Part shown: positions 1 through 64,000 of the stretch, piece by piece
Numbering within the stretch: the first letter of the stretch is position 1
Layout of the letters: each line of letters begins with the position of its first letter
Assembly (NCBI RefSeq): GCF_000022065.1
Contig: NC_011898.1
Location: 3,537,501 to 3,601,500 of the forward strand
Direction of reading: 5' to 3'
Origin: Ruminiclostridium cellulolyticum H10
GTDB taxonomy: Bacteria; Bacillota; Clostridia; Acetivibrionales; DSM-1351
Length of the DNA: 64,000 nucleotides
Made by a program: the position numbers and the translations under genes
The notes under the pieces: model-generated
Seen by the model: the letters and a program-made list of their open reading frames with translations, nothing else
What the model was told of the DNA's origin: nothing
Database searches by the model: none

Positions 1-1159
1 CCCTGTCAAAAATGGCAGTAATGTCGTGCTTTTCGGTAATTGCCCTTGTTTCGGAAATTTCATCAAAAGTTTTAGCCATTTCTCCAAAGGCCTTTGAGAA
101 TTTATTGAGTTTTTCTACTGTTATCTCTTTAATTCGTATACTGTAACCTTTTTTATCTCCTCTTGCTGACAATGCTTTATTGAACTTATTTACAATTACA
201 TCAGTAATTTTATCCGGGATTAATATAAACAGTACAATGGCCCCAATTATCTCATACAGGTAAATAAGTACTTCCGTAGACCCGTTAGTGTAAAACGTTA
301 AAACTGCATTTCCCATCAAAACACCTATACATGAGCCAACTTTCCCCATTTTTCTTAAAATTCCGGAAAGTAATCCGCAAAAAGCATATGAAGAAACCAT
401 AAGGGGGGAAGAATTTGACGAAATACTTATTACGGTCCCAACAATTACTCCTATGGCAGCTCCGTTTCCAGCCCCTGTTCTATAGCTGAATACAAGAATT
501 ATTAGAATACATAAAATATTTTTCAGACTGACACCAAGAACCGTCCATGTCCCCAACCCTCCAATAGAAAGTGCACAGGCTATAGCTATACTCAAGACCT
601 CTTCATTTGTCAGGACGTACCTTTTAGTAGTACTTCCCAGAACATCAAGAACATTCTTAAATACAAAAACAAGTGCAAAAATTATAAATCCGTTCAGAAG
701 CGATTTTAAAATATCATATAAAAGAAAACCTTGAAGATATGTTATAAGCATTTCAGGTATCAGAACGCCGACAAAAGCTGTCATAGCTGTTCGCAGTGAT
801 GAACCTACGCTTTTTTTGAAAGGAATATTCATGGCATTAAACAGCAGCATGGACACCGCTGCTGTGTATATCTGGATTGTTGCCCCGGAAGTGAGCATTC
901 CTGCAATTATAGCAAGTGCCATCAAAACCCTGCTTAAATTCAATCCCAGCGTGGCTGCATATAACGCTACGCCAAAAGGCATCAACCCTCCCATCAGGGA
1001 TATCCTGCCCAGCAGAAATGCTGCCGGAATAACAATCAGATTCAATTTATTTGTTTTATTCAAATAGTCAAGCAGTGCTGCTGCTTTTGAACTGCTGTTT
1101 TTATGAAGCTTATCCCTATATACCCCTAAACGGTTATATGAAAATGTTTCTGTTTTCAT
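1..1159 (-). CDS. spoIIE: Stage II sporulation protein E, N-terminal membrane part (truncated by window edge)
   Basis: About 386 codons read leftwards from ATG at 1159 and run off the left edge without a stop. Visible is the SpoIIE N-terminal half: a short basic cytoplasmic head (MKTETFSYNRLGVYRDK), then roughly ten hydrophobic segments, then the start of the cytoplasmic linker. The PP2C phosphatase domain lies outside the window. In spore formers SpoIIE sits at the polar septum and dephosphorylates SpoIIAA, which releases sigma-F in the forespore. The family call rests on the many-segment N-terminus followed by a cytoplasmic linker and on the long-spacer promoter upstream. Confidence 0.88.
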   Translation of the reverse strand, partial: MKTETFSYNRLGVYRDKLHKNSSSKAAALLDYLNKTNKLNLIVIPAAFLLGRISLMGGLMPFGVALYAATLGLNLSRVLMALAIIAGMLTSGATIQIYTAAVSMLLFNAMNIPFKKSVGSSLRTAMTAFVGVLIPEMLITYLQGFLLYDILKSLLNGFIIFALVFVFKNVLDVLGSTTKRYVLTNEEVLSIAIACALSIGGLGTWTVLGVSLKNILCILIILVFSYRTGAGNGAAIGVIVGTVISISSNSSPLMVSSYAFCGLLSGILRKMGKVGSCIGVLMGNAVLTFYTNGSTEVLIYLYEIIGAIVLFILIPDKITDVIVNKFNKALSARGDKKGYSIRIKEITVEKLNKFSKAFGEMAKTFDEISETRAITEKHDITAIFDR

Positions 1160-1224
1160 TTATCTAGTGACCCCCCGCCTTTTTTATCTTCTGTGTGATT
1201 ACCCGGTTACGGTATGCAGAATTG

Positions 1225-1257
1225 ATTATAAGGCAGGAGTATAAAAATATTTGTCAC
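1225..1257 (-). promoter_or_regulatory. Long-spacer promoter upstream of spoIIE
   Basis: Reading the minus strand there is GTGACA (1257-1252), a 21-base spacer, and a perfect TATAAT (1230-1225), about 65 bases before the spoIIE start. Spo0A-activated sigma-A promoters such as B. subtilis spoIIE and spoIIG are known for 21-22 bp spacers with an 0A box over the -35. Spacing and position are seen directly; Spo0A control is inferred, because no perfect TGTCGAA box is present. Confidence 0.55.
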
Positions 1258-1401
1258 TTTTAGTATTTAGGAAATAAGATATTTTAGACAGTTATTTTCA
1301 AAATACCTTAATTTTATATCATTAATTAAAGTAATTATTCTTAAGAATAACTTTTAGTAAAATATAAATAATTTCATATTATGTCCATCGTGTCGAAACT
1401 T

Positions 1402-2841
1402 TTAACTGTTTTCTTTAATAAGTTTATGCTTAATATCCCAGAGTTTTTGGGACAAGTCTACATAATATTTGTGAGGAAACTCAAAACGCTTTACCTCGTC
1501 CCACAGGAAATCAATTTGTTCCTTGCAATATTTTCTGGTTTCCCGGATTGACGGAACATCGTATACTTTTTTTCCGCCTATAAAAATTGGTACCATAATT
1601 TCCTTCGCAGTAAAATCTGTGATTGTCTTGCGTTTCCATGTAGCTTCCGAGTCAAAAATTTCCAGTTCCTTGGTTTGGTCTATAGTTTCATCATATACAC
1701 AAAGCTGGTCTGCAATAGCTTTACCGCTTTTATTTTCAAACAAGCGATATACCTTTTTGAAATGGGGATTAGTTATTTTGGTTACATTTTCACTAATTTT
1801 TATTTTTGGTATGATATCACCCTTTTCATTCTCAACGGCACACAGCTTATAAACCCCACCGAATACAGGCTCACTTCTTGAAGTAATCAACCTCTCCCCT
1901 ACTCCAAATATATCAATACATGCTCCCTGTGAAATCAAATCACTGATTATATATTCATCTAGAGCATTTGAAGCTACTATTTTACATTCCGTAAGTCCTG
2001 CATTATCAAGCATTTCTCTGGCCTTTTTTGACAGGTATGTCATATCTCCGCTATCCAGACGTATTGCACATTTTGAAATGCCCCGGGGAAGCAATACTTC
2101 CTTAAACACGCGTATAGCGTTGGGGACACCGCTTTTAAGCACATTATATGTGTCAACAAGAAGAGTGGTGTCATGGGGATATAATTCACAATAGGTTTTA
2201 AAAGCTTCATATTCATTATCGAACATTTGGATCCATGAATGTGCCATAGTCCCACCCGCAGGCACACCGTACAATTTATCTGTTATAGTACATGCGGTCC
2301 CTTCACACCCTGCTATATAGGCAGCCCTAGCACCAAGTACTGCACCATCCGCGCCCTGTGCTCGTCTGGAGCCAAATTCCAGTACTGTTCTGCCTCTGGC
2401 TGCCCTCACAATACGATTCGCCTTAGTAGCAATAAGAGATTGATGGTTTATTGAAAGAAGCATAAAAGTCTCAATGAGCTGTGCCTCAATTACAGGAGCT
2501 TTAACCGTTATAATCGGCTCATTAGGAAAAACGGGAGTTCCCTCGGGAACAGCATATATGTCGCCGCTGAACCTGAAGTTTGAAAGGTACTCCAAAAAAC
2601 CATCTGAAAACATATTGAGGTCTTTCAAGTATTTTATATCGTCTTTTGAAAAACGCAGGTTTTGAATATATTCGATAACCTGTTCAAGACCGGCAGCAAT
2701 AGCAAAACCACCTTCATCAGGCACTTTTCTGAAAAAAACATCAAAGTATACAATTTTGTCGGCAAAACCATTAAGAAAATATCCGTTGCTCATTGTAAGC
2801 TCATAGAAATCACATAAAAGAGCGTAGGTTTCATCAGTCAT
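1402..2841 (-). CDS. pncB: Nicotinate phosphoribosyltransferase
   Basis: 479 residues. The enzyme joins nicotinate to PRPP, giving nicotinate mononucleotide, in NAD salvage (Preiss-Handler route). Family blocks seen are the N-terminal TDxYxLTM-like stretch (DETYALLCDFYELTMSNGY), EFGSRRAQG in the centre (the conserved EFGxRR active-site block), and IRLDSGDM and FGVGERL in the phosphate-binding C-terminal half. ATG 2841 is preferred because GGAGGA lies nine bases upstream; a TTG six codons earlier would bury that site. It precedes spoIIE on the same strand with 242 bases between, so the two are probably separate transcripts. Confidence 0.93.
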   Translation of the reverse strand: MTDETYALLCDFYELTMSNGYFLNGFADKIVYFDVFFRKVPDEGGFAIAAGLEQVIEYIQNLRFSKDDIKYLKDLNMFSDGFLEYLSNFRFSGDIYAVPEGTPVFPNEPIITVKAPVIEAQLIETFMLLSINHQSLIATKANRIVRAARGRTVLEFGSRRAQGADGAVLGARAAYIAGCEGTACTITDKLYGVPAGGTMAHSWIQMFDNEYEAFKTYCELYPHDTTLLVDTYNVLKSGVPNAIRVFKEVLLPRGISKCAIRLDSGDMTYLSKKAREMLDNAGLTECKIVASNALDEYIISDLISQGACIDIFGVGERLITSRSEPVFGGVYKLCAVENEKGDIIPKIKISENVTKITNPHFKKVYRLFENKSGKAIADQLCVYDETIDQTKELEIFDSEATWKRKTITDFTAKEIMVPIFIGGKKVYDVPSIRETRKYCKEQIDFLWDEVKRFEFPHKYYVDLSQKLWDIKHKLIKENS

Positions 2842-3000
2842 AAAAATACAATCCTCCAAATAATATCCGTATATAATAGTATTTTACATAAAATCTTAGT
2901 ATATTCAAAAGCATATACCAAAGCAGTCAAAAACTCCGAAATATATACTCCATAAACAACACCTCTGAAACTTTCTTAAAAGGCTTCAGGAATATATAAA

Positions 3001-3035
3001 AAAATAAGACTGTATTTTAAATACAGTCTTATTTT
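3001..3035 (-). terminator. Terminator of the tRNA cluster
   Basis: A near-perfect inverted repeat with two 17-base arms (3001-3017 and 3019-3035) ends in a T-run on the minus strand. It starts immediately after the 3' CCA of tRNA-Val, so it should end the tRNA transcript. Confidence 0.8.
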
Positions 3036-3111
3036 TGGTGGGAACTATAGGGCTCGAACCTATGACCCTCTGCTTGTAAGGCAGATGCTCTCCCAGCTGA
3101 GCTAAGCTCCC
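3036..3111 (-). tRNA. tRNA-Val (anticodon UAC)
   Basis: 76 bases with encoded CCA. The acceptor arm GGGAGCT pairs with AGTTCCC (one G-U), the anticodon loop is CTTACAA, and the T-arm is GGTTCGAGCC. It is last of three tRNAs in the transcript. Confidence 0.96.
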
Positions 3112-3114
3112 GAT

Positions 3115-3189
3115 TGGTGACCCATAGGGGAATCGAACCCCTGTTATCGCCGTGAAAGGGCGGTGTCTTAACCGCTTGACCAATGGGCC
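3115..3189 (-). tRNA. tRNA-Glu (anticodon UUC)
   Basis: 75 bases with encoded CCA. The acceptor arm GGCCCAT pairs with ATGGGTC, the anticodon loop is CTTTCAC, and the T-arm is GGTTCGATTCC. Three bases separate it from tRNA-Val. Confidence 0.96.
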
Positions 3190-3221
3190 ATAAAATAAGC
3201 GATAGGCTTTATCACTTAAAA

Positions 3222-3298
3222 TGGTAGCGGCGGTGGGATTTGAACCTACGACCTGCCGGGTATGAACCGGATGCTCTGGCCAACTGAGCTACGCCGCC
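3222..3298 (-). tRNA. tRNA-Met, elongator (anticodon CAU)
   Basis: 77 bases with encoded CCA. The acceptor arm GGCGGCG pairs fully with CGCCGCT-type bases, with a G1-C72 pair as in elongator tRNA-Met; the initiator has an unpaired C1-A72. The anticodon loop is TTCATAC. A tRNA-Ile2 with modified CAU is the alternative, but the body resembles Bacillus elongator Met. Confidence 0.9.
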
Positions 3299-3487
3299 AT
3301 TTTTATGTCGCCCGTTTTCCAACGTGCTTTTACATTATACATAAGAAACAGGACATGTGTCAATAGGAAGTTTCATTTTTTTATTAAAATTTAAGTCTTT
3401 GTAAAACTACCGCAAAAAGTTAATAAAAAATCCCCACACCGTAAGGTATAAGGGACATTATTTTTAGGAGGAATATATTTTAAGACC

Positions 3488-3512
3488 GGCCGGCGGAATA
3501 AATCCGCCGACC
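3488..3512 (-). terminator. GC-rich hairpin downstream of the VCBS-like gene
   Basis: Arms CGGCGGA and TCCGCCG enclose a five-base AT loop, with two more G-C pairs outside a mismatch. It lies about 110 bases past the stop of the minus-strand gene at 3620-4351. The following sequence is AT-rich but lacks a clean T-run, so the terminator role is tentative. Confidence 0.35.
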
Positions 3513-3619
3513 AGAATGGATTGTTTTCTATAATGTTAATTTTAAAGGAAATAATTAATTTTGTATATGTATAAACTATTTAAAGATTTTAATTAATCAA
3601 TAAATATTATTGTACAGTT

Positions 3620-4351
3620 TTACTCCTGTGATCCAAAAATAGCCACATATTGTCTGGAAAGTCCAAATATCCTGTTATCCCATTTCAGTATGCTCTGTAC
3701 GAATCCAAGTGAATCGGCATGATACCGGCCAGCTATTTTCTGAAAACCCAGAAGCTCGTAAACTCCATCGCCATCAAAATCAACGGGATATAATCCGCTT
3801 AACGGGTCAACCCATCCTTCAATGGGTGCTTTGAGAATTCCCTCGCTGGTATAAATTTCACTTAGATACTCTCTGCCTTTATATGTTATATCCAATATGT
3901 ATGTGGATTTCTCAACCGGGTTTTGAACCGACACTTTGTAGTAATTCAGATAATTTACCTTGTACTGATATTTATTATTGAAGTCCTCATAATTGAATAT
4001 CATTGAAAGACGGTTATTTACATCAGAAAAGACATAATAGAACATAATACCGCCGCTTCCGCCGGAATTAATTCCTACTAATATATCGTTTATTCTGTCT
4101 CCCGTAAAATCTCCCAGAAACAGCCCCGGAGCATAGCCTGCATCGGAAGGAAGTTTTGCACTCTGTTTAATACCTGTTTTTCCATCCTTTATAACAAGAG
4201 TAATTTCACGCAAAAAATTACTGTCTGGTGTTCTGACAGCAGTAAGATATACATAATCGGGAATCCTATCGCCGTTCACATCACCATAGGCACTGGCAAC
4301 TACATTTCCGATGTCGTTGGGAAATTGACTTGAATTGTTTGAATACAGCAT
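3620..4351 (-). CDS. VCBS/FG-GAP-like repeat protein, function unknown
   Basis: 243 residues without signal peptide or membrane segment. At least three short blocks follow the calcium-binding VCBS/FG-GAP pattern: YGDVNGDRIPDYVYL near residue 22, LGDFTGDRINDILVG near 78, and PVDFDGDGVYELLGF near 188. Such blocks normally form beta-propeller blades in surface or secreted proteins, so the lack of an export signal is odd. It stands alone between the tRNA cluster and a divergent small gene. No enzymatic motif is visible. Confidence 0.6.
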   Translation of the reverse strand: MLYSNNSSQFPNDIGNVVASAYGDVNGDRIPDYVYLTAVRTPDSNFLREITLVIKDGKTGIKQSAKLPSDAGYAPGLFLGDFTGDRINDILVGINSGGSGGIMFYYVFSDVNNRLSMIFNYEDFNNKYQYKVNYLNYYKVSVQNPVEKSTYILDITYKGREYLSEIYTSEGILKAPIEGWVDPLSGLYPVDFDGDGVYELLGFQKIAGRYHADSLGFVQSILKWDNRIFGLSRQYVAIFGSQE

Positions 4352-4588
4352 TGAGTATACCCCTTTTTAATGTTTTAAACTGTTACTATATAATATGAAA
4401 AGTATTAATATTGGTGTAATTATATGTTTTTACCTCATCCAAATATTGTATAAACACTGCTCTTCAAGGGTATAAATATTAATGCCACTTTCGTACTTCG
4501 TTTTTTTTGCTATATATGTTCTTCAAATCCTTAACATCTAATATTATTATATGGAAGTGAGTAATTTTGGATAAGGTCAGGTGACCAT

Positions 4589-4819
4589 ATGATAATTCGG
4601 TGTGAAAGAAAGGAATTTATTCAGGAGGGTGATCAACTGGCAATAACCAGAGATGACAAGCTAATCGGCTATGGTAAGGTTATCGCCCTTCTGGACGAAC
4701 ATGTGCTTGTAGATATTGATGATTCAGCCAGCAAATCATTATTTGAAATTTTCAGTGAAGCTATCCCTTGTGATTTTACATTTGTCAACGAAAAGTATAC
4801 TCCAAAAAGCATCGAGTAG
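4589..4819 (+). CDS. Small conserved-looking hypothetical protein
   Basis: 76 residues, acidic, with alternating hydrophobic beta-strand character (EGDQLAITRDDKLIGYGKVIALLDEHVLVDIDD) suggestive of a small beta-barrel. No family is recognised. The ATG follows AGGTGACC closely, a usable ribosome site. It is monocistronic, ending before a hairpin and 220 bases before htrA. Confidence 0.55.
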   Translation: MIIRCERKEFIQEGDQLAITRDDKLIGYGKVIALLDEHVLVDIDDSASKSLFEIFSEAIPCDFTFVNEKYTPKSIE

Positions 4820-4844
4820 CCGTCAATATCAGATATCTGGGTAT

Positions 4845-4889
4845 TCAGGGTAATCGTTTGCGAGGATCAACCGCATACGATTACCCTGA
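4845..4889 (+). terminator. Strong 18-bp hairpin after the small ORF
   Basis: Arms at 4845-4862 and 4872-4889 pair over 18 positions with one T-T mismatch and a nine-base loop. No T-run follows, so it could be a factor-assisted terminator or a 3' stabiliser for the gene at 4589-4819. Confidence 0.45.
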
Positions 4890-5041
4890 CAGGTAGTAAA
4901 TTGTACATACTATGTTAACATTTTGTTTTAAAAAACATAACAGTTTATTAACTTTTTCTTCGTAAAATATACATAATTTACAGCTATTATATAAACATAA
5001 GATGACCTTAATAAAATTTTAACGGATAGGAGGATTTAATT

Positions 5042-6328
5042 ATGTATAATAATAATGATGATTGGAATAACCAATTCTATAATAGTTCAAATTTTGAAAA
5101 CAACGAGATTATAACAATACCCCCAAAAAGAAAAAAACATAAGTTTACTACCTATTTATCACTTGTACTTATAACTTCATTGGTTACCGGGGCTGCAGTG
5201 GGGGGCGGAATGTACTACAAGTTTTCAAAGGAACTTGAACAGCAGGTGGGAGACCTTCAGAAATCAGTTGCACTTTCAGCTAAGAGTAATGGCAATTCTA
5301 CGGCAGCTACTCTTACCTCGGCTGATTCCCTTAAAGCAGCCACTCTTTTAAATACTTCAGCCGGCGACCTCAGTATATCTGAAATAGCAAAAAAGGTTGG
5401 TCCCTCAATAGTGGGTGTAACAATGAGTGTGCAAAACAGTCGTTCCTCAGGGTTCTATGGTTTTGGAACACCATCAAGCTCCAGTTCTGAGGGTTCGGGT
5501 ATAATAATCAGTTCTGACGGATATATAATGACAAATTACCACGTTGTGTCATATGCAGACCCTAAGAGTGGTATAAAAAATACTACACTTACAGTGTATT
5601 TACCTGATAAAAGACAAGCAAAAGCAACATTTATAGGTGGTGATGAGGACAACGATCTTGCTGTTATCAAGATAAACCTTACCAATTTACCTGTTGCAGA
5701 ACTTGGCAGCTCCTCTGAGGTAGAAGTTGGAGATACTGCTGTGGCCATTGGTAATCCGCTAGGTATGGAGTTTGCAGGTTCTGTAACAGTGGGTGTGATA
5801 AGTGCACTAAACAGGCAAGTTGACACGGGCAACGGTCCTATGGATCTTTTTCAGACAGATGCTGCAATTAATCCCGGTAATAGCGGCGGTGCCCTTGTAA
5901 ATTCAAAAGGACAGGTAATTGGTATAAATTCAGCAAAGATATCCAAAAACGGCATTGAAGGTCTTGGCTTTGCAATACCAACGGACACAGCAAAACCGAT
6001 AATTGAGCAACTTAGAACCTATGGCTACGTTAAAGGCAAGCCCCTGATGGGAATATCAACTCAAGAAGTTCCGGAACGATATTCTGAAATGTACGGAATA
6101 CCCGTCGGCCTTTACGTTGTTGAGGTAACTCCGGGAGGAGCCGCAGCAAACGCAGGAATTAAAGCAAAGGATATTATTATAAAGTTAGACGGTAAGAAAG
6201 TAAAAACGAATGCAGACATTGATGCAATTAAGAAACTGCATAAAGCGGGAGATACTGTAGATGTAGTAGTATCAAGAAACGGACAGCAAATAACTCTCAA
6301 GCTTACATTTACTGAAGCCAATCAGTAG
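5042..6328 (+). CDS. htrA: HtrA/DegP-type membrane-anchored serine protease
   Basis: 428 residues. An N-terminal cytoplasmic tail is followed by one membrane segment (about residues 36-58), which places the protease outside the membrane. The trypsin-like S1C domain has the complete triad: His167 in NYHVV, Asp205 in DNDLAVIK, Ser281 in GNSGG. A single C-terminal PDZ domain (about 335-425) contains GLYVVEVTPGGAAANAGI and KAKDIIIKLDGKKV. Such proteases degrade misfolded exported proteins under envelope stress. AGGAGG precedes the ATG. The gene is monocistronic with its own terminator. Confidence 0.94.
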   Translation: MYNNNDDWNNQFYNSSNFENNEIITIPPKRKKHKFTTYLSLVLITSLVTGAAVGGGMYYKFSKELEQQVGDLQKSVALSAKSNGNSTAATLTSADSLKAATLLNTSAGDLSISEIAKKVGPSIVGVTMSVQNSRSSGFYGFGTPSSSSSEGSGIIISSDGYIMTNYHVVSYADPKSGIKNTTLTVYLPDKRQAKATFIGGDEDNDLAVIKINLTNLPVAELGSSSEVEVGDTAVAIGNPLGMEFAGSVTVGVISALNRQVDTGNGPMDLFQTDAAINPGNSGGALVNSKGQVIGINSAKISKNGIEGLGFAIPTDTAKPIIEQLRTYGYVKGKPLMGISTQEVPERYSEMYGIPVGLYVVEVTPGGAAANAGIKAKDIIIKLDGKKVKTNADIDAIKKLHKAGDTVDVVVSRNGQQITLKLTFTEANQ

Positions 6329-6346
6329 TTTGTAAGTTTAAACGGC

Positions 6347-6387
6347 AAACCGGGACTTTGAAGTTTTACCCCCTAAAGTCCCGGTTT
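6347..6387. terminator. Bidirectional terminator between htrA and the GNAT gene
   Basis: Arms AAACCGGGACTTT and AAAGTCCCGGTTT pair perfectly over 13 bases, with a T-run at 6388-6395 on the plus strand. It serves htrA and overlaps the last codons of the convergent GNAT gene. Confidence 0.85.
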
Positions 6388-6987
6388 GTTTTTTATTTGC
6401 AGCTCCATTTTATGAAAGAATTTTTCACCTAAAAGTTTCAGATATATATCACTCATAGCCTTTTCAACCTCTTTATTTACGATGTTTATAGAGTTTCCGT
6501 CAATCGTCTTATTTTCCATTGGTAAAATCATCAGATACATCGGAATATCCCATATAGCATAAACAATATCAGGCAAAAGCCTGAAACCGGCTTTTTCATA
6601 AAACCTGATCCTTTTTTCCCTTATATTGCGTTCTTTTTGATCCACTGCATCCTCCGGCTTTTCAACCTCAACAATAACACTTGTTTCGCAGCAATATCTG
6701 CTTTTAAACATTTTGAGAAACTCTGTTCCGAAGCCTTTTCCTCTATATCCCTTGTAAACTGCCAGTAAGCTTATTAGAACAAAAGAATTTGTACTGTCTC
6801 CGGTACAAACCGAGTAAGCCACATCTATTCCCTCTTTTACAAGCATAAAACCCTTTTGAATACCTTTTTCAAGCTGTTTGTATAATGTATCATAGGGCGG
6901 GTACTCCCCCGGAGCAAAGTCATTTTCTATATTAAAGTATAGGTCGCGAAGCTCTTGCAAATTAATAGGTCTTAAATCGTATTCCAC
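6373..6987 (-). CDS. GNAT-family N-acetyltransferase, substrate unknown
   Basis: 204 residues. The acetyl-CoA motif A is YRGKGFGTEFLKMF (about residues 80-93), followed by FYEKAGFRLL, the usual motif B. GTG 6987 is the start, with GGAATG upstream. About 50 residues beyond the normal GNAT fold form a basic C-terminal tail. It heads a same-strand run with the DUF503, LUD and YaiI genes, but gaps of 35-40 bases do not prove an operon. Confidence 0.78.
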   Translation of the reverse strand: MEYDLRPINLQELRDLYFNIENDFAPGEYPPYDTLYKQLEKGIQKGFMLVKEGIDVAYSVCTGDSTNSFVLISLLAVYKGYRGKGFGTEFLKMFKSRYCCETSVIVEVEKPEDAVDQKERNIREKRIRFYEKAGFRLLPDIVYAIWDIPMYLMILPMENKTIDGNSINIVNKEVEKAMSDIYLKLLGEKFFHKMELQIKNKPGL

Positions 6988-7028
6988 TTTTCATTCCTTT
7001 CATATATATGTGATATCCCTTTATATAT

Positions 7029-7310
7029 TTATCTGTCCTCGAATAAAAAATCAGTTATCTCTGCTTCCGTATTTTCTTCAATGAATCTTATGACTTCATT
7101 CAGAACAGCATTAGCCTGTACTCTGCCTGTAGACACACAAGCTACACCTATTACAATAGTCTGATATAGATCCTGCTCCTCTATTTCAGCTATGGATATG
7201 TTAAATTTGTTTCTAGCCCTTTGCACTATACTTTTAACAATCATACGCTTATCCTTGAGGGAATGGCACATAGGTGCATAAAGCTTTATTCTCAGGGTTG
7301 ATACTATCAT
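7029..7310 (-). CDS. DUF503 family protein (YlxP-like)
   Basis: 93 residues matching the small ferredoxin-fold DUF503 family: a start resembling MIVSTLRIKLYAPMCHSLKD, the SLKDKRMIVKSIVQRARNKF helix and a FLFED end. B. subtilis YlxP belongs here and is encoded near rbfA; the biochemical role is unsettled. Here it lies away from nusA-infB-rbfA, next to the LUD-domain gene. Confidence 0.82.
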   Translation of the reverse strand: MIVSTLRIKLYAPMCHSLKDKRMIVKSIVQRARNKFNISIAEIEEQDLYQTIVIGVACVSTGRVQANAVLNEVIRFIEENTEAEITDFLFEDR

Positions 7311-7343
7311 ACCTCTTCCCTTTCTTATTGAATTTTTTTTATA

Positions 7344-8018
7344 TTAATAGCCCAGTTCCTCTCCAACTAGTATTACCTTAATTCTGTCTTTTTGGTTCTG
7401 GTATGCACTGACAACATAATTGCAGCATATTCTGTTTTGTCCGCCACAGCCGCTTGTCATGAAAGAATTTCCGGATGTCAGTCCCATGCACTCTCCTTTT
7501 TCCTTGCAATATGTTTTACAATCAAGCCGGGTGGCATTGGCGGGAGCTGCCATGGTTTTCACCCTTTTTACTGCCTCATCCAGATTTCCTACTATTTTAT
7601 TTATACCCGCTACAATTATTACCGATTTCGGACCGTAGCATATAGCAGCGACCCTGTTGGAATTGCCGTCTACATTGTATAGTTCCCCATTTTCCGTAAT
7701 AGCATTCGAACTGCTGAGATACACATCAGCCAAAAAGGATTTTAAAAAGATTTCTCTCATTTGTTCAGGGGATAATCCTTCTTCATATCTGTTTAGAAAA
7801 GTATATTTTCCCGAACGGAGCAAATCTATAACCCCTGCTTCAAACAAGCTCATAGAACCGCCTACAGCAACCGTGTCCCCTTCTTTAAGCAATCCAGCTA
7901 CCTTCCCCGCTACATCTTTTACATTTTCAACATAGTAAGGCATCATGTTATTAGATGCCAGATTCTCCATAGTTTTCTTTATTCTTCTATCTAAAATCGC
8001 CTTTACATTTTTATCCAT
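7344..8018 (-). CDS. LUD-domain protein (LutC/YkgG-like, DUF162)
   Basis: 224 residues. The LUD fold shows in VAVGGSMSLFEAGVIDLLR, in DVYLSSSNAITENGELYNVDG and in VIIVAGINKIVGNLDEAVKRV. The C-terminal third is cysteine-rich (CKTYCKEKGEC, SGCGGQNRICC), as in the stand-alone clostridial form rather than LutC of the lactate operon. No LutA or LutB neighbour is present, so a lactate role is not supported; the Cys cluster suggests metal or Fe-S binding. Confidence 0.85.
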   Translation of the reverse strand: MDKNVKAILDRRIKKTMENLASNNMMPYYVENVKDVAGKVAGLLKEGDTVAVGGSMSLFEAGVIDLLRSGKYTFLNRYEEGLSPEQMREIFLKSFLADVYLSSSNAITENGELYNVDGNSNRVAAICYGPKSVIIVAGINKIVGNLDEAVKRVKTMAAPANATRLDCKTYCKEKGECMGLTSGNSFMTSGCGGQNRICCNYVVSAYQNQKDRIKVILVGEELGY

Positions 8019-8035
8019 TTTTCATCCCCCCATAT

Positions 8036-8497
8036 TTAAATTTTCAGATCCCGCGGGCCTTCAGACTCTGGTTTTATGAACAGCAGGAGTGCTTTTTCAA
8101 AGGCTTCATCATTTTCCTTTGACCTTTTTCTTATAGTACCTGTTCTTCCTCCTGCCCTCCTGATTTTTTGTCCCAGATGTCTTTCAAACAACAATCTGTC
8201 GATATTGGCATCCGAATATATCAGGCCATTCTGGTTCAGAACCTTTGCACCTTTACCCAGTCCCATAGCAGCTACACCATAGTCCTGGGTTACCACAATG
8301 TCACCCCTCTGAACCATATTGATAAGCTTTATGTCAACACTGTCACGTGCCTTGTCTACGGTAATTACCGTACTGTATCCATCATTAAGTTCGTGGCTGG
8401 TATCAATAATCATGATGACAGGAATTCCATATTTCTTTGCGTTTTTAGTAATTATATCCTTTACCGGACATGCGTCGGCATCAACAAGTATCTGCAT
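8036..8497 (-). CDS. YaiI/YqxD family protein (UPF0178, PIN-like)
   Basis: 153 residues with the family start MQILVDADACPVKD, the central block VVTQDYGVAAMGLGKGAKVLN and the C-terminal RRAGGRTGTIRKRS. Conserved Asp residues (6, 8, and that in TQDYG) fit a PIN-like nuclease fold; the substrate is not known. GGAAGGAA precedes the ATG, and 17 bases separate it from the LUD gene. Confidence 0.87.
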   Translation of the reverse strand: MQILVDADACPVKDIITKNAKKYGIPVIMIIDTSHELNDGYSTVITVDKARDSVDIKLINMVQRGDIVVTQDYGVAAMGLGKGAKVLNQNGLIYSDANIDRLLFERHLGQKIRRAGGRTGTIRKRSKENDEAFEKALLLFIKPESEGPRDLKI

Positions 8498-8560
8498 ATA
8501 AGTTCCTTCCGGCTTTCCTTTTATATACTATTCTATACCAAACTATTTAAAAATCAACGC

Positions 8561-9397
8561 TTACATTTTTACAGAACCGCCTGTAAATCCGTTATAGAAA
8601 TATTTTTGCAGTGAGATAAAAGCTATCAAAGTTGGGATAATGGCTATTATTACACCCGCACATATTACCTCCCAACGCCCTCCATAAGGCCCCTGGAATC
8701 TGTAAAGGGAAGTAGAAACTGTGCCAAGAGAGCTTTTTGGCATATAAAGCAAAGGCGTATAAAAGTCATTATACACTCCTGTCCCCTTTATAATGACAAC
8801 AGTAGCAATAGCCGGCTTTAAAAGCGGTAGTATTATCCTCCTGTATATTGTAAAATATGACGCACCTTCAATCATTGCCGACTCATCAAGAGCAACAGAT
8901 ATATTTGAAATAAACTGTATAAATATGTATATAGAAATAATATCTGTCCCAACACCCAGAATCATAGGTGCCAATCTGGTATTTTGAAGATGGAGTGCAT
9001 TAATAACCTTGTAGGTAGCAACTTGTGTGGTAATTCCCGGTATCAAGGTAGCCAATAAAAAGGCTCCCACTACCAACCCGCTGCCTTTAAACTTAAAACG
9101 GTCTAAAACGTATGCTACCATAGTACCTATTATTATTGCACCAAAAAGAACCACTGCCATGATAATAACTGTATTGACAAACCCTCTGAGCATACCCCCA
9201 TCTGAAAAAGCATCATGAAAGTTACTGAAATTAAGCCAGTCCTTTGGCGGCATCAAAGGGTTGGAATTGGTGTATTCACTTGATGTCTTAAAAGATATAA
9301 AAAGCACTACAACTATGGGAAGTAATGCAATAAACGAAGCAATTAACAATGTTATGTATTTTAATACATCAAATGTATTTATCTTTTTTGAAGCCAT
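8561..9397 (-). CDS. ABC sugar transporter permease, MalG type
   Basis: 278 residues, six predicted membrane segments. The cytoplasmic EAA loop is ESAMIEGASYFTIYRRIILPLLKPA, the coupling contact with the ATPase. Its start overlaps the stop of the other permease by one base (ATGA type), so the two are translationally coupled. Together with the permease and binding protein upstream it forms a carbohydrate CUT1 importer. Proximity to mannoside phosphorylases makes manno-oligosaccharides the likely cargo. Confidence 0.9.
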   Translation of the reverse strand: MASKKINTFDVLKYITLLIASFIALLPIVVVLFISFKTSSEYTNSNPLMPPKDWLNFSNFHDAFSDGGMLRGFVNTVIIMAVVLFGAIIIGTMVAYVLDRFKFKGSGLVVGAFLLATLIPGITTQVATYKVINALHLQNTRLAPMILGVGTDIISIYIFIQFISNISVALDESAMIEGASYFTIYRRIILPLLKPAIATVVIIKGTGVYNDFYTPLLYMPKSSLGTVSTSLYRFQGPYGGRWEVICAGVIIAIIPTLIAFISLQKYFYNGFTGGSVKM

Positions 9398-10284
9398 TAT
9401 GCATCCACCTCCTTGTTATCGCCAAATAATTTCTTTTGAAGTAGCGTGGTCAAGACGACAATTATCAGCAGTACTATCCCCATGGCAGAAGCCAGGCCGT
9501 ACTTACGCCATTTGAATGCGGACTCAACTGTCCTTATAACAAAAGTCATACTGCCGTTTGATCCCCCGGTCATTATGTATGGTACCTCAAAAGCACTGAT
9601 TGATCCGCTTATTGAAAGAATTACATTCAATTCGATTACGCGTTTTATGAATGGAAGAGTTACATACCAGAACTGCTGAAATCTGTTTGCACCGTCTATT
9701 TCTGTGGCTTCATACATTTCCGCAGGTACGGACTGTATTGCACCTGAAAACAGAATAAAATTATAGCCAAAAAACCTCCATATTGAAACAGCAACAAGCG
9801 AGAAGTTAATTATTCCCGGATTTCCCAGCCACTTTTGAGTGTAAGCACCAAGGCCGATAGCCGTTATTAAGCTGTCCATTGTTCCTTCTGGACGGAAAAA
9901 CAGCATAAACATAAAGCTGACTGCAACACCGTTTAAAAGGTATGGGAAGAATAAAACTCCTTTGAAAAAGCTTTTGAATCTGACTTTATAGCTCAGTATA
10001 GAAGAAAAGTACAGAGCCAGACCAATTTGAATCACCGAACCGCCAAGGTAATACAAACTGTTCTTAAATACAATGAAGTTTTCCTGTTTTGAAAACAGGT
10101 CAACATAATTTCGCAGTCCTACAAACTCTTTGGTTTTAGAAATGCCATCCCATTTTGTCAGGCTATAATAGAACAGGTTTAATGCCGGGAAGTATGAGAA
10201 TACAGCTAAAAGAAGAAGAGGAATTATCAGAAACGCTACAATAATAATTCTCTTTTGAACCTTGTAGCTTAGATTTGAAAACAT
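9397..10284 (-). CDS. ABC sugar transporter permease, MalF type
   Basis: 295 residues with six hydrophobic segments. The EAA loop is AEMYEATEIDGANRFQQFWYVTLPFIKR. It precedes the MalG-type partner and follows the binding protein in one transcript, separated from the latter by a strong hairpin. No ATPase gene is in the locus; CUT1 importers of Firmicutes commonly share a multitask MsmX-type ATPase encoded elsewhere. Confidence 0.9.
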   Translation of the reverse strand: MFSNLSYKVQKRIIIVAFLIIPLLLLAVFSYFPALNLFYYSLTKWDGISKTKEFVGLRNYVDLFSKQENFIVFKNSLYYLGGSVIQIGLALYFSSILSYKVRFKSFFKGVLFFPYLLNGVAVSFMFMLFFRPEGTMDSLITAIGLGAYTQKWLGNPGIINFSLVAVSIWRFFGYNFILFSGAIQSVPAEMYEATEIDGANRFQQFWYVTLPFIKRVIELNVILSISGSISAFEVPYIMTGGSNGSMTFVIRTVESAFKWRKYGLASAMGIVLLIIVVLTTLLQKKLFGDNKEVDA

Positions 10285-10356
10285 ATTGCACCTCCGATTT
10301 CCAGTAATGCGAATCAGCCTTTATTATTCAACTCGGATAATTTGATTTGGTTTAAA

Positions 10357-10391
10357 TTCAACAAAGGGGAAAATATTTCCCCTTTGTTGAA
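10357..10391 (-). terminator. Intra-operon hairpin between binding protein and permeases
   Basis: A perfect 16-bp stem (10357-10372 with 10376-10391) and three-base loop lie about 30 bases after the binding-protein stop. No T-run follows on the minus strand, so partial attenuation or 3' mRNA protection is likelier than full termination. This would give more binding protein than permease, as in many sugar ABC operons. Confidence 0.65.
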
Positions 10392-10421
10392 ACGAAATAT
10401 TTAGGATTTTTTACGAATTGA

Positions 10422-11816
10422 TTACTTACCTATAGTTCCTTCTTTTATAAGCTTTGCTCTGGTATCAGCCCATTTTTTGTTAAGGCCATTCATAACATCA
10501 TTATATGTACCTTTTTTATTACCTAGTGCTGTATCTACAATATCCTTCTTAAAGTTTTCATTCCACAAGCCTACTTCTGACTCTTTATCTATAGCATCCA
10601 GCCATCCGTTTTCGTTTTTGGTTACATCATTGATAGCTCCCTTATCAATAAGGAGTGTTACTCCCATATCTTGGAAGTTTTTTAATGTATCAGGATATGC
10701 GGAGCCTTTAAGTGATGGTATAAGCCCTTCATTCTGAGCATAGTTTGATTCATCAAGGAACCACCATAAAAATGCCTTTGCTGCTTCTATATTCTTACTG
10801 TTCTTACTTATGCAGAGCTTGTAGTCGCCTGCAGCCTGTGTATACATTTTTCCGTCAATATTATATGGGAATGGCATGTATGACACGTCATCCGGATTTT
10901 TTGCTTTTGATTTAATCTGTGGAATTGCCCATGAGCCTAAAGGCATAGTTGCAATTTTAGCATCTGCCAGTAGTTGCTTTGAACTTTCCCAGTCAGTAGT
11001 CATCGGATCGTCCTCAACCAATTTCTGACTTACAACATCAAATAAATACTTGTAAACTATGTAGTGAGGTTTCCCGGGTGCAAACGGATCATCCTCGTGA
11101 AGCATTACCTGATTAGTGTATGTATCACTGCCTGACACGCTATCTATGTATCCTTCCCATGCATTGAGGGCCCAGCTGTCCTTGTAGTTTGTATACAAAG
11201 GAATAGCGTCTGTTTTTTCTTTAATAAGTTTCAAATCAGAAAGGAATTCATCCTCAGACTTCGGCAAAGAAGTAATACCAGCCTTTGCAAATACAGCCTT
11301 GTTATATACTATACCCTGTCCGTTTCCGTTAGGTGGAATTCCGTATATATCCTCACCTACATATCTGTCCTGAACAAAATCATACTTCTTTTCCAAATCT
11401 GCTTTTTTTCCTAACGGTATGAAAAAGCTAGGAAGATCCGAATCCTTCATTTTTGCAGACATGAATAAAACATCACCGTATTCGTTTGAATTCATTCGGA
11501 TTGCAAGATCACCTTCATAATCCTTTGATGTCTCAATATTTACTTCTATATTAGGATAATTTTTATTAAATTCTCCAATATAATATTCCCAGTTTTTGTC
11601 ATAACTGTCCAGTTCCATATCAGTTCTGGTATTATAGAACAGAATTTCTCCTTTAATATCCTTTGCTTTTGAAGTTGTACCTGCTGCGGTTGATGACGCT
11701 GACGAGGTTAAATCTGTGTCATTAGGCTTCTCCTTTGATCCGCATGCAGTAAAGGCTATAGCTATCATTGCCACACTCAGAACTAATGGTAAAATCCTAT
11801 TTTTAATCATTTTCAT
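10422..11816 (-). CDS. Extracellular sugar-binding lipoprotein of the ABC importer
   Basis: 464 residues. A signal peptide ends in a lipobox (FTACGS, lipidated Cys25), followed by a low-complexity Ser/Thr/Ala linker and a type-1 solute-binding domain: VNIETSKDYEGDLAIRMNS, GNGQGIVYNKAVFAKAGI and TYNDVMNGLNKKWAD at the C-terminus. It captures oligosaccharide outside the cell and delivers it to the permeases downstream. As first gene it follows a consensus sigma-A promoter with an operator-like site near the start of transcription, so its expression should respond to a LacI-family repressor. Confidence 0.92.
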   Translation of the reverse strand: MKMIKNRILPLVLSVAMIAIAFTACGSKEKPNDTDLTSSASSTAAGTTSKAKDIKGEILFYNTRTDMELDSYDKNWEYYIGEFNKNYPNIEVNIETSKDYEGDLAIRMNSNEYGDVLFMSAKMKDSDLPSFFIPLGKKADLEKKYDFVQDRYVGEDIYGIPPNGNGQGIVYNKAVFAKAGITSLPKSEDEFLSDLKLIKEKTDAIPLYTNYKDSWALNAWEGYIDSVSGSDTYTNQVMLHEDDPFAPGKPHYIVYKYLFDVVSQKLVEDDPMTTDWESSKQLLADAKIATMPLGSWAIPQIKSKAKNPDDVSYMPFPYNIDGKMYTQAAGDYKLCISKNSKNIEAAKAFLWWFLDESNYAQNEGLIPSLKGSAYPDTLKNFQDMGVTLLIDKGAINDVTKNENGWLDAIDKESEVGLWNENFKKDIVDTALGNKKGTYNDVMNGLNKKWADTRAKLIKEGTIGK

Positions 11817-11847
11817 TCCCCCTATAATATTAATAAAGTAAATAAGG

Positions 11848-11858
11848 TTAACGTTTAA
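11848..11858 (-). promoter_or_regulatory. LacI-family operator candidate at the importer promoter
   Basis: TTAACGTTTAA is a near-palindrome with the central CG typical of LacI/GalR operators. It lies about 15-20 bases after the -10 box, where bound repressor would block elongation. The same AACGTT core followed by AAGTTTAG recurs at the divergent phosphorylase promoter. Confidence 0.6.
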
Positions 11859-11874
11859 GTTTAGATTTAATTAA

Positions 11875-11903
11875 ATTATATATTTGCATCCTTAAATTGT
11901 CAA
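11875..11903 (-). promoter_or_regulatory. Consensus sigma-A promoter of the importer operon
   Basis: On the minus strand TTGACA (11903-11898), exactly 17 bases, then TATAAT (11880-11875). Both hexamers and the spacing are perfect, so repression rather than a weak promoter must control the operon. Confidence 0.85.
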
Positions 11904-12004
11904 CAATAGTAAAATTATTTATTTGTGGAACATTGATACAACTGCATCAATGTTAGTCTTAAATTTGTGCAAATTACCTAAAAAGCTTGCAATTGCATGG
12001 CTGA

Positions 12005-12014
12005 TTAACGTTAA
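12005..12014. promoter_or_regulatory. Second operator candidate, upstream of the importer promoter
   Basis: TTAACGTTAA is a perfect 10-base palindrome centred about 157 bp (near 15 helical turns) from the operator at 11848-11858. LacI-family repressors often use two such sites for looping. It lies just outside the IS200-type element. Confidence 0.45.
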
Positions 12015-12039
12015 GCTATGGGTTAAAATAAAGTCAGGA

Positions 12040-12198
12040 CCACCCGCTTAGCGGGTGGCTTGCACTAGCCCTATAAGGGCATGTTACTTGCTTGAGCCTT
12101 AAGGCTTATTGAATAGTTCGCCAACCGCATTTATTTACTCACTACCGCTAAAGCGGTCGGCTACTTGCTCTTCTTTCCTTGCTTACCCGTAAACGGGT
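12040..12198. repeat. Array of six short hairpins in the IS tail
   Basis: Six small perfect palindromes follow within 160 bases: 12040-12058 (loop TTA), 12068-12080 (ATA), 12095-12106 (TTAA centre), 12144-12157 (AA) and 12185-12198 (AA, inside the transposase gene), plus the opposite-end hairpin at 12732-12748. Several are followed by ACTTGCT or GCTTGC. They look like repeated foldback units, possibly duplicated transposase recognition sites. Confidence 0.6.
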
Positions 12199-12631
12199 CC
12201 ACGTACTCTATCAAACTTAACTGGTCGCTTGCTATGTCTGCTTGCAACTGCTTTCTAATATATTCTTCAATTTTCTTCGCATTCTTGCCAACTGTATCAA
12301 CATAGTATCCTCTACACCAGAAGTGTCTGTTACCATATTTATATTTTAGATTGGCATATTTATCGAATATCATTAATGAACTTTTGCCTTTTAAATATCC
12401 CATTATTTCTGATACACTATATTTAGGTGGTATTCTAACAAGCATATGTATGTGGTCCTTACAACACTCCGCTTCTATAATTTCTATACCTTTCCTTTCG
12501 CACAGTTCCCTCAGCATCTTACCTATATCCTGCTTTATTTTCCCGTATATTATTTGTCGACGATACTTTGCTGCAAACACCAAATGATATTTGCATTCCC
12601 ATGTCGTATGTGCTAAATTATTCTTGTCCAT
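12161..12631 (-). CDS. tnpA: IS200/IS605 family transposase TnpA (Y1 HUH enzyme)
   Basis: 156 residues from ATG 12631, preceded by GGAGGG; a longer reading frame upstream lacks a ribosome site. The HUH metal site is DHIHMLV, the family block HFWCRGYYVDTVG is present, and the catalytic tyrosine lies in KIEEYIRKQ. These enzymes move single-stranded DNA by recognising subterminal hairpins, in step with replication. Length is complete, so the element may be active. The tail DPFTGKQGKKSK is encoded within one of the short hairpins. Confidence 0.93.
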   Translation of the reverse strand: MDKNNLAHTTWECKYHLVFAAKYRRQIIYGKIKQDIGKMLRELCERKGIEIIEAECCKDHIHMLVRIPPKYSVSEIMGYLKGKSSLMIFDKYANLKYKYGNRHFWCRGYYVDTVGKNAKKIEEYIRKQLQADIASDQLSLIEYVDPFTGKQGKKSK

Positions 12632-12763
12632 TGTGGACCCTCCTTTGTTTTTTAATGTGGTTGGCAAACCTACACTATTTTAACATTGGAGGTTTTATTT
12701 TTTCTACTTGAAACTAAAGCCTTATGGCTCACCCCGGCTTAGCCGGGGGTTTATTGTTATATA

Positions 12764-12799
12764 CAATAAAAAAATTGCATGGAATATCCATGCAATTTT
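12764..12799 (-). terminator. Terminator of the first LacI-family gene
   Basis: Perfect 12-bp stem (12771-12782 with 12788-12799) and five-base loop, followed on the minus strand by a T-run (complement of 12764-12770). It lies about 40 bases past the stop of the regulator at 12837. Confidence 0.8.
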
Positions 12800-12836
12800 G
12801 TATTTTATTCCGTCCGATTCAAGAGGCTATACCTGT

Positions 12837-13847
12837 TTACCGGTTGATTTTCTTTACTGAGTCCCTGTATATAATTCTGCCCTTTATCATGGACCGCCCC
12901 CTGCTTCTGTTCTCTTTTTTTACCTTGTCAAGGATAGATTTGACAGCTGTTCCTGCCATTTCTTCTACATCTACCTCAACTGTGGTAATCTGCGGATCAG
13001 AGATTGTAGCATATATATCGTTATCAAATCCGACTACTGAAAAATCTTCCGGCACTCTAAAACCCATTTCCTTTAGCTTTATTATGAGGTTGTATGCAAC
13101 TCCGTCACAGTTACATACAAAAGCTGTGGGCATATCTTTAGGAAACTTGAGCTCAATGTACTTTCCATGCTCGTCTCTGTCACATATCACATAATCTTCC
13201 CTTAATTTTATACCATGCTCCAAAAGAGATTTACACATACCGAGATACCTGTCCTGAATACTGCTGGTTGCATATATATCACCGACAAAAGATATATTAA
13301 CATGTCCGTTTTTTATCAGGTAATTTGTTAGTTCATAAGCTCCCGAATAATTGTCCACGGTTATTGAATCTACATTTGTATTCTCATCGTAAAAATCCAG
13401 AAAAACCACAGGTATTTCAATATTTTGCAAAGCCTTTATATATGCCTTATTCACCTGTCCCAGTACAATAAGTCCGTCTACCTTCTTGTCATAATAAAAC
13501 TTAGGCAGAATAACGCCGTTCTCATCCTCTGCATTTAATACCTGCAAGATTGCACAGTACTGGTATTTTTCCATTATCTGAGAAAGGTGCTTGAAAACAC
13601 TGAAATAATACGACTTGTCATCCCCCAGAAAATGTTCCGGGATGATAACTCCTATATTATATGACAAACCATCCCTCATGGATTTTGCTAACATATTGTA
13701 CCTGTATCCCATTTTATCAGCCAAATCTTTTATTTTTAGTTTTAGCTCGTCACTGACACCGTCTTTATCGTTCAGTGCTTTGGATACTGTTACAATGCTG
13801 ACATTTAATTCTTTGGCGATATTCTTCATTGATATGTTGCTTTTCAT
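12837..13847 (-). CDS. LacI/GalR-family transcriptional regulator
   Basis: 336 residues from ATG 13847, preceded by AGAGGTGAG; the ATG five codons earlier would overlap that site. The N-terminal helix-turn-helix is ISMKNIAKELNVSIVTVSKAL, then a hinge and a periplasmic-binding-type sensor domain (GVIIPEHFLG, VDGLIVLGQV, FVCNCDGVAYNLI, VVGFDNDIYATISDPQITT). It probably binds a mannoside or its phosphate and controls the flanking importer or phosphorylase genes. It shares the locus with a second, diverged LacI-family gene. Confidence 0.9.
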   Translation of the reverse strand: MKSNISMKNIAKELNVSIVTVSKALNDKDGVSDELKLKIKDLADKMGYRYNMLAKSMRDGLSYNIGVIIPEHFLGDDKSYYFSVFKHLSQIMEKYQYCAILQVLNAEDENGVILPKFYYDKKVDGLIVLGQVNKAYIKALQNIEIPVVFLDFYDENTNVDSITVDNYSGAYELTNYLIKNGHVNISFVGDIYATSSIQDRYLGMCKSLLEHGIKLREDYVICDRDEHGKYIELKFPKDMPTAFVCNCDGVAYNLIIKLKEMGFRVPEDFSVVGFDNDIYATISDPQITTVEVDVEEMAGTAVKSILDKVKKENRSRGRSMIKGRIIYRDSVKKINR

Positions 13848-13984
13848 AATCTCACCTCTCATGACACCTGTTAGTACTATGTATCTTTTGCGGTCGATTA
13901 CTATTTTACTATAATTTATTGAGTTTTGTCACCACTGGTTTAACCTTAACCTTACTAAAATCATACATTTATTTGAATTATCTG

Positions 13985-15025
13985 TCAGCACGAGCCATGA
14001 AACGCCATATCCGAACGATTAACCGAATTTCTTTTGATAAGACAGGCTGACAGCAATATCTTTTCAGAGGACTTAATTTCTTGTTCCAATTTTTCCATAA
14101 GCTTGCAAACTGCTCCTTTACCCATAATCTCCTTCTGCACTCTCATTGTAGTTAATTCAGGGGTAACATTTGCGGCATTTTCTATATCGTCAAAGCCTAT
14201 GATTGAAATTTTATTCGGTACTAATACACCTATGTTTTTCAGCACTTTTATAATTACAATAGCCTCCGCATCATTGCAGCAAAAAAAAGCGGTTGGGAGG
14301 CCTGCCTTGGTTCTGATTTCGTTGACTAGCCCAGTTATATCTTCTTGAGGCAATTCTTCAAGCTTTTTATCAGTTATCGAATAACCTTCGTTAATTTCAA
14401 TTCCCCGATCTCTTAGAGCTTTTAAAAACCCCTGATACCTGTCATAAAAGCTTATTGATGCGGAGATATCACCTAAAAATCCTATTTTGGTATGTCCGCA
14501 GTCTATAAGATACTCCGTAGCAGCATATCCGCCTGAATGGTTGTCCGTGAGTATATAATCCATGGATAGGTTATCGAAATAGTTGTCTACCATAACAACA
14601 GGAAGGTTATATCCTACTATGCAGTTAATTGTTTCACGAGAAATTCTTCCCAGAGTAATTATTCCTGAAACCATACCATCCTTTACGCAGTTGGGAGTCT
14701 CAAACCCTTGAACGTTTTCGTCGTAATAGTGTATTATTGTGTTTAAGTTATTTTTCTTTGCTTCATCTTCTATTCCTAACTGTACATAACTAAAGAAACC
14801 TATGGAATCACGTGTGCTTTTTGCAATAATGAGACAAAGATTTCGTGCCATAGTGTTTTTACGTGCTGACACTTTATACGTGTAGCCCATTTCCCTTGCA
14901 GTCTGCTCAATTACTTTTCTTGTACTTTCGCTTATACCAGGCATGCCTCTTAGTGCTAGAGATACTGTATTTTTTGATATACCAAGCTTCTCTGCAATAT
15001 CATCCATTGTTACTTTTTTGGACAT
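13985..15025 (-). CDS. LacI/GalR-family transcriptional regulator, divergent from GH130 operon
   Basis: 346 residues; GGAGGA precedes the ATG. The helix-turn-helix is VTMDDIAEKLGISKNTVSLAL, followed by the hinge ARKNTMARNLCLIIA and a sensor domain with FFCCNDAEAIVIIKVL and SIIGFDDIENAANVTPELTT. It is transcribed away from the phosphorylase operon across a 219-bp region holding an AACGTT operator candidate, the classic position for a local repressor. The sensor differs clearly from the neighbouring LacI protein, so the two may read different sugars. Confidence 0.9.
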   Translation of the reverse strand: MSKKVTMDDIAEKLGISKNTVSLALRGMPGISESTRKVIEQTAREMGYTYKVSARKNTMARNLCLIIAKSTRDSIGFFSYVQLGIEDEAKKNNLNTIIHYYDENVQGFETPNCVKDGMVSGIITLGRISRETINCIVGYNLPVVMVDNYFDNLSMDYILTDNHSGGYAATEYLIDCGHTKIGFLGDISASISFYDRYQGFLKALRDRGIEINEGYSITDKKLEELPQEDITGLVNEIRTKAGLPTAFFCCNDAEAIVIIKVLKNIGVLVPNKISIIGFDDIENAANVTPELTTMRVQKEIMGKGAVCKLMEKLEQEIKSSEKILLSACLIKRNSVNRSDMAFHGSC

Positions 15026-15143
15026 AATTCCTCCAGAAACAGTTAATGTAAGAATTATAGCATATAAGATTCCCCTTTTAAAGGATTTTGTAATATTACA
15101 AATTATATTATTTTTACTTTACATTAAGTTACCATTTTAGTAT

Positions 15144-15166
15144 TATAATGTTACAAACGTTAAGTT
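15144..15166 (+). promoter_or_regulatory. Promoter -10 and operator candidate before the GH130 operon
   Basis: TATAAT at 15144-15149 is followed by ACAAACGTTAAGTT (15153-15166), whose AACGTT core and AAGTTTAG flank match the importer operator. The site would overlap the start of transcription. The -35 is poor (TTACAT, 19-base spacer), so the promoter may need help or be weak. Confidence 0.55.
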
Positions 15167-15244
15167 TAGGTTAAAGTAATAATTGTACTACTTATATTTT
15201 TGCTTAGATATTTTGTAATATTATTTTTTATGGAGGTATCCACT

Positions 15245-16255
15245 ATGTCAATTAACGGTAAGAGTTTAAAGAATATTCCGTGGCAAGATAAACCTCTCGG
15301 CTGTAATAGCGTTATATGGAGACACAAAGGGAATCCCATTATCGTCTGGAATCCTACACCTAAAACAGCAAGGATATATAATAGTTCTGTAGTTCCCTGG
15401 AACTCAGGCTTTGCAGGTATTTTCAGAGCAGACCACAAAGACGGTAAAGCTCAAATCCATGTTGGATTCAGCAGTGATGGGGTTAATTGGAACATTGAGG
15501 ATGAGCCTATAGTATGGCATGATGAGGATGGTAATCTGTATCAGCCTAACTATTCGTATGACCCCCGGATTGTGGAATTGGAAGGTATTTATTATATTGT
15601 CTGGTGCACAGACTTCGGTGGGGCCTCTCTGGGCCTAGGTGTCACAAAAAACTTTAAACAGTTTACACGTCTTGAAAATCCTTTTATACCTTTTAATCGT
15701 AATGGTGTTTTGTTTCCACGCAAGGTAAATGGTAAATACTTACTTTTAAGCAGACCCAGCGATACAGGTCATACACCTTTCGGAGATATTTTCATAAGCG
15801 AGAGTCCCGATCTTGTTCACTGGGGACGTCACAGACGTGTAATGCAAAAAGGAGGTTCAGGGTGGTGGCAAAGTGTAAAAATAGGAGCAGGTGCGGTTCC
15901 TATCGAAACAACGGAAGGCTGGCTTCTCTTTTACCATGGTGTTTCAGGAACCTGTAATGGCTTCGTATACAGTTTTGGTGCGGCAATTCTGGACATTGAA
16001 ATCCCTTCTAAAGTTCTTTACCGCACAAGAGATTATCTTCTCACCCCCGAAATGTCATATGAAACATCAGGTTTTGTACCTAATGTGGTGTTCCCTTGTG
16101 CTGCACTGCACGATTCTGAGACTGGCAGAATCGCTATTTATTACGGTGCCGCCGACACATATTCCGCTCTTGCATATGCAAAGGAAGATGAATTAATAAA
16201 CTTTATTAAATCAAATTCCGAGTTGCTGCCAGGCGATGCGGAGGAATATAGATAG
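15245..16255 (+). CDS. GH130 glycoside phosphorylase (mannooligosaccharide phosphorylase-like)
   Basis: 336 residues from ATG 15245 (GGAGG upstream; earlier ATGs lack one). The five-bladed propeller of family GH130 shows in NSGFAGIFRADH, SYDPRIVELEGIYYIVWCTDF, FPRKVNGKYLLLSRPSDTGHTP, KIGAGAVPIETTEGWLLFYHG and IYYGAADTYSALAYA. GH130 enzymes cleave beta-mannosides with phosphate to give mannose 1-phosphate. It resembles the Ruminococcus RaMP2 group acting on beta-1,4-mannooligosaccharides, but subfamily and linkage cannot be settled by reading. First of three genes in the operon. Confidence 0.88.
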   Translation: MSINGKSLKNIPWQDKPLGCNSVIWRHKGNPIIVWNPTPKTARIYNSSVVPWNSGFAGIFRADHKDGKAQIHVGFSSDGVNWNIEDEPIVWHDEDGNLYQPNYSYDPRIVELEGIYYIVWCTDFGGASLGLGVTKNFKQFTRLENPFIPFNRNGVLFPRKVNGKYLLLSRPSDTGHTPFGDIFISESPDLVHWGRHRRVMQKGGSGWWQSVKIGAGAVPIETTEGWLLFYHGVSGTCNGFVYSFGAAILDIEIPSKVLYRTRDYLLTPEMSYETSGFVPNVVFPCAALHDSETGRIAIYYGAADTYSALAYAKEDELINFIKSNSELLPGDAEEYR

Positions 16256-16272
16256 CAGGGAGGCGTAAAGTT

Positions 16273-17481
16273 ATGGATGATAAATTAATTAATAAACTGG
16301 TTAACGAACTGGAGACCGAACTCAGGAATGACATTTTGCCGTTTTGGATTAATAACGCCGTTGATACCGACAATCGCGGGTTTTACGGCTTAATATCATC
16401 TGACCTTACCATTGATAAAACTCACGCAAAAGCAGCCGTATTGAATGCGAGAATTCTATGGACATATTCAAAGGCCTACAGTCGTTATAAGGAAGGAAAG
16501 TATTTTTTCATGGCAGAACGTGCATATAATTATATAGTTGACTTCTTTATCGACAAAGTAAATTCAGGTGTATACTGGCTTCTGGATTATAAGGGCAATG
16601 TCCTAAACTCAAAAAAGCAGACTTATGCAATTGCATTTGCAATCTATGGTTTATCAGAATTTTTCCTTGCAACAGGCAGAAAGGAAAGTCTAACTAAAGC
16701 TATAGAGCTTTATAACGCATTGGAAACTCATACATGGGATTGTGTAAACAAGGGATACTATGAAGCACATACAACGGATTGGCAGCCTCTTGCCGATATG
16801 TCTCTAAGCCCTGCGGATATGAATGTTTCAAAGTCAATGAACACCCACCTCCATATTATAGAAGCCTACACAAACCTGTACAGGGTTTGGAAGGATGCCA
16901 GACTAAAATCAACTCTAGAAGAGATTATCAATATTACAATTAATCATATAATAGACCCTAAGAAACATTCCTTTAATCTGTTTTTCGATGAAAAATGGAA
17001 TCCTGTTTCTGAAAAAATATCCTTCGGACATGATATTGAGGGCAGCTGGCTTTTATGTGAGGCAGCCGAAGTCCTTGGCAACAAAGAATTAATTAAAAGA
17101 GTAAGTGAAATCTCCGTAGCGATGGCTCAAAGAGTGTATAACACAGGCATTGATACCAAGTATGGAGGTCTTTTTTACGAACAGGACAAAAATGTTATTG
17201 AAACGATTAAGGACTGGTGGCCCCAGGCAGAAGCAGTTGTGGGTTTCTCCAATGCATATCAGCTGACAGGCAACGACTGCTTTATGATTGAAGCTGTTAA
17301 TACGTGGAGTTTCATTAAAGCACACATTATTGACAAGGTTCATGGTGAATGGGTCTGGGGAACTTCCGCAGACGGATTAAATGTCACAAACAATGAAAAA
17401 GCAGGCCCGTGGAAATGTCCTTATCACAACAGCAGAATGTGTTTTGAGATTTTACAGAGATTCAAAAAGCGAAAGTCTTAG
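16273..17481 (+). CDS. Cellobiose/mannobiose 2-epimerase (AGE superfamily)
   Basis: 402 residues, an (alpha/alpha)6-barrel of the N-acylglucosamine 2-epimerase superfamily. Family blocks are RGFYGLI near residue 36, TYAIAFAIYGLSEF, SKSMNTHLHIIEAYTNLYRVW, SFGHDIEGSWLLCEAAE, DWWPQAEAVVGF and GPWKCPYHNSRMCFEIL, with the histidines expected for proton transfer. Sandwiched between two GH130 genes, it most likely turns beta-1,4-mannobiose into mannosyl-glucose, the substrate of the next enzyme. An acylglucosamine epimerase is less likely in this context. A gap of 17 bases from the first GH130 indicates one transcript. Confidence 0.88.
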   Translation: MDDKLINKLVNELETELRNDILPFWINNAVDTDNRGFYGLISSDLTIDKTHAKAAVLNARILWTYSKAYSRYKEGKYFFMAERAYNYIVDFFIDKVNSGVYWLLDYKGNVLNSKKQTYAIAFAIYGLSEFFLATGRKESLTKAIELYNALETHTWDCVNKGYYEAHTTDWQPLADMSLSPADMNVSKSMNTHLHIIEAYTNLYRVWKDARLKSTLEEIINITINHIIDPKKHSFNLFFDEKWNPVSEKISFGHDIEGSWLLCEAAEVLGNKELIKRVSEISVAMAQRVYNTGIDTKYGGLFYEQDKNVIETIKDWWPQAEAVVGFSNAYQLTGNDCFMIEAVNTWSFIKAHIIDKVHGEWVWGTSADGLNVTNNEKAGPWKCPYHNSRMCFEILQRFKKRKS

Positions 17482-17505
17482 AAATAATATCAGGGAGGCT
17501 CTTGT

Positions 17506-18696
17506 ATGGTTTTTGATGAGAGATTGAATTATTTTATCCAAAAATATAATGGATTGATTAAAAGAAAAAACTCCGTTCAAGAAGGCGGAAACGGCATATA
17601 CGATAAATACATATATCCTGTAATAACCAAGGACCACACACCTCTTTTCTGGAGATATGACCTTGACAGGAATACTAATCCCTATCTTATGGAACGCCTC
17701 GGCGTCAATTGTGCTTTCAACCCGGGAGCTATTGAGCTTAACGGGAAAATATACCTTGTAGTACGTATAGAAGGGAACGATAGAAAATCCTTCTTTGCAG
17801 TGGCTGAAAGTGAAAGTGGCATTGATAACTTCACTTTCTGGGATTACCCTGTGGTAATGCCGGAAACAAAAAACCCTGATATCAATATATATGACATGAG
17901 GCTTGTAAAACATGAGGACGGTTGGATTTACGGTCTTTTCTGTACAGAGAGAAAAGACCCGGAGGCTGCCTGCGGCGATACCTTCAGTGCAGTAGCGGCA
18001 TGCGGCATTGCTAGAACTAAAGATTTAAAATTATGGGAGCGTTTGCCTGATTTGAAAACAGCATCACCTCAACAGAGAAATGTGGTCCTTCACCCAGAGT
18101 TCATAAAGGGAAAATATGCCCTTTACACACGTCCTCAGGACGGCTTTATCGAAATAGGAAAGGGCGGCGGAATAGGATTCGGTTATACCGACAGTATGGA
18201 AAATGCTGTTATATATGAAGAAATACTGATGGAATGCAAGGAATACCACACTATTAAAGAGGTCAAAAACGGCCAAGGGCCCACCCCTTTGAAGACTGAA
18301 AAAGGCTGGCTTCACATTGCCCATGGCGTAAGAAATACGGCTGCCGGACTAAGATATGTTGTATATGCCTTTCTTTCCGACCTTGAACATCCCGAAATTG
18401 TAACCCATCGTCCGGGTGGCTTTTTAATCGCTCCTGAAGGTGAAGAACGAATCGGGGACGTTTCAAATGTGGTCTTCTGTAACGGTGTTGTAGCCAGACA
18501 AAACGGAGATGTTCTTATTTACTATGCTTCCTCCGATACACGTTGCCATGTAGCTTCTACCACTATAGACAAGCTTCTGGACTATGTCATTAATACCCCG
18601 GAGGACCCTCTAAGATCCTATGCATGTGTGCAGCAGAGAATTGACCTGATTTCAAGAAATTTGAGGCTGATTAAGAATAACACTGTTTCTGTGTAA
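17506..18696 (+). CDS. 4-O-beta-D-mannosyl-D-glucose phosphorylase (GH130)
   Basis: 396 residues. From memory of the Bacteroides/Ruminococcus mannosylglucose phosphorylase family (EC 2.4.1.281) the resemblance extends over the whole length: YPVLTxxHTPxFWRYDL-type start ([20 protein letters not shown]), [77 protein letters not shown] and [13 protein letters not shown]. It would split mannosyl-glucose into mannose 1-phosphate and glucose. GGGAGG lies before the ATG. With the upstream epimerase it completes the phosphorolytic route for mannobiose. Confidence 0.92.
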
Positions 18697-18736
18697 CATT
18701 ATATTGCTTTAGACCCTGTAAGTTTATCTGCTTTGA

Positions 18737-19489
18737 CTAGTAAGGGTAAACCAATTCATTCTCCGGCTTCTGTGCAGGAGTAACGGATATTGCGTAGAGT
18801 ATGGGCATTTTCTTTTTCATGTGAGGCTCGTACTCTACTTTTATTTTAGCGGTAACATAAACCCACTCGCCGTTTCTCCACTTTTCGGCATCCTCATATC
18901 TGCACATGAAGCCATACGGTACAAGGTCTGCGGCACAGCATACCATTGACATACGGGCGGGAACAAACTCATTGCAGCTAAACCTCTCCATACGGAATAC
19001 CACACCTTTGATTTTCACTGTCCTAGAGTTGTATTTATCAGGGTTCTTACTGGCTTCAGTGTACCACTTCAAATATTCATCATCACTTATATTAATTATA
19101 TGAGCATCACCCTTAACCTGTGTTTCAGACGAATTTTTGCCCCGTTTTTGCTGTATTTGCCCCGTAGCGGAGGAAACTCCAGTGTACCCATTTCCAGTGC
19201 TGATATGGGCAGTTTCAACAGGAGCTGGCGGTATTATAATGCCTGCAAGTATAGGAATTGTCAGAATAACACAAGGGAGTATACTATTTCTTCGTTTCGG
19301 TTTAAACAAACCGGGCAGCAGAGACAATGCAATAATTATAACCCCTGCTGCCGAAAACCATATATACTTTATCATGTGTATGTTGACATAATATTTTATT
19401 TTACCTCCCGCAACAGCATGAAGCAGTAAAGCAGCCATTAATAATAAAACTGTTAACTGTGCAAGAACCTCTCTGTTCAATCTTTTCAT
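18737..19489 (-). CDS. TIGR03943 family membrane-anchored protein (YcgQ-like)
   Basis: 250 residues: two N-terminal membrane segments (about 10-28 and 40-60), a third at 70-88, then an extracellular domain with KWYTEASKNPDKYNSRTVKIKGVV and CNEFVPARMSMVCCAADLVPYGF, whose Cys residues may bind metal. The family is typically encoded beside a DUF318-type permease and belongs to the Zur regulon in B. subtilis (ycgRQ). Here it is the last gene of the operon, 11 bases after the fusion gene, so a zinc-uptake role is the best guess. Confidence 0.82.
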   Translation of the reverse strand: MKRLNREVLAQLTVLLLMAALLLHAVAGGKIKYYVNIHMIKYIWFSAAGVIIIALSLLPGLFKPKRRNSILPCVILTIPILAGIIIPPAPVETAHISTGNGYTGVSSATGQIQQKRGKNSSETQVKGDAHIINISDDEYLKWYTEASKNPDKYNSRTVKIKGVVFRMERFSCNEFVPARMSMVCCAADLVPYGFMCRYEDAEKWRNGEWVYVTAKIKVEYEPHMKKKMPILYAISVTPAQKPENELVYPY

Positions 19490-19500
19490 AATCCACTCCG

Positions 19501-21075
19501 CTATATAATTGGTGCTGTGATTGAAAAAATGAAAACCGCAATAACTATAAGTATTGAAGCCAGCTCTATCAGAAATTTCTTTTTGAAGCCTGCTGACAGC
19601 ATTAGCAAATTTTTTAAATCAAGCATAGGCCCCATTACCATATAGCACACTACCGAATACATGGGAAAACTGTAGGAAAAGCCTTTTGCAATAAATGCGT
19701 TGGAAGTAGAGCAAACCGACATAAATATCGCCGCCCCCAGCATTGCCAATAGTCCCATGGAGCGGCTTACCCCTGCTGTTGAGAACAGTTCTCCTGATAT
19801 AAAAGTCTGTAGTCCCGAGGTAATGAAAGCTCCCACTACTATGTAGCTTCCCACATTAAAAAACTCCATTCCTGCGTGTCTTATAAGCATCCCTAACTTA
19901 CCGGCAAGTCCCTCCTGTGAAAAATCTCCCAGATAGCCTCCCGTACATGGCGTATCCAGTATTGTTTCTTTTACAGCATATTCTTTTGAAACCCCCGCAA
20001 ATTTTACAAACAATCCTACCGACAATGCCACCGCAATACCTAATCCTACTCTCATTAATACAACTTCCGGTTTATTTTGAAAAGCATAATATGTAGATGT
20101 AATTACCACGGGATTTACTACAGGAGCACTTAACAGAAATGTCAATACATAGTATAGCGGAACCCCTTTTCCGGCAAGCCTTGAACATACCGGAGCCATG
20201 GCACAGTCACATACGGGAAAGAAAATTCCCATAATCACAGCTGCGGGAAAGCCTGCCCATTTAAAACGGCTGAACATCCCTACAAGCTTTTCATCTGATA
20301 TAAATATCTGTAAAAAGGATGAAATAAATATCCCTATCAATATGAACGGAAGTGCCTGAATCAGAATACTTAGAAACACAGTTATAAAGGTGTGTATTTT
20401 TTTGAAATCCCCCGTAAAACCTGTATTCCTGACTGATATAAGGAAAAAATAAACTACAAGTAAAAGAGTGATTATTAGAAAATTCCTGATATCTTTTTGA
20501 AATCCCTGTGTTTCGAAGCAATGGACTTTTTCCTTGTTGTCTATAATTCTTTTATAATATATAATTTTCGCCTGTCTGTTAACAGCCTTTATAGCTCTTT
20601 TTATATTTGTTTTCTCCAACGTTCCCAATAATTTATCACGGTTCAGGATAACAACATCGCTGTTTGAAATCTGCTCAATTATTAATGACTTCATATTGCT
20701 CATGTACAATTCAAAGGTCGACGCATCAGCAATAAAAACTATCTTACTTATACAACAGCCGGATGGCAGCCGGATCCTTAAAAAATCTCCTATTGGCCAT
20801 GTTCCGTTATATTCTATAAGAATCCTGTCAGGGGCATACTCCTCAACAATAGAGCTTATGAAGCCTCTGTCCAGTATATGTATATCGTTAACATAAATAA
20901 GTGTAGTATTGTACCTCTTTAACACACTCTCCCTGTATTCTTCATATCCCTGTTCACAGCATATCAATACCGTTTTATTACCATATGTGCTCTGCTGACT
21001 TTTTAATAGATTTTGTACGAATGTGGTTTTGCCGGATTCAAGGAATCCTCCTATTATACTTATTTGTATACTCAC
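19501..21075 (-). CDS. COG0523-type GTPase domain fused to a DUF318/COG0701 permease
   Basis: 524 residues. Residues 1-190 form a CobW/COG0523 P-loop domain: Walker A GGFLESGKTT (9-18), ILIEYNG (85-91), and a degenerate base-recognition motif NRDK (145-148) instead of NKxD. The CxCC metal motif of the family is absent. Residues 195-524 are a permease with about eight to nine membrane segments and the signature PVCDCAMAP (287-295) and SAPVVNPVV (316-324). The stop of the neighbouring GTPase and this start are two bases apart. The reading frame is open throughout and the gap-free linker argues against sequencing error. Probable metal transport; the substrate is inferred to be zinc. Confidence 0.85.
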   Translation of the reverse strand: MSIQISIIGGFLESGKTTFVQNLLKSQQSTYGNKTVLICCEQGYEEYRESVLKRYNTTLIYVNDIHILDRGFISSIVEEYAPDRILIEYNGTWPIGDFLRIRLPSGCCISKIVFIADASTFELYMSNMKSLIIEQISNSDVVILNRDKLLGTLEKTNIKRAIKAVNRQAKIIYYKRIIDNKEKVHCFETQGFQKDIRNFLIITLLLVVYFFLISVRNTGFTGDFKKIHTFITVFLSILIQALPFILIGIFISSFLQIFISDEKLVGMFSRFKWAGFPAAVIMGIFFPVCDCAMAPVCSRLAGKGVPLYYVLTFLLSAPVVNPVVITSTYYAFQNKPEVVLMRVGLGIAVALSVGLFVKFAGVSKEYAVKETILDTPCTGGYLGDFSQEGLAGKLGMLIRHAGMEFFNVGSYIVVGAFITSGLQTFISGELFSTAGVSRSMGLLAMLGAAIFMSVCSTSNAFIAKGFSYSFPMYSVVCYMVMGPMLDLKNLLMLSAGFKKKFLIELASILIVIAVFIFSITAPII

Positions 21076-21076
21076 A

Positions 21077-22009
21077 TTAAACTCCCGTAAAAAGTTTTTT
21101 TAACTCCCCTGTATTGAGCTTTTCACCGATAACACAAATTCGCCCCGTATAGTCAGGCAAGCAAGGCTTAATGCTGATTTCACCCGGTACAAAGTCAAAC
21201 TGTATCCAGCTGTCTTTTTGTAGCGGAATTATTCCCTTTGACCTCATTATATTCCCATACAGTGCTTTATCGGACAGCAACTGCAATATACCTCGTATAC
21301 CTTCGTCAGTATATTGTTTTGGTGTCTCAACTCCCCAGCTTTGAAATATTTTATCGGTTTTTGTATGCCTGTGCAGCCTGTTTTCAGGCGGATTTACTAT
21401 ATTTATGCCTCCGCCCTGTTCTGAAAGAGATATAATATTCTTACTCTTTAATGCCTCCCAATTTGTAGTTACGACATTTGCCTTAGGATTACGGTTTTGA
21501 ATATCATTTACCACTTTGGAAATCTTATTTTGCTCCATCATTTGTGTTCTGCTTAAAATAACGGTTTTTGCATTTTTTATCTGATCCTGAAAGAATTCTC
21601 CGAAATTGTTAACATAAATTATATATTTAACTGCATCTACAACGGCTATACACATATTTACTTTAGCATCTGCCTGCTTTTCAATCTTCTCGCAGGCCTC
21701 CAACACTCCCGAAAGCTTACCTACTCCTGATGGTTCGATAATAATTCTGTCAGGCGTATATTTGCTTAGAACCTCCTTGAGAGCCGTAGAAAAATCACCA
21801 ACCAGCGAGCAGCAGATACAACCCGAATTGATTTCTTTTACCTTTATGCCGGAATCTCTTAGAATTCCGCTGTCAATACCTATTTCACCAAATTCATTTT
21901 CTATTATTACAACTTTTTCAGAGCCTAATTTTTCTTTCAGAAGCTTCTTTATCAGCGTTGTCTTTCCCGCACCAAGAAAGCCCGAAACTATATCAATTTT
22001 AACAGACAT
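21077..22009 (-). CDS. COG0523 (CobW/YciC/ZagA-like) metal-chaperone GTPase
   Basis: 310 residues. Walker A GFLGAGKTT (10-18), the switch block ENEFGEIGID (37-46), the metal motif CICCS (64-68) and IIIEPSGVG are all intact; a C-terminal CobW_C domain ends the protein. These GTPases deliver zinc to client proteins under zinc limitation. It opens the operon with the fusion permease and TIGR03943 genes and diverges from a Fur-family regulator, which supports metal-responsive control. The base-recognition motif appears as LSRTQM, not NKxD, as in a number of COG0523 members. Confidence 0.9.
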   Translation of the reverse strand: MSVKIDIVSGFLGAGKTTLIKKLLKEKLGSEKVVIIENEFGEIGIDSGILRDSGIKVKEINSGCICCSLVGDFSTALKEVLSKYTPDRIIIEPSGVGKLSGVLEACEKIEKQADAKVNMCIAVVDAVKYIIYVNNFGEFFQDQIKNAKTVILSRTQMMEQNKISKVVNDIQNRNPKANVVTTNWEALKSKNIISLSEQGGGINIVNPPENRLHRHTKTDKIFQSWGVETPKQYTDEGIRGILQLLSDKALYGNIMRSKGIIPLQKDSWIQFDFVPGEISIKPCLPDYTGRICVIGEKLNTGELKKLFTGV

Positions 22010-22074
22010 ATGTTATACTCCCCCTTTCCTTAATTATATTCATTTATAGCTACTTAATATTACCTTGCCTATGA

Positions 22075-22123
22075 TTGACATACAATGATACTGTGGGCTA
22101 TATTATATTTGAAAATGCATTTT
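22075..22123 (+). promoter_or_regulatory. Promoter and palindrome upstream of the Fur-family gene
   Basis: TTGACA at 22075-22080 is followed after 18 bases by TATATT (22099-22104). A perfect palindrome AAAATGCATTTT (22112-22123), flanked by TG and AC, lies between the -10 and the ribosome site. Its size suits a Fur-type operator for autoregulation, but it does not match the B. subtilis Zur box. Confidence 0.45.
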
Positions 22124-22137
22124 ACAGGAGTATTATA

Positions 22138-22569
22138 ATGGATAAAAATGTTTTAAAATTCTCAGACCTGAAAACAACAAAACGACGCATGGCAATACTC
22201 GCAGTACTGGAGAATTCTGCTTTACCTATGACGGCAGAAGAAATTTATTCAAGGGTTATAAATGATGTTCATATGAGCCTATCAACCGCCTACAGGACTC
22301 TTGGGACTCTTTCCGAAAAAGGAATACTATTAAAAAACCTTAGTCAGGACGGAAAAACATATTATCAGATGAACAGCCATCAGCACAAGCATCATCTGGT
22401 ATGTACCCTGTGCAATTCAACCGTACCTATTGATGATTGTCCGCTGTCCAAGATAGAGGAAAATCTCATACAACAGACAGGGTTTACAATTACGGGACAC
22501 AGTCTGGAGTTTTCCGGAATATGCCCCAAATGTTCCAAACACTCCTCTGATGCAGGTTTTAACGATTAG
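22138..22569 (+). CDS. Fur-family metalloregulator (probably Zur)
   Basis: 143 residues from ATG 22138, with AGGAG upstream; an ATG earlier in frame lies inside the promoter. The winged helix includes TTKRRMAILAVLENS and STAYRTLGTLSEKGIL. A histidine-rich hinge (HQHKHHLVCTLC) and two CxxC pairs (CTLC, CPKC) form the structural zinc and sensor sites. Divergence from a COG0523 GTPase and a YcgRQ-like pair argues for Zur rather than Fur or PerR. The last 11 bases overlap the end of the convergent GNAT gene. Confidence 0.87.
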   Translation: MDKNVLKFSDLKTTKRRMAILAVLENSALPMTAEEIYSRVINDVHMSLSTAYRTLGTLSEKGILLKNLSQDGKTYYQMNSHQHKHHLVCTLCNSTVPIDDCPLSKIEENLIQQTGFTITGHSLEFSGICPKCSKHSSDAGFND

Positions 22570-23116
22570 TCCCTTTCCATTCCTCAAAAAGAATACCGTA
22601 GTTTTTTTCGTTATCCCAATTTCCCCTTTTGAATCTCACCTTCCGTAACTCGCCTTCCAAAGTCATACCGGCCTTTCGCATTACAACTTCCGATTTTTGG
22701 TTGTTCGAATTACACCTTGCAGATATCTTGTGAAGACCAAGTCTTACGAATCCAAATTCTATCATTGAGTTTGCAAGTTCTGTTGCAAAGCCTCTGCACC
22801 AATATTCCGGCAGTAAAAAATAGCCTATTTCTCCACAGCCTCCGGAATTATTACGGCTAAGGATCTGTATATCTGCTAATCCTACAAATTCATTGCTTTC
22901 TTTCGAGATTACGGCAAAGGCATATGAGCCATTTTTATTAACGTCCTCTCCTGTATTTATAAATCCTTCAAAAAAGGTATAAGCATCTTCTTCGCTGTTC
23001 GATTTATCTATCCATGCGTATCTCATCACCTTTTCATTTGAAAATACAGAATAGAATAGTGGAAAATCTTCATGTCTAAAGAATCTTAAATTGAGACGTT
23101 CGCTGGTTATTTTCAT
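22559..23116 (-). CDS. GNAT acetyltransferase, RimJ/RimL type
   Basis: 185 residues. It starts TSERLNLRFFRHEDFPLFY, typical of the RimJ/RimL group that acetylates N-terminal amines or small molecules. It has GCGEIGYFLLPEYWCRGFATE as the acetyl-CoA motif region, HKISARCNSNNQKSEVVMRKAGM and a C-terminal EGELRKVRF strand. The substrate is unknown. The gene converges on the Fur-family gene. Confidence 0.85.
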   Translation of the reverse strand: MKITSERLNLRFFRHEDFPLFYSVFSNEKVMRYAWIDKSNSEEDAYTFFEGFINTGEDVNKNGSYAFAVISKESNEFVGLADIQILSRNNSGGCGEIGYFLLPEYWCRGFATELANSMIEFGFVRLGLHKISARCNSNNQKSEVVMRKAGMTLEGELRKVRFKRGNWDNEKNYGILFEEWKGTNR

Positions 23117-23249
23117 GTTATCCTCCGAAAAATATATACTGGATTAATATATTTTATTACACAATTATATATTCATTTTAACTAATAGTAACGATAATAT
23201 TGTTAAAAATTTTTTTAAAAATTGCCTTTTAGATTTTTCGAGTAAAAAA

Positions 23250-23258
23250 TGTTATAAT
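23250..23258 (+). promoter_or_regulatory. Extended -10 promoter of the carD pair
   Basis: TGTTATAAT is an extended -10 element (TG-n-TATAAT) at 23250-23258, about 90 bases before the first carD-like start. The -35 region (TAGATT, 17-base spacer) is poor, which fits use of the extended element. Confidence 0.55.
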
Positions 23259-23345
23259 TAGAGTACCGGCAAAAACCCGTCATTTAGTATATATGCCGCG
23301 TTTTAACCAATATATGTTTTTATTATCAAAGGTAGGAGGAGTTAT

Positions 23346-23873
23346 ATGTTTTCAGTCGGTAACACTATTATATATGGAAATCATGGTATTTGTAAGATTG
23401 TGGAAGTGAAGGATATGACGATTGATTCAAACACTCGTCCTTATTATGTTTTGAAGCCTGTTTTCGAAAACAATTCCACCATTTATTTCCCTGTTGGGAA
23501 TGAGATAGCTGAAAAAAAGATGCGACGTATCCTCTCTGTCGAGGAAATTTACACCTTGATTAGGGAAATGCCTGACGAAAATACAATTTGGATTGAAAAT
23601 GAAAACGAACGAAAGGAAGTTTATAAAAGTATTTTGACAGGTACTGACCGTTCTGCTCTTGTAAAGCTGATCAAGACCCTTCATCTGCACGAAAAGGAAT
23701 TGAAGGACCTAGGGAAAAAGCTACATGCATCTGACGAAAAGTTTTTAAAAGATGCTGAAAAGACCTTGTATGACGAGTTTGTTTACGTATTGGATATAGA
23801 TCGGGAAGAAGTTCTGCCATTTATTATGGAGCAAATTGAAATCAACTCCAAGAAACAAGGAGAAGGTGATTAA
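23346..23873 (+). CDS. CarD/CdnL-like RNA polymerase-binding regulator (first of pair)
   Basis: 175 residues. The N-terminal Tudor-like RNAP-interaction domain shows in FSVGNTIIYGNHGICKIVEV and YYVLKPVFENNSTIYFPV; the helical C-terminal domain is residues 70-170. CarD proteins bind the RNAP beta lobe and stabilise open complexes, often at rRNA promoters. GGTAGGAGG precedes the ATG. The second carD-like gene follows directly after the stop codon, so the pair is co-translated. Confidence 0.85.
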   Translation: MFSVGNTIIYGNHGICKIVEVKDMTIDSNTRPYYVLKPVFENNSTIYFPVGNEIAEKKMRRILSVEEIYTLIREMPDENTIWIENENERKEVYKSILTGTDRSALVKLIKTLHLHEKELKDLGKKLHASDEKFLKDAEKTLYDEFVYVLDIDREEVLPFIMEQIEINSKKQGEGD

Positions 23874-24362
23874 TTGTTTAATACCGGTGAATACGTCATA
23901 TGTAGCCAGGGCGGAGTTTGGAAGGTTATGGACATTGTTGAGGACAAATATCATTTACAGAAGCATGAATCTGGTGACAGGATTATTGTCCCCACTACCG
24001 AATCTGGGGAAATAGTCAGAGGAATATCTTCTAAGGAAAAAATATTGGACGTGATTAACAGAGTAGACTTTATTACTACAATTAAAGCCCCAAATGATAA
24101 GATTCGCAAAGAGCTTTATGAGGATGCCTTAAAAGAATTTGACGAGGTTGGGTGGATTAAGATTATCAAATCATCCTACTTACGAAAGCAGGATGGAAGG
24201 TTGATGCAAGGCGAGACAGAATACGCCGAGATGGCAAAAAGCTATTTACATGGTGAAATCTCTGTAGTGATGGGAATACCTGTCAATAAAGTTGAAGGGT
24301 ATATCTCCACCGCCGTTTCTAACGATAAATGGCAATTATCGGATATACAGTTCAAATTCTGA
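23874..24362 (+). CDS. CarD-like regulator (second of pair)
   Basis: 162 residues starting at TTG 23874, immediately after the TAA of the first gene, with GGAGAAGGTGAT as ribosome site. The N-terminal domain is shorter: FNTGEYVICSQGGVWKVMDI and YHLQKHESGDRIIVPT; the C-terminal helices differ strongly from the first copy. It may have a different promoter set or antagonise its neighbour. Assignment rests on domain layout and context. Confidence 0.75.
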   Translation: MFNTGEYVICSQGGVWKVMDIVEDKYHLQKHESGDRIIVPTTESGEIVRGISSKEKILDVINRVDFITTIKAPNDKIRKELYEDALKEFDEVGWIKIIKSSYLRKQDGRLMQGETEYAEMAKSYLHGEISVVMGIPVNKVEGYISTAVSNDKWQLSDIQFKF

Positions 24363-24388
24363 TGTATTATCAGAAGGAGGTGATACAC

Positions 24389-24484
24389 TTGAAAAGTGTA
24401 TCCTATGTACGTCTGGGGCAAACGCATAAATATGAAACCGAGAGAGATTATCATACTTATATTAAGGGCCTTGAACGTAAGTAG
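24389..24484 (+). CDS. 31-residue peptide ORF with in-frame UAG extension
   Basis: A TTG follows a near-perfect AAGGAGGTGA at 24374-24383. The 31-codon frame (start MKSVSYVRLGQTHKYE) ends at TAG 24482-24484, and the same frame stays open for 12 more codons (QLNDYDDGDYLD) to TAA at 24521-24523. It is unclear whether this is a true small protein, a decayed gene or readthrough. It is probably co-transcribed with the carD pair, since the terminator follows at 24554. Confidence 0.4.
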   Translation: MKSVSYVRLGQTHKYETERDYHTYIKGLERK

Positions 24485-24553
24485 CAGCTTAACGATTACG
24501 ATGATGGGGATTACCTGGATTAACGTCGAGGTAGGTATATATAATAACCAAGC

Positions 24554-24605
24554 AAAAAAACGAGTGGCATACAAATATTTCGTATTGTGCCGCTCGTTTT
24601 TTGTT
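24554..24605 (+). terminator. Terminator of the carD operon
   Basis: Arms 24554-24569 and 24588-24603 pair over about 16 positions (one G-U), and a T-run lies within and after the second arm. Flanking A-run makes it bidirectional in principle. Confidence 0.8.
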
Positions 24606-24698
24606 TTTAATGCTTTTACATAGACATCAACAACTTTACCTTTCGATGTAAGGACTAAAGATGTTGCAATGCCTATGACACCAGATACTAAACATAAT

Positions 24699-24725
24699 AA
24701 AGCCCCGCTAATAAAACGGAGCTTT
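24699..24725 (-). terminator. Hairpin past the ger operon
   Basis: AAAGCCCCG pairs with CGGAGCTTT (one G-U) around a nine-base loop. On the minus strand it lies about 130 bases after the GerKB stop, followed by TTTATTATGTTT, a weak T-tract. Confidence 0.4.
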
Positions 24726-24855
24726 ATCAAAATAATTAAAATAATTTAAGAGGAAAAACAAAATGAAAAAAGTTTATGTATTTATATTAACAGCACAATA
24801 TTAATAAATAATATATAAACAATGAACTTTTTGTAAACTCCTTTAATAGCCGTGT

Positions 24856-25962
24856 TCAATTAGAGTGCTGTAATTTCTTTTTTCTTGAATATATTTTTCT
24901 GGCTTCAATTGCTATAAAAGTTATTACAGGAAGAATAACCTGAAAAATAAAAGCATAATATTTATAAAAATTATCAGACCAATCAAACATTTCTAAAGTG
25001 TTACTATAAACTACTATTGACAAAACTGACATAGCCAGTCCTAGCACTGCCACTACCTGCCTATAGCTGCTTAATCCCATCAAATGGGCAATACCAATGC
25101 TCGTGCTGTACAAACATATGCTAATTTTAATAAATCCTGCAAAAAGAAAAACCATTGCCACCGTTATCTCTATCCTTTGCAAAAAATCTCCTATATCTAT
25201 AAGACGGACAGAAGCATATGTTGGGAAAAATATAACAGATATATTAGGTACTCCTAAAGTCAAAAGTGTACGAACAGAAACCATTAATGTGGATATTCCG
25301 CTTATCAGTAAACTAAAAAAGTATACTTTGTAAACACCCCTTTGTTCTCTTAGATTTCCAAGAACCGCCAAGAAAATTACAGTCTCTGCAAAAGGAAATG
25401 CAAATACGGAAAATGCAGTATTTATAACAGGTCCCATTCCATAATATAGTACCGGTTTGAGGTTTGTGAAATTAAATAAAGGGACGAATAATATAGTCAC
25501 GACGAAAACCACGAACAATGTAACAGGAAACATAATGGCTGTCCATCTGCTAATTACTTCAATACCTGATTTTACAGCCCATATGCATAGAAAAACCATA
25601 AATAAGCCGACAATATTTTGCGGCGTTTTAGGTAATGAAACATTTACAATAAACTCTGTAAAATTTCTAATGACAAGTGAGCCAAGATGAAAAGAGTACC
25701 AAATAAACATCAAAGACATAATCTTTCCTATTACTTTACCAAAAGCATTATCAAAAATCTCATATATATTCTTATTAGGATATGACATTTGGATTTTGCA
25801 ATAAAGCAGCATAATAGGAACACTCATCAGCAATGAAATTAAAATTGCAATCCAGACATCATTTTTGGCGGCTCCTCCTGCACCAAGCACAAGAGTACTA
25901 CCTAATGCGAACATGATCATTATAGCTGAAGCTTGCTTTTGAGTAATCAGCTCTTTACTCAT
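24856..25962 (-). CDS. gerKB: Spore germination receptor permease subunit GerKB (GerAB family)
   Basis: 368 residues from ATG 25962, preceded by AGGAGGG; an in-frame ATG eight codons earlier lacks a site. Ten hydrophobic segments in an APC-transporter-like fold, with the family start ITQKQASAIMIMFALGS. In spores this subunit of the inner membrane receptor binds the germinant. Last gene of the operon; its start region overlaps no other gene but lies 13 bases after the small KD-like gene. Confidence 0.9.
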   Translation of the reverse strand: MSKELITQKQASAIMIMFALGSTLVLGAGGAAKNDVWIAILISLLMSVPIMLLYCKIQMSYPNKNIYEIFDNAFGKVIGKIMSLMFIWYSFHLGSLVIRNFTEFIVNVSLPKTPQNIVGLFMVFLCIWAVKSGIEVISRWTAIMFPVTLFVVFVVTILFVPLFNFTNLKPVLYYGMGPVINTAFSVFAFPFAETVIFLAVLGNLREQRGVYKVYFFSLLISGISTLMVSVRTLLTLGVPNISVIFFPTYASVRLIDIGDFLQRIEITVAMVFLFAGFIKISICLYSTSIGIAHLMGLSSYRQVVAVLGLAMSVLSIVVYSNTLEMFDWSDNFYKYYAFIFQVILPVITFIAIEARKIYSRKKKLQHSN

Positions 25963-25975
25963 GTTTTCTTCCCTC

Positions 25976-26200
25976 CTAATTTTCACTTAAATTCCAAATA
26001 GTAACAACTAACTCCTTTAGATATTTTGAGACACTTGGAGTTATTATATCTGATGCAACTAGTAATGCACCAAAGCATACAAGTACGGAAAATGAGACAA
26101 ATACCCAGAAAACTAACCGTGTATTTACTTTAAATATTTCTATAAGGTCGTTTATGACATAGAAGAATATAATAATGCTGAAAAATAAAAAGTAAATCAT
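25976..26200 (-). CDS. Small two-segment membrane protein of the ger operon (GerKD-like)
   Basis: 74 residues with two membrane segments (about 1-19 and 28-50). Small D-type subunits with this layout are encoded in several ger operons and modulate receptor activity. It lies three bases after GerKC and 13 before GerKB, so it is clearly part of the operon. No sequence motif proves the family; the call rests on size, topology and position. Confidence 0.6.
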   Translation of the reverse strand: MIYFLFFSIIIFFYVINDLIEIFKVNTRLVFWVFVSFSVLVCFGALLVASDIITPSVSKYLKELVVTIWNLSEN

Positions 26201-26203
26201 TAC

Positions 26204-27346
26204 TTAGTCCCCTATCACAATTTTTTTGGAAAGTAACCCTGAATTTTTAACTTGAATCTCTACATTTACATTTACAGGAACGTTTTTAAAGACATTGTCC
26301 CAATCAGGATTTATTTCCTTCCACAAGTTTGGGAAATCCTGTCTTACACTCCTTCCAAAACCAAAAATATCAATACCATACTCATTTTGGACTGCTTTTA
26401 TAACACTTTCCACCTTGTTTTTTAAATATTTTTCAGCTATTTTCTGAATTTTATCAATATCCTCTACATTCTCCAATTTAGTTGATTTGTTGATTTCACT
26501 TAAGGCGACCTTTGTTTTAATATAAATATCAAAGTGTAACTTACCATTATTGTATACTGGTTTTAATTTGGTTTTATTTTTAATAATTCTTAATGTAATA
26601 TTGTCATCGTCATTATTCACAACTAAGACACCTTCATGAATTTTATTATTTACAAAAAGAAAGTATTGTGTATCTTCCTGGCCAAACATATACGCAAGCT
26701 TGTCCCCTTTGAAAACTGCAGTCCCTGATAGCTCTGAAGTCTTCTCCTCTGAGTTGATTGTTAATCCTATAACCGGCATTATAGGTGAGATACCCGTCTC
26801 TCCCAATGCATTTATGAACTGATATATTTCAACCTTGAGAGATTTTCCTAATCTTTTTTCAATATCAAGTATCTTATTTATTTCAAAAGTGCGGACTTCA
26901 GTTGTAATACTTTGCGAATCCAGTATTTCCTCTGCAGTATCTTCCTTGGAAACCAGAATATCCATAGACAGCCTAGGTTCAGCATCCCTGCTAAAACAAT
27001 CAAGAATTTGTACTATACCTTCCTCTGCAATGTCTTTACTTATTATAATAATCTCAGTATGTCCCCAATATAGTGTATTGGCATTAAAACTAATGGCATT
27101 GCGTACAGCATCAACGACTGAGTCTCCGTAGGTTTCAACCTTCTTTGTTTTTACTTTTGCTTCTGTCCCTCCTGTTTTTAAATCAATAATTTCAATACTC
27201 ACCTTATACTTTCCGTTAGGGGCTTTGTCAATTGCGGCTCCTGCTACTATAGACATCTGGTTAATTTCCCTGTAATTCCAGCACCCAGTAGAAAAAACAG
27301 CAACTAAATTAAGCATTAGTAGAGTACAAAATAACCTTTTATTCAT
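26204..27346 (-). CDS. gerKC: Spore germination lipoprotein subunit GerKC (GerAC family)
   Basis: 380 residues. A signal peptide ends at lipobox FSTGCW (Cys22), followed at once by the family motif NYREINQMSIVAGAAIDK. Three GerAC subdomains follow, with the C-terminal EYGIDIFGFGRSVRQDFPNLWKE typical of the family. The lipoprotein sits on the outer face of the spore inner membrane as part of the germinant receptor. Its ATG overlaps the GerKA stop by four bases. Confidence 0.92.
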   Translation of the reverse strand: MNKRLFCTLLMLNLVAVFSTGCWNYREINQMSIVAGAAIDKAPNGKYKVSIEIIDLKTGGTEAKVKTKKVETYGDSVVDAVRNAISFNANTLYWGHTEIIIISKDIAEEGIVQILDCFSRDAEPRLSMDILVSKEDTAEEILDSQSITTEVRTFEINKILDIEKRLGKSLKVEIYQFINALGETGISPIMPVIGLTINSEEKTSELSGTAVFKGDKLAYMFGQEDTQYFLFVNNKIHEGVLVVNNDDDNITLRIIKNKTKLKPVYNNGKLHFDIYIKTKVALSEINKSTKLENVEDIDKIQKIAEKYLKNKVESVIKAVQNEYGIDIFGFGRSVRQDFPNLWKEINPDWDNVFKNVPVNVNVEIQVKNSGLLSKKIVIGD

Positions 27347-28902
27347 TTTTTTCTCCCTATCACTTGTCTCATCATGTTATCGGTTGAAATCAATTTAGGT
27401 CTTTTTTTCATTTTCCACAACGGAGCTCTTATTATGGTATCTTTTAAGTCATAAGGATTCATAGAGGTTAAATACAACAAATAGGGGACCCCGAAGGATC
27501 GCATCTCACAAAGATGCAATAAAGTACCAGTTATACCGAATATCAGACCGTAAAAACCTAAAAATGCAGATAGAAGCAGAAATATAACTCTGAGAACAAT
27601 TGCAGCTCCCTGTATTTTGGGGATCATAAGACTGGTAATTCCCGAAATTGCAACCACAATCACAACAGGGGCACTCACAATTTTTGCTTGTACAGATGCC
27701 TGCCCCAATACCAATGCACCTACTATGCTAAGTGCCTGTCCTATATTGGTTGGCATACGGGTACCGGTTTCTCTCAATATTTCAAAAACTATTAACAGTA
27801 ACATTGTTTCAACTATTGTCGGAAAAGGTACTCCCTGCCTTGAAGATGATATACTTATCAGCAAAGGTGTAGGTATCATTTCCTGCTGAAAAGTCATTAG
27901 CGCCACATATATTGCCGGGACACTCACTGTTAATATAAAACCTAGTATTCTAAGTATTCTGCTTATTGATGAAAAGTAATAATTTATATAGTAATCCTCG
28001 TTAATCTGAAAGTACTCAATAAACACATAAGGAACTGTAAGTGCTACAGGAGTTCCATCCACAACAATAGCTATTCTCCCTTCCAAAAGCTTTCCCACAA
28101 CAACATCAGGTCGTTCAGTGCTCCCTACTGTTTTGAAAGGCGAATATGGTTCATCATTAATAAGTTCTCCGATATAACCGGATGCAAGGATACCATCTAT
28201 TTTGATGCTCCTGAGTCTCGTTTCCACTTCATTTAAAATTTTACGATTTACCAAACTATCCAAATAACAGATGCATATCTTTGTATTGGTCTTGGTACCC
28301 AAAGTCAAAAACTTAAATTTCAGATCTGGAGTTTCCAATCTTTTTCGCAATAATGACAAATTAATCATTAAGGGTTCTGTAAACCCTTCTCTAGGACCTC
28401 TTATAAGCTTCTCAGCCTCCGGTTCCTGTATAGCTCTGCTCTTTACTCCAATGGAGCTGATAATTAATGCCTCATAGCAATCCTCGAGCAACAGCACAGT
28501 ATCACCTTTTAATATCGAATTTGTTAATAAGTTTACATCTGAACTCCTCTTTATATTATCTGATGTAATTACTCTATTCTGAAACTGCACTAGGGTGTCA
28601 TTATTATTTTTCAAGGTGCTATCTTGCATTATTGGTCGGAGTATATTTTCGTTCACTATAGTAGTGTCAATCATTTCTTCCATAAAAAGAACACAGCATT
28701 TTATTGACTTATTATGTTGATTCTCAACATGCCTTACAATGAAAGTATCATCGTCGCGAAAGATATTCCTGAAAAGGTCTATATTTTTTGATAATGTTGA
28801 TGAAATGCTGTCTGCTCCAGACTGCTTTCCGGGTGTAATGGTTTTACTTTTAGCATCATTTTTATTTTTTTTCCATAAGCTCAATATAATCACCATGTCC
28901 AT
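27343..28902 (-). CDS. gerKA: Spore germination receptor subunit GerKA (GerAA family)
   Basis: 519 residues. The N-terminal soluble domain (to about 300) contains DTFIVRHVENQHNKSIKCC and VDGILASGYIGELI; the membrane half begins near EDYYINYYFSSISRILR and includes VSIVGALVLGQASVQAKIVSAP. It opens the operon KA-KC-KD-KB. The start is uncertain: ATG 28902 lacks a ribosome site, whereas TTG six codons on (MSLWKKNKND) follows GGTGAT. The forespore promoter was not identifiable with confidence. Confidence 0.9.
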   Translation of the reverse strand: MDMVIILSLWKKNKNDAKSKTITPGKQSGADSISSTLSKNIDLFRNIFRDDDTFIVRHVENQHNKSIKCCVLFMEEMIDTTIVNENILRPIMQDSTLKNNNDTLVQFQNRVITSDNIKRSSDVNLLTNSILKGDTVLLLEDCYEALIISSIGVKSRAIQEPEAEKLIRGPREGFTEPLMINLSLLRKRLETPDLKFKFLTLGTKTNTKICICYLDSLVNRKILNEVETRLRSIKIDGILASGYIGELINDEPYSPFKTVGSTERPDVVVGKLLEGRIAIVVDGTPVALTVPYVFIEYFQINEDYYINYYFSSISRILRILGFILTVSVPAIYVALMTFQQEMIPTPLLISISSSRQGVPFPTIVETMLLLIVFEILRETGTRMPTNIGQALSIVGALVLGQASVQAKIVSAPVVIVVAISGITSLMIPKIQGAAIVLRVIFLLLSAFLGFYGLIFGITGTLLHLCEMRSFGVPYLLYLTSMNPYDLKDTIIRAPLWKMKKRPKLISTDNMMRQVIGRKK

Positions 28903-28977
28903 AAATTTTTATTATTTTATGTAACTTAATCAAAATTATTCTTTAGTAATTTAAGTGTATTTAGGACATTTTTTAAA

Positions 28978-29124
28978 TTGGTGTGGCCATCAGATGGGGA
29001 AGGTCAAACTGTACAACATGCAGGAATAAACGATATGTTAAAAACATTTACATTCCACTCTGTTTATATTAAACCTTTAGAAATGGACTTATTATTACGT
29101 GCAAAGTTTAAATTCAATTACTAG
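28978..29124 (+). other. Short unexplained reading frame, possible gene relic
   Basis: A 48-codon frame from TTG 28978 to TAG 29122 (LVWPSDGEGQTVQHAG early on) has no ribosome site. It may be the end of a lost gene on the edge of the decay zone. No family is recognised. Confidence 0.2.
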
Positions 29125-29210
29125 GTCTATACCTTTTCTTCCTCTACAAGGAAAAGCAAATGTTTTGTCTCTTATGACATAGTACCTTCACCTAGATATA
29201 CTCATTTAAA

Positions 29211-29477
29211 TTATTCTTTTAAAGATAATAGGCATAAAATTTCGGTTATCATAAAAGAAATTAATATAACAGGGATAAGTAATAGTTTTTGGAAATTTGT
29301 TGTAGGAATGTAAATTCCAATAAAGATAATAAAAGATTGCATTAAATAACGGAATAATTTAATTGGTTTGCTATAATGGAGGTAAAATTTTCCGCTACAG
29401 GAATTACATCTCTCTTTAAATAATAGCTTAAAATTAAATTCCTGTTTTTGGTTACATATAGGGCATCCTATCTTCAT
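29211..29477 (-). CDS. Small zinc-ribbon membrane protein
   Basis: 88 residues from ATG 29477, with AAGGAG upstream. CPIC near residue 4 and CNSC near residue 27 form a zinc ribbon, and two hydrophobic segments follow (about 43-60 and 65-82). It is related in layout to small CPxC membrane proteins of clostridia; function unknown. It stands alone. Confidence 0.55.
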   Translation of the reverse strand: MKIGCPICNQKQEFNFKLLFKERCNSCSGKFYLHYSKPIKLFRYLMQSFIIFIGIYIPTTNFQKLLLIPVILISFMITEILCLLSLKE

Positions 29478-29666
29478 TAATTGTATTCTCCTTAAATGTA
29501 TGTATCTTAATACATCACTTTCCAAAAATCTGCATATACTAAACGAAAGGTTGTTGGTCTATAACTGATTGAATTTTCTTTTCTAGTCATGTCTTATCTA
29601 CCTTTACTATTTACTCTGTTTCTGTCATAGATATCTTCCAATATATTTCACCTCCATTTCCAAGCA

Positions 29667-29942
29667 TCATATCAATTCCAACATTCCGAAGCACAGGCCT
29701 CGTTTACTCCTCAGTCCCCGCTGAGAAAGGTATTGAAGCAGATATTGTTCCCCTTCAATAGATAGTACTCCAAGTGAACAGGGGATCTTCAAGTCATAAG
29801 ACTTTACGATTACTTTGTTCATTTTAATAAAATCAATCTTAAGCATTTTTATATCATGACTTATATCCCTTGAAAATTTATCTTCCAACTCGGTTTTTAG
29901 ATTTCTTTTGAGTATTTTGACAGCCTGTATCATAAGCCTCAT
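29667..29942 (-). pseudogene. Relic of a Cas6-type CRISPR endoribonuclease (C-terminal part)
   Basis: 91 residues. The end reads LSIEGEQYLLQYLSQRGLRSKRGLCFGMLE, matching the Cas6 ferredoxin-fold C-terminus, where a strand, a helix and the glycine-rich loop G-x-G-x-K-R-S-x-G-F-G-M precede the final strand. Two conserved glycines are replaced (R and C), and the N-terminal catalytic half is missing. No other cas gene or CRISPR array is seen nearby. I judge it a decayed remnant; the similarity is from memory of family motifs. Confidence 0.5.
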
Positions 29943-30063
29943 ACTACCATTTATGTTTTAAATTGTAAACTCATTTCTCCCTTTATAATAAAAAATATTT
30001 CTGCCTTTTTTCATAAACTAATGTTAAATATAATTGCATAATTAAAAAAGGAGACATATTTAT

Positions 30064-31345
30064 ATGCGTAGCAGACTATTTTTATTCATTCAAGTTTTAG
30101 TATTTACCTTACAGCTTACAGGAACAGCTTTACTCAATTCAGGCTGCTATAGGCTAAATGACGGCAATGAGGCTCCAACGTTAATTTTGAGGGAAATAAG
30201 CTTAATTTATCTTTACCTATTTATGAAGAATATAACAGGTACTACCTACCTTTAACAGAAGTCATAAATAAAATCCAAGGAGATTTTACCTTTAAAAATG
30301 GAAAAGCTAATATAAAAGTAGATAAAAACAAAATTGATCTTTATGCCAAGGACAATTATTTTATAAAAAACGATAAAAAAGTATTCTTGAATAAAAAAGC
30401 ATTAATTACAGATAATTCAATATATATGTCATTATATGATCTTAAAAAAATGCTAAATCTTAAGGTAGTTTGGGACGAGAAAAATAATAGCATTGGCCTT
30501 TTCTGGAACAGGGATAATACTTCCGCTTCCAAACAGCCGGATAATGGGAAACCTGCTTTAATCAGATTTGAAGATGTAACACCGGAACAGAGATATGCGA
30601 CTGGGGAAAGTCTTGAGAAACTTAGGATAATGTTTGATTATTGTTACTCACGAAATATTCCCATGCATTTAGCGTGAGTTCCAAGATACATCGATCCTCA
30701 AAAAAATATAGATAACGATCCATCAGTAAAATACAGTATTCATAATGCCAACTTTATTTATACCCTGGATTGTTTTGCCGATCAAAACGGATTAATCGGT
30801 CTTCATGGATATACTCATCAGTACGGAAACGAAGTAAGTATAAGCGGAACCGAATTCAACGGCAACCGCAATACAAGTGAAGAAACTATTAGAAAAAGAC
30901 TTGAATATGCCATTGATTGTGCCAAAAAACTTGATATACCAATATCATTCTTTGAAAGCCCCATTACGCTGCTCTGCCTTCTCAGAAAAAAATGATGGAA
31001 CAATACTTTGATAATATCTATGAATATCAAATGTTCCGTCTTGAAAAAAATATAACTAAAGTTAACAATGGCAACCGGGTCGTCAAGTATATACCGACTC
31101 CTCTAGATTATTTACAAGGCAAGGAGGATACCGATAATATGATAAACAAAATCAAGACTCTGACTAATGGCACTCTGGCAAGCTTATTTCTTCATCCAAG
31201 TATCGAATTTGAATTTATTGAGCTTACAAAAGATGCCAACGTATATCCATCCTTTAAATACGAGGAAAACTCTCCTCTTCACAGAATTATAAATACTTTA
31301 AACAAGTCAGGATATACCATTAAAAATATTAATTCAGTAAATTAA
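30064..31345 (+). pseudogene. Broken DUF2334 polysaccharide deacetylase-like protein with Cu-amine-oxidase N-domain
   Basis: Starts with AAGGAG and a lipoprotein-like signal peptide (LTGTALLNSGC). The order of parts is a copper amine oxidase N-terminal (stalk) domain (YYLPLTEVINKIQGDFTF to VVWDEKNNSIGLFW) and a DUF2334 deacetylase-like domain (RFEDVTPEQ, GLIGLHGYTHQYG, IPISFFESPHY). Three lesions are seen: a frameshift near 30192, TGA replacing a Trp codon at 30675-30677 (HLA-W-VPRY), and a one-base deletion near 30967 inside SPHYAA. Restoring all three gives one continuous protein to the TAA near 31345. Confidence 0.85.
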
Positions 31346-31486
31346 ACTATTGCCAATTAAACTAGCAAATATTACGAGTAAGCAAATAATTCAAACCCTC
31401 CTTAGCTGTTCACAAACAAGCCCATCTTCATGAAGGTCTTTGCCTAATATTTAAATATCATTTCCATGCATACGTCTCCACATGAA

Positions 31487-31657
31487 TTATTTGCTTTTTG
31501 CTGTTTTTATAGTATAGCTAACATAATAAAGGTAGAATACCATCAACAGTACTTCATATGTAAAAACAAACACATCAATTAGTTCCTCACATACATTCCA
31601 GAGTTGAATATTACTCTCCGATGTTACTCCGATATTTTTCGTTTTGTAATAGATCAT
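31487..31657 (-). CDS. 56-residue small protein, unknown
   Basis: ATG 31657 lies behind GGGGGA; the frame runs 56 codons (start MIYYKTKNIGVTSESN) to TAA 31487-31489. One hydrophobic segment (about residues 27-47, FVFTYEVLLMVFYLYYV) suggests a membrane peptide with a Lys-rich end. No family is recognised. A broken small gene precedes it on the same strand. Confidence 0.45.
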   Translation of the reverse strand: MIYYKTKNIGVTSESNIQLWNVCEELIDVFVFTYEVLLMVFYLYYVSYTIKTAKSK

Positions 31658-31754
31658 AAGAATCCCCCTTTTATTTAAATTACCTTATAGCCTTAACAGT
31701 CGACGTTATTATTTGGCACCTACTTGAACTATTTCCAAACAAACAGCTTACCAG

Positions 31755-31947
31755 TTACCTTCTTTTCCTATCAGTCCGTTTTGCAACAATATTGGTGAGC
31801 TCTTTTAAAAGCTCACCGTCTAGTACAATCTGATAGTCCCATGGGAGTTTAACCCAAATAATTTCTCCATAACCTTCAGAAGTAATTGTAAATCGACCTG
31901 GGGCTTACTTGTTCAACATGGATTCCGTTCTCACTATACACGAGCAT
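31755..31947 (-). pseudogene. Small frameshifted gene, unknown
   Basis: A strong AAGGAGG precedes ATG 31947 (MLVYSENGIHVEQ), but the frame stops early. A plus-one frame continues with GRFTITSEGYGEIIWVKLPW and ends KRTDRKRR at TAA 31755-31757. The 193-base span is one base off a multiple of three, consistent with a single frameshift near 31905. Family unknown. Confidence 0.45.
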
Positions 31948-32238
31948 AACAGCAAATACCTCCTTGAATTTATTTGCCGTATTATCTCTTTTATGGAAAG
32001 CTCTATTAGCCTGTTTTATTGCCAGCAACAATGACTGCCCTTACAACCTATACCGCAACCTTCATTATTTTGTTCTTGCCATTTGAGCCAATATGAATAT
32101 TAGAGCAACCTCACAGTTAGCGATGTGGTCAGATGATTGGAGTACATTTCCTTAGTAATAGGACTTCCTTATCTTTCCATACCAATGTTACATTCAATGC
32201 ACAAATATTAATAAATATGGTGCTTCCGCATATATTTC
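31948..32238. other. Intergenic stretch without recognisable genes
   Basis: No supported gene, tRNA or clear palindrome was found between the broken small gene and the terminator hairpin of the surface operon. It belongs to the same decayed zone as 28.9-31.9 kb. Confidence 0.5.
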
Positions 32239-32294
32239 AAGTTAGAAGAAAACAGCTCTGGGAGATAACTCCCAGAGCTGTTTTCTTCTAACTT
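32239..32294 (-). terminator. Very long terminator of the surface-protein operon
   Basis: Two 26-base arms (32239-32264, 32269-32294) pair perfectly around a four-base loop, starting six bases after the SLH gene stop. The outer stem is A/T-rich with T-runs on both strands, so it can act in either direction. Confidence 0.85.
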
Positions 32295-32299
32295 ACTTC

Positions 32300-34129
32300 C
32301 TATTTTAAAAGTAGATTGTATAACACCTGTGCTGCCTGTGCCCTTGTGGAGGTCGCCTTAGGAGTCAACTTACTCCCATCTCCTGAAATAGTCCCGGTTT
32401 CCACAAACAGCTTCATGGCATCATTTGCATAACCAGCTATGTCTCCTGCGTCACTGAAGCTTCCAAGGCTTTTGCCGATTGTACCTGTTGGCAGTTCACC
32501 TAGTTTGTCCAATGCACGGTACAGTATGGCAAACATGTCCTGTCGGCTAATGGTAGCTTCTGGTGCATATTTGTTTTCACCTACACCAGACACCAACCCC
32601 AGACGTTTTGCCGTTCCCAAATACTTGGTGTAGTATTTGTTGCTTGCATCAGCAAAATTATCAGTTATTGTTGTGTCAATCTCTATACCATAGGAATTCA
32701 TTACCATGATAAGGAAATCAGCACGGGTCACACTATTTGCAGGTGCAAACTTGCCACTACCTACGCCGTTAACAATACCTCTTGCCGACATAAACCCTAC
32801 TGCCTCATTATACCATGCCTTAGCTGCAACATCTTTGAAGTTCACTTCGTTGTATCCTACTGCATACTGTGAAAAATGGGAGGTAGTAAAATTAACCGTT
32901 CTTGTTGTTGGGTCATACCTGCCCCTGACCGTTTTGAGATTCCCTGTATTATCGATATAGTAAACAACAACGGAATTCTCCTTCTCGCCAGGCTTTAGGG
33001 TATAGGGTATGCTGATTTTAGCGTTTCCACCCCTAAAGTTGGATATATCAGTGCTACCTGACTTGACAGAGAAGTCGAATACCGGTCTTTCACTAACCCT
33101 TGCCTGAACCTCCGATGTCAAGGTAGAGGCGTCCACCTTGGTAATGCTGATAGAGATATTTCCGGCATTTACAGCACCACTGATGGATTCAACAGCCTTT
33201 GTGTTAAAGGTAACAGTTCCAATACCTGCGTCAACTTTAACGTCTGCCTTGGTTTCCTCTGCTACCTTATTAAAAGCATCTCTCGGAATTTCCACCGTGA
33301 CAGCCGTTGTGTTTGCCGCAACCCCAACCTTTATTTCAACCACTGCTTTTTGTCCAGAAGTTTCAGCCTCTTTTGCCTTGTCAGTTAAAGAGTTAAAGGC
33401 ACTTGCTTCAACACTTGCAGTAGCTGTACCTGTTGTTGAGTCAGTCGTTGCCTTTACCGAAGTGGATACGGTTGTGGCATTGCCGTCTTTTGTAGTGACA
33501 GGCTCAGGCGTAGGAGTAGGCATTACACTGCCTCCGCCGCCACTGCCACTGGAGTATGTAAAATTAGCTGTTATAGTAACACTGGCAGCAGGCATTGTAA
33601 ATGTAGTAGATGCGCTGTTTGCATTTACAAACGTACCACCAGCATTTGAAGTCCAGCTACTGAAAACATACCCACTGTTTGCTGATGCTACCAGTGTGAT
33701 TGTCGCCCCAGCGGCATAGCTTCCGCTCGCACCTGTGGTTATTGTACCGCCAGTGCCTGCCTGTATTGTGGCAGTGTGGGTTGTAATGTCTGCCACAATA
33801 GTTGTATCTGACCCCGCAAATGTACCGTCTGGCTTATTTACATATACTGTATAGTTTGCCAGTGTTCCCAAAGCACCGGTTGTGATAGAAGCTGAAATGT
33901 CTCCACTTCCATCTGCCGTAGTTTGTCCCATTGCCTTAATGCTTGAATTAACTATATCTACCACTCTGACTGAATAGCTGGTGCCGCTTGTAAAGCCTGT
34001 ACCGGCAATCGTCACAACTCCGTTAGCATAGGTTGCATTCACATTTACTGCTTCCGCTGCTGCAGAGAGAGGAAACAGTAATAAACACATCAATACTACA
34101 AGCATTATGGATAAAATTCGCTTGTTCAT
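32300..34129 (-). CDS. S-layer-homology (SLH) anchored surface protein
   Basis: 609 residues from ATG 34129, with GAGGGGG upstream. Signal peptide (MNKRILSIMLVVLMCLLLFP to AAAEA), an Ig/IPT-like region, then a bacterial repeat domain (GGTITTGASGSYAAGATITL, SGYVFSSWTSNAGG, FTMPAASVTITANFTY). A Ser/Gly and Thr-Pro linker and a 200-residue mixed domain follow. Three SLH modules end the protein: FKDVAAKAWYNEAVGFM, FADASNKYYTKYLGTAK and FSDAGDIAGYANDAMKLF, each with a TRADF/SRQDM/TRAQA block. SLH binds pyruvylated wall polymer, tethering the protein to the cell wall. It follows the giant repeat protein by 20 bases. Confidence 0.9.
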   Translation of the reverse strand: MNKRILSIMLVVLMCLLLFPLSAAAEAVNVNATYANGVVTIAGTGFTSGTSYSVRVVDIVNSSIKAMGQTTADGSGDISASITTGALGTLANYTVYVNKPDGTFAGSDTTIVADITTHTATIQAGTGGTITTGASGSYAAGATITLVASANSGYVFSSWTSNAGGTFVNANSASTTFTMPAASVTITANFTYSSGSGGGGSVMPTPTPEPVTTKDGNATTVSTSVKATTDSTTGTATASVEASAFNSLTDKAKEAETSGQKAVVEIKVGVAANTTAVTVEIPRDAFNKVAEETKADVKVDAGIGTVTFNTKAVESISGAVNAGNISISITKVDASTLTSEVQARVSERPVFDFSVKSGSTDISNFRGGNAKISIPYTLKPGEKENSVVVYYIDNTGNLKTVRGRYDPTTRTVNFTTSHFSQYAVGYNEVNFKDVAAKAWYNEAVGFMSARGIVNGVGSGKFAPANSVTRADFLIMVMNSYGIEIDTTITDNFADASNKYYTKYLGTAKRLGLVSGVGENKYAPEATISRQDMFAILYRALDKLGELPTGTIGKSLGSFSDAGDIAGYANDAMKLFVETGTISGDGSKLTPKATSTRAQAAQVLYNLLLK

Positions 34130-34149
34130 GTCTTTCCCCCTCTTCCGGA

Positions 34150-37100
34150 TTATTGGTGTGCATACACGATAACACCCATGTCTGAATCTATAAGGTTTGG
34201 CATAGCACTTGTGAGCCATGTCTCTACCGTTGTTCCATCAACCTGATAGGATACAGTAACGGACTGGCTTGCAGGCGAAATCATGACTACCGATACCTTC
34301 GCATTATCTCCCGTCCCCTCTGTGAACTGAACAACAAGGTATTTTCCGGCAAGGTCTCCAGCATTGGCACCACCTATGGTGATTGTACGGGTACAGCCTG
34401 CACCGCCCTTACTTTCAGTACCGATGGCAAGAGTGTAACCGCTATCCTGCTGTTTTACGATTAAGGTAAATACTTTTGTATCAGTTACAAGACCTTTTGT
34501 GATTGTTGCTGTTAAGGTTACCGTTGCATCTCCTGCACCAAATGCTGGCCTTACTACTGTCTGTCCGTTATTTGATACTACTGTAGGTGTGTCTGAAACC
34601 CACGTGATTGCTGATCCGTTTACAGATCCAACTGTTGGTAGAGCCGCTAGTGCTCCCGTTACGTTCTCCAGGTCTGCATTCCCACCCTTGATTACATCAC
34701 TCGTTAGTGCTGCTTTATCAGCTGCTACTGATGCTGCATCCGCATCCGCATCATATGGGGTTGCTGTAACTGTCATTGTCAAGGTCGCTGTTGTATCTGA
34801 AGCAGATCCCTTTGACAATTCTACTGTGAACGTATATTTTCCGTCTGTTCCAGCAGGTGTTGTCACATCTCCAGCTACTGCTGGCGTATAATCAACTTTA
34901 GTTACTGATGTTGTTACTCCTTCCAAAGCTAAACCTGCGATTACAGTTTCAATCGCTGTTTTTACTGTAGCTTCATCAGTTGCTTCTGCCTGAGTCATTG
35001 TATATGTTGCTCCGGCTACCAAGCCTTTGACTGTTGCTACTGATGCTGCATCCGCATCATATGGGGTTGCTGTAACTGTCATTGTCAAGGTCGCTGTTGT
35101 ATCTGAAGCAGATCCCTTTGACAATTCTACTGTGAACGTATATTTTCCGTCTGTTCCAGCAGGTGTTGTCACATCTCCAGCTACTGCTGGCGTATAATCA
35201 ACTTTAGTTACTGATGTTGTTACTCCTTCCAAAGCTAAACCTGCGATTACAGTTTCAATCGCTGTTTTTACTGTAGCTTCATCAGTTGCTTCTGCCTGAG
35301 TCATTGTATATGTTGCTCCGGCTACCAAGCCTTTGACTGTTGCTACTGATGCTGCATCCGCATCATATGGGGTTGCTGTAACTGTCATGGTCAAGGTCGC
35401 TGTTGTATCTGAAGCAGATCCCTTTAACAATCCTACTGTGAACGTATATGTTCCGTCTGTTCCAGCAGGTGTTGTCACATCTCCAGCTACTGCTGGCGTA
35501 TAATCAACTTTAGTTACTGATGTTGTTACTCCATCCAAAGCTAAACCTGCGATTACAGTTTCAATCGCTATTTTTACTGTAGCTTCATCAGTTGCTTCTG
35601 CCTGAGTCATTGTATATGTTGCTCCGGCTACCAAGCCTTTGACTGTTGCTACTGATGCTGCATCCGCATCATATGGGGTTGCTGCAACTGTCATTGTCAA
35701 GGTCGCTGTTGTATCTGAAGCAGATCCCTTTAACAATCCTACTGTGAACGTATATTTTCCGTCTGTTCCAGCAGGTGTTGTCACATCTCCAGCTACTGCT
35801 GGCGTATAATCAACTTTAGTTACTGATGTTGTTACTCCATCCAAAGCTAAACCTGCGATTACAGTTTCAATCGCTGTTTTTACTGTAGCTTCATCAGTTG
35901 CTTCTGCCTGAGTCATTGTATATGTTGCTCCGGCTACCAAGCCTTTGACTGTTGCTACTGATGCTGCATCCGCATCATATGGGGTTGCTGTAACTGTCAT
36001 GGTCAAGGTCGCTGTTGTATCTGAAGCAGATCCCTTTAACAATCCTACTGTGAACGTATATGTTCCGTCTGTTCCAGCAGGTGTTGTCACATCTCCAGCT
36101 ACTGCTGGCGTATAATCAACTTTAGTTACTGATGTTGTTACTCCATCCAAAGCTAAACCTGCGATTACAGTTTCAATCGCTGTTTTTACTGTAGCTTCAT
36201 CAGTTGCTTCTGCCTGAGTCATTGTATATGTTGCTCCGGCTACCAAGCCTTTGACTGTTGCTACTGATGCTGCATCCGCATCATATGGGGTTGCTGTAAC
36301 TGTCATGGTCAAGGTCGCTGTTGTATCTGAAGCAGATCCCTTTAACAATCCTACTGTGAACGTATATGTTCCGTCTGTTCCAGCAGGTGTTGTCACATCT
36401 CCAGCTACTGCTGGCGTATAATCAACTTTAGTTACTGATGTTGTTACTCCATCCAAAGCTAAACCTGCAATTACAGTTTCAATCGCTATTTTTACTGTAG
36501 CTTCATCAGTTGCTTCTGCCTGAGTCATTGTATATGTTGCTCCGGCTACCAAGCCTTTGACTGTTGCTACTGATGCTGCATCCGCATCATATGGGGTTGC
36601 TGTAACTGTCATGGTCAAGGTCGCTGTTGTATCTGAAGCAGATCCCTTTAACAATCCTACTGTGAACGTATATTTTCCGTCTGTTCCAGCAGGTGTTGTC
36701 ACATCTCCAGCTACTGCTGGCGTATAATCAACTTTAGTTACTGATGTTGTTACTCCTTCCAAAGCTAAACCTGCGATTACAGTTTCAATCGCTGTTTTTA
36801 CTGTAGCTTCATCAGTTGCTTCTGCCTGAGTCATTGTATATGTTGCTCCGGCTACCAAGCCTTTGACTGTTGCTACTGATGCTGCATCCGCATCATATGG
36901 GGTTGCTGTAACTGTCATTGTCAAGGTCGCTGTTGTATCTGAAGCAGATCCCTTTGACAATTCTACTGTGAACGTATATTTTCCGTCTGTTCCAGCAGGT
37001 GTTGTCACATCTCCAGCTACTGCTGGCGTATAATCAACTTTAGTTACTGATGTTGTTACTCCTTCCAAAGCTAAACCTGCGATTACAGTTTCAATCGCTG

Positions 37101-37902
37101 TTTTTACTGTAGCTTCATCAGTTGCTTCTGCCTGAGTCATTGTATATGTTGCTCCGGCTACCAAGCCTTTGACTGTTGCTACTGATGCTGCATCCGCATC
37201 ATATGGGGTTGCTGTAACTGTCATTGTCAAGGTCGCTGTTGTATCTGAAGCAGATCCCTTTGACAATTCTACTGTGAACGTATATTTTCCGTCTGTTCCA
37301 GCAGGTGTTGTCACATCTCCAGCTACTGCTGGCGTATAATCAACTTTAGTTACTGATGTTGTTACTCCTTCCAAAGCTAAACCTGCGATTACAGTTTCAA
37401 TCGCTGTTTTTACTGTAGCTTCATCAGTTGCTTCTGCCTGAGTCATTGTATATGTTGCTCCGGCTACCAAGCCTTTGACTGTTGCTACTGATGCTGCATC
37501 TGGGTCTGCTACTGTCAAAGTTACTACACTGGATGTTATACCATCAATTGTAACCTTGAAGTAGTAATTGCCTGCTGTTGTAGTATTATCACCGTTTACT
37601 GTTATTGTTGAACCACCACTGCTTACATCAGAACCACTTGCCAATATACCTGTTGGTTCTGTAGTGCTAGTACCTCCACTTATATCAGTAAACCAGGAAA
37701 TTGTTACTGGTTGAGTATCTGCAGCATCTGTTGTTACATCAAATGTTGCACTTTGTTCTGCTGCTGCTGCTGTAATTGTTCCGACCTGTGTCCCTACAGC
37801 TACATTAGTAGTTGCTGCAAATACACTCATCGGCAACATCGTAAGCAACATACACAATACCATTAACATTGCCAAGCCCTTTCGCATTCTTGTTTCCGTC
37901 AT
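34150..37902 (-). CDS. Secreted 1250-residue repeat protein of the cell surface
   Basis: Signal peptide (MRKGLAMLMVLCMLLTMLPM to VFAAT), an Ig-like N-terminal domain of about 100 residues, nine tandem 102-residue repeats (residues about 133-1050), then an atrophied bacterial Ig domain (ADKAALTSDVIKGGNADLEN to VFTLIV) and a beta-rich C-terminal region. It has no wall-binding module of its own, so retention may depend on the SLH partner in the same operon. GGGGGAC precedes ATG 37902. The composition is extremely rich in Thr, Ala and Val with only one Cys, as in S-layer and adhesin proteins. Confidence 0.85.
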   Translation of the reverse strand: MTETRMRKGLAMLMVLCMLLTMLPMSVFAATTNVAVGTQVGTITAAAAEQSATFDVTTDAADTQPVTISWFTDISGGTSTTEPTGILASGSDVSSGGSTITVNGDNTTTAGNYYFKVTIDGITSSVVTLTVADPDAASVATVKGLVAGATYTMTQAEATDEATVKTAIETVIAGLALEGVTTSVTKVDYTPAVAGDVTTPAGTDGKYTFTVELSKGSASDTTATLTMTVTATPYDADAASVATVKGLVAGATYTMTQAEATDEATVKTAIETVIAGLALEGVTTSVTKVDYTPAVAGDVTTPAGTDGKYTFTVELSKGSASDTTATLTMTVTATPYDADAASVATVKGLVAGATYTMTQAEATDEATVKTAIETVIAGLALEGVTTSVTKVDYTPAVAGDVTTPAGTDGKYTFTVGLLKGSASDTTATLTMTVTATPYDADAASVATVKGLVAGATYTMTQAEATDEATVKIAIETVIAGLALDGVTTSVTKVDYTPAVAGDVTTPAGTDGTYTFTVGLLKGSASDTTATLTMTVTATPYDADAASVATVKGLVAGATYTMTQAEATDEATVKTAIETVIAGLALDGVTTSVTKVDYTPAVAGDVTTPAGTDGTYTFTVGLLKGSASDTTATLTMTVTATPYDADAASVATVKGLVAGATYTMTQAEATDEATVKTAIETVIAGLALDGVTTSVTKVDYTPAVAGDVTTPAGTDGKYTFTVGLLKGSASDTTATLTMTVAATPYDADAASVATVKGLVAGATYTMTQAEATDEATVKIAIETVIAGLALDGVTTSVTKVDYTPAVAGDVTTPAGTDGTYTFTVGLLKGSASDTTATLTMTVTATPYDADAASVATVKGLVAGATYTMTQAEATDEATVKTAIETVIAGLALEGVTTSVTKVDYTPAVAGDVTTPAGTDGKYTFTVELSKGSASDTTATLTMTVTATPYDADAASVATVKGLVAGATYTMTQAEATDEATVKTAIETVIAGLALEGVTTSVTKVDYTPAVAGDVTTPAGTDGKYTFTVELSKGSASDTTATLTMTVTATPYDADADAASVAADKAALTSDVIKGGNADLENVTGALAALPTVGSVNGSAITWVSDTPTVVSNNGQTVVRPAFGAGDATVTLTATITKGLVTDTKVFTLIVKQQDSGYTLAIGTESKGGAGCTRTITIGGANAGDLAGKYLVVQFTEGTGDNAKVSVVMISPASQSVTVSYQVDGTTVETWLTSAMPNLIDSDMGVIVYAHQ
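34753..37506 (-). repeat. Nine tandem 306-bp repeats inside the surface gene
   Basis: Exactly nine units of 306 bp (102 codons) lie end to end, each starting DADAAS (DPDAAS in the first) and ending TVTATPY. Copies differ at a few sites: Glu/Asp in LALEGVTT, Lys/Thr in TDGKYTF, VELSK/VGLLK, TVKT/TVKI, and one VTATPY to VAATPY. Copies 1, 2, 8 and 9 are one type; 3 to 7 are mosaics, indicating recent duplication and gene conversion. Confidence 0.95.
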
Positions 37903-38712
37903 AATCCGTCCCCCTTTTTATAAAAAATTTAGTGCATGAAATAGACTCATTTGTCTATAATCTAGGATGTGTTACAGCTTTTTTTAGGATGAAGCATAAC
38001 TATTAGCCCCCTCTTGATCTTATTTATTGAAGGCATCACGTTACATTGGTTATATGATTATGTGGGTTATGATGCTATGCCATGATTATACATCTCTCGA
38101 CCAATACTTTCAAGTAATGGAGGGTTTTTATGAGAATTTATGTTAAATTTTGTCGAATTAACTGCGATTACTTACATCCTTAATTTCAGCAGTAGTTATT
38201 AAAGAGCTGTGATATAACCTGTACGTCTATGCCTATATCCGTAAAGAAAACAAAAGTGTCGTGTTAGTTATAAATCCTTATACATGGCTTTACATCACTA
38301 TCACCGTCATTTTACAACTACTGAAAGACTAAATTACTACTTCTATTGCCTTTCAAACACTTCGCCCATTTACAGTTCACCTGCTCATTTATGTCACTCT
38401 GCCAAACTTGTCTATATTATCTTGCCGATAAATTCTACTTCCTGATTACTACAATGAATTCGTTTTGGTTTATTATGATATCTCAGCTAAACATCCTTTC
38501 TATCAGAAAGTACTTTAATTTATAATAAGCCGATACAAACAACTGCCCTTGCTCCTGCCCTGTCAATAACAAAATGTATGAACTTTATTGCTTTGTTTTA
38601 TATATTAGATCTGCTGTTTTTACTGCTCCTTTGCCCTGTTTAGCTGGCTTCATTTTCCTGGCTGCTTTCACTGATTTTTTAGTGCTGCATATCCTAAGTT
38701 CAATAACTTTCC
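37903..38712. other. Gene-free upstream region of the surface operon
   Basis: About 800 bases without a supported gene. An inverted repeat TAGAC-6-GTCTA (37942-37957) lies just upstream of the surface operon start. No clear consensus promoter was identified. Only very short frames occur, for example 17 codons after a GGAGGG at about 38120. Confidence 0.4.
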
Positions 38713-39060
38713 CTACTGCCCCGACTTCCTCCATCTGAGTTTCTTGATTTCCTGTGCTTTAACATTCTTGACCTTAGCCGTATTAATTTCCGCTTCCGTC
38801 TCTACCGTATTTGTCTGAGTTGCTAGTAAACTGTTCAGTTTATCTATAGCTGTATCTGCATTGTCTAAATCGGTGAGGTTTTCAATCATGGATAAGATTG
38901 CTTCTTTATCTTCCTTGGAGACTTCTGCAAGCTTATTCATTTCAAATAATAAGTTATATGATTTTACATATGTTGAGTACCATTTAAACAAGTCTACTAA
39001 AACTAATTGATAGTATCCGTTAAATTCGGTATAATTTTTATGTTGCATAAGTTTTTTCAA
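38713..39060 (-). CDS. Hypothetical helical protein
   Basis: 115 residues, mainly alpha-helical, with EVSKEDKEAILSMIENLTDL and DNADTAIDKLNSLLA, no signal or membrane segment. The start is doubtful: no ribosome site is seen before the first start codon or the ATG four codons later (at QHKNY). The C-terminus is basic (KKLRWRKSGQ). It may be a remnant, as the surroundings contain no intact gene. Confidence 0.35.
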   Translation of the reverse strand: MKKLMQHKNYTEFNGYYQLVLVDLFKWYSTYVKSYNLLFEMNKLAEVSKEDKEAILSMIENLTDLDNADTAIDKLNSLLATQTNTVETEAEINTAKVKNVKAQEIKKLRWRKSGQ

Positions 39061-39116
39061 AAATTAAATTATACAACACTTGCGGGCCCTACAGGACCCG
39101 CCTTTTACTATTTTAG

Positions 39117-39180
39117 AGACAAAAAGGGGACTGCTACCCAGTGAATAAATTTATTCATTGTGCAACAGCCCCTTTTGTCT
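39117..39180. repeat. 64-bp imperfect palindrome, possible IS-end remnant
   Basis: The arms begin AGACAAAAAGGGG and CCCCTTTTGTCT and meet in a perfect 16-base core TGAATAAATTTATTCA (39142-39157). Each half resembles an IS terminal repeat containing GGGGCTGTTGCACAATG, so this may be two IS ends abutted after loss of the interior, or a solo miniature element. Confidence 0.5.
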
Positions 39181-39585
39181 GAAAAACTTTGCTTTTTGTG
39201 AATAACGATTATTGTCGACAATATCTATATCCGTATTTATTAATTGCCCACCAGGATTGTCCATATATATTACTCATTTATTGTACCATAGGTTATGGAG
39301 CTTATAGCTTATATCGTTTTTTGAGCAATAAATATATTTTAATGATGATTTTTAAGAAGTTAAATTATTATTAAATGGAATCATTATAAAAGTTATTGTT
39401 TAATACATGATTAAGGGTAACCAATTGTTGTTCGTTTAAATATAAAAATTCTTGGTGGTTATTGTTGAACATAATTTATTTAGTAAGCATAGAGAAAATA
39501 TGTATATTATAATCCCATTAATTACTTGCCTTTTCTTTAAATAATGTAATAATTCTCTAACGCTCTAAATTCTTATACCTAAAAA

Positions 39586-39650
39586 AGGAATGCTTTTAGC
39601 AAAAAAGGTGCCCCAATAAATCAGGGTACAGTCTTTAATTAGCATTCCTT
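39586..39650. repeat. 65-bp nested hairpin
   Basis: Outer arms AAGGAATGCT and AGCATTCCTT enclose an inner weak stem (GTGCCC with GGGTAC). Possibly a miniature inverted-repeat element or a structured RNA. Confidence 0.4.
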
Positions 39651-39773
39651 ATATTTTCCATATATGCAGCTTTTTCGTTTTTTGTTAATTCAACTATACG
39701 CTTTTAAATATGGATATCGGCACAATACCTACAATACCTTATTTGTTCATGTTTCAGCCAATTTCAACGCGTG

Positions 39774-39803
39774 AAAAAACCTCTCATACATTGCATAAGA
39801 GGT
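39774..39803 (-). terminator. Terminator at the prophage edge
   Basis: On the minus strand ACCTCT and AGAGGT form a stem around a 13-base region, followed by TTTTTT. It lies about 100 bases after the stop of the OB-fold gene and just outside the candidate attachment site. Confidence 0.6.
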
Positions 39804-39811
39804 CTATTTTC

Positions 39812-39826
39812 TTGGTTGCGGGAGTA
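39812..39826 (-). other. Candidate prophage attachment core (tRNA-fMet 3' end match)
   Basis: Read on the minus strand, TACTCCCGCAACCAA equals the 3' end of clostridial initiator tRNA-Met (T-arm end, acceptor TCCCGCA, then ACCA). No tRNA body is attached here. Such short 3' tRNA duplicates mark the far end of an element integrated into that tRNA, and the lysis genes begin only 700 bases inward, the usual position relative to an att site. The intact tRNA should be at the other prophage end, outside the window. Confidence 0.55.
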
Positions 39827-39903
39827 CACAACATTGTTTACCTACGATTTTATTTAGTTTTTCAAGCATGACTAGTAGTAATTAAGCTTACATTTTGTGT
39901 AAT

Positions 39904-40395
39904 TTATTTTATTTTACAATCATTAACCGCAACATTTATAGACTTCCCATCGATTTGGCCTACTATAGTAACTTTAGTACCTTTTTTTATTTCAGCTACC
40001 TTTGAGATTTCATTATCATCCTTGAAGAAACACTGTACATTTGTTATAGAAAAATCTTTTCCACTAGATAATACAACATATGTCTGCCCTAATGATTCTC
40101 CGATATCACTTACAGTTCCAGTAATTTCGGCAATTTTATCTTTATATAATTTATTCCCTTTAATTTCATTCTCGTCAAATGTTGCTGCGAGATCTTCTGC
40201 TTTAACTACTATTGGTTTTTCTTTGACCTGTGTTGGGGTTGATTTTGATACACTTGAATTCGCGTCAGTATTTGTGGATACTGTTTTATCACTGTCTCCT
40301 TGTTGATTTACGGCTACAACCACAAAAATAATGACTATGATAGCCCAAAACCACCATCTTTTAAAAATTGACTTTTTAACCTTTTCATTTGCCAT
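39904..40395 (-). CDS. Membrane-anchored OB-fold protein at the prophage edge
   Basis: 163 residues: basic cytoplasmic start, one membrane segment (WWFWAIIVIIFVVVAVNQ, about 14-31), a Ser/Thr-rich linker, then an OB-like tRNA_anti-type domain (YKDKIAEITGTVSDIG, KGTKVTIVGQIDGK). The domain faces outside. GGAGGG precedes the ATG. Its place between lysis genes and the att core, separated by terminators, suggests a lysogenic conversion or exclusion gene; similar OB-fold proteins also occur in host genomes. Confidence 0.6.
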   Translation of the reverse strand: MANEKVKKSIFKRWWFWAIIVIIFVVVAVNQQGDSDKTVSTNTDANSSVSKSTPTQVKEKPIVVKAEDLAATFDENEIKGNKLYKDKIAEITGTVSDIGESLGQTYVVLSSGKDFSITNVQCFFKDDNEISKVAEIKKGTKVTIVGQIDGKSINVAVNDCKIK

Positions 40396-40493
40396 TTGAT
40401 GTCCCTCCTAGAGTTTTATATGTACAATTTACCACTAATTTGATTTATTTACAATAATATACTAGTATTTTGATTATTGTTGTATTTTTGTGT

Positions 40494-40531
40494 GAAAAAA
40501 AAATAAACCCTCAAGGATTTCTCCCTGAGGG
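40494..40531 (-). terminator. Terminator after the holin-like gene
   Basis: On the minus strand CCCTCAGGGA and TCCTTGAGGG pair around GAAA, followed by TTTATTTTTTTT. It ends the late lysis transcript. Confidence 0.85.
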
Positions 40532-40543
40532 CATCTGTTGTTA

Positions 40544-40714
40544 TTATTTTTGATTAAGTTTCACTGCAAAGAAAAAAGACACCGCCATAGTTGTCATAGA
40601 TGCAAGCTTTTCAGGGTCTATTTTACCCGTTGCTGTAAATCCTATCACTGCGCCTACAAGGGCAAAGGTTACTATTGTTTTGACGTCTATCAATTTTGCA
40701 AACTTATCTTTCAT
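40544..40714 (-). CDS. Small holin-like membrane protein
   Basis: 56 residues from ATG 40714, with GGAGGACG ahead and the endolysin stop directly preceding. The sequence starts MKDKFAKLIDVKTIVTFALV and has a hydrophobic segment followed by a short polar turn and another (about 13-28 and 38-51), as in small class II-type phage holins. It would permeabilise the membrane for lysis. Position after the endolysin supports this; the family is inferred from size and topology. Confidence 0.7.
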   Translation of the reverse strand: MKDKFAKLIDVKTIVTFALVGAVIGFTATGKIDPEKLASMTTMAVSFFFAVKLNQK

Positions 40715-41416
40715 TTATGTACGTCCTCCCATCTTGTTAACAATGTTCATGATAAAGCTGTCAAAGTACTTCAATGTTTTAATCAGTCCTAGCCATAACT
40801 TAGGGCTAGATTGAGTTGCTTTTATAGCATCCTCGGCAGTCTTAAAGTTGTTACCAAGTATCTCCTGGCAGGACTGTAATATTTCTTTTGCCTTAGCCTT
40901 TGTTTTAGGGCCAGCAATTCCGTCTGTTTTTAGTCCTGTCATTGCCTGAAACTCTTTTATATCCATGCCATTGTCAACTCCTTTCAGTACACCGTCCCGG
41001 ATAGATTCTTTTTGTTTCTGGCTTATGCCCTGATGCTCGATTAATTGTACGTGCCATGGTTCGTGATCCATTGGCTTGACAAGACCATACTTTTTTAATT
41101 CCGCATTTGTGAGAGCATTAAACCACGGGTCTGTAATGTCCATTGCAATACAAAAGCAATGATTTGATTTACCATAGGCAGCAGCCCAGCACTTGCCATC
41201 AGGAGTATACACAGAACCATCTGCTTTCTGAAAACCGCCCTGACTTTTTCTCTGAGCCAAGGATTGAGCATTAATAAGTTTTTGCTTTGCTAAGCTCCTG
41301 TAGCCGGACGTACAGAGGCAATCTTTACCTTTAGCGGCACACAAGGTATTTACAGCTTGTATCAACTTTGGATATATTGTTCCTTCATCTAAATACTTAA
41401 ACTTTACACTTGCCAT
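40715..41416 (-). CDS. Phage endolysin, M15 (VanY-like) peptidase
   Basis: 233 residues. The zinc site appears as SNHCFCIAMD (residues about 95-104, H97 and D104) and EPWHVQ (about 133-138), with TSGYRS near residue 36, typical of M15B/C peptidases that cut peptide cross-links. A short peptidoglycan-binding-like segment (IKEFQAMTGLKTDGIAGPKTKAKAKEIL) follows, then a C-terminal tail of uncertain role. Co-translated with the holin gene. Confidence 0.88.
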   Translation of the reverse strand: MASVKFKYLDEGTIYPKLIQAVNTLCAAKGKDCLCTSGYRSLAKQKLINAQSLAQRKSQGGFQKADGSVYTPDGKCWAAAYGKSNHCFCIAMDITDPWFNALTNAELKKYGLVKPMDHEPWHVQLIEHQGISQKQKESIRDGVLKGVDNGMDIKEFQAMTGLKTDGIAGPKTKAKAKEILQSCQEILGNNFKTAEDAIKATQSSPKLWLGLIKTLKYFDSFIMNIVNKMGGRT

Positions 41417-41426
41417 TTCGTAGACC

Positions 41427-41681
41427 TCACTTCCCCGTAAATTTTAAAGCCCCTACTATAGCACCGATAACGGTTATTGCTGTAGTAAGGGCTTTAATAA
41501 GCTCTAGCATGATTGGCGACCAAGCTTTATTGTCGCTCTCGTTTCTTTTTTTAATATCTGCCTTTATCTCTGTCAAATCCTCCTTAATAGCTTTAACGTA
41601 TACTTTTGTTTCAGAATGATTTTGCTCCAGCGTTCTGATCCGTTCCTCGTTGAGGCAGCGGTACCCGCATTCTCCTGTCAT
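41427..41681 (-). CDS. XhlA-like haemolysin/holin accessory protein
   Basis: 84 residues: an N-terminal Cys-containing start, a helical coiled-coil (RIRTLEQNHSETKVYVKAI to DIKKRNE) and one C-terminal membrane segment (ALTTAITVIGAIVGALKF). This layout matches XhlA of PBSX-type lysis cassettes, which cooperates with the holin and endolysin. Confidence 0.75.
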   Translation of the reverse strand: MTGECGYRCLNEERIRTLEQNHSETKVYVKAIKEDLTEIKADIKKRNESDNKAWSPIMLELIKALTTAITVIGAIVGALKFTGK

Positions 41682-41711
41682 AGGTAGTCCTCCCTTGATG
41701 TATTCGGTAAA

Positions 41712-42002
41712 TTATGTTGTACCTTGCATATTTAATAAGCAGTCAACCGCTTTTGACACCTGTTCAATCTTAGCTCTTAATTCTGCATTCTCGGCCTGTA
41801 GTTGTTCAATCGCTGTTTGTTCGGCCTCGAGTTTAACTCCGTTTCTATAAAAAAAACCATCCCTATAGATATCTCCTATACCAACAGGCACAGTACCGCA
41901 AACGATAAGACCATTAGCATAAGCGAAACTCTGGTCTGCTATTACAATGTTTTCGACTGTAGTTCCATCTTGTGCTAGCACTGCACATCTTAAAGCTTCC
42001 AT
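41712..42002 (-). CDS. Phage tail-region hypothetical protein with coiled coil
   Basis: 96 residues: a beta-rich N-terminal half (CAVLAQDGTTVENIVIADQ) resembling small siphophage proteins downstream of fibres, then a heptad stretch EQTAIEQLQAENAELRAKIEQ. Possibly a fibre accessory or assembly protein. Confidence 0.5.
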   Translation of the reverse strand: MEALRCAVLAQDGTTVENIVIADQSFAYANGLIVCGTVPVGIGDIYRDGFFYRNGVKLEAEQTAIEQLQAENAELRAKIEQVSKAVDCLLNMQGTT

Positions 42003-42018
42003 GATAAAACCTCCTTAA

Positions 42019-42879
42019 TTATGTTGGATATCCCCATCTAACAATTACTATACCGGATCCACCTGTTCCTCCAGTTCCTCTATTACTACTTCCATAACCA
42101 CCTCCACCACCTCCTCCACCATATCCACCACCACCGTTACCTCCGGCACATCCCATGACTCCTACACTACCCATTTGTCCAGCACTTCCAGACCCAGCTG
42201 TAAAAGATGATATCCCGGGGTCTCCAGACGCTCCTACACCAGTTGAAGTATTACCTCCTGCACCTCCAGCACCACCCCCTGCATGTATCCTACCCCAAAA
42301 ATCTGTAGTAGGTGTACCTTGTCCTGTACCATTGGATCCGGCTCCGGAAGAACCAGTATTATAATAAGGAGGAGTACCGTTGCCGCCATTAGAACCAGCC
42401 ACACCACCACTAGACCATGCACTAGTAGATAAAATCATACCTCCCCCACCGGCACTTCCCCCATTTGCTCCATTACTGCTTGTTGCTCCGTTTCCACCAG
42501 CAGCGGGGGTTAATCCTGTATAGGTGCTAGAACCTCCAGAAGACCCCGCTGTTCCTCCTGAACCCACATAAATAGTTACGGGAGTAGTAGGAGTTACTCC
42601 ATAGTAAGTCTTTGTATAACCACTTGCTCCCCCACCGCCCCCTACATATGAACTTCCAGAACTACTACCGCCACCACCAGCACCAACCAGAAACACATCT
42701 AATTTTGCAGGTAACCGCCCTTCAAAAGAAAGCGTACCCGAGGAAGTGCATTCTATATAGCCTCTTGAAGCACTTTCTGTTACAATTTTGCAAGAGCCTG
42801 TATAGTTAACTTTGACAGGTGTACCTTGCACTTTTTCACCCTTTGGTCTTACGAAACTTTCCCCAAAGCTTCTACCCAT
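42019..42879 (-). CDS. Glycine-rich phage tail protein (receptor-binding tip candidate)
   Basis: 286 residues with an N-terminal adaptor (residues 1-65) and a C-terminal domain of roughly 200 residues that is nearly half Gly and Ser, with runs such as GGGGYGGGGGGGGYG. Glycine-rich domains of this kind form polyglycine-II-like bundles in tail-fibre tips and ice-structuring-like adhesion domains. It overlaps the previous stop by one base (TAATG). A role in host recognition is inferred. Confidence 0.7.
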   Translation of the reverse strand: MGRSFGESFVRPKGEKVQGTPVKVNYTGSCKIVTESASRGYIECTSSGTLSFEGRLPAKLDVFLVGAGGGGSSSGSSYVGGGGGASGYTKTYYGVTPTTPVTIYVGSGGTAGSSGGSSTYTGLTPAAGGNGATSSNGANGGSAGGGGMILSTSAWSSGGVAGSNGGNGTPPYYNTGSSGAGSNGTGQGTPTTDFWGRIHAGGGAGGAGGNTSTGVGASGDPGISSFTAGSGSAGQMGSVGVMGCAGGNGGGGYGGGGGGGGYGSSNRGTGGTGGSGIVIVRWGYPT

Positions 42880-43322
42880 TAATAATCCCCTCCCATAAAT
42901 GTAACCGCATAGCCAGAAGCTACCGTTGTTCCAAGAGACACATATAGTTTCTGCCCCGCATTTAAAGCCGGAGGTAATACACCGTTTCCGTCGTTCGCAT
43001 AGTTGATTGGTAATAGTACCGTATCAACACCAGTTATTTTTGACGTTTGTACTGTGGTGGCTGTAAGCTCAACTTCATACACTAATGAAAAGTTTGCTTC
43101 CTCTACACCTAGACCATCATTCCAGAATATTCTTAATACAGTTGCTACATTGGTGCCAAGAGCTCTTACTTTAACTGCATCTATCCTAGTGCCATTTGTT
43201 CCTGCAGTAACTAATACTTTTCCATTAGTAGCAGGAGTTTTAAAATTGGTATCAGCAGTTAGCAGAGTTATGCTTGAAACATGAGGGGTTATAGGATAAA
43301 TTGGTATCGTATTTGCTGGCAT
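42879..43322 (-). CDS. Phage tail protein of unknown function
   Basis: 147 residues from ATG 43322; GGAGG lies 11 bases ahead and a GTG four codons earlier overlaps it. Beta-rich, with TPATNGKVLVTAGTNGTRID and LRIFWNDGLGVEEANFSL, suggesting a jelly-roll-like fibre domain. Tightly packed between fibre genes. Confidence 0.55.
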   Translation of the reverse strand: MPANTIPIYPITPHVSSITLLTADTNFKTPATNGKVLVTAGTNGTRIDAVKVRALGTNVATVLRIFWNDGLGVEEANFSLVYEVELTATTVQTSKITGVDTVLLPINYANDGNGVLPPALNAGQKLYVSLGTTVASGYAVTFMGGDY

Positions 43323-43323
43323 A

Positions 43324-44142
43324 TTATAAAGCACCTCCTATGTTTTTATATGCATATAATATAGAAGATACATGAGACGTACCTCCAATATAATTATTAA
43401 ACTCTGACTTATCCAACTTATTATTTAAACCGTGAGCATCAGTGCTATTATTAATGTGTTGTTCTAGGCTAGTTTCTTTTGCATAGTAACCAGGTAACTG
43501 TCCCCCGAGTTTATCTGCATTACCCGAATTAAGGGCGTTATTGGCGGTATTTGCAGTATCTATTATGCCGTCGTCATCCTGATCTATATCAGCCCACAAC
43601 ACATCACCAGCACCCGTACCATCTTGTCCCTTAGGTATTGCAAAGTCAAATACAGGTGACTCATTAGGGCTTCCGGCTTGTCTTGTCACAGTAACCAGTT
43701 TACCCGGTTGTAAGGTTGTAACGGTACCTATCTGGATATTTGGTACTGTCCCAGTATCTCCTTTGTCACCTCTTTTACCGACCAATTTCCAACGTTCATT
43801 ATCTTCCGTAGGATATTCAGGCGGCGAAAAGCCCTGTGATTCTAATATGGTACCGTCCGGGTTTTCCTTGAGCATAAAAGAGCTACCTTGGTAGCTCACT
43901 ATGTTGTTGGTATGATACACAAAATCGGGGTCGTATGGTCCGTAGTGTTTAGTGTTGGAGTACCTTAGTTGTCGGTCTACTTCATTCACTTCTCTTTGAG
44001 TTTCTGCGGTTTCACGGTCAGATTCGGAGTTAAGCACTCCTGTTATGTCAGTTTCTACTTCTGAGAATCCTATATTTATCTTGTCGTAATCATCCTTTAT
44101 TTTGTTTTCCCCGTAGAGATTACAGTACTTGTTTATCGCCAT
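43324..44142 (-). CDS. Tail fibre/baseplate protein with collagen-like segment
   Basis: 272 residues from ATG 44142 (GGAGG upstream; an earlier TTG overlaps that site). N-terminal helical adaptor (DDYDKINIGFSEVETDITG), a chitin-binding-like block (YGPYDPDFVYHTNNIVSYQGS), a short collagen-like stretch (KRGDKGDTGTVPN) and a C-terminal region with LGGQLPGYYAKETSLEQHIN, a motif common in trimeric phage fibres. Overlaps the preceding gene by 23 bases. Confidence 0.75.
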   Translation of the reverse strand: MAINKYCNLYGENKIKDDYDKINIGFSEVETDITGVLNSESDRETAETQREVNEVDRQLRYSNTKHYGPYDPDFVYHTNNIVSYQGSSFMLKENPDGTILESQGFSPPEYPTEDNERWKLVGKRGDKGDTGTVPNIQIGTVTTLQPGKLVTVTRQAGSPNESPVFDFAIPKGQDGTGAGDVLWADIDQDDDGIIDTANTANNALNSGNADKLGGQLPGYYAKETSLEQHINNSTDAHGLNNKLDKSEFNNYIGGTSHVSSILYAYKNIGGAL

Positions 44143-44386
44143 CCTGTTCAACACCTCCGTCAAGGCTTGCGATCATATCGTCAATTTCTTTGATTGATTC
44201 GTCTATAGATTTTGACTGTTCCTGCAATCCTGTAACTTGATTTGACAACTGTGTCTGCCTGTTAAGTAGTTGTATCTTTTGTGCTTGCAATTCAGCTTTA
44301 TTTAGCTGTTTTTGTGTTGTCTCGACTATCGTCACAACACCTCCCTCTATTTTATAGTTTCTATCCAAAATTTTCTGTGTAGCCAT
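44120..44386 (-). CDS. Small coiled-coil tail-region protein
   Basis: 88 residues from ATG 44386, with AAGGAAG upstream. Almost wholly helical: TQKQLNKAELQAQKIQLLNR to SIDESIKEIDDMIASL. Likely an assembly or linker protein between hub and fibre; no family recognised. Confidence 0.5.
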   Translation of the reverse strand: MATQKILDRNYKIEGGVVTIVETTQKQLNKAELQAQKIQLLNRQTQLSNQVTGLQEQSKSIDESIKEIDDMIASLDGGVEQDGDKQVL

Positions 44387-44417
44387 GTTACATCTTCCTT
44401 TCATTTTTCATTTTTTA

Positions 44418-44447
44418 TTTACAAATATTGCATATCTGGAATATAAT
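44418..44447 (+). promoter_or_regulatory. Promoter of the plus-strand moron gene
   Basis: TTTACA (44418-44423), 18 bases, TATAAT (44442-44447). An inverted repeat ATTGCAT (44427-44433) / ATGCAAT (44446-44452) overlaps the -10 and could be an operator. Confidence 0.65.
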
Positions 44448-44508
44448 GCAATTAAAGAGGTAATAATTACCCAAAAGGTTATATTTTAAAATAAGGAGGC
44501 ATATAATT

Positions 44509-45171
44509 ATGAAAAAATTTTTATCAGGGCTGATTACTGGATTATTAGTATCAGTTTCATTAACTGCCTTTGCTGCTATTCAGCTTAAAGTAGTTCCAAA
44601 CCCATACCCAGTATTCATAAATAACGCAAAAGCAAACGTGCAGGGGTACAACATCAACGGCTCGACGTACCTTAAACTTAGTGACTTAAAAACTGCCGGA
44701 CTTGATGCAAAATATAACAATGCAAAAAAGCAAATTGAAGTAAATTCGGTTAATAACTCGGCAACTGATGCTGACCAAATTAGTGTTAATCCAACATCCG
44801 ATAACATCGATGGTTTTAAAATATATAAATTAGACGGTAAAGATTATGTCCGTATCTATGAAATTGTTAAATATTGTAATGACCAATATATTAAAAATCA
44901 AACTGACAAAAAAGTGTTTTTTTACTTAAGAACAAAAAGTATTTATTCTGAATCAGATACAAATTATAAAGGCCAAACACCAACCGTAGAATCTACAATG
45001 TTTTATATCGAAAAACACGATTTATCAGTACATCCAAGAGTCATTACAACTGTAGATTTATTCTCTGTTAAATTAACAAATGGTCGTATAGACATAAATG
45101 TTTTTAAGGAGTATTTCCAGCCAATAGTTAATCTATCGCTAGAAGATGTATATAATTCAAAGAGTAAATAG
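44509..45171 (+). CDS. Secreted stalk-domain (Cu-amine-oxidase N-like) protein, prophage moron
   Basis: 220 residues: signal peptide (FLSGLITGLLVSVSLTAFAA), then a copper amine oxidase N-terminal-like stalk domain (VFINNAKANVQGYNINGSTYLKLSDL) and a polar C-terminal domain of unknown fold. It is the only plus-strand gene in the late region, with its own promoter and terminator, the mark of a moron expressed from the lysogen. The stalk domain is common in clostridial host surface proteins, hinting at acquisition from a host. Function might be to alter the lysogen surface. Confidence 0.75.
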   Translation: MKKFLSGLITGLLVSVSLTAFAAIQLKVVPNPYPVFINNAKANVQGYNINGSTYLKLSDLKTAGLDAKYNNAKKQIEVNSVNNSATDADQISVNPTSDNIDGFKIYKLDGKDYVRIYEIVKYCNDQYIKNQTDKKVFFYLRTKSIYSESDTNYKGQTPTVESTMFYIEKHDLSVHPRVITTVDLFSVKLTNGRIDINVFKEYFQPIVNLSLEDVYNSKSK

Positions 45172-45179
45172 TACAATTA

Positions 45180-45210
45180 AACAGCCTGGACAATTAATAT
45201 CCAGGCTGTT
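45180..45210. terminator. Bidirectional terminator between moron and tail hub gene
   Basis: AACAGCCTGGA and TCCAGGCTGTT form a perfect 11-bp stem with a nine-base loop; A- and T-runs flank both sides. It ends the moron transcript and lies just after the stop of the tail hub gene at 45220. Confidence 0.8.
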
Positions 45211-45219
45211 TAATATAAA

Positions 45220-47211
45220 TTAATAGGCATCTACTATATGACTATGGCCACCGCTTTCCACCCAAGTTACATATCCTGTAATATTATTATTTTCATCAAC
45301 TTTAGCTAATCTTGTTCCACCAGCTATACCATGGTTGTGTAAACCAGTATTATCCGTATATAATCCATCAACATAGGAATCACTAAAATCAACAGCATTA
45401 AATTTGCACGTACCATTAATTTCTACATCACCAAATAAGTATATGTTATCTTGTCCATGCAACCCTATATCAATCCAATTAAATGGGCCCCCATAAATAC
45501 TTACTCCGTTATAAGAATCTAAAAGCAAAGCCCCATCTATATTCAAAGACAAACCGCTCCAAGAAGAACTTGAGGCATTGTTGTAAAAATTAAGTGATTT
45601 AGGCATGAGTGAATTCGGATCCCCAATATTAACTTCATCATTTAAGTTTGCCACTCCACCGTAAATTTGATTTGCATATATACTGCCCGTGTATACTCCT
45701 GATGAAGTTATGTGTGTTGCATATCCACTGTCTTCCCACGCCGACACTGCCCCTGCGTTCGAGCCTATTACTTTGTTCCACGCAATCATTGCGTTTGGTC
45801 CCATTTCGACATTATTACCTACAATCAAATCTTCAATCTGTGCAACTGATATTTTCGCATTTGTCGTGTCAATGTTTTCTGCAAGAACAGTTCCGTCGAA
45901 ATGGCCGTCCACTGCTTCAAGAGTGCCATTTATTCTGTATTTGCCTGTGAGGTAATCAAAGTATATACCGCTGTCACTTGATGCCCCTAAACTGATTGTA
46001 TCGCCGTTAAATATAGCAGAACTGCCAGAGGTACTGTCTACTCGAATTCCTTCTTCCCTGGTTATCGATACACCGTAATAATTTTTGTTTTCCTTTACTG
46101 CGGTCTTGTCTATATGTTCTACCTTCCTTGTCAATGGTCCTTTGAATTTTGTCTCACTCTGCTGGGCCGATGCAGCCGACGCAGAGGATGAAGCTTTTAG
46201 GCCACCTTTATAGCTGATTGTGTTTTTCATTAACACCGTGTTAAAAGTTGGTAGGTCACGCCAAGGAAAGTCCGCATCCTTCCATGGCATTGTAGCTTCA
46301 AGCCAACTTAAAGTTTGAAACTGTTCTATGTCGATTGTGTCTCCTACTTCTAACCAAGGATAACAAAACCACTCCATACTGTAAGGAACATACCTAAAAC
46401 CGTTTAGAGTGGCATACATATCATTAAGTATGTTCTGGTTTATGTATGGGTTATTAATGGTTAATGTCTTGCTTTCGTCACCTTCTCCGACCTCAATTTG
46501 GCTTGTGTCGCCTTGGTTATTGCTTGTTACTACTATCTTTGTTATTGATTTTGCCGGGTTTGTTACTGGGGCTTTAATGTAGTTAGATGCTGTTATTTTT
46601 TCAACTGTCTGGCTACTTTTAGCAAACTTGATTAAACCCATTGTTCCGTCTTTCATAATTTTGGCACTAGCGACATGAGCCGCAGCTATAAAACCTAGTA
46701 CCTCCCTGATTTTATGGCCTGTGGGTGCTACTTGGAATGTGTAAGCCTGGTTTATATCTGCTGATGATTCAACACCAAGTATTCCGCAGCACTCATCCCA
46801 AACAGCCTGCATTGTTGCAGGATAAATAAGGCTTGATATAAAGTCTTGTTCGCCATATATCATCCTGTCAAAGCAGGTAAGCTTCCAGACCTTCTGCTCG
46901 ATAATTCGTGAGTCAATGAAGTATTCCCCCAACTTAAACCACTCGGATTCACCTTCACTTCCAAGGAACCGGATATAAGGAACTATTTTTGCATTTACGG
47001 GTATAGTCTCCACTGTTCTCAAAGATAGGTTAAGCTTCGACGCTGTGGCAGTGCCAATAGAAAAATCACCAGATGGAGCAATGTCATCCTCAATAGTAAA
47101 TTCAACAACGGCACTTGAAGTAAGCGTCAAGTCGTCTATTAGAACCTTTGCATCTAGGGTCCTATCATAATTTCTTGCATATTTTTTAAATAAATCTGAT
47201 ACCTGATACAT
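45220..47211 (-). CDS. Phage tail-associated hub/minor structural protein
   Basis: 663 residues. The N-terminal half has baseplate-hub character (KVLIDDLTLTSSAVVEFTIED, WFKLGEYFIDSRIIEQKVWKLTCFD at about 96-120, WLEVGDTIDIEQ). The C-terminal half is beta-helix and fibre-like (GIYFDYLTGKYRINGTLEAVDGHFDGTV), and the final GLHNHGIAGGTRLA with HSHIVDAY resembles phage fibre tips with His-rich metal sites. Siphophages of Gram-positive hosts place such proteins right after the tape measure and distal tail genes. Confidence 0.78.
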   Translation of the reverse strand: MYQVSDLFKKYARNYDRTLDAKVLIDDLTLTSSAVVEFTIEDDIAPSGDFSIGTATASKLNLSLRTVETIPVNAKIVPYIRFLGSEGESEWFKLGEYFIDSRIIEQKVWKLTCFDRMIYGEQDFISSLIYPATMQAVWDECCGILGVESSADINQAYTFQVAPTGHKIREVLGFIAAAHVASAKIMKDGTMGLIKFAKSSQTVEKITASNYIKAPVTNPAKSITKIVVTSNNQGDTSQIEVGEGDESKTLTINNPYINQNILNDMYATLNGFRYVPYSMEWFCYPWLEVGDTIDIEQFQTLSWLEATMPWKDADFPWRDLPTFNTVLMKNTISYKGGLKASSSASAASAQQSETKFKGPLTRKVEHIDKTAVKENKNYYGVSITREEGIRVDSTSGSSAIFNGDTISLGASSDSGIYFDYLTGKYRINGTLEAVDGHFDGTVLAENIDTTNAKISVAQIEDLIVGNNVEMGPNAMIAWNKVIGSNAGAVSAWEDSGYATHITSSGVYTGSIYANQIYGGVANLNDEVNIGDPNSLMPKSLNFYNNASSSSWSGLSLNIDGALLLDSYNGVSIYGGPFNWIDIGLHGQDNIYLFGDVEINGTCKFNAVDFSDSYVDGLYTDNTGLHNHGIAGGTRLAKVDENNNITGYVTWVESGGHSHIVDAY

Positions 47212-47215
47212 ATTA

Positions 47216-47575
47216 CTACCTCTCAGTTAGAGTAAATTTTAGGCCTTTCCAGTATAATTTCCCTTTCTGTTCTACCGCAGCTTGGCATGGCCTATTGTTT
47301 ACGTAGAACGTTTTTGTCACATATTTACCCTCCATCGGATCTGGATAATAGACCTCAAAGTATGGATTGCTCATAGATTGTAATAGAGTAGCCATTACCG
47401 GCCACTCTATTAATCCAAAGCTCATATCAATTTGTCGTTTTACTGCTATTCTATCCCTATGCAGAGTTGCATCCGCTGCTCTATTAGTTGTTTCAGCATT
47501 ATCAACATCAAGAGGAGTGACAGTAAACTCCGTAGGATATGCAGCAATCTCAATACCATTAATTTTTAATTGCAT
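47216..47575 (-). CDS. Phage distal tail-region protein (DUF6711-like)
   Basis: 119 residues, start MQLKINGIEIAAYPTEFTVT, with RTVKRQIDMSFG-type (RIAVKRQIDMSFGLIEWPVM) and VEQKGKLYWKGLKFTLTER blocks seen in small siphophage proteins between tape measure and hub. Probably a distal tail or hub-attachment component. Four bases from the hub gene. Confidence 0.6.
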   Translation of the reverse strand: MQLKINGIEIAAYPTEFTVTPLDVDNAETTNRAADATLHRDRIAVKRQIDMSFGLIEWPVMATLLQSMSNPYFEVYYPDPMEGKYVTKTFYVNNRPCQAAVEQKGKLYWKGLKFTLTER

Positions 47576-47588
47576 TTACTATCACTCC

Positions 47589-50114
47589 TTATACCTCGAA
47601 TAGGGTATAGCCTGATTGCCTATTGGCTACATTTGCAGTTCTTATCACGGCCTTGCCGAATTCAGTTTCCCCTACTTTCATAATTACAGGTGTTTGCAAG
47701 TTTCGGATAAGTTCCATTAGCTCATTTATAGCAGCAACAACTTCCTGATTACCTCCGTTTAACATACCCTGCAGCTTTGACAAAGGACTAACTACCTCTG
47801 GGTCTGCTTGAGCGTTACGGTTATCTCCGACCATGGCCAGTGTTGGAGCTGATACCAACCCCCCGTTTGCAAGCTTAGGGATTTTGGGTATATTTATGCC
47901 AAAGGATTTGCCCCCACCTATAGGTGACCAATCAGGGATTTTTATCTGAATATTATTTAAAGCTCCAATCATGAAGTTAAATGCATCAACAATCAGGTTT
48001 ATGGCCCCCTTGAAAATGCCAACAATACTGTCGAATATTCCTTTAAAGAAATCTTTTATACCTGTCCAGGCTCTCTTCCAGTCACCAGTGAATACTCCTG
48101 CAATAAAGTCTACAAGACCACCAAGAGATTTTATCAACCCCTTAATGACATCAACAATAGTTCCGACCACCGTACCGATTACATTAACAATACCGTTGAA
48201 AATATTAGACCAAGTAGGGCCGAGAACTTTTATCAGCATATTTACCAGTGGGGTAATAAACTTGTTGGTGATATCAAGTACGGCGGTAACCAATTTTCCA
48301 ACGAAGTCTGTAATCTCTTTTATCAGTCCCTTTAAATGCTTGCTCCATAGCCAGCTGATAGTTTCGCAAATGTTTTGCCAAATTGGTTGTAAAAAGTTCT
48401 GCCACAGATTTGTCATTACACTTTTTATAGAACCAACCAGTCCGTTAAGCCCTTCAAATATTTTGCCTCCCCAGTCATCCCAGAAGCCTTTTATAATGTT
48501 CAACGTATCGAGTATCATCCCTGATACAACTCTCAGGCCCGGAGCGACTCCCTGATCCCATAACATATCGAAGATCTGTTTTGTACTGTCGAACATATTC
48601 TGAAACAGATTACCCCACTGTGTTGTAAACTGAGATATCATTGGTAATCCGTCGGTTACAAACCATGATACAATCGGAAAAGCTACTTCTTTTATAGTGT
48701 TGAACACTTTTAGCCCAGTATCAAGCAACCCCGCTAAGACATTGCCTGTTACTTTAATACCCGTCTGTATCTGTGTTGTAAAATCTCCTACAAACCATTG
48801 TTTCAAAGGCTCTCCAAGTGTTTGAAATTGGGAAAAAGCATCAGCAATAGCAGTTTTCCAGCCTTGTAACGGTACCGATATAGCAGAAATAGCTTGAGCT
48901 ATTGGAGGGCCAAAGTTCGCAACAAAATATCCAGCCACCTGACTTGCAATTGACTTAATATTATTAAGTATGTCTTGTAGGGGTTTGAGCTTACTAGGGT
49001 CAATCCCAATGTCTATATTGCCCCCACCAAGATTCATATCCCCCATGCCGCCCATATCTGCAAGACCTCCGGCGGCAGAGCCAGCATCGTCCATTGAATC
49101 AGCCGCAGACATGGCTAATGTGTTTAACTGGTCAAAGCCACCCAATGCTCCTTTAACATCTTTCCCAGCTTTTTTGACCTCTTTCCCTGCTCCTCCGGCG
49201 GCTGTTCCCATATCAGATGTAGCTGATGCCGCATTGTTTGCCGCACCGCTTACTGAACCTCCTGAAGCATCCCCAAATAATAGAGCGGTAAAAGCTTTAA
49301 AGTACTGAGCTGCAATCTGCAATTTTGAAATAAGGAAGTTAAGTCCCCGGACTATAGGTGCAAGGATATTAATAAAACCTGCACCCATGCTGCCTTTAAA
49401 TATATTCCACTGCTCTCCAAGCAGTTTTATCTGATTTGCCCATGAACCAGATGTCCTTGCAAAGTCACCCTGGGCATCCTTTGTAACCGAAAGCAGATAG
49501 TTATACCGGAGTAAAGTCTGTTGGGCTTGGCTCATTTCCGAATACTGTTTCTTTATCCCTTGAGTTAAGGCATAAGCTTCCATGTTTGCAACCGACATAT
49601 TAACGCCTAATTGCTTTAATGGCTCTGTTTCACCACTTATTCCAGAGCGGATTTTCTCGAACGCCTCATCATTGGACAAATTATAAAAGGATGCCATATC
49701 AGCTGATAATTCCGTCAGCTTCTTTGACATCCCCTCCATTTGTGTGCCGACCAACCCGGAACTTTTCATCATGGCACCAAGAGTTGAAGAATATTTCTTT
49801 GCAGACAATTCCGATAGGCCAAATCCAGACAACATATTTTTAGACCAGGCATTTATATCTGCTGCCATGGATCCGAACGTAACATCTACAACGTTTTGCA
49901 CCTCTGTAAGGTTGGATGCAAGCTCCATGGACTGTCTACCAAAATCAATAAGTTTGTCTACAGCAAAGGCTGCAGCGACTATTCCACCAAGCTTTTTAAA
50001 CGATGCACCCACCATGTTTGTAGCGTTACCGGCAATGCCGCTTAATTGCTTGTTAAAGCCGTCATAGTTTACTCCAAGGTCTAAAGCTATTTGGCCTACA
50101 CTTCCATTAGACAT
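47589..50114 (-). CDS. Tail tape measure protein
   Basis: 841 residues from ATG 50114 (GGGGGTGG upstream; the longer frame has no site). It has an N-terminal tail-length TP901-type core (VQNVVDVTFGSMAADINAW, LSELSAKKYSSTLGAMMKSSG, GEQWNIFKGSMGAGFI), a Gly-rich centre, then repeated amphipathic and hydrophobic helices (residues about 430-740) and a polar end. The gene length sets tail length, since about one residue spans 0.15 nm. Length predicts a tail near 125 nm. It overlaps the previous gene by eight bases. Confidence 0.92.
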   Translation of the reverse strand: MSNGSVGQIALDLGVNYDGFNKQLSGIAGNATNMVGASFKKLGGIVAAAFAVDKLIDFGRQSMELASNLTEVQNVVDVTFGSMAADINAWSKNMLSGFGLSELSAKKYSSTLGAMMKSSGLVGTQMEGMSKKLTELSADMASFYNLSNDEAFEKIRSGISGETEPLKQLGVNMSVANMEAYALTQGIKKQYSEMSQAQQTLLRYNYLLSVTKDAQGDFARTSGSWANQIKLLGEQWNIFKGSMGAGFINILAPIVRGLNFLISKLQIAAQYFKAFTALLFGDASGGSVSGAANNAASATSDMGTAAGGAGKEVKKAGKDVKGALGGFDQLNTLAMSAADSMDDAGSAAGGLADMGGMGDMNLGGGNIDIGIDPSKLKPLQDILNNIKSIASQVAGYFVANFGPPIAQAISAISVPLQGWKTAIADAFSQFQTLGEPLKQWFVGDFTTQIQTGIKVTGNVLAGLLDTGLKVFNTIKEVAFPIVSWFVTDGLPMISQFTTQWGNLFQNMFDSTKQIFDMLWDQGVAPGLRVVSGMILDTLNIIKGFWDDWGGKIFEGLNGLVGSIKSVMTNLWQNFLQPIWQNICETISWLWSKHLKGLIKEITDFVGKLVTAVLDITNKFITPLVNMLIKVLGPTWSNIFNGIVNVIGTVVGTIVDVIKGLIKSLGGLVDFIAGVFTGDWKRAWTGIKDFFKGIFDSIVGIFKGAINLIVDAFNFMIGALNNIQIKIPDWSPIGGGKSFGINIPKIPKLANGGLVSAPTLAMVGDNRNAQADPEVVSPLSKLQGMLNGGNQEVVAAINELMELIRNLQTPVIMKVGETEFGKAVIRTANVANRQSGYTLFEV

Positions 50115-50517
50115 TGCCGCCACCCCCAAACATCCGGGCAAATTCCATTTCTAAGTCCTTCATCTTTTGATCGAGAACATTAGGATTATCAAGCTGTTTG
50201 TTTGCCCTTTTTAACCGCCAATCGTTATATATTTTTCGCTGTGAAGGTGTAAAGTTTTTTATAACCTTCCTGTCTTTTTCTGACCTGATAGTTACGATGT
50301 TTCCAAGTGGAGTATCTGGCATCAATCCGGCTACAAGTGTACAAAATTCATCCCAAGGCATATCTGTATGTTGTCGTATACGTATTCCGTATTGAGTCGC
50401 AAGGCTGGCTTCTATCAGTGCCCAATCTTCTCTTATATCATAAAAAGATTCTTCGTTATTACTTCTTTTGAAATCGGGCAGCCGCTTCCTCGTATTCCAT
50501 ATCCTGCATAGCAGCAA
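50107..50517 (-). CDS. Tail assembly chaperone, frameshift-extension part (Gp15-like)
   Basis: Readable from KRSNNEESFYDIREDWALIE to the stop at 50107. No ATG with ribosome site opens this frame; the only in-frame start is a TTG inside the upstream gene. Its content (MPWDEFCTLVAGLMPDTPLG, NFTPSQRKIYNDWRLKRA) resembles phage Gp15-type tail chaperones. Together with the upstream gene it probably makes a gpG-GT-type frameshift fusion through the UUUC near 50470. Confidence 0.7.
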   Translation of the reverse strand: MLLCRIWNTRKRLPDFKRSNNEESFYDIREDWALIEASLATQYGIRIRQHTDMPWDEFCTLVAGLMPDTPLGNIVTIRSEKDRKVIKNFTPSQRKIYNDWRLKRANKQLDNPNVLDQKMKDLEMEFARMFGGGGNV

Positions 50518-50764
50518 TTACGGCGGTGGCAAGTACTTTAAAACTTTGAATAGTCATTTTTTCTACACTAAGTTCCTTTGCAGCTTTAGAGCCTAAAGCT
50601 AGAGATATGGCCTCTACCATTGCGGAAGATGTTCCTATATTGGCAAGCTCCTCAAATTTCAGTACGTTTGTGATAGTATCATCAACCGAATAGGTTTTGT
50701 CCCCAATTTGTATTGAAGGCTTTTCCTTGCTCAATTTATCTGTAATATTAATAACTTTTGACAT
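50459..50764 (-). CDS. Tail assembly chaperone, main product
   Basis: 101 residues: beta-rich start (IQIGDKTYSVDDTITNVLKFEEL) and helical C-terminus (MTIQSFKVLATAVIAAMQDMEYEEAAARFQKK). Position between tail tube and tape measure is where siphophages encode the gpG chaperone. The stop codon follows a run CGA TTT CAA AAG AAG TAA; a plus-one shift at TTT-C joins this frame to the Gp15-like frame. Confidence 0.75.
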   Translation of the reverse strand: MSKVINITDKLSKEKPSIQIGDKTYSVDDTITNVLKFEELANIGTSSAMVEAISLALGSKAAKELSVEKMTIQSFKVLATAVIAAMQDMEYEEAAARFQKK

Positions 50765-50801
50765 TTTTTAATCTCCTCTCAAAAAATAACACCGACTACA
50801 A

Positions 50802-51254
50802 TCAAGTAGCCGGTGCCGGTGTGAATGTTGGAAGTCCGTCACTCAAGACTTCAAACTCTAATGTATCAATATTGGTGCTGTCCCCGCCTCCTGGTGTTGT
50901 AAGATTGATAACACAATCCATTGTTAACTTTGCACCTGAGGGCATCTCCCATTCAAATTTACTTTCGACATCCTGTCCAGTTCCTAAAAGCAGACCGCCG
51001 ATGTAATCGTTTCCCGGATCCCCATATCTACGTTTACCAGAAAAACTAAATGTAAGACCTTTTCCGGTCACTGCTCTACGAATCCATCCTGCCTGGTCCA
51101 TAGGTGTCCATTCTTCCGTATTGGCGTCAATGCTTGGACTGAATGTTTCCAAGTCCTTAATGATTAGCATCTGTTCTGTAGTCGACGCTCTACCCGCAGT
51201 CCCTATTTTAAACTTATTGTTATGTACAGGGAAAACTCCTGCTACTTCTGGCAT
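50802..51254 (-). CDS. Major tail (tube) protein
   Basis: 150 residues with the tube-protein pattern of a short N-terminus, alternating strands and acidic loops (SPSIDANTEEWTPMDQAGW, GKGLTFSFSGKRRYGDPGND). It forms the tail tube through which DNA leaves. High-level expression expected; it follows connectors and precedes chaperones, as in all long-tailed siphophages. Confidence 0.82.
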   Translation of the reverse strand: MPEVAGVFPVHNNKFKIGTAGRASTTEQMLIIKDLETFSPSIDANTEEWTPMDQAGWIRRAVTGKGLTFSFSGKRRYGDPGNDYIGGLLLGTGQDVESKFEWEMPSGAKLTMDCVINLTTPGGGDSTNIDTLEFEVLSDGLPTFTPAPAT

Positions 51255-51652
51255 TACATACCACTCCTTTCATAATAAATTACAGTTTCAATTACATACT
51301 CAAATATGTTGTTATCATCTGTACCCACACTTACGGGTTCAGGAGTACGCATGTTAAACTGAATAACTCTTTTACCACCTATTTCAGCCGATTGACCAAA
51401 CATACAGTTGTATACCTCTTGTGCTTTTTGCTCGGCTATATCCGCATTTTTGCCCCAGTGTACCAGAATAGAAATAGCTTTAGTCGCATAGCTTGTATTT
51501 TCTATTCCTCCAAGAGCAATTACCGGGGTAGGACCTGCGACACTATAAATCCCTATGCACTGTTCCTTACTCCCGTCTATTTTGCTGATATACCAATTCG
51601 GACAGCTTATTTGGGTTTTTAGCCAGTCTTTTACCTCTGCCAGTGTCATCAT
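51254..51652 (-). CDS. Phage tail completion/minor capsid protein (PF12691-like)
   Basis: 132 residues with MTLAEVKDWLKTQI, IYSVAGPTPVIALGG and VQFNM-like RVIQFNMRTPEPVSVG. The family closes the tail terminator between tail tube and head connector. Its stop overlaps the tail-tube start by one base and its start overlaps the next gene by four. Confidence 0.75.
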   Translation of the reverse strand: MMTLAEVKDWLKTQISCPNWYISKIDGSKEQCIGIYSVAGPTPVIALGGIENTSYATKAISILVHWGKNADIAEQKAQEVYNCMFGQSAEIGGKRVIQFNMRTPEPVSVGTDDNNIFEYVIETVIYYERSGM

Positions 51653-52032
51653 TTAACCACACCCCCGGTCAGTTTTCTGTAAAGCTTCCGGAATGCATTT
51701 TTAGCAAAATTCTTTTTAGGCCCATCAACATAAGTTTGCATCCATTTGCCTTGAGCATTTGAATTTTTATCAGTTCTAAAGTCATATTCAGGATGCCAAT
51801 ATAGCTTCCGGGCATAAGGAGTATCAAAGCCAATACTTGTTTTTCCCTTTGATATCTGGGAGGTATCAACATAAGCACTACGCTCCAGTTCTCCCGTCTG
51901 TTTTGGTATTGTTCCGGACAAAGTAACATCGGACTTGACAGCTTCTGCTGTCATTTCTAGAGCTTGTTTCTGTGCATTACTCAACCTGCCTAGTGCTGCA
52001 TGATTCATTTTTACATTTACCCTTATAGCCAT
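51649..52032 (-). CDS. Phage minor capsid/head-tail protein (PF11114-like)
   Basis: 127 residues, starting MAIRVNVKMNHAALGRLSN and containing GTIPKQTGELERSAYV and ARKLYWHPEYDF, features of HK97-gp10-like tail-completion proteins of Gram-positive phages. Overlaps its neighbours by one to four bases. Confidence 0.78.
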   Translation of the reverse strand: MAIRVNVKMNHAALGRLSNAQKQALEMTAEAVKSDVTLSGTIPKQTGELERSAYVDTSQISKGKTSIGFDTPYARKLYWHPEYDFRTDKNSNAQGKWMQTYVDGPKKNFAKNAFRKLYRKLTGGVVK

Positions 52033-52355
52033 TAAATCAGCTCCAATTCAGTACTAAATACAGACCCATCAGGATTCCTAGGCCGTGTTGTACGGTAAAT
52101 AGTTTTTTTTGACTCTCCAAGCATTACATACCCGGATATCAAATCATCCGGGTAGATATCACCTTTAAGAATTATTTTTCCAGCCAAAGTAACAAGCCTT
52201 CTCTCAGCATCAAGTACCTGCTTTGTTTTATCATCGCAGCAGCACTTACCATTGAATATTAGCTGTTCGTCGATTCCGTTTTCTCCTTGGGTTTCCTGAT
52301 AGATTTTAACTGGAGTAACAAGTATCCAGTCTGGAAAAGGTAACTTCATACTCAC
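52032..52355 (-). CDS. Head-tail connector/stopper protein (PF10665-like)
   Basis: 107 residues with EQLIFNGKCCCDDKTKQVLDAERRLVTLAGKI and a beta-rich end, as in minor capsid 1 or stopper proteins. The Cys-triplet CCC is unusual for this fold and may aid assembly. Overlaps both flanking genes by a few bases. Confidence 0.72.
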   Translation of the reverse strand: MSMKLPFPDWILVTPVKIYQETQGENGIDEQLIFNGKCCCDDKTKQVLDAERRLVTLAGKIILKGDIYPDDLISGYVMLGESKKTIYRTTRPRNPDGSVFSTELELI

Positions 52356-52714
52356 AACCTCCTATCCGTCAAGCCGGTAGGTCTAAGTAAGTTCGTTACA
52401 TCCTCAGAGGTCTTTATTCCCCCAGCCTCTACAGATTTAAAGGACAAGCTTATGCTACCTGCAGAGTAACCTGACACCGGCATATCAAGATAAGGACCGT
52501 ACTGGTAAACAAAGTCTGCATGTACGCAAACGGCCTTTTTTACCCGTTCTTGCTGGAAGGATGTAAGATTGTCAAAACCCTTACCTACAATCCGATTAAA
52601 AGTCAGGCTGTCTATCTGGTCAAAAGCTTTGTCAAGTTGTCTGGTCAGCTCCGCGTCCGGAATAACCGTGCCACCGTATGTATTTTTGTAGTACTCTACA
52701 TCAACATAAGACAT
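52352..52714 (-). CDS. Head-tail connector (gp6/adaptor-like)
   Basis: 120 residues: SYVDVEYYKNTYGGTVI, an adaptor helix bundle with QLDKAFDQIDSLTFNRIVG and ERVKKAVCVHADFVYQYG, and a C-terminal tail. It binds under the portal and lets the tail dock. Confidence 0.8.
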   Translation of the reverse strand: MSYVDVEYYKNTYGGTVIPDAELTRQLDKAFDQIDSLTFNRIVGKGFDNLTSFQQERVKKAVCVHADFVYQYGPYLDMPVSGYSAGSISLSFKSVEAGGIKTSEDVTNLLRPTGLTDRRL

Positions 52715-52726
52715 AAAATCACGTCC

Positions 52727-53002
52727 TTACTGTGCATCTTTCTTAGCCTTTTTCAATTCATCTTTCAAATCTTTGTTTTCCTTCTCCAAGGCTGCTGATT
52801 TTTCTTTCAAATCTTTGTTTTCCTTCGCCAGCTTAGTTAGTTTTTCTTGCAGATCATTGTACTTTTTAAGGTCAACCTTCTTTCCGGCCCCTTGTTCAAT
52901 CACATTTCCATCATCATCTACAATGTCATACCCTTGCCCTACGTAAAAGGCCTTGTTGGTTTCATCTACACTGTAGACCTTATTTCCCTTTGTCGCTTTC
53001 AT
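52727..53002 (-). CDS. Small coiled-coil capsid-region protein
   Basis: 91 residues. The first 40 hold KVYSVDETNKAFYVGQGYDIVDDDGNVIE, a small beta domain like those after capsid genes; the rest is a repeated Lys-rich coiled coil (KLAKENKDLKEKSAALEKENK). It may decorate the capsid or regulate head assembly. Confidence 0.6.
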   Translation of the reverse strand: MKATKGNKVYSVDETNKAFYVGQGYDIVDDDGNVIEQGAGKKVDLKKYNDLQEKLTKLAKENKDLKEKSAALEKENKDLKDELKKAKKDAQ

Positions 53003-53013
53003 ACTAGCCCCTC

Positions 53014-53919
53014 CTATACTTCTGCCTCAGCATTAATAGCCACACCGCAAGCTTTATTTTGAATCAAGAATGTATCTGTGTAATATCTGTTCTGATAAAC
53101 ATACTTATCTGCGGTCCTTGAATCAGTTCCAGGAGTGAACACCTTCATGTAAGCATATTTATCCCTTGAAACAACACAAGAAGGATGAATAAGTATCATA
53201 TTGATTTGTTTTGCATCGACAGAAGGTACACAACCATTAGTAAAATCATACTTAGTTTTTAGTCTGGCACTAGGTACTTTAACAATCGTAACGTCATCTA
53301 AGGAATAGACCCTTCTGTCGATATTGCCGTTGTTAGAATTTACATCTATATTCCTTGTCAGCCCACTGGCATTTTTAAGTAGTTTATTCATTGCCGGAGT
53401 GACATATAGGATCCTGCCCTCTGACGGAACTCCTTCGTCATCCATCTTTTCCATTTGTGTATCAAACCAATCCAACACATTAGAAACAGTTAAAGTAGTG
53501 TTATCTATCACCGCACCGTCTGCCGCATAAGTTTTAGCTTCTGCATAAAGCTTAGAATATCTGTATGAATCCTTCTCAGGAATGGCCTGTTCTGTCTCGA
53601 AAACATTCTGAATATTTGCCATCTCTATAACTAAGTTGGTTTCGTCTATATCCATTGGGTCTATGGCGAATTCCACGTCTCTGTCGTGTTCAAGCTTTTT
53701 GGGCTCCCAATCGTTGCTTATAGAACCTGTGTTAAAACCCATACCTCCTCTGTTGTGGTCCTTATACCCACTTAGAGTTAACCTGGGCAACTTAATTGTT
53801 TGTGCATTAATAAACTTAATGCCTTGATTAGATTGCGTTAATGCATACGATGTTAATTCCCTTGCATATTTTTGCTGTAGTTGTCCTTCAAACTGTTCAG
53901 CATAACTGTATACTGGCAT
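53014..53919 (-). CDS. Major capsid protein
   Basis: 301 residues, HK97-like fold of the type found with GP20 scaffolds: MPVYSYAEQFEGQLQQKYAR, IKLPRLTLSGYKDHNR, RDVEFAIDPMDIDETN and TYEKF-like capsid loop region, ending QNKACGVAINAEAEV. It lacks a detectable protease-processing site, consistent with a separate scaffold protein upstream. It is the most abundant head component. Confidence 0.9.
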   Translation of the reverse strand: MPVYSYAEQFEGQLQQKYARELTSYALTQSNQGIKFINAQTIKLPRLTLSGYKDHNRGGMGFNTGSISNDWEPKKLEHDRDVEFAIDPMDIDETNLVIEMANIQNVFETEQAIPEKDSYRYSKLYAEAKTYAADGAVIDNTTLTVSNVLDWFDTQMEKMDDEGVPSEGRILYVTPAMNKLLKNASGLTRNIDVNSNNGNIDRRVYSLDDVTIVKVPSARLKTKYDFTNGCVPSVDAKQINMILIHPSCVVSRDKYAYMKVFTPGTDSRTADKYVYQNRYYTDTFLIQNKACGVAINAEAEV

Positions 53920-53933
53920 TTGTCATCTCTCCT

Positions 53934-54515
53934 TTATTTTGTTGTTGTGTTCCCGAAAATTGAAGCGAGTTGAGTATCTACATCTGCACCCGCCCCTTTA
54001 CTACCATCAGTACCTACCTTAAATCCAGGTTTTTGGCTACCAGATGGGTCTTCCTCTTTAAACAAAAAAGCTTTTGACTCTTTCAAACCTTTAATCTGAT
54101 CGTCAAGCCCAACAACCTTATCTCCGTCAACAACCAATTTTGATTTATCAAACAAACCGGACACTATACCTTCATCGTGCACCTTCCCGTTTATCGCCAT
54201 CTTTATTGCATTTGTAAGAGTAATGTCCTTCATATCAGCGGCATATTTGTCAGCAGCTTCCTTGTTCTCCTTTTGAAGCTTCTCAATTTCTGCTTGTAAG
54301 CCAGCTGCATCAACCTTTTTTAAATCCTCAATTTGCTTGTCTCTGGTCGAAACGTCTTTTTCAAGCTGCTTTTTTGTTTCCGCCAAGGCGTTGTATGTGT
54401 CCTTGGGTACTGCGTTCTTAGGAAACTCTGTATTTATTTGAGCCATAAGAGCCTCAACATCCAGTTTCCCGTCTTTAATCTGTGCTGCTTCAATCAATTT
54501 CTTTAACCATTCCAT
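53934..54515 (-). CDS. Capsid scaffolding protein (GP20-like)
   Basis: 193 residues from ATG 54515 (GGAGG upstream; the longer frame overlaps it). A conserved N-terminus MEWLKKLIEAAQIKDGKLD, a long coiled coil (ALAETKKQLEKDVSTRDKQI to EAADKYAADM) and a C-terminal helix-turn region with DGDKVVGLDDQIKGLKE. Scaffold helps the capsid close and then leaves. Confidence 0.88.
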   Translation of the reverse strand: MEWLKKLIEAAQIKDGKLDVEALMAQINTEFPKNAVPKDTYNALAETKKQLEKDVSTRDKQIEDLKKVDAAGLQAEIEKLQKENKEAADKYAADMKDITLTNAIKMAINGKVHDEGIVSGLFDKSKLVVDGDKVVGLDDQIKGLKESKAFLFKEEDPSGSQKPGFKVGTDGSKGAGADVDTQLASIFGNTTTK

Positions 54516-54602
54516 TTTCATTACCTCCATAGATTTTTTATAGTCGCTCTCCGACTTAGGAGTTGCTTTGTTCTTTATGCTCTACAAACCTGTAAAAAGA
54601 GC

Positions 54603-54638
54603 AAAATAAAAAAGCACCCTCTTTCTTGAGAGTACTTT
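54603..54638 (-). terminator. Terminator before the scaffold gene
   Basis: AAAGCACCCTC pairs with GAGAGTACTTT (one mismatch, one G-U), loop of six, and a T-rich run follows on the minus strand. It separates the toxin-immunity candidates from the capsid genes, so they may form their own transcript unit. Confidence 0.6.
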
Positions 54639-54664
54639 CGGCAACTTAAGTACTGATATAAGTT

Positions 54665-54898
54665 TTATCTGCTTACGGAATATACCTTAAACCCAGCCTT
54701 GCGATATTCAGCCGCCTTTTCTTGCATCAGCTTCGATGATAAAAAGGTTTCTCTTTTCATTTCGAGCATATCGTTCTTTTCAACTCCATATATCGCGTTG
54801 CTGCGTTCTTTCTTATACTTTTCTTTAGCAACCTTTAAAATAGCATCTGCATACTGTCTATCACCTTCATAAATATTCCCATTTATATGGATTAACAT
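54665..54898 (-). CDS. Small basic protein of the minor-head cassette, possible second immunity gene
   Basis: 77 residues with ADAILKVAKEKYKKERSNAIYGVEK and MQEKAAEYRKAGFKVYSV, highly helical and charged. No family is recognised. It lies between two terminator-like hairpins, downstream of the candidate immunity gene and the minor head-toxin gene. Start ATG 54898 follows GGAGTTGG. Confidence 0.5.
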   Translation of the reverse strand: MLIHINGNIYEGDRQYADAILKVAKEKYKKERSNAIYGVEKNDMLEMKRETFLSSKLMQEKAAEYRKAGFKVYSVSR

Positions 54899-54920
54899 AT
54901 AGCCAACTCCTTATACAACA

Positions 54921-54953
54921 AAAGCACCTACTGATTTATTCAGCAAATGCTTT
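54921..54953 (-). terminator. Hairpin after the candidate immunity gene
   Basis: AAAGCA and TGCTTT form the outer stem and CTGA/TCAG the inner stem, separated by a mismatched internal loop. The outer sequence AAAGCACC also occurs in the hairpin at 54603-54638. T-rich bases follow on the minus strand. Confidence 0.45.
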
Positions 54954-54955
54954 CC

Positions 54956-55174
54956 TTAGTTCCAGGTTTTAATTATTTCTTTTGCTTGTTCTTCTGTAAT
55001 CTCATCATAAAATGTGTCTTCACCAATGTAAATACAGCATTGCTCTGGGGCCGACTCCCATAATCTTTTCTGTGGTATAAATCGTTGAAATTGATCGTCT
55101 ATTCTTCGATACAGACGTGAAGCAGTTCCCTTTGTCCCATCATAATCATATGCAAAATAAAAATCTTCTCCCAT
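54956..55174 (-). CDS. Small acidic protein, candidate immunity partner of the minor head-toxin
   Basis: 72 residues from ATG 55174, with GGAGG upstream inside the end of the toxin gene. Acidic start MGEDFYFAYDYDG and helical end ITEEQAKEIIKTWN. It begins four bases after the stop of the minor head gene and ends at its own hairpin, so it is translated with the toxin domain. Gene order, small size and charge fit an immunity or antitoxin protein; no family motif is visible. It could instead be an ordinary phage gene. Confidence 0.5.
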   Translation of the reverse strand: MGEDFYFAYDYDGTKGTASRLYRRIDDQFQRFIPQKRLWESAPEQCCIYIGEDTFYDEITEEQAKEIIKTWN

Positions 55175-55178
55175 AGCT

Positions 55179-57110
55179 TTACCTCCTTGGTTTGATTGTC
55201 TCAATGCCTTGTGGTCGTGTAAGTTTAGCTGACAGCCTGAACATCTCGGTGATGATCTCTGCTTTTCTCTGAGGCAGAATACTATCGTCACGGGCTTCTT
55301 CGTATAACTTGTGGAGTTCGCCGTCTTTCAAAGCAAAACTCTCAGGTGTATGAAATTGAACTTCAAATTTCTGTCCTTGTGGACTCATATAGCAACAATT
55401 AACACCGTTATAGGGATTCCGCTTATCCATCCAAAAATTTTTAACCTTTACTTCAGAATATCCTTTCCCTAACAGATTACCCTTTACCTGCCTATAAGAT
55501 TCCACCAGTCTTTCTGGGCTGTCTTGGTAAGTATATCTGATAACGTCGTTAGTGGAAGCGATGGTATCAGTAATTACCTTTGTATCCAAGCTATGTAGAC
55601 TATCCGTATTGACCTTACGCAAAAAGGACTCTTTAGTCTTCACCCTATATTCCAACCCTACCATATTTACGCCAGTTATTTCTGATACCTCTTTCAAATC
55701 ATTTGTTATGGCAGGTTCGTTCTCAATAATTTTATTATAGGCATTAAGCTTCCGGTAATCAGCCTTAATAACGGCCCATTTATCACTTTCATTATACTTG
55801 AGATACTGAAAATCTTCCAGTGAATTTGGTACTCTATTTCCAAGAATTTGTTTGTATCTTGAAAACTGCTTCTTGTCCCTGGCACCATTTATCTGGTTAA
55901 CACTCCGAATATCCGTTTGCACTTTACTCGGATCTCTTCTAAGATATGTATTATCCTTTAAGTGCTGCCTTAAAGCTCCTTGCCATTCCTGAACCTTAGC
56001 TCCGTACTTCGCTTGATTCTGAGGGTCAACACTTCCTTCTTCCAACCTTTTATACTTTCTTATTTTTCGTTCAATACCTCTCTGTTTCTGTTCGGATTGA
56101 TACCTCTCGACTGCCTTTTCATCATTAACAGGAGGTTTTGGTAATTCTGTTATACCCTCGAAGTAAATAGCCCTGCTGTGCCGACAATTCGGATGAAACA
56201 ACCCCTCATCTATGGCAGTTGATAGGAGAGTATGTACCCCATCAGGCTTACCGGATGAATAAACGTCATCAATCAGGATCTTACCCTGCCAAGGCAGACA
56301 TAGTTCGCAGGTATTCCCATGGGCTGTTATGACTACAAGGTGCATATCCCACTCATCCATTTTTGAACCCTCGCCGAGCATGGTAGCTCTATGGCTTGCA
56401 GTCCTTAACGCCATTTCTGCCCAAGAGGCTACATTGACCATTTTACCGTCTTTGTACTGGATACAATTAATACCTTGTTCAAGGAAGTCCTTAGTAGCCA
56501 TGTCTATTGCTTGGTCAAGAGTAGTAGCACCACTACCCATATATACCTGAGCTTTATATATTGTTTGTCGATAAACATCGTCCATTTTTCTAAGTACTGC
56601 ATTTTGAGCTTTTCCCATGTCTTTTTTGACTGCTTTTTGTAGGGCTTTAAGCTTCTTCCTATTTACCGAAAAAAATGTGTCTGTTCCGGTTGCTTTGGGT
56701 AGCTTTGCAGCTTCTTCGATTATCGTCTCTGCTTCTCTTAACGCTGCTATTTCATCAGGTGTATATTTTTTTAAGTTGTCAGTATCTATGCCACTATCTG
56801 GGGTATCAATAACAAAGTTTTTTATTTCACTTATAGTTTTCTCAACATTGTTTTCACCCTTTCTGAAACTTGATTTCAGTGTTTCGTCTATCAATGACAT
56901 TATTTCATCACTATAGCCCCCTATAATTTTCTTATTTGTCTGCCGGTATTTGTTAAGTTCACGAAGCTTTCCGAGCTGCCACTGTTCCCATTGAAATCCT
57001 TCTTTTAACTGTTCACCTTGGTGCCGAAGAAATGTTCTTTTTTGTGATCTGATAAGGTCCAGAGCCATATCATCAAATATTTTTCGGATATCATACTTCT
57101 CCGTCGCCAT
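55179..57110 (-). CDS. Phage minor head protein fused to a RelA/SpoT-like synthetase domain
   Basis: 643 residues. The N-terminal part (1-310) matches minor capsid protein 2/MuF-type head proteins, with HGNTCELCLPWQGKILIDD and the terminal block IDEGLFHPNCRHSRAIYF. A charged linker follows. The C-terminal part (about 470-600) carries R489-x-K491-x3-S495-x3-K499, spaced as in the (p)ppGpp synthetase G-loop RPKxxxSxxxK. NDVIRYT (521-527) resembles the catalytic-Asp strand, and EVQFHTPES (583-591) the final EIQIRT strand. Virion-linked toxins are known in MuF proteins, but I know of no RelA-type example. The start overlaps the portal gene by 20 bases. Confidence 0.72.
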   Translation of the reverse strand: MATEKYDIRKIFDDMALDLIRSQKRTFLRHQGEQLKEGFQWEQWQLGKLRELNKYRQTNKKIIGGYSDEIMSLIDETLKSSFRKGENNVEKTISEIKNFVIDTPDSGIDTDNLKKYTPDEIAALREAETIIEEAAKLPKATGTDTFFSVNRKKLKALQKAVKKDMGKAQNAVLRKMDDVYRQTIYKAQVYMGSGATTLDQAIDMATKDFLEQGINCIQYKDGKMVNVASWAEMALRTASHRATMLGEGSKMDEWDMHLVVITAHGNTCELCLPWQGKILIDDVYSSGKPDGVHTLLSTAIDEGLFHPNCRHSRAIYFEGITELPKPPVNDEKAVERYQSEQKQRGIERKIRKYKRLEEGSVDPQNQAKYGAKVQEWQGALRQHLKDNTYLRRDPSKVQTDIRSVNQINGARDKKQFSRYKQILGNRVPNSLEDFQYLKYNESDKWAVIKADYRKLNAYNKIIENEPAITNDLKEVSEITGVNMVGLEYRVKTKESFLRKVNTDSLHSLDTKVITDTIASTNDVIRYTYQDSPERLVESYRQVKGNLLGKGYSEVKVKNFWMDKRNPYNGVNCCYMSPQGQKFEVQFHTPESFALKDGELHKLYEEARDDSILPQRKAEIITEMFRLSAKLTRPQGIETIKPRR

Positions 57111-58593
57111 CTATCTCACCATCCTGCCCTGCTACACTTGGTTCATCAAATGCCGGTGCCTGTTCAGACTTTAATCTGGCTACTTCCTTAGCCTTATCTT
57201 CATCAGTCCAGGTATCTCCATACAATTCTTCCACACATCTCTCGAGAGACATTATTCCGTATGACTTTGCCTTACCCACAGTCTCAACCACAGTGTCAAA
57301 CGACGGACTTGCATATTCTCCGAAAGCCACGCTTGCTTCGTATTCACCAGCGGTATGCTCTTGCATTAAGTCGTACACTTTCAGTACTATAGCAACCAAC
57401 TGAGGTATAACTTCGTTCAAGGCATCAATTATTTTGCCCCTAGTGTACAGTGTGGCTTTTTCCTTTTCTCGTTGTGCCTCCGCATTGTCCGTTTTTTTAA
57501 GGTCTATCCCTAGTGTGCTGGGACTTATAATGCCCTGTAAACACACATCAAGGATAGATGCATAACTGGCAACAAATGCTTCGAACATGATCTGAGGTTG
57601 TACTGTAGATATTTGAGTTTTCGCATCCTCCGCCAAGCTACTACCAATTTTAATAAACTGATTATCAAACGCATTTGGCTTTAGTAGTTCTCCTGTGTTC
57701 GGGTTCTTTGGTATTAAGTCTTCCGGAATGTATTTCTGAACCCTGCCTGATCTGATGGCATCAATCCACTGTGATATAACTTCATCCAAAGCGTCAAAGT
57801 CGTCTGACTTACCACCATCAAATAAACTCTTACCTCTACCCTGCCATTTAGGCGATTTAAAGAACATCAGCGGCACAGCCATTATAAAGTCACCTGTGTA
57901 TGTAATATCTTTTAAAGCAGCTGTTTCAGGCACCATAGTCAGTGCAACTTCTTTTCCGTAAGAATCAAAAAGCTTATACCGGATATACCCTTTACCATAT
58001 GTCTCTGCAAGCCTATATTCCTTTTCTCTGACCACATAGTCTGTATAGAATATTACTTCCTGCAGACGACCTCGCATATATGTGTAGTCAACACGCTCAC
58101 CGCTGTAAAACTCAATTAGCGGGTACTGTGAAACGTCTGTATCAATTGTTATCTTAAAAGCTCCGTCACCCTCGACAAGCGTTTCGGTTATTGCCTCGCC
58201 CAGAAGCTTGTTTGCCTTATTGTCCTTACTTATCTCATCCCACAGGTCTGTTTCAGCCTGGTTCTTAAGCTCTATCCCGTCCAAGTCCGCAATGACTATA
58301 TCAGATAGGCGGTCAGCAATCATAGAAGGTAATCCGGAATGTATCTTCCTTATGCCCAACCCTACACTCGGTACTGCAGCCCAGAAACGACCTTTGCTTA
58401 CTGAATCGAAAGCTGTCTGTTTAAAGAACTGCTCCAGTTCCGAGGGTTCACCTCGGTACCACAGCCTATTACGCAGGGCATTTGTCTCGAATGAAAAAGG
58501 CTCTCTAACGGTTATATTCCTGTTTTCCAGTGCCGGTTGAATCTTTAGTATTTTTATAGCTGCCTTTGTCACCATATCTCTTATCCACCCCAT
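57091..58593 (-). CDS. Phage portal protein
   Basis: 500 residues. Portal features are the long helical clip region, a beta-hairpin with EFYSGERVDYTYMRGRLQEVIFYTDYVV and the C-terminal region with ITPxTLG-like ISPSTLGIDLKKTDNAEAQREKEKATLYTR, strongly conserved in portals of the A118 group. It forms the 12-fold ring through which DNA enters and leaves the head. It lies directly after TerL and before the minor head protein, as usual. Confidence 0.92.
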   Translation of the reverse strand: MGWIRDMVTKAAIKILKIQPALENRNITVREPFSFETNALRNRLWYRGEPSELEQFFKQTAFDSVSKGRFWAAVPSVGLGIRKIHSGLPSMIADRLSDIVIADLDGIELKNQAETDLWDEISKDNKANKLLGEAITETLVEGDGAFKITIDTDVSQYPLIEFYSGERVDYTYMRGRLQEVIFYTDYVVREKEYRLAETYGKGYIRYKLFDSYGKEVALTMVPETAALKDITYTGDFIMAVPLMFFKSPKWQGRGKSLFDGGKSDDFDALDEVISQWIDAIRSGRVQKYIPEDLIPKNPNTGELLKPNAFDNQFIKIGSSLAEDAKTQISTVQPQIMFEAFVASYASILDVCLQGIISPSTLGIDLKKTDNAEAQREKEKATLYTRGKIIDALNEVIPQLVAIVLKVYDLMQEHTAGEYEASVAFGEYASPSFDTVVETVGKAKSYGIMSLERCVEELYGDTWTDEDKAKEVARLKSEQAPAFDEPSVAGQDGEIDGDGEV

Positions 58594-58596
58594 CCT

Positions 58597-59949
58597 TTAT
58601 GCCTCCTTGTAATCACCTATCTTTGTTTTAAACGGTATCCATGCATATTGACTTGCATTAATCGTGTGATCGTTTGCATCCTCAGGCTCATACTTATCTT
58701 CCTTCCAGCTATAACTCTCTAACTCTCCGATATGATTTTTACAGGTCTCGACAACTTCGTAAAACACGCTACCGTTACAGTTAATCCATCCAAGCTGTAA
58801 ATGTATACGGTCGATAATGGTTATCTTTTTGTATGCGTTCAGGAAGTTGTACAAACAAGCATGTTCACGCTTATATTTATTAAGCTCTGTAATAGTTGCT
58901 TGGTCAGCACTATCAACAAAAGTGTCTCTTGCGAATCCCCAGACCTTTCTATTTTTCTCCAGAAACTTAAAAAACCTCGGAGCAATGTCCGAAGGTGCCA
59001 GAGGTATATCAAGGTTAGCATTGTTGTAAACTTCTTCATCAAGCACTACAACTTTTCGCTTGTCTGTTATCCCTATGTAAATAAAGGCAAAGGTATCCGG
59101 GCTTTCTTGAGAGTATGATGTATCAAGACCTGCTGAAAAGTAAAGGTATTTATATTTCTTAGCCTGTTCCCTTGTGATAACATTTTTTCCCCGTGTAAAG
59201 TTGCCAAATATAAGCCCTGTTGCCCTGCCGCGTAATCCCTGTATTTTGTTCTTATACAGCTTTGTACCTTTCGGTACATTCATGATAATCTGGTCAATTT
59301 TTTCTTTACTCAATCCAAGGTTATGTGCAAAAGAAAAGAACCAATGTACCCAACCGGGTTTTGGTTCTTCCTTAAGCATATTATTTATTTCAGACGGTGC
59401 GTCATTTTTATATTCTGGCAACGGTCGGCTACAGTTTATGTATTCTTTATACACCGGTAGGTTAGGATCATCCGGATTAAGTGTTGCCATTACATAATCA
59501 GCACGCATGAATGATTCCCTTACGAAATCTATATCAGCAGTGTTAATTTCGTCTATATAAAGGCATCCATACTGACCTCCAAGAGCCTTTTGCCATTTCT
59601 TTTTATCACCATACCCCATCACATAAACTATCTTATCGCCTTTGCTTGTATGGTAAAGGATATGGGGTATCTTTTCATCTTTAGTTCCGTTACCGTTATA
59701 CTCTGTAAGCACTCCAAAATCATCGACAATCCCAAGGTCCTTGTTTATTATATTCTTTTCAGCAGTACCGGTATCTTTTGCAGCTATGATGTGATATTTC
59801 TTTTTGCTCTCAGCTACCAGCAGCATGAATTTAAATATGCCTACAGTGGTTTTACCTGCTGCTGTTGTACCCTCCAAGAATTCAACCGGTGCAGAATGCC
59901 TTATAAATGCTTTGTACTTATCGGATAGTATTAAATTCTCCTGGCTCAA
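58597..59949 (-). CDS. Terminase large subunit (packaging ATPase-nuclease)
   Basis: 450 residues, TTG start at 59949 behind GGGTGG, overlapping no gene. Walker A is FLEGTTAAGKTTV (residues about 19-31), Walker B GCLYIDEIN near residue 130. The RNase-H-like nuclease domain shows acidic motif AGLDTSYSQESPDT (about 260-273) and VVVLDEEVYNNANL. It cuts the concatemer and drives DNA into the head with the portal. Confidence 0.93.
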   Translation of the reverse strand: MSQENLILSDKYKAFIRHSAPVEFLEGTTAAGKTTVGIFKFMLLVAESKKKYHIIAAKDTGTAEKNIINKDLGIVDDFGVLTEYNGNGTKDEKIPHILYHTSKGDKIVYVMGYGDKKKWQKALGGQYGCLYIDEINTADIDFVRESFMRADYVMATLNPDDPNLPVYKEYINCSRPLPEYKNDAPSEINNMLKEEPKPGWVHWFFSFAHNLGLSKEKIDQIIMNVPKGTKLYKNKIQGLRGRATGLIFGNFTRGKNVITREQAKKYKYLYFSAGLDTSYSQESPDTFAFIYIGITDKRKVVVLDEEVYNNANLDIPLAPSDIAPRFFKFLEKNRKVWGFARDTFVDSADQATITELNKYKREHACLYNFLNAYKKITIIDRIHLQLGWINCNGSVFYEVVETCKNHIGELESYSWKEDKYEPEDANDHTINASQYAWIPFKTKIGDYKEA

Positions 59950-59951
59950 TG

Positions 59952-60464
59952 CTACCCACCCCGCATTTGCTCTATTACACTATCAAGCTTACTCTTTTCT
60001 TTATCAAGTACTGATATCTCCACCTTGTCCTTAAACATTCCCAGGTGCTTTCCTAGAAGCTCCAGAGACTTAACCTTGTCATTCATTCTAACTTCTCGCT
60101 CTGTTGTCTCTCCGGTTTCACTGAACGATTTCTTTACCTTCACAGAGAGTATTGCCGCTGTATCGTCCTTTTTGGCTGTACTGCTTACAGTTGCATTATC
60201 AAAGTCCATCACATCAGCTGGGTTTACAAATGCTATTTTTGCTAATTCATTCACTACCCTATCCTGACTAATACCCAAACGTCGTGACCGTTCAGCAAGG
60301 GCCTCGTCTATACGTGTGCGAATACTAGGTTTCGTTAAGTTCTCGGCTCCAATTTCATTTGCTGTCTTTGTACTATATCCTGCTCTAATTGCAGCCTGAG
60401 TAGCATTTAGGTCTATCAGGTATTCCTGTATAAACATTTCTTGTTTTGCAGTTAATTTAGCCAT
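59952..60464 (-). CDS. Terminase small subunit
   Basis: 170 residues with the family start AKLTAKQEMFIQEYLIDLNATQAAIRAGYS and a helix-turn-helix DNA-binding domain in its first 60 residues, then a coiled-coil oligomerisation region (NDKVKSLELLGKHLGM). It recognises the pac or cos site. It ends at TAG two bases before the TTG of TerL. Confidence 0.92.
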   Translation of the reverse strand: MAKLTAKQEMFIQEYLIDLNATQAAIRAGYSTKTANEIGAENLTKPSIRTRIDEALAERSRRLGISQDRVVNELAKIAFVNPADVMDFDNATVSSTAKKDDTAAILSVKVKKSFSETGETTEREVRMNDKVKSLELLGKHLGMFKDKVEISVLDKEKSKLDSVIEQMRGG

Positions 60465-60518
60465 TCAGGCTCACATCCTTTCTTAACGCATTAAAAAAAG
60501 AGCCCGAAGGCCCTAACA

Positions 60519-60848
60519 TTATCTAGGCGGTATCTTAAGAAAAGGACTTGGACGTTTATAATTTGCCGCATATTTATGCTGCTCACATAGATTGCACTTG
60601 TAAACCCCATCGTGCAAATGAACTAACGGTATCCTTCTTCCTTTTCCATACCAACATTGTGGACAAAACGGTCCATCTTTTTCATTGTTTTTCTCAGTGT
60701 ATATAAACCCGTCCTCTGTATCTTGATAAGTATTTTTCTTAACTCCACATTCGATATAAATATGCTCATTAAATTTATTTTTAATATATCTATAAATTTT
60801 TGCAAACGGCAATTTGCTCCATATATTTCCTAATACAGAAAGTATCAT
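60519..60848 (-). CDS. Small phage protein with zinc ribbon
   Basis: 109 residues. CPQCWYGKG and CNLCEQH form a zinc ribbon (residues about 62-95) in a basic protein. Phage zinc-ribbon proteins of this kind are often of unknown function; a nucleic-acid role is plausible. It lies between the packaging genes and the late regulator. Confidence 0.55.
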   Translation of the reverse strand: MILSVLGNIWSKLPFAKIYRYIKNKFNEHIYIECGVKKNTYQDTEDGFIYTEKNNEKDGPFCPQCWYGKGRRIPLVHLHDGVYKCNLCEQHKYAANYKRPSPFLKIPPR

Positions 60849-60921
60849 TGTTTAGAAACTCCTTTTTACATTACTACTTCTACTACTTCTACGTAAAAAG
60901 GAAATATCCTGCAATTAAGCA

Positions 60922-60951
60922 ATAAAAAGGAGAGTATATCTCAACTCCCCC
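60922..60951 (-). terminator. Terminator after the late regulator gene
   Basis: On the minus strand GGGGAGT and ACTCTCC pair across an eight-base loop with one mismatch, followed by TTTTTATTG. It lies about 100 bases after the ArpU-like stop. Confidence 0.55.
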
Positions 60952-61046
60952 TTCTTTTGTCTTTTGTGTAGTCCCTTTGAATATTTATTAATTTATCAAC
61001 TATACACATAGTATCATGAAATTAACCCCTACTACTGCCAACTTTT

Positions 61047-61481
61047 TTAAAATCTTAATCCCCTTTCCTCTGCAAATAGTATTCTTGCCCTTTTAAGCCA
61101 CCTGTATATCTGCCTTTCGCTCGCAGGAATATGTATCTCCGCATAATGGATTCTTTTACTAATTTCACCCTTTTCAGTATTCTTCCAGCAGTCTTTAAAA
61201 TACACCATTTCTATGGCTTTTCGTATGTAATTTCCTTGGTACGACTTAACCAATATGGCTAATACCCTGTCCACTGCTTCTATATCTGCAAATTCAGCGG
61301 CTCTGGTCTCCATAATCTTTTCTTTACTGATCAATGTAGACTCGGTAGGATTACATACCCCATTTCCCTTAGATTTAATAATATCATCCATGAGGTATTT
61401 TATGTATGATTCTTTTCCTCCGCTCTTTGCATAAAATCTAAATGCCTCGGTTGCATAATCTCGTATATGGTCTTTTTTCAT
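61047..61481 (-). CDS. Phage late transcription regulator, ArpU/RinA-like
   Basis: 144 residues from ATG 61481 (GGGGGTG upstream). The C-terminal third (EIHIPASERQIYRWLKRARILFAEERG) is a sigma-70 region 4-like helix-turn-helix, as in ArpU and RinA activators that turn on the packaging and structural operon. Its place directly before the terminase genes supports this. Confidence 0.78.
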   Translation of the reverse strand: MKKDHIRDYATEAFRFYAKSGGKESYIKYLMDDIIKSKGNGVCNPTESTLISKEKIMETRAAEFADIEAVDRVLAILVKSYQGNYIRKAIEMVYFKDCWKNTEKGEISKRIHYAEIHIPASERQIYRWLKRARILFAEERGLRF

Positions 61482-61493
61482 CCTCTGCACCCC

Positions 61494-61679
61494 CTAGTCC
61501 AAGAAATCCCATTCATCAACAATCACATTCGCTTTTGGCAATGGCCATGGTATATGATAAATGCTGCAATAGGATTCTATTAGCTTCTCGGAAGGTTGTT
61601 TACCATACATTCCGAAATATGCTCCTTTATACCATTCAATCTTATCTTTCCATTTCTGAATCTGTTCTTCGTCCGGCAT
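61494..61679 (-). CDS. Small phage protein, unknown
   Basis: 61 residues, compact and acidic with WKDKIEWYKGAYFGMYGKQP and VDEWDFLD. It overlaps the helicase stop by one base and lies 12 bases before the late regulator. No motif recognised. Confidence 0.5.
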   Translation of the reverse strand: MPDEEQIQKWKDKIEWYKGAYFGMYGKQPSEKLIESYCSIYHIPWPLPKANVIVDEWDFLD

Positions 61680-63052
61680 TATTCATCCCTCACTCTCTCG
61701 ATTCTGGCTTTAACTGCCTCCATCAATGCGTCCTGCCCTGTTGCTTTATCCTCCAAAGCTCGCATAACATCCTCATCGATTGTCCCATCTGCTACTAAAT
61801 GATGGATAATTACACTCTGCTTTTGCCCCTGTCTATGTAAACGTGCATTAGCTTGTTGGTATAACTCTAGGCTCCATGTAAGCCCAAACCAAACGATAAT
61901 ACTACCGCCATCCTGTAAATTTAAGCCATGCCCTGCACTCCCCGGGTGTACCGCAAGTAACTGTATCTTCCCTGAATTCCAGTCGGCTATATCTTTACTA
62001 CCTTCTGGACCTTTTCTTAAGGTTCTTGTCTGTGTAAATCTTTCTTGGATTCTACTCAGGTCATGCTTGTAAGAATAGAATAATAAGACTGGGTGCCCGT
62101 TTGCTGCTTCGAGAATATCTTCCAAGGCGTCGAGCTTAGCATTATGGATTTTCTGTATCTCTTGATTCTCGTTATATACTGCACCGTTTGCAAACTGCAA
62201 TAATTTGTTTGATAGCACTGCTGCTGTATTTGCTACTATATCCCCATCCACTAAAGGCAAAAGTAAATCTCTCTCCAGCTTTCGATATTTTGCTTTTGCA
62301 GATTCATCCAGTTTAACAGGTACCACTCTGTCAATCCTTTCAGGTAATTCCAGCCAGTCTTCGGACTTCATACTCACACAAATGTCAGATATTTTGTTAA
62401 ATACAACTTCCTCGGCTTCTTTCTTTTGCTTCCAGTCGTACACCACATAACCACTTCTGGCTCCTGCTGTAAAATATCTTTCCCGATACCCAGTTATAGT
62501 TTTCCCTAATCTCTGGCCCTGATCCAACAAGTAGATCTGTGACCAAAGGTCTAATAGTCCGTTGGGTGTCGGAGTTCCTGTTAATCCGATGATTCTGTTT
62601 ATCAACGGTCTGTTTCTTCTCAGTGCCCTAAACCTTTGTGATGATGGGGATTTAAAACTTGAGAGTTCATCTATCACCACCGTATCAAATGGCCAATCAC
62701 TGCCTGTCATACTTACCAGCCAAGGTACATTTTCACGGTTGATTATATACAGGTCTGCATCTGCTTTTAATGCTTTTTCTCTCTGGCTCCTACTTCCTAG
62801 AATCTTAGATATTGTCAAATGCTTTAGGTGATCCCACTTTTGACTTTCACGGCTCCAGGTATCTTCTGCGACTCTTAAAGGGGCTACTATGAGAATTCTT
62901 GACGCCTCGAATCTATCATAAAGCAGCTCGTCCAATGCAGTAAGGGTTATTACGGTCTTACCTAATCCCATCTCCAAAAACAGTCCCACCGCTGGGGTGT
63001 CCATAATTCTTTCAATCGCATATTCCTGGTATTTATGTGGCTTAAATTTCAT
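61679..63052 (-). CDS. Phage SNF2-type DNA helicase
   Basis: 457 residues. Helicase motifs in order: I EMGLGKT (residues about 29-35), Ia IVAPLRVAEDTW, II IDELS (DExx), III LTGTP (TGTPTPNGL), IV LLFYSYKHD, V LNLQDGG with SAGHGLN, VI QANARLHRQGQ. It is a small superfamily II enzyme common in replication modules of siphophages. Overlaps the VRR-NUC gene by 11 bases. Confidence 0.9.
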   Translation of the reverse strand: MKFKPHKYQEYAIERIMDTPAVGLFLEMGLGKTVITLTALDELLYDRFEASRILIVAPLRVAEDTWSRESQKWDHLKHLTISKILGSRSQREKALKADADLYIINRENVPWLVSMTGSDWPFDTVVIDELSSFKSPSSQRFRALRRNRPLINRIIGLTGTPTPNGLLDLWSQIYLLDQGQRLGKTITGYRERYFTAGARSGYVVYDWKQKKEAEEVVFNKISDICVSMKSEDWLELPERIDRVVPVKLDESAKAKYRKLERDLLLPLVDGDIVANTAAVLSNKLLQFANGAVYNENQEIQKIHNAKLDALEDILEAANGHPVLLFYSYKHDLSRIQERFTQTRTLRKGPEGSKDIADWNSGKIQLLAVHPGSAGHGLNLQDGGSIIVWFGLTWSLELYQQANARLHRQGQKQSVIIHHLVADGTIDEDVMRALEDKATGQDALMEAVKARIERVRDE

Positions 63053-63302
63053 TTGCCTCAGCCTCCGAATCTATTACCCTTACTTCAAATCCTAACGATC
63101 TAAGCTCGTTGTGTCTTTTCTCCTGTAGTGGTCTTGGCTTCTTGTTCGGTGCTTTTGTTTCAACAAAAATTATCTTACCACCGGGATATAGACAAATACG
63201 GTCCGGCACCCCAGACATACCGGGAGATACAAATTTTAAGCATTTACCACCTTTAGCCTCAACCGATTTCTTTAATGTTTTCTCGATTTTTGATTCCCTC
63301 AT
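63042..63302 (-). CDS. VRR-NUC domain nuclease
   Basis: 86 residues from ATG 63302, with AAGAAGGA upstream; the ATGs before it lack a site. The nuclease core has E (RESKIEKTLKKSVEAKGGKC), the D-x-E-x-K-type motif GVPDRICLYPGGKIIFVETKAP and RPLQEKRHNELRSLGFEV. Stand-alone VRR-NUC proteins act as structure-specific or Holliday junction-related nucleases in phage replication. Coupled to the helicase gene by overlap. Confidence 0.9.
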   Translation of the reverse strand: MRESKIEKTLKKSVEAKGGKCLKFVSPGMSGVPDRICLYPGGKIIFVETKAPNKKPRPLQEKRHNELRSLGFEVRVIDSEAEANEI

Positions 63303-63430
63303 TTTTAATCCTTCTTTCACTAGGACACTAAAGACTCTCTCACGCGTATACACGCTATACACGCGTTTAAGTTATATATACTCCCCCTATATCCCCTCTA
63401 TATTAATATTATTATCTATCTAAGGGTTTT

Positions 63431-63600
63431 TACTGTCCTTACTGTCCTTAAACTCTGTAACACTTTGTTTTATTAGGGTTTAAGGGAGACAGCATTTTTT
63501 GTTTTTACTGTCCTTTTGCTGTCCTTGCTGTCTCTTACTCCCATTTTTTTACTGTCCTCGCTGTCCTCATTTTTGGGGGTATCTGTCCTTGTTACTGTCC
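63431..63600. repeat. Iteron-like array of CTGTCC / GGACAG repeats
   Basis: CTGTCC starts at 63433, 63442, 63508, 63519, 63552, 63561, 63583 and 63595, with a CTGTCT variant at 63528 and an inverted GACAG at 63488. Spacings of 9 to 12 bases are recurrent. The array lies between the VapE-like gene and the nuclease gene and overlaps the VapE stop codon. Possible replication-protein binding sites or an early regulator array. Confidence 0.6.
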
Positions 63601-64000
63601 TATTTTTTCATAAGTTGTTTGTTTACCATAAAGCTTAAAAGTTAGTCTTCCTTTTCTCTCTTTCCAGTCAGGAAGTTTCCGAAGGATATCATATATAGGT
63701 CGTGCCTCCCACGCTCCAAACTTTGCAGGGTCAAGTCTCAATGCTTCGGCCCATATCTCGGCAGCACACACGCGTGTTCTTGGGATATCACCTGTAGGCT
63801 CTTCAAGGTAGTTCCTTCTTTCCCATACGTCTTTTTCATCCCAATCCGCCGGAAGCTTTGTTTCAAGATACCTCTGTATAAGCCCTTCTCTTGGATCTGT
63901 TTCAGTATGTATGCCCTGCATCCTCTCAGCTTCCCTGGCTGTTTTCTTATCAAGCTCTAATGATTCCCCCGCCTTGTATAGGGTCAAAGCTTCGGCCCAT
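63592..64000 (-). CDS. VapE-family primase/helicase-like protein, C-terminal part (truncated by window edge)
   Basis: 136 codons remain, continuing past the right edge without a start. The end matches virulence-associated E family C-termini: WAEALTLYKAGESLELDKK, KDVWERRNYLEEP, VCAAEIWAEALRLD and WEARPIYDILRKLPDWKE. VapE-like proteins carry a P-loop helicase for phage or island replication; the catalytic part would be outside the window. The stop codon is part of the first GGACAG repeat. Confidence 0.82.
   Translation of the reverse strand, partial: WAEALTLYKAGESLELDKKTAREAERMQGIHTETDPREGLIQRYLETKLPADWDEKDVWERRNYLEEPTGDIPRTRVCAAEIWAEALRLDPAKFGAWEARPIYDILRKLPDWKERKGRLTFKLYGKQTTYEKIGQ

Follow-up and report, generated by a model that had tools for sequence, protein, structure and literature searches.

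A conserved fusion of a CxCC-less G3E-type domain to an ArsP_1 permease, encoded beside an intact COG0523 GTPase and very probably linked to zinc, in Ruminiclostridium cellulolyticum H10 and its relatives

The 64,000-nucleotide stretch of the Ruminiclostridium cellulolyticum H10 genome analysed here (NC_011898.1, positions 3,537,501 to 3,601,500; hereafter the window) holds three tightly packed genes on the minus strand, running from 22009 to 18737 and encoding in this order an intact COG0523 protein, a fusion of a CxCC-less G3E-type domain (hereafter psi) to an ArsP_1 permease, and a TIGR03943 membrane protein (Table 1). The COG0523 stop codon and the GTG start codon of the fusion frame lie one base apart, and a Fur-family regulator, a candidate Zur, is encoded divergently. 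This regulator scored below the NCBIfam cut-offs of all the named subfamilies listed, including the PRK11639 Zur model (23.3 bits versus a cut-off of 167). Three sugar-metabolism-like genes on the plus strand (15200–18696) adjoin the operon; two of them, judged by eye, are presumably GH130-like mannoside phosphorylases placed around an epimerase. The third gene and the regulator, as well as the E-x-N-G motif and the zinc context described below, come in addition to the initial annotation of the locus.

Table 1. Positions in the window of the genes, domains and motifs of the fusion locus.
Feature	Position	Strand	Basis or remark
Fusion gene: CxCC-less G3E-type domain (psi), linker helix and ArsP_1 permease	19501..21075	-	524 aa; stop codon included
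psi domain, residues 1-175 of the fusion	20551..21075	-	Pfam cobW and AlphaFold model
ArsP_1 permease part, residues 227-519	19519..20397	-	PF03773
Walker A GGFLESGKTT, residues 9-18	21022..21051	-	Fusion sequence
E88-Y-N90-G91 (E-x-N-G motif)	20803..20814	-	Separates psi from the E-x-S-G of intact partners
Linker transmembrane helix, residues 196-214	20434..20490	-	Hydropathy
PVCDCAMAP, residues 287-295	20191..20217	-	C289, D290 and C291 candidate metal ligands
Intact COG0523 partner, 310 aa, with CICC and CobW_C domain	21077..22009	-	Pfam scan and sequence
CICC, residues 64-67 of the intact partner	21809..21820	-	Partner sequence
TIGR03943 membrane protein, 250 aa	18737..19489	-	NCBIfam TIGR03943, 166.7 bits, cut-off 88.8
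OB-fold C-terminal domain (DUF1980_C) of the TIGR03943 protein, residues 123-246, with MVCCAAD	18752..19123	-	Pfam DUF1980_C
Divergent Fur-family regulator, candidate Zur	22138..22569	+	PF01475, 95.3 bits

The initial annotation had proposed, with no strand given, that a single frame joins a CobW domain to a permease, and a Pfam scan bore this out on the minus strand, where cobW (PF02492) matched residues 5–172 (E = 3.4e-12, 46.7 bits versus a cut-off of 20.7) and ArsP_1 (PF03773) residues 227–519 (E = 1.8e-51, 175.5 bits versus 32.3). The motifs that it had listed were all found as well, namely the Walker A motif, PVCDCAMAP and NPVV (residues 321–324) in the fusion, no CxCC anywhere in its 524 residues, and the CICC kept by the COG0523 neighbour. 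CobW_C (PF07683) was absent from the fusion and present in that neighbour, and no FeoB domain was among the four Pfam hits of the fusion up to E 0.1. In an AlphaFold model built from 10 sequences (mean pLDDT 74, pTM 0.55), residues 1–193 take the G3E fold and a linker helix spans residues 190–216, with low confidence up to residue 198. The solved structures best matching the psi model were HypB, YjiA and UreG (Z 15.2 to 13.5), with 170 residues aligned to HypB (Z 15.2, rmsd 3.2) and 181 to YjiA (Z 14.9, rmsd 2.7), and Ffh/FtsY were also among the fold matches; a sequence search of the whole fusion against solved structures returned no match. Yeast Pho90, which came up as a fold relative of the permease (Z 11.3, rmsd 6.0, 292 aligned), was set aside because helical matches at this Z are unsafe.

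The fusion of the GTPase-like domain to the permease is real and conserved. It was found over nearly its full length, as a single open frame with no internal stop, in 16 of 60 genomes, that of R. cellulolyticum included, and in 9/9 named loci (Ruminiclostridium, Marasmitruncus, Clostridium ihumii and six Peptostreptococcus records), and this recurrence rules out a frame error as its source; the nearest named relative is Ruminiclostridium papyrosolvens (75% identity). As lower bounds, with at most three candidates scored per genome, a one-frame fusion was present in at least six of the 398 genomes of a phylum sample (G000, G338, G392, G439, G374 and G420), and a near-whole-model, stop-free fusion in at least 18 of the 393 genomes of a class sample, own genome included, rising to at least 20 after the loci of G547 and G638 were read. 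With the duplicates L049, L156 and L163 dropped, 36 distinct fused loci were tallied, many of them from related species and not independent. Thus the search in other genomes that the initial annotation had called for did not find the halves always encoded apart, but 36 loci with the fusion and nine with separate genes in one cluster. An alignment of 24 rows (A1) revealed nine invariant residues in psi (G10, G15, K16, T17, E41, G43, E88, N90 and G91) and nine in the permease (C289, D290, C291, P295, H400, E404, C455, D486 and N489), among which C289, D290 and C291 may serve as its metal ligands.

Comparison of the G domains separated psi from its intact neighbours by two motifs. CxCC occurred in none of 41 psi rows (29 permease-fused, 10 fused to the TIGR03943 C-domain, i.e. 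psi-OB, and 2 carrying a membrane helix at the C-terminus) versus 37/37 intact partners, while E-x-N-G occurred in 41/41 psi rows versus 0/37 partners, all 37 of which read E-x-S-G. Sixteen psi rows added later (7 separate, 7 fused and 2 psi-OB), chosen for lacking CxCC, all have the P-loop and E-x-N-G, so that altogether 57/57 psi rows, the 16 so chosen among them, are without CxCC and 57/57 carry E-x-N-G. The Walker A pattern was matched by 40 of the 41 rows, and the exception, GQLDSGKT, still fits GxxxxGKT. E-x-N-G is a real signature of the psi domain. The statement in the initial annotation that the domain had lost its metal motif holds for the absent CxCC but tells half the story, because psi keeps an invariant motif of its own; judged by this retention, psi appears to be more than a decayed domain. 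The NRDK in place of NKxD at the G4 position, also pointed out there, is indeed present, but it does not mark the fused domain as special: [NTS]KxD was found at G4 in 4/29 fused, 0/10 psi-OB and 0/2 tail-anchored rows and in 0/37 intact partners, 18 of which read SRTQ, as does the intact neighbour in the window, versus 9/10 COG0523 proteins from other loci. As the intact partners are without [NTS]KxD too, the G4 change belongs to the GTPase pair and not to the fusion. In a tree of 88 rows, from which loci L146–L178 were left out and in which the long branches L106, L060 and L102 are flagged, a branch with 100/98 support set off the 41 psi rows, and a different branch (90/62) set off the intact partners found at fused and psi-OB loci. 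We call psi COG0523-derived, a paralogue of the intact partner, and keep it outside COG0523 itself because CxCC is missing from the fusion in the window and from all 41 psi rows.

The gene company of psi was then compared among loci. A TIGR03943 gene lay within the fetched stretch at 36/36 fused loci, an intact CxCC COG0523 gene at 34 (exceptions L043 and L153), a Fur-family gene at 19 and a ZnuA or ZnuB gene at 16; since the fetched stretches differ in length, partner absences mean little, and the partner labels come from profiles built from hits inside these same loci, with the ZnuA, ZnuC and ZnuB query proteins picked by eye. Psi also occurs apart from the permease. At seven loci (family f28, L146–L152) the COG0523 gene is followed by a separate gene for a soluble psi of 209–218 aa and then by the permease gene, with intact COG0523 at 7/7; at two others (family f95, L108 and L109) a separate psi gene (208–214 aa, one C-terminal hydrophobic helix) sits downstream of permease and TIGR03943, with COG0523 at one of the two, none being found within the stretch of L109. 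Elsewhere in the Clostridia, psi and the TIGR03943 OB domain make up a single protein that has no strong hydrophobic segment, and 11 of the 12 distinct psi-OB proteins fetched have intact COG0523 in the stretch (exception L096, a second copy in G190). The class sample gave 77 matches in 71/393 genomes to the TIGR03943 C-domain in frames of 311–353 aa, the psi-OB length; these were hand-picked, and the composition was verified for the fetched ones only. Altogether, intact COG0523 was in the stretch at 53/57 psi loci (34/36 fused, 11/12 psi-OB and 8/9 separate), and the pairing of COG0523 with its psi paralogue is, by gene company, well supported. One genome (G756, loci L152 and L153) has a separate-gene set alongside a fused set. 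Downstream of TIGR03943, the six Peptostreptococcus loci (L041–L046) carry a gene of 816–854 aa, the product of which looks by eye like a papain-like protease that is secreted and has cell-wall-binding repeats.

A permease tree of 70 rows, made by a quick method with SH-aLRT only, placed the 36 fused rows and L107 in one clade (96) and the separate-gene lineages outside. The fusion looks derived because the permeases of the nine separate-gene loci fall outside the fused clade. L107 (4888–6003, minus strand) encodes a fused-clade permease without psi, and its protein start, SSFLDSGKNN, looks like a Walker A remnant. The simplest reading of this tree is that genes of a single cluster were fused once and that L107 later lost psi. 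In the 88-row tree, the 10 psi-OB rows are nested with 12 fused rows (100/99), which fits an origin of psi-OB by deletion within a fused operon, long branches being flagged there; psi-OB may also be the product of a second fusion. At the Bacilli-type loci L119, L120, L124 and L125, permease, TIGR03943 and COG0523 occur together and the stretch contains no psi; psi is thus not required everywhere.

The C-domain of TIGR03943 is, by its model, an OB fold (matches from Z 9.8 down), and it has a conserved Cys pair. Three hydrophobic segments were found in 46/52 TIGR03943 proteins, and the mean K+R per loop (1.74, 2.07, 3.43 and 1.13) predicts the OB domain outside, as was likewise predicted for short single-pass OB proteins. 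The 12 psi-OB proteins have a maximum 19-residue hydropathy mean of 0.71–1.36, i.e. no strong hydrophobic segment, which would place their OB domain inside. The predictions for the membrane side of this domain are thus contradictory. Eleven small membrane proteins of 152–224 aa (L164–L173 and L175) also carry the OB domain. Nine of them were read at sequence level, and each has a single N-terminal hydrophobic helix and no Cys pair; a gene resembling secA by eye was nearby in 4/6 neighbourhoods examined. At L174 (2563–4056, minus strand), inside a znuA-znuC-znuB run, a ZnuB-type permease continues in frame into a TIGR03943-like OB domain, with a lipobox-like stretch between the two, which gives a further link of the OB domain to zinc.

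Palindromes resembling AAATGCAAATNATTTGCATTT were found repeatedly ahead of znuA genes and, at L048, L052, L053, L057 and L058, also ahead of the fusion operon. Scanning 544,126 bases (47 loci) for AAATGCNAATNATTNGCATTT with up to 3 mismatches gave 23 sites, 21 of which lie upstream of a labelled gene (znuA in 11 cases, the COG0523 gene of a fusion operon in 5, fur in 3, and znuC and psi-OB in one each), versus one site, not upstream, for the reversed pattern in the same loci. The 21 of 23 is partly circular because the consensus was drawn from palindromes in these regions, and therefore the own genome of the window, scanned as one contig of 4,068,724 bases, was taken as an independent test. 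It holds seven AAATGCNAATNATTNGCATTT sites, six with 3 mismatches and the best with 1, and this best site ends 22 bases before the start of a ZnuA reading frame, the only PF01297 match in the genome. This only ZnuA gene, behind its Zur-type box and with two-component genes beside it, is a lone one, far from the best ZnuB-type gene (C1:1420091 and C1:3967185). At the operon in the window itself, no AAATGCNAATNATTNGCATTT box was found within 3 mismatches and none was seen in the aligned promoters; five of the 36 fused operons have one before the COG0523 gene. In Bacilli-type genomes, the permease of unfused pairs, or its operon, is preceded by a box close to TAATCGTAATNATTACGATTA, the Zur box of B. 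subtilis (L119, L120, L121, L124 and L125), and L118 has one before a znuA-permease-TIGR03943 run; znu and mostly COG0523 genes lie near permease and TIGR03943 at L118–L121, L124 and L125. Besides Zn, ZnuA-type proteins can also bind Mn; several ZnuA copies have His-rich loops, and zinc is favoured over manganese because of these loops and the Zur-type boxes. A link of the system to zinc is very probable, and zinc scarcity in particular is suggested by the ZnuA/ZnuB genes, the Fur-family regulator and the palindrome common to znuA and some fusion operons. Of the initial annotation, the metal theme and the intact COG0523 protein next door are supported; the gating of transport by nucleotide state that it put forward is a hypothesis.

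We give an even chance to the reading that COG0523, the psi-permease and TIGR03943 form a zinc-scarcity system in which psi docks the intact GTPase for handover of zinc in the cytosol. Here the permease would move zinc across the membrane, through a site made up of the invariant CDC and C455 together with acidic or His residues, and inward rather than outward transport seems likely. Psi, on the cytosolic face, would be the membrane-bound docking partner; the intact GTPase would pair with it, take zinc at the permease exit onto its own CxCC site, and be freed of it by nucleotide turnover. A functional pairing of psi with intact COG0523 is mildly favoured, and binding of nucleotide by psi is rather likely; import, the heterodimer, the zinc handover and the use of nucleotide by psi are all inferred. 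More tentatively, and with less than even probability, the whole could be a metal import machine, in which a soluble CxCC and a membrane-bound CxCC-less G3E NTPase pair up on a zinc permease as a heterodimer under nucleotide control and pass zinc directly from channel to chaperone, the pair being rebuilt as soluble psi-OB in many other Clostridia.

The same residues and gene company can be read in other ways. Psi might bind GTP and open and close its own permease as an autonomous gate like that of FeoB, the intact COG0523 protein only distributing cytosolic zinc and never touching psi. The P-loop invariant in 24/24 rows, the one-chain fusion and the FeoB precedent agree with such a gate, but psi is also found as a separate soluble, tail-anchored or OB-fused protein without permease and has COG0523 at 53/57 loci, so that the common denominator is the GTPase pair and not the permease, and we hold the gate to be unlikely. 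That psi is a relic, a mere folding or anchoring part with no function of its own, would suit the degenerate G4, the long branches and the loss of psi from the fused-clade member L107; it is most improbable given that Walker A, E41-x-G43 and E-x-N-G are invariant across distant rows and that psi survives in three other settings.

Direction and metal bear on the permease itself. To our knowledge, the ArsP_1 relatives of known direction are exporters, and the closest NCBIfam names for the permease are efflux families, far below cut-off, which counts against import. The permease might then expel zinc, another soft metal or a thiol-bound compound, with psi sensing the load; the weak similarities to the SO_0444 Cu/Zn efflux family (NF033936, 47 bits) and to SaoE (NF040736, 40 bits) stay far under the cut-offs of 300 and 325, and many loci have zinc-uptake-type neighbours and upstream boxes, which makes export improbable. 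A metal other than zinc (cobalt, nickel or iron), with the Fur-family regulator not a Zur, would accord with the service of COG0523 proteins to several metals, as described in the part of a review considered here (PMC9164220), with a regulator that reaches the cut-off of none of the NCBIfam families listed and with an operon without a box in the window; set against the His-rich loops of ZnuA and the Zur-type boxes at relatives, it is quite improbable.

The docking reading has parallels in known systems. COG0523/G3E GTPases (YciC/ZagA, YjiA and CobW), of which the partner in the window is one, share the G3E P-loop fold with psi, whereas psi is without CxCC and CobW_C, carries E-x-N-G and is joined to a permease in one chain. 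FeoB has an N-terminal G domain and then a Fe2+ permease in one chain, the same architecture as the fusion in the window (G domain, then metal permease); the fusion differs in its permease family and in its second, intact GTPase, and the G domain of FeoB presumably belongs to another class than psi. We regard the finding as a FeoB-like joining of GTPase and permease, with another class of G domain and paired with an intact GTPase, apparently not previously described as far as we found. The signal recognition particle and its receptor, two paralogous P-loop GTPases with one at the membrane, as proposed for the psi pair, pass a ribosome, where the psi pair would pass zinc. B. subtilis YcgR/YcgQ and streptococcal ScfAB are, judged by name, presumably permease and TIGR03943 in kind, and we know of no psi domain in either; a TIGR03943 gene was found in B. 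subtilis as a search control.

In the part of the source considered here, FeoB is given as an iron permease (PMC9164220). CxCC was used as the COG0523 family mark, in a zinc-scarcity context, by Haas 2009 (PMC2770081), the main text of which has 0 occurrences of 'fusion', 'fused' or 'permease', and the parts considered of two reviews (PMC9164220 and PMC8000910) do not describe the psi-permease fusion. No published description of it was found in a search mostly within journals outside subscription, nor any literature on TIGR03943 alone or on COG3689 with COG0701. The linked Streptococcus genes for ScfA (8 predicted TM) and ScfB (2 predicted TM), which also occur in Enterococcus and Bacillus, are described as of unknown function, and no metal role is proposed in the part of that paper considered (PMC5584981).

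The comparison defines a family of paralogues that is diagnosed by E-x-N-G together with the lack of CxCC; the Pfam cobW model lumps this family with true COG0523. A zinc role becomes testable for the pair of permease and TIGR03943, of which the streptococcal ScfAB has an unknown function in print (PMC5584981). The fusion is a natural case of a likely zinc permease tied covalently to a family of metallochaperone GTPases, and it could serve to test whether COG0523 proteins take up metal directly from a transporter.
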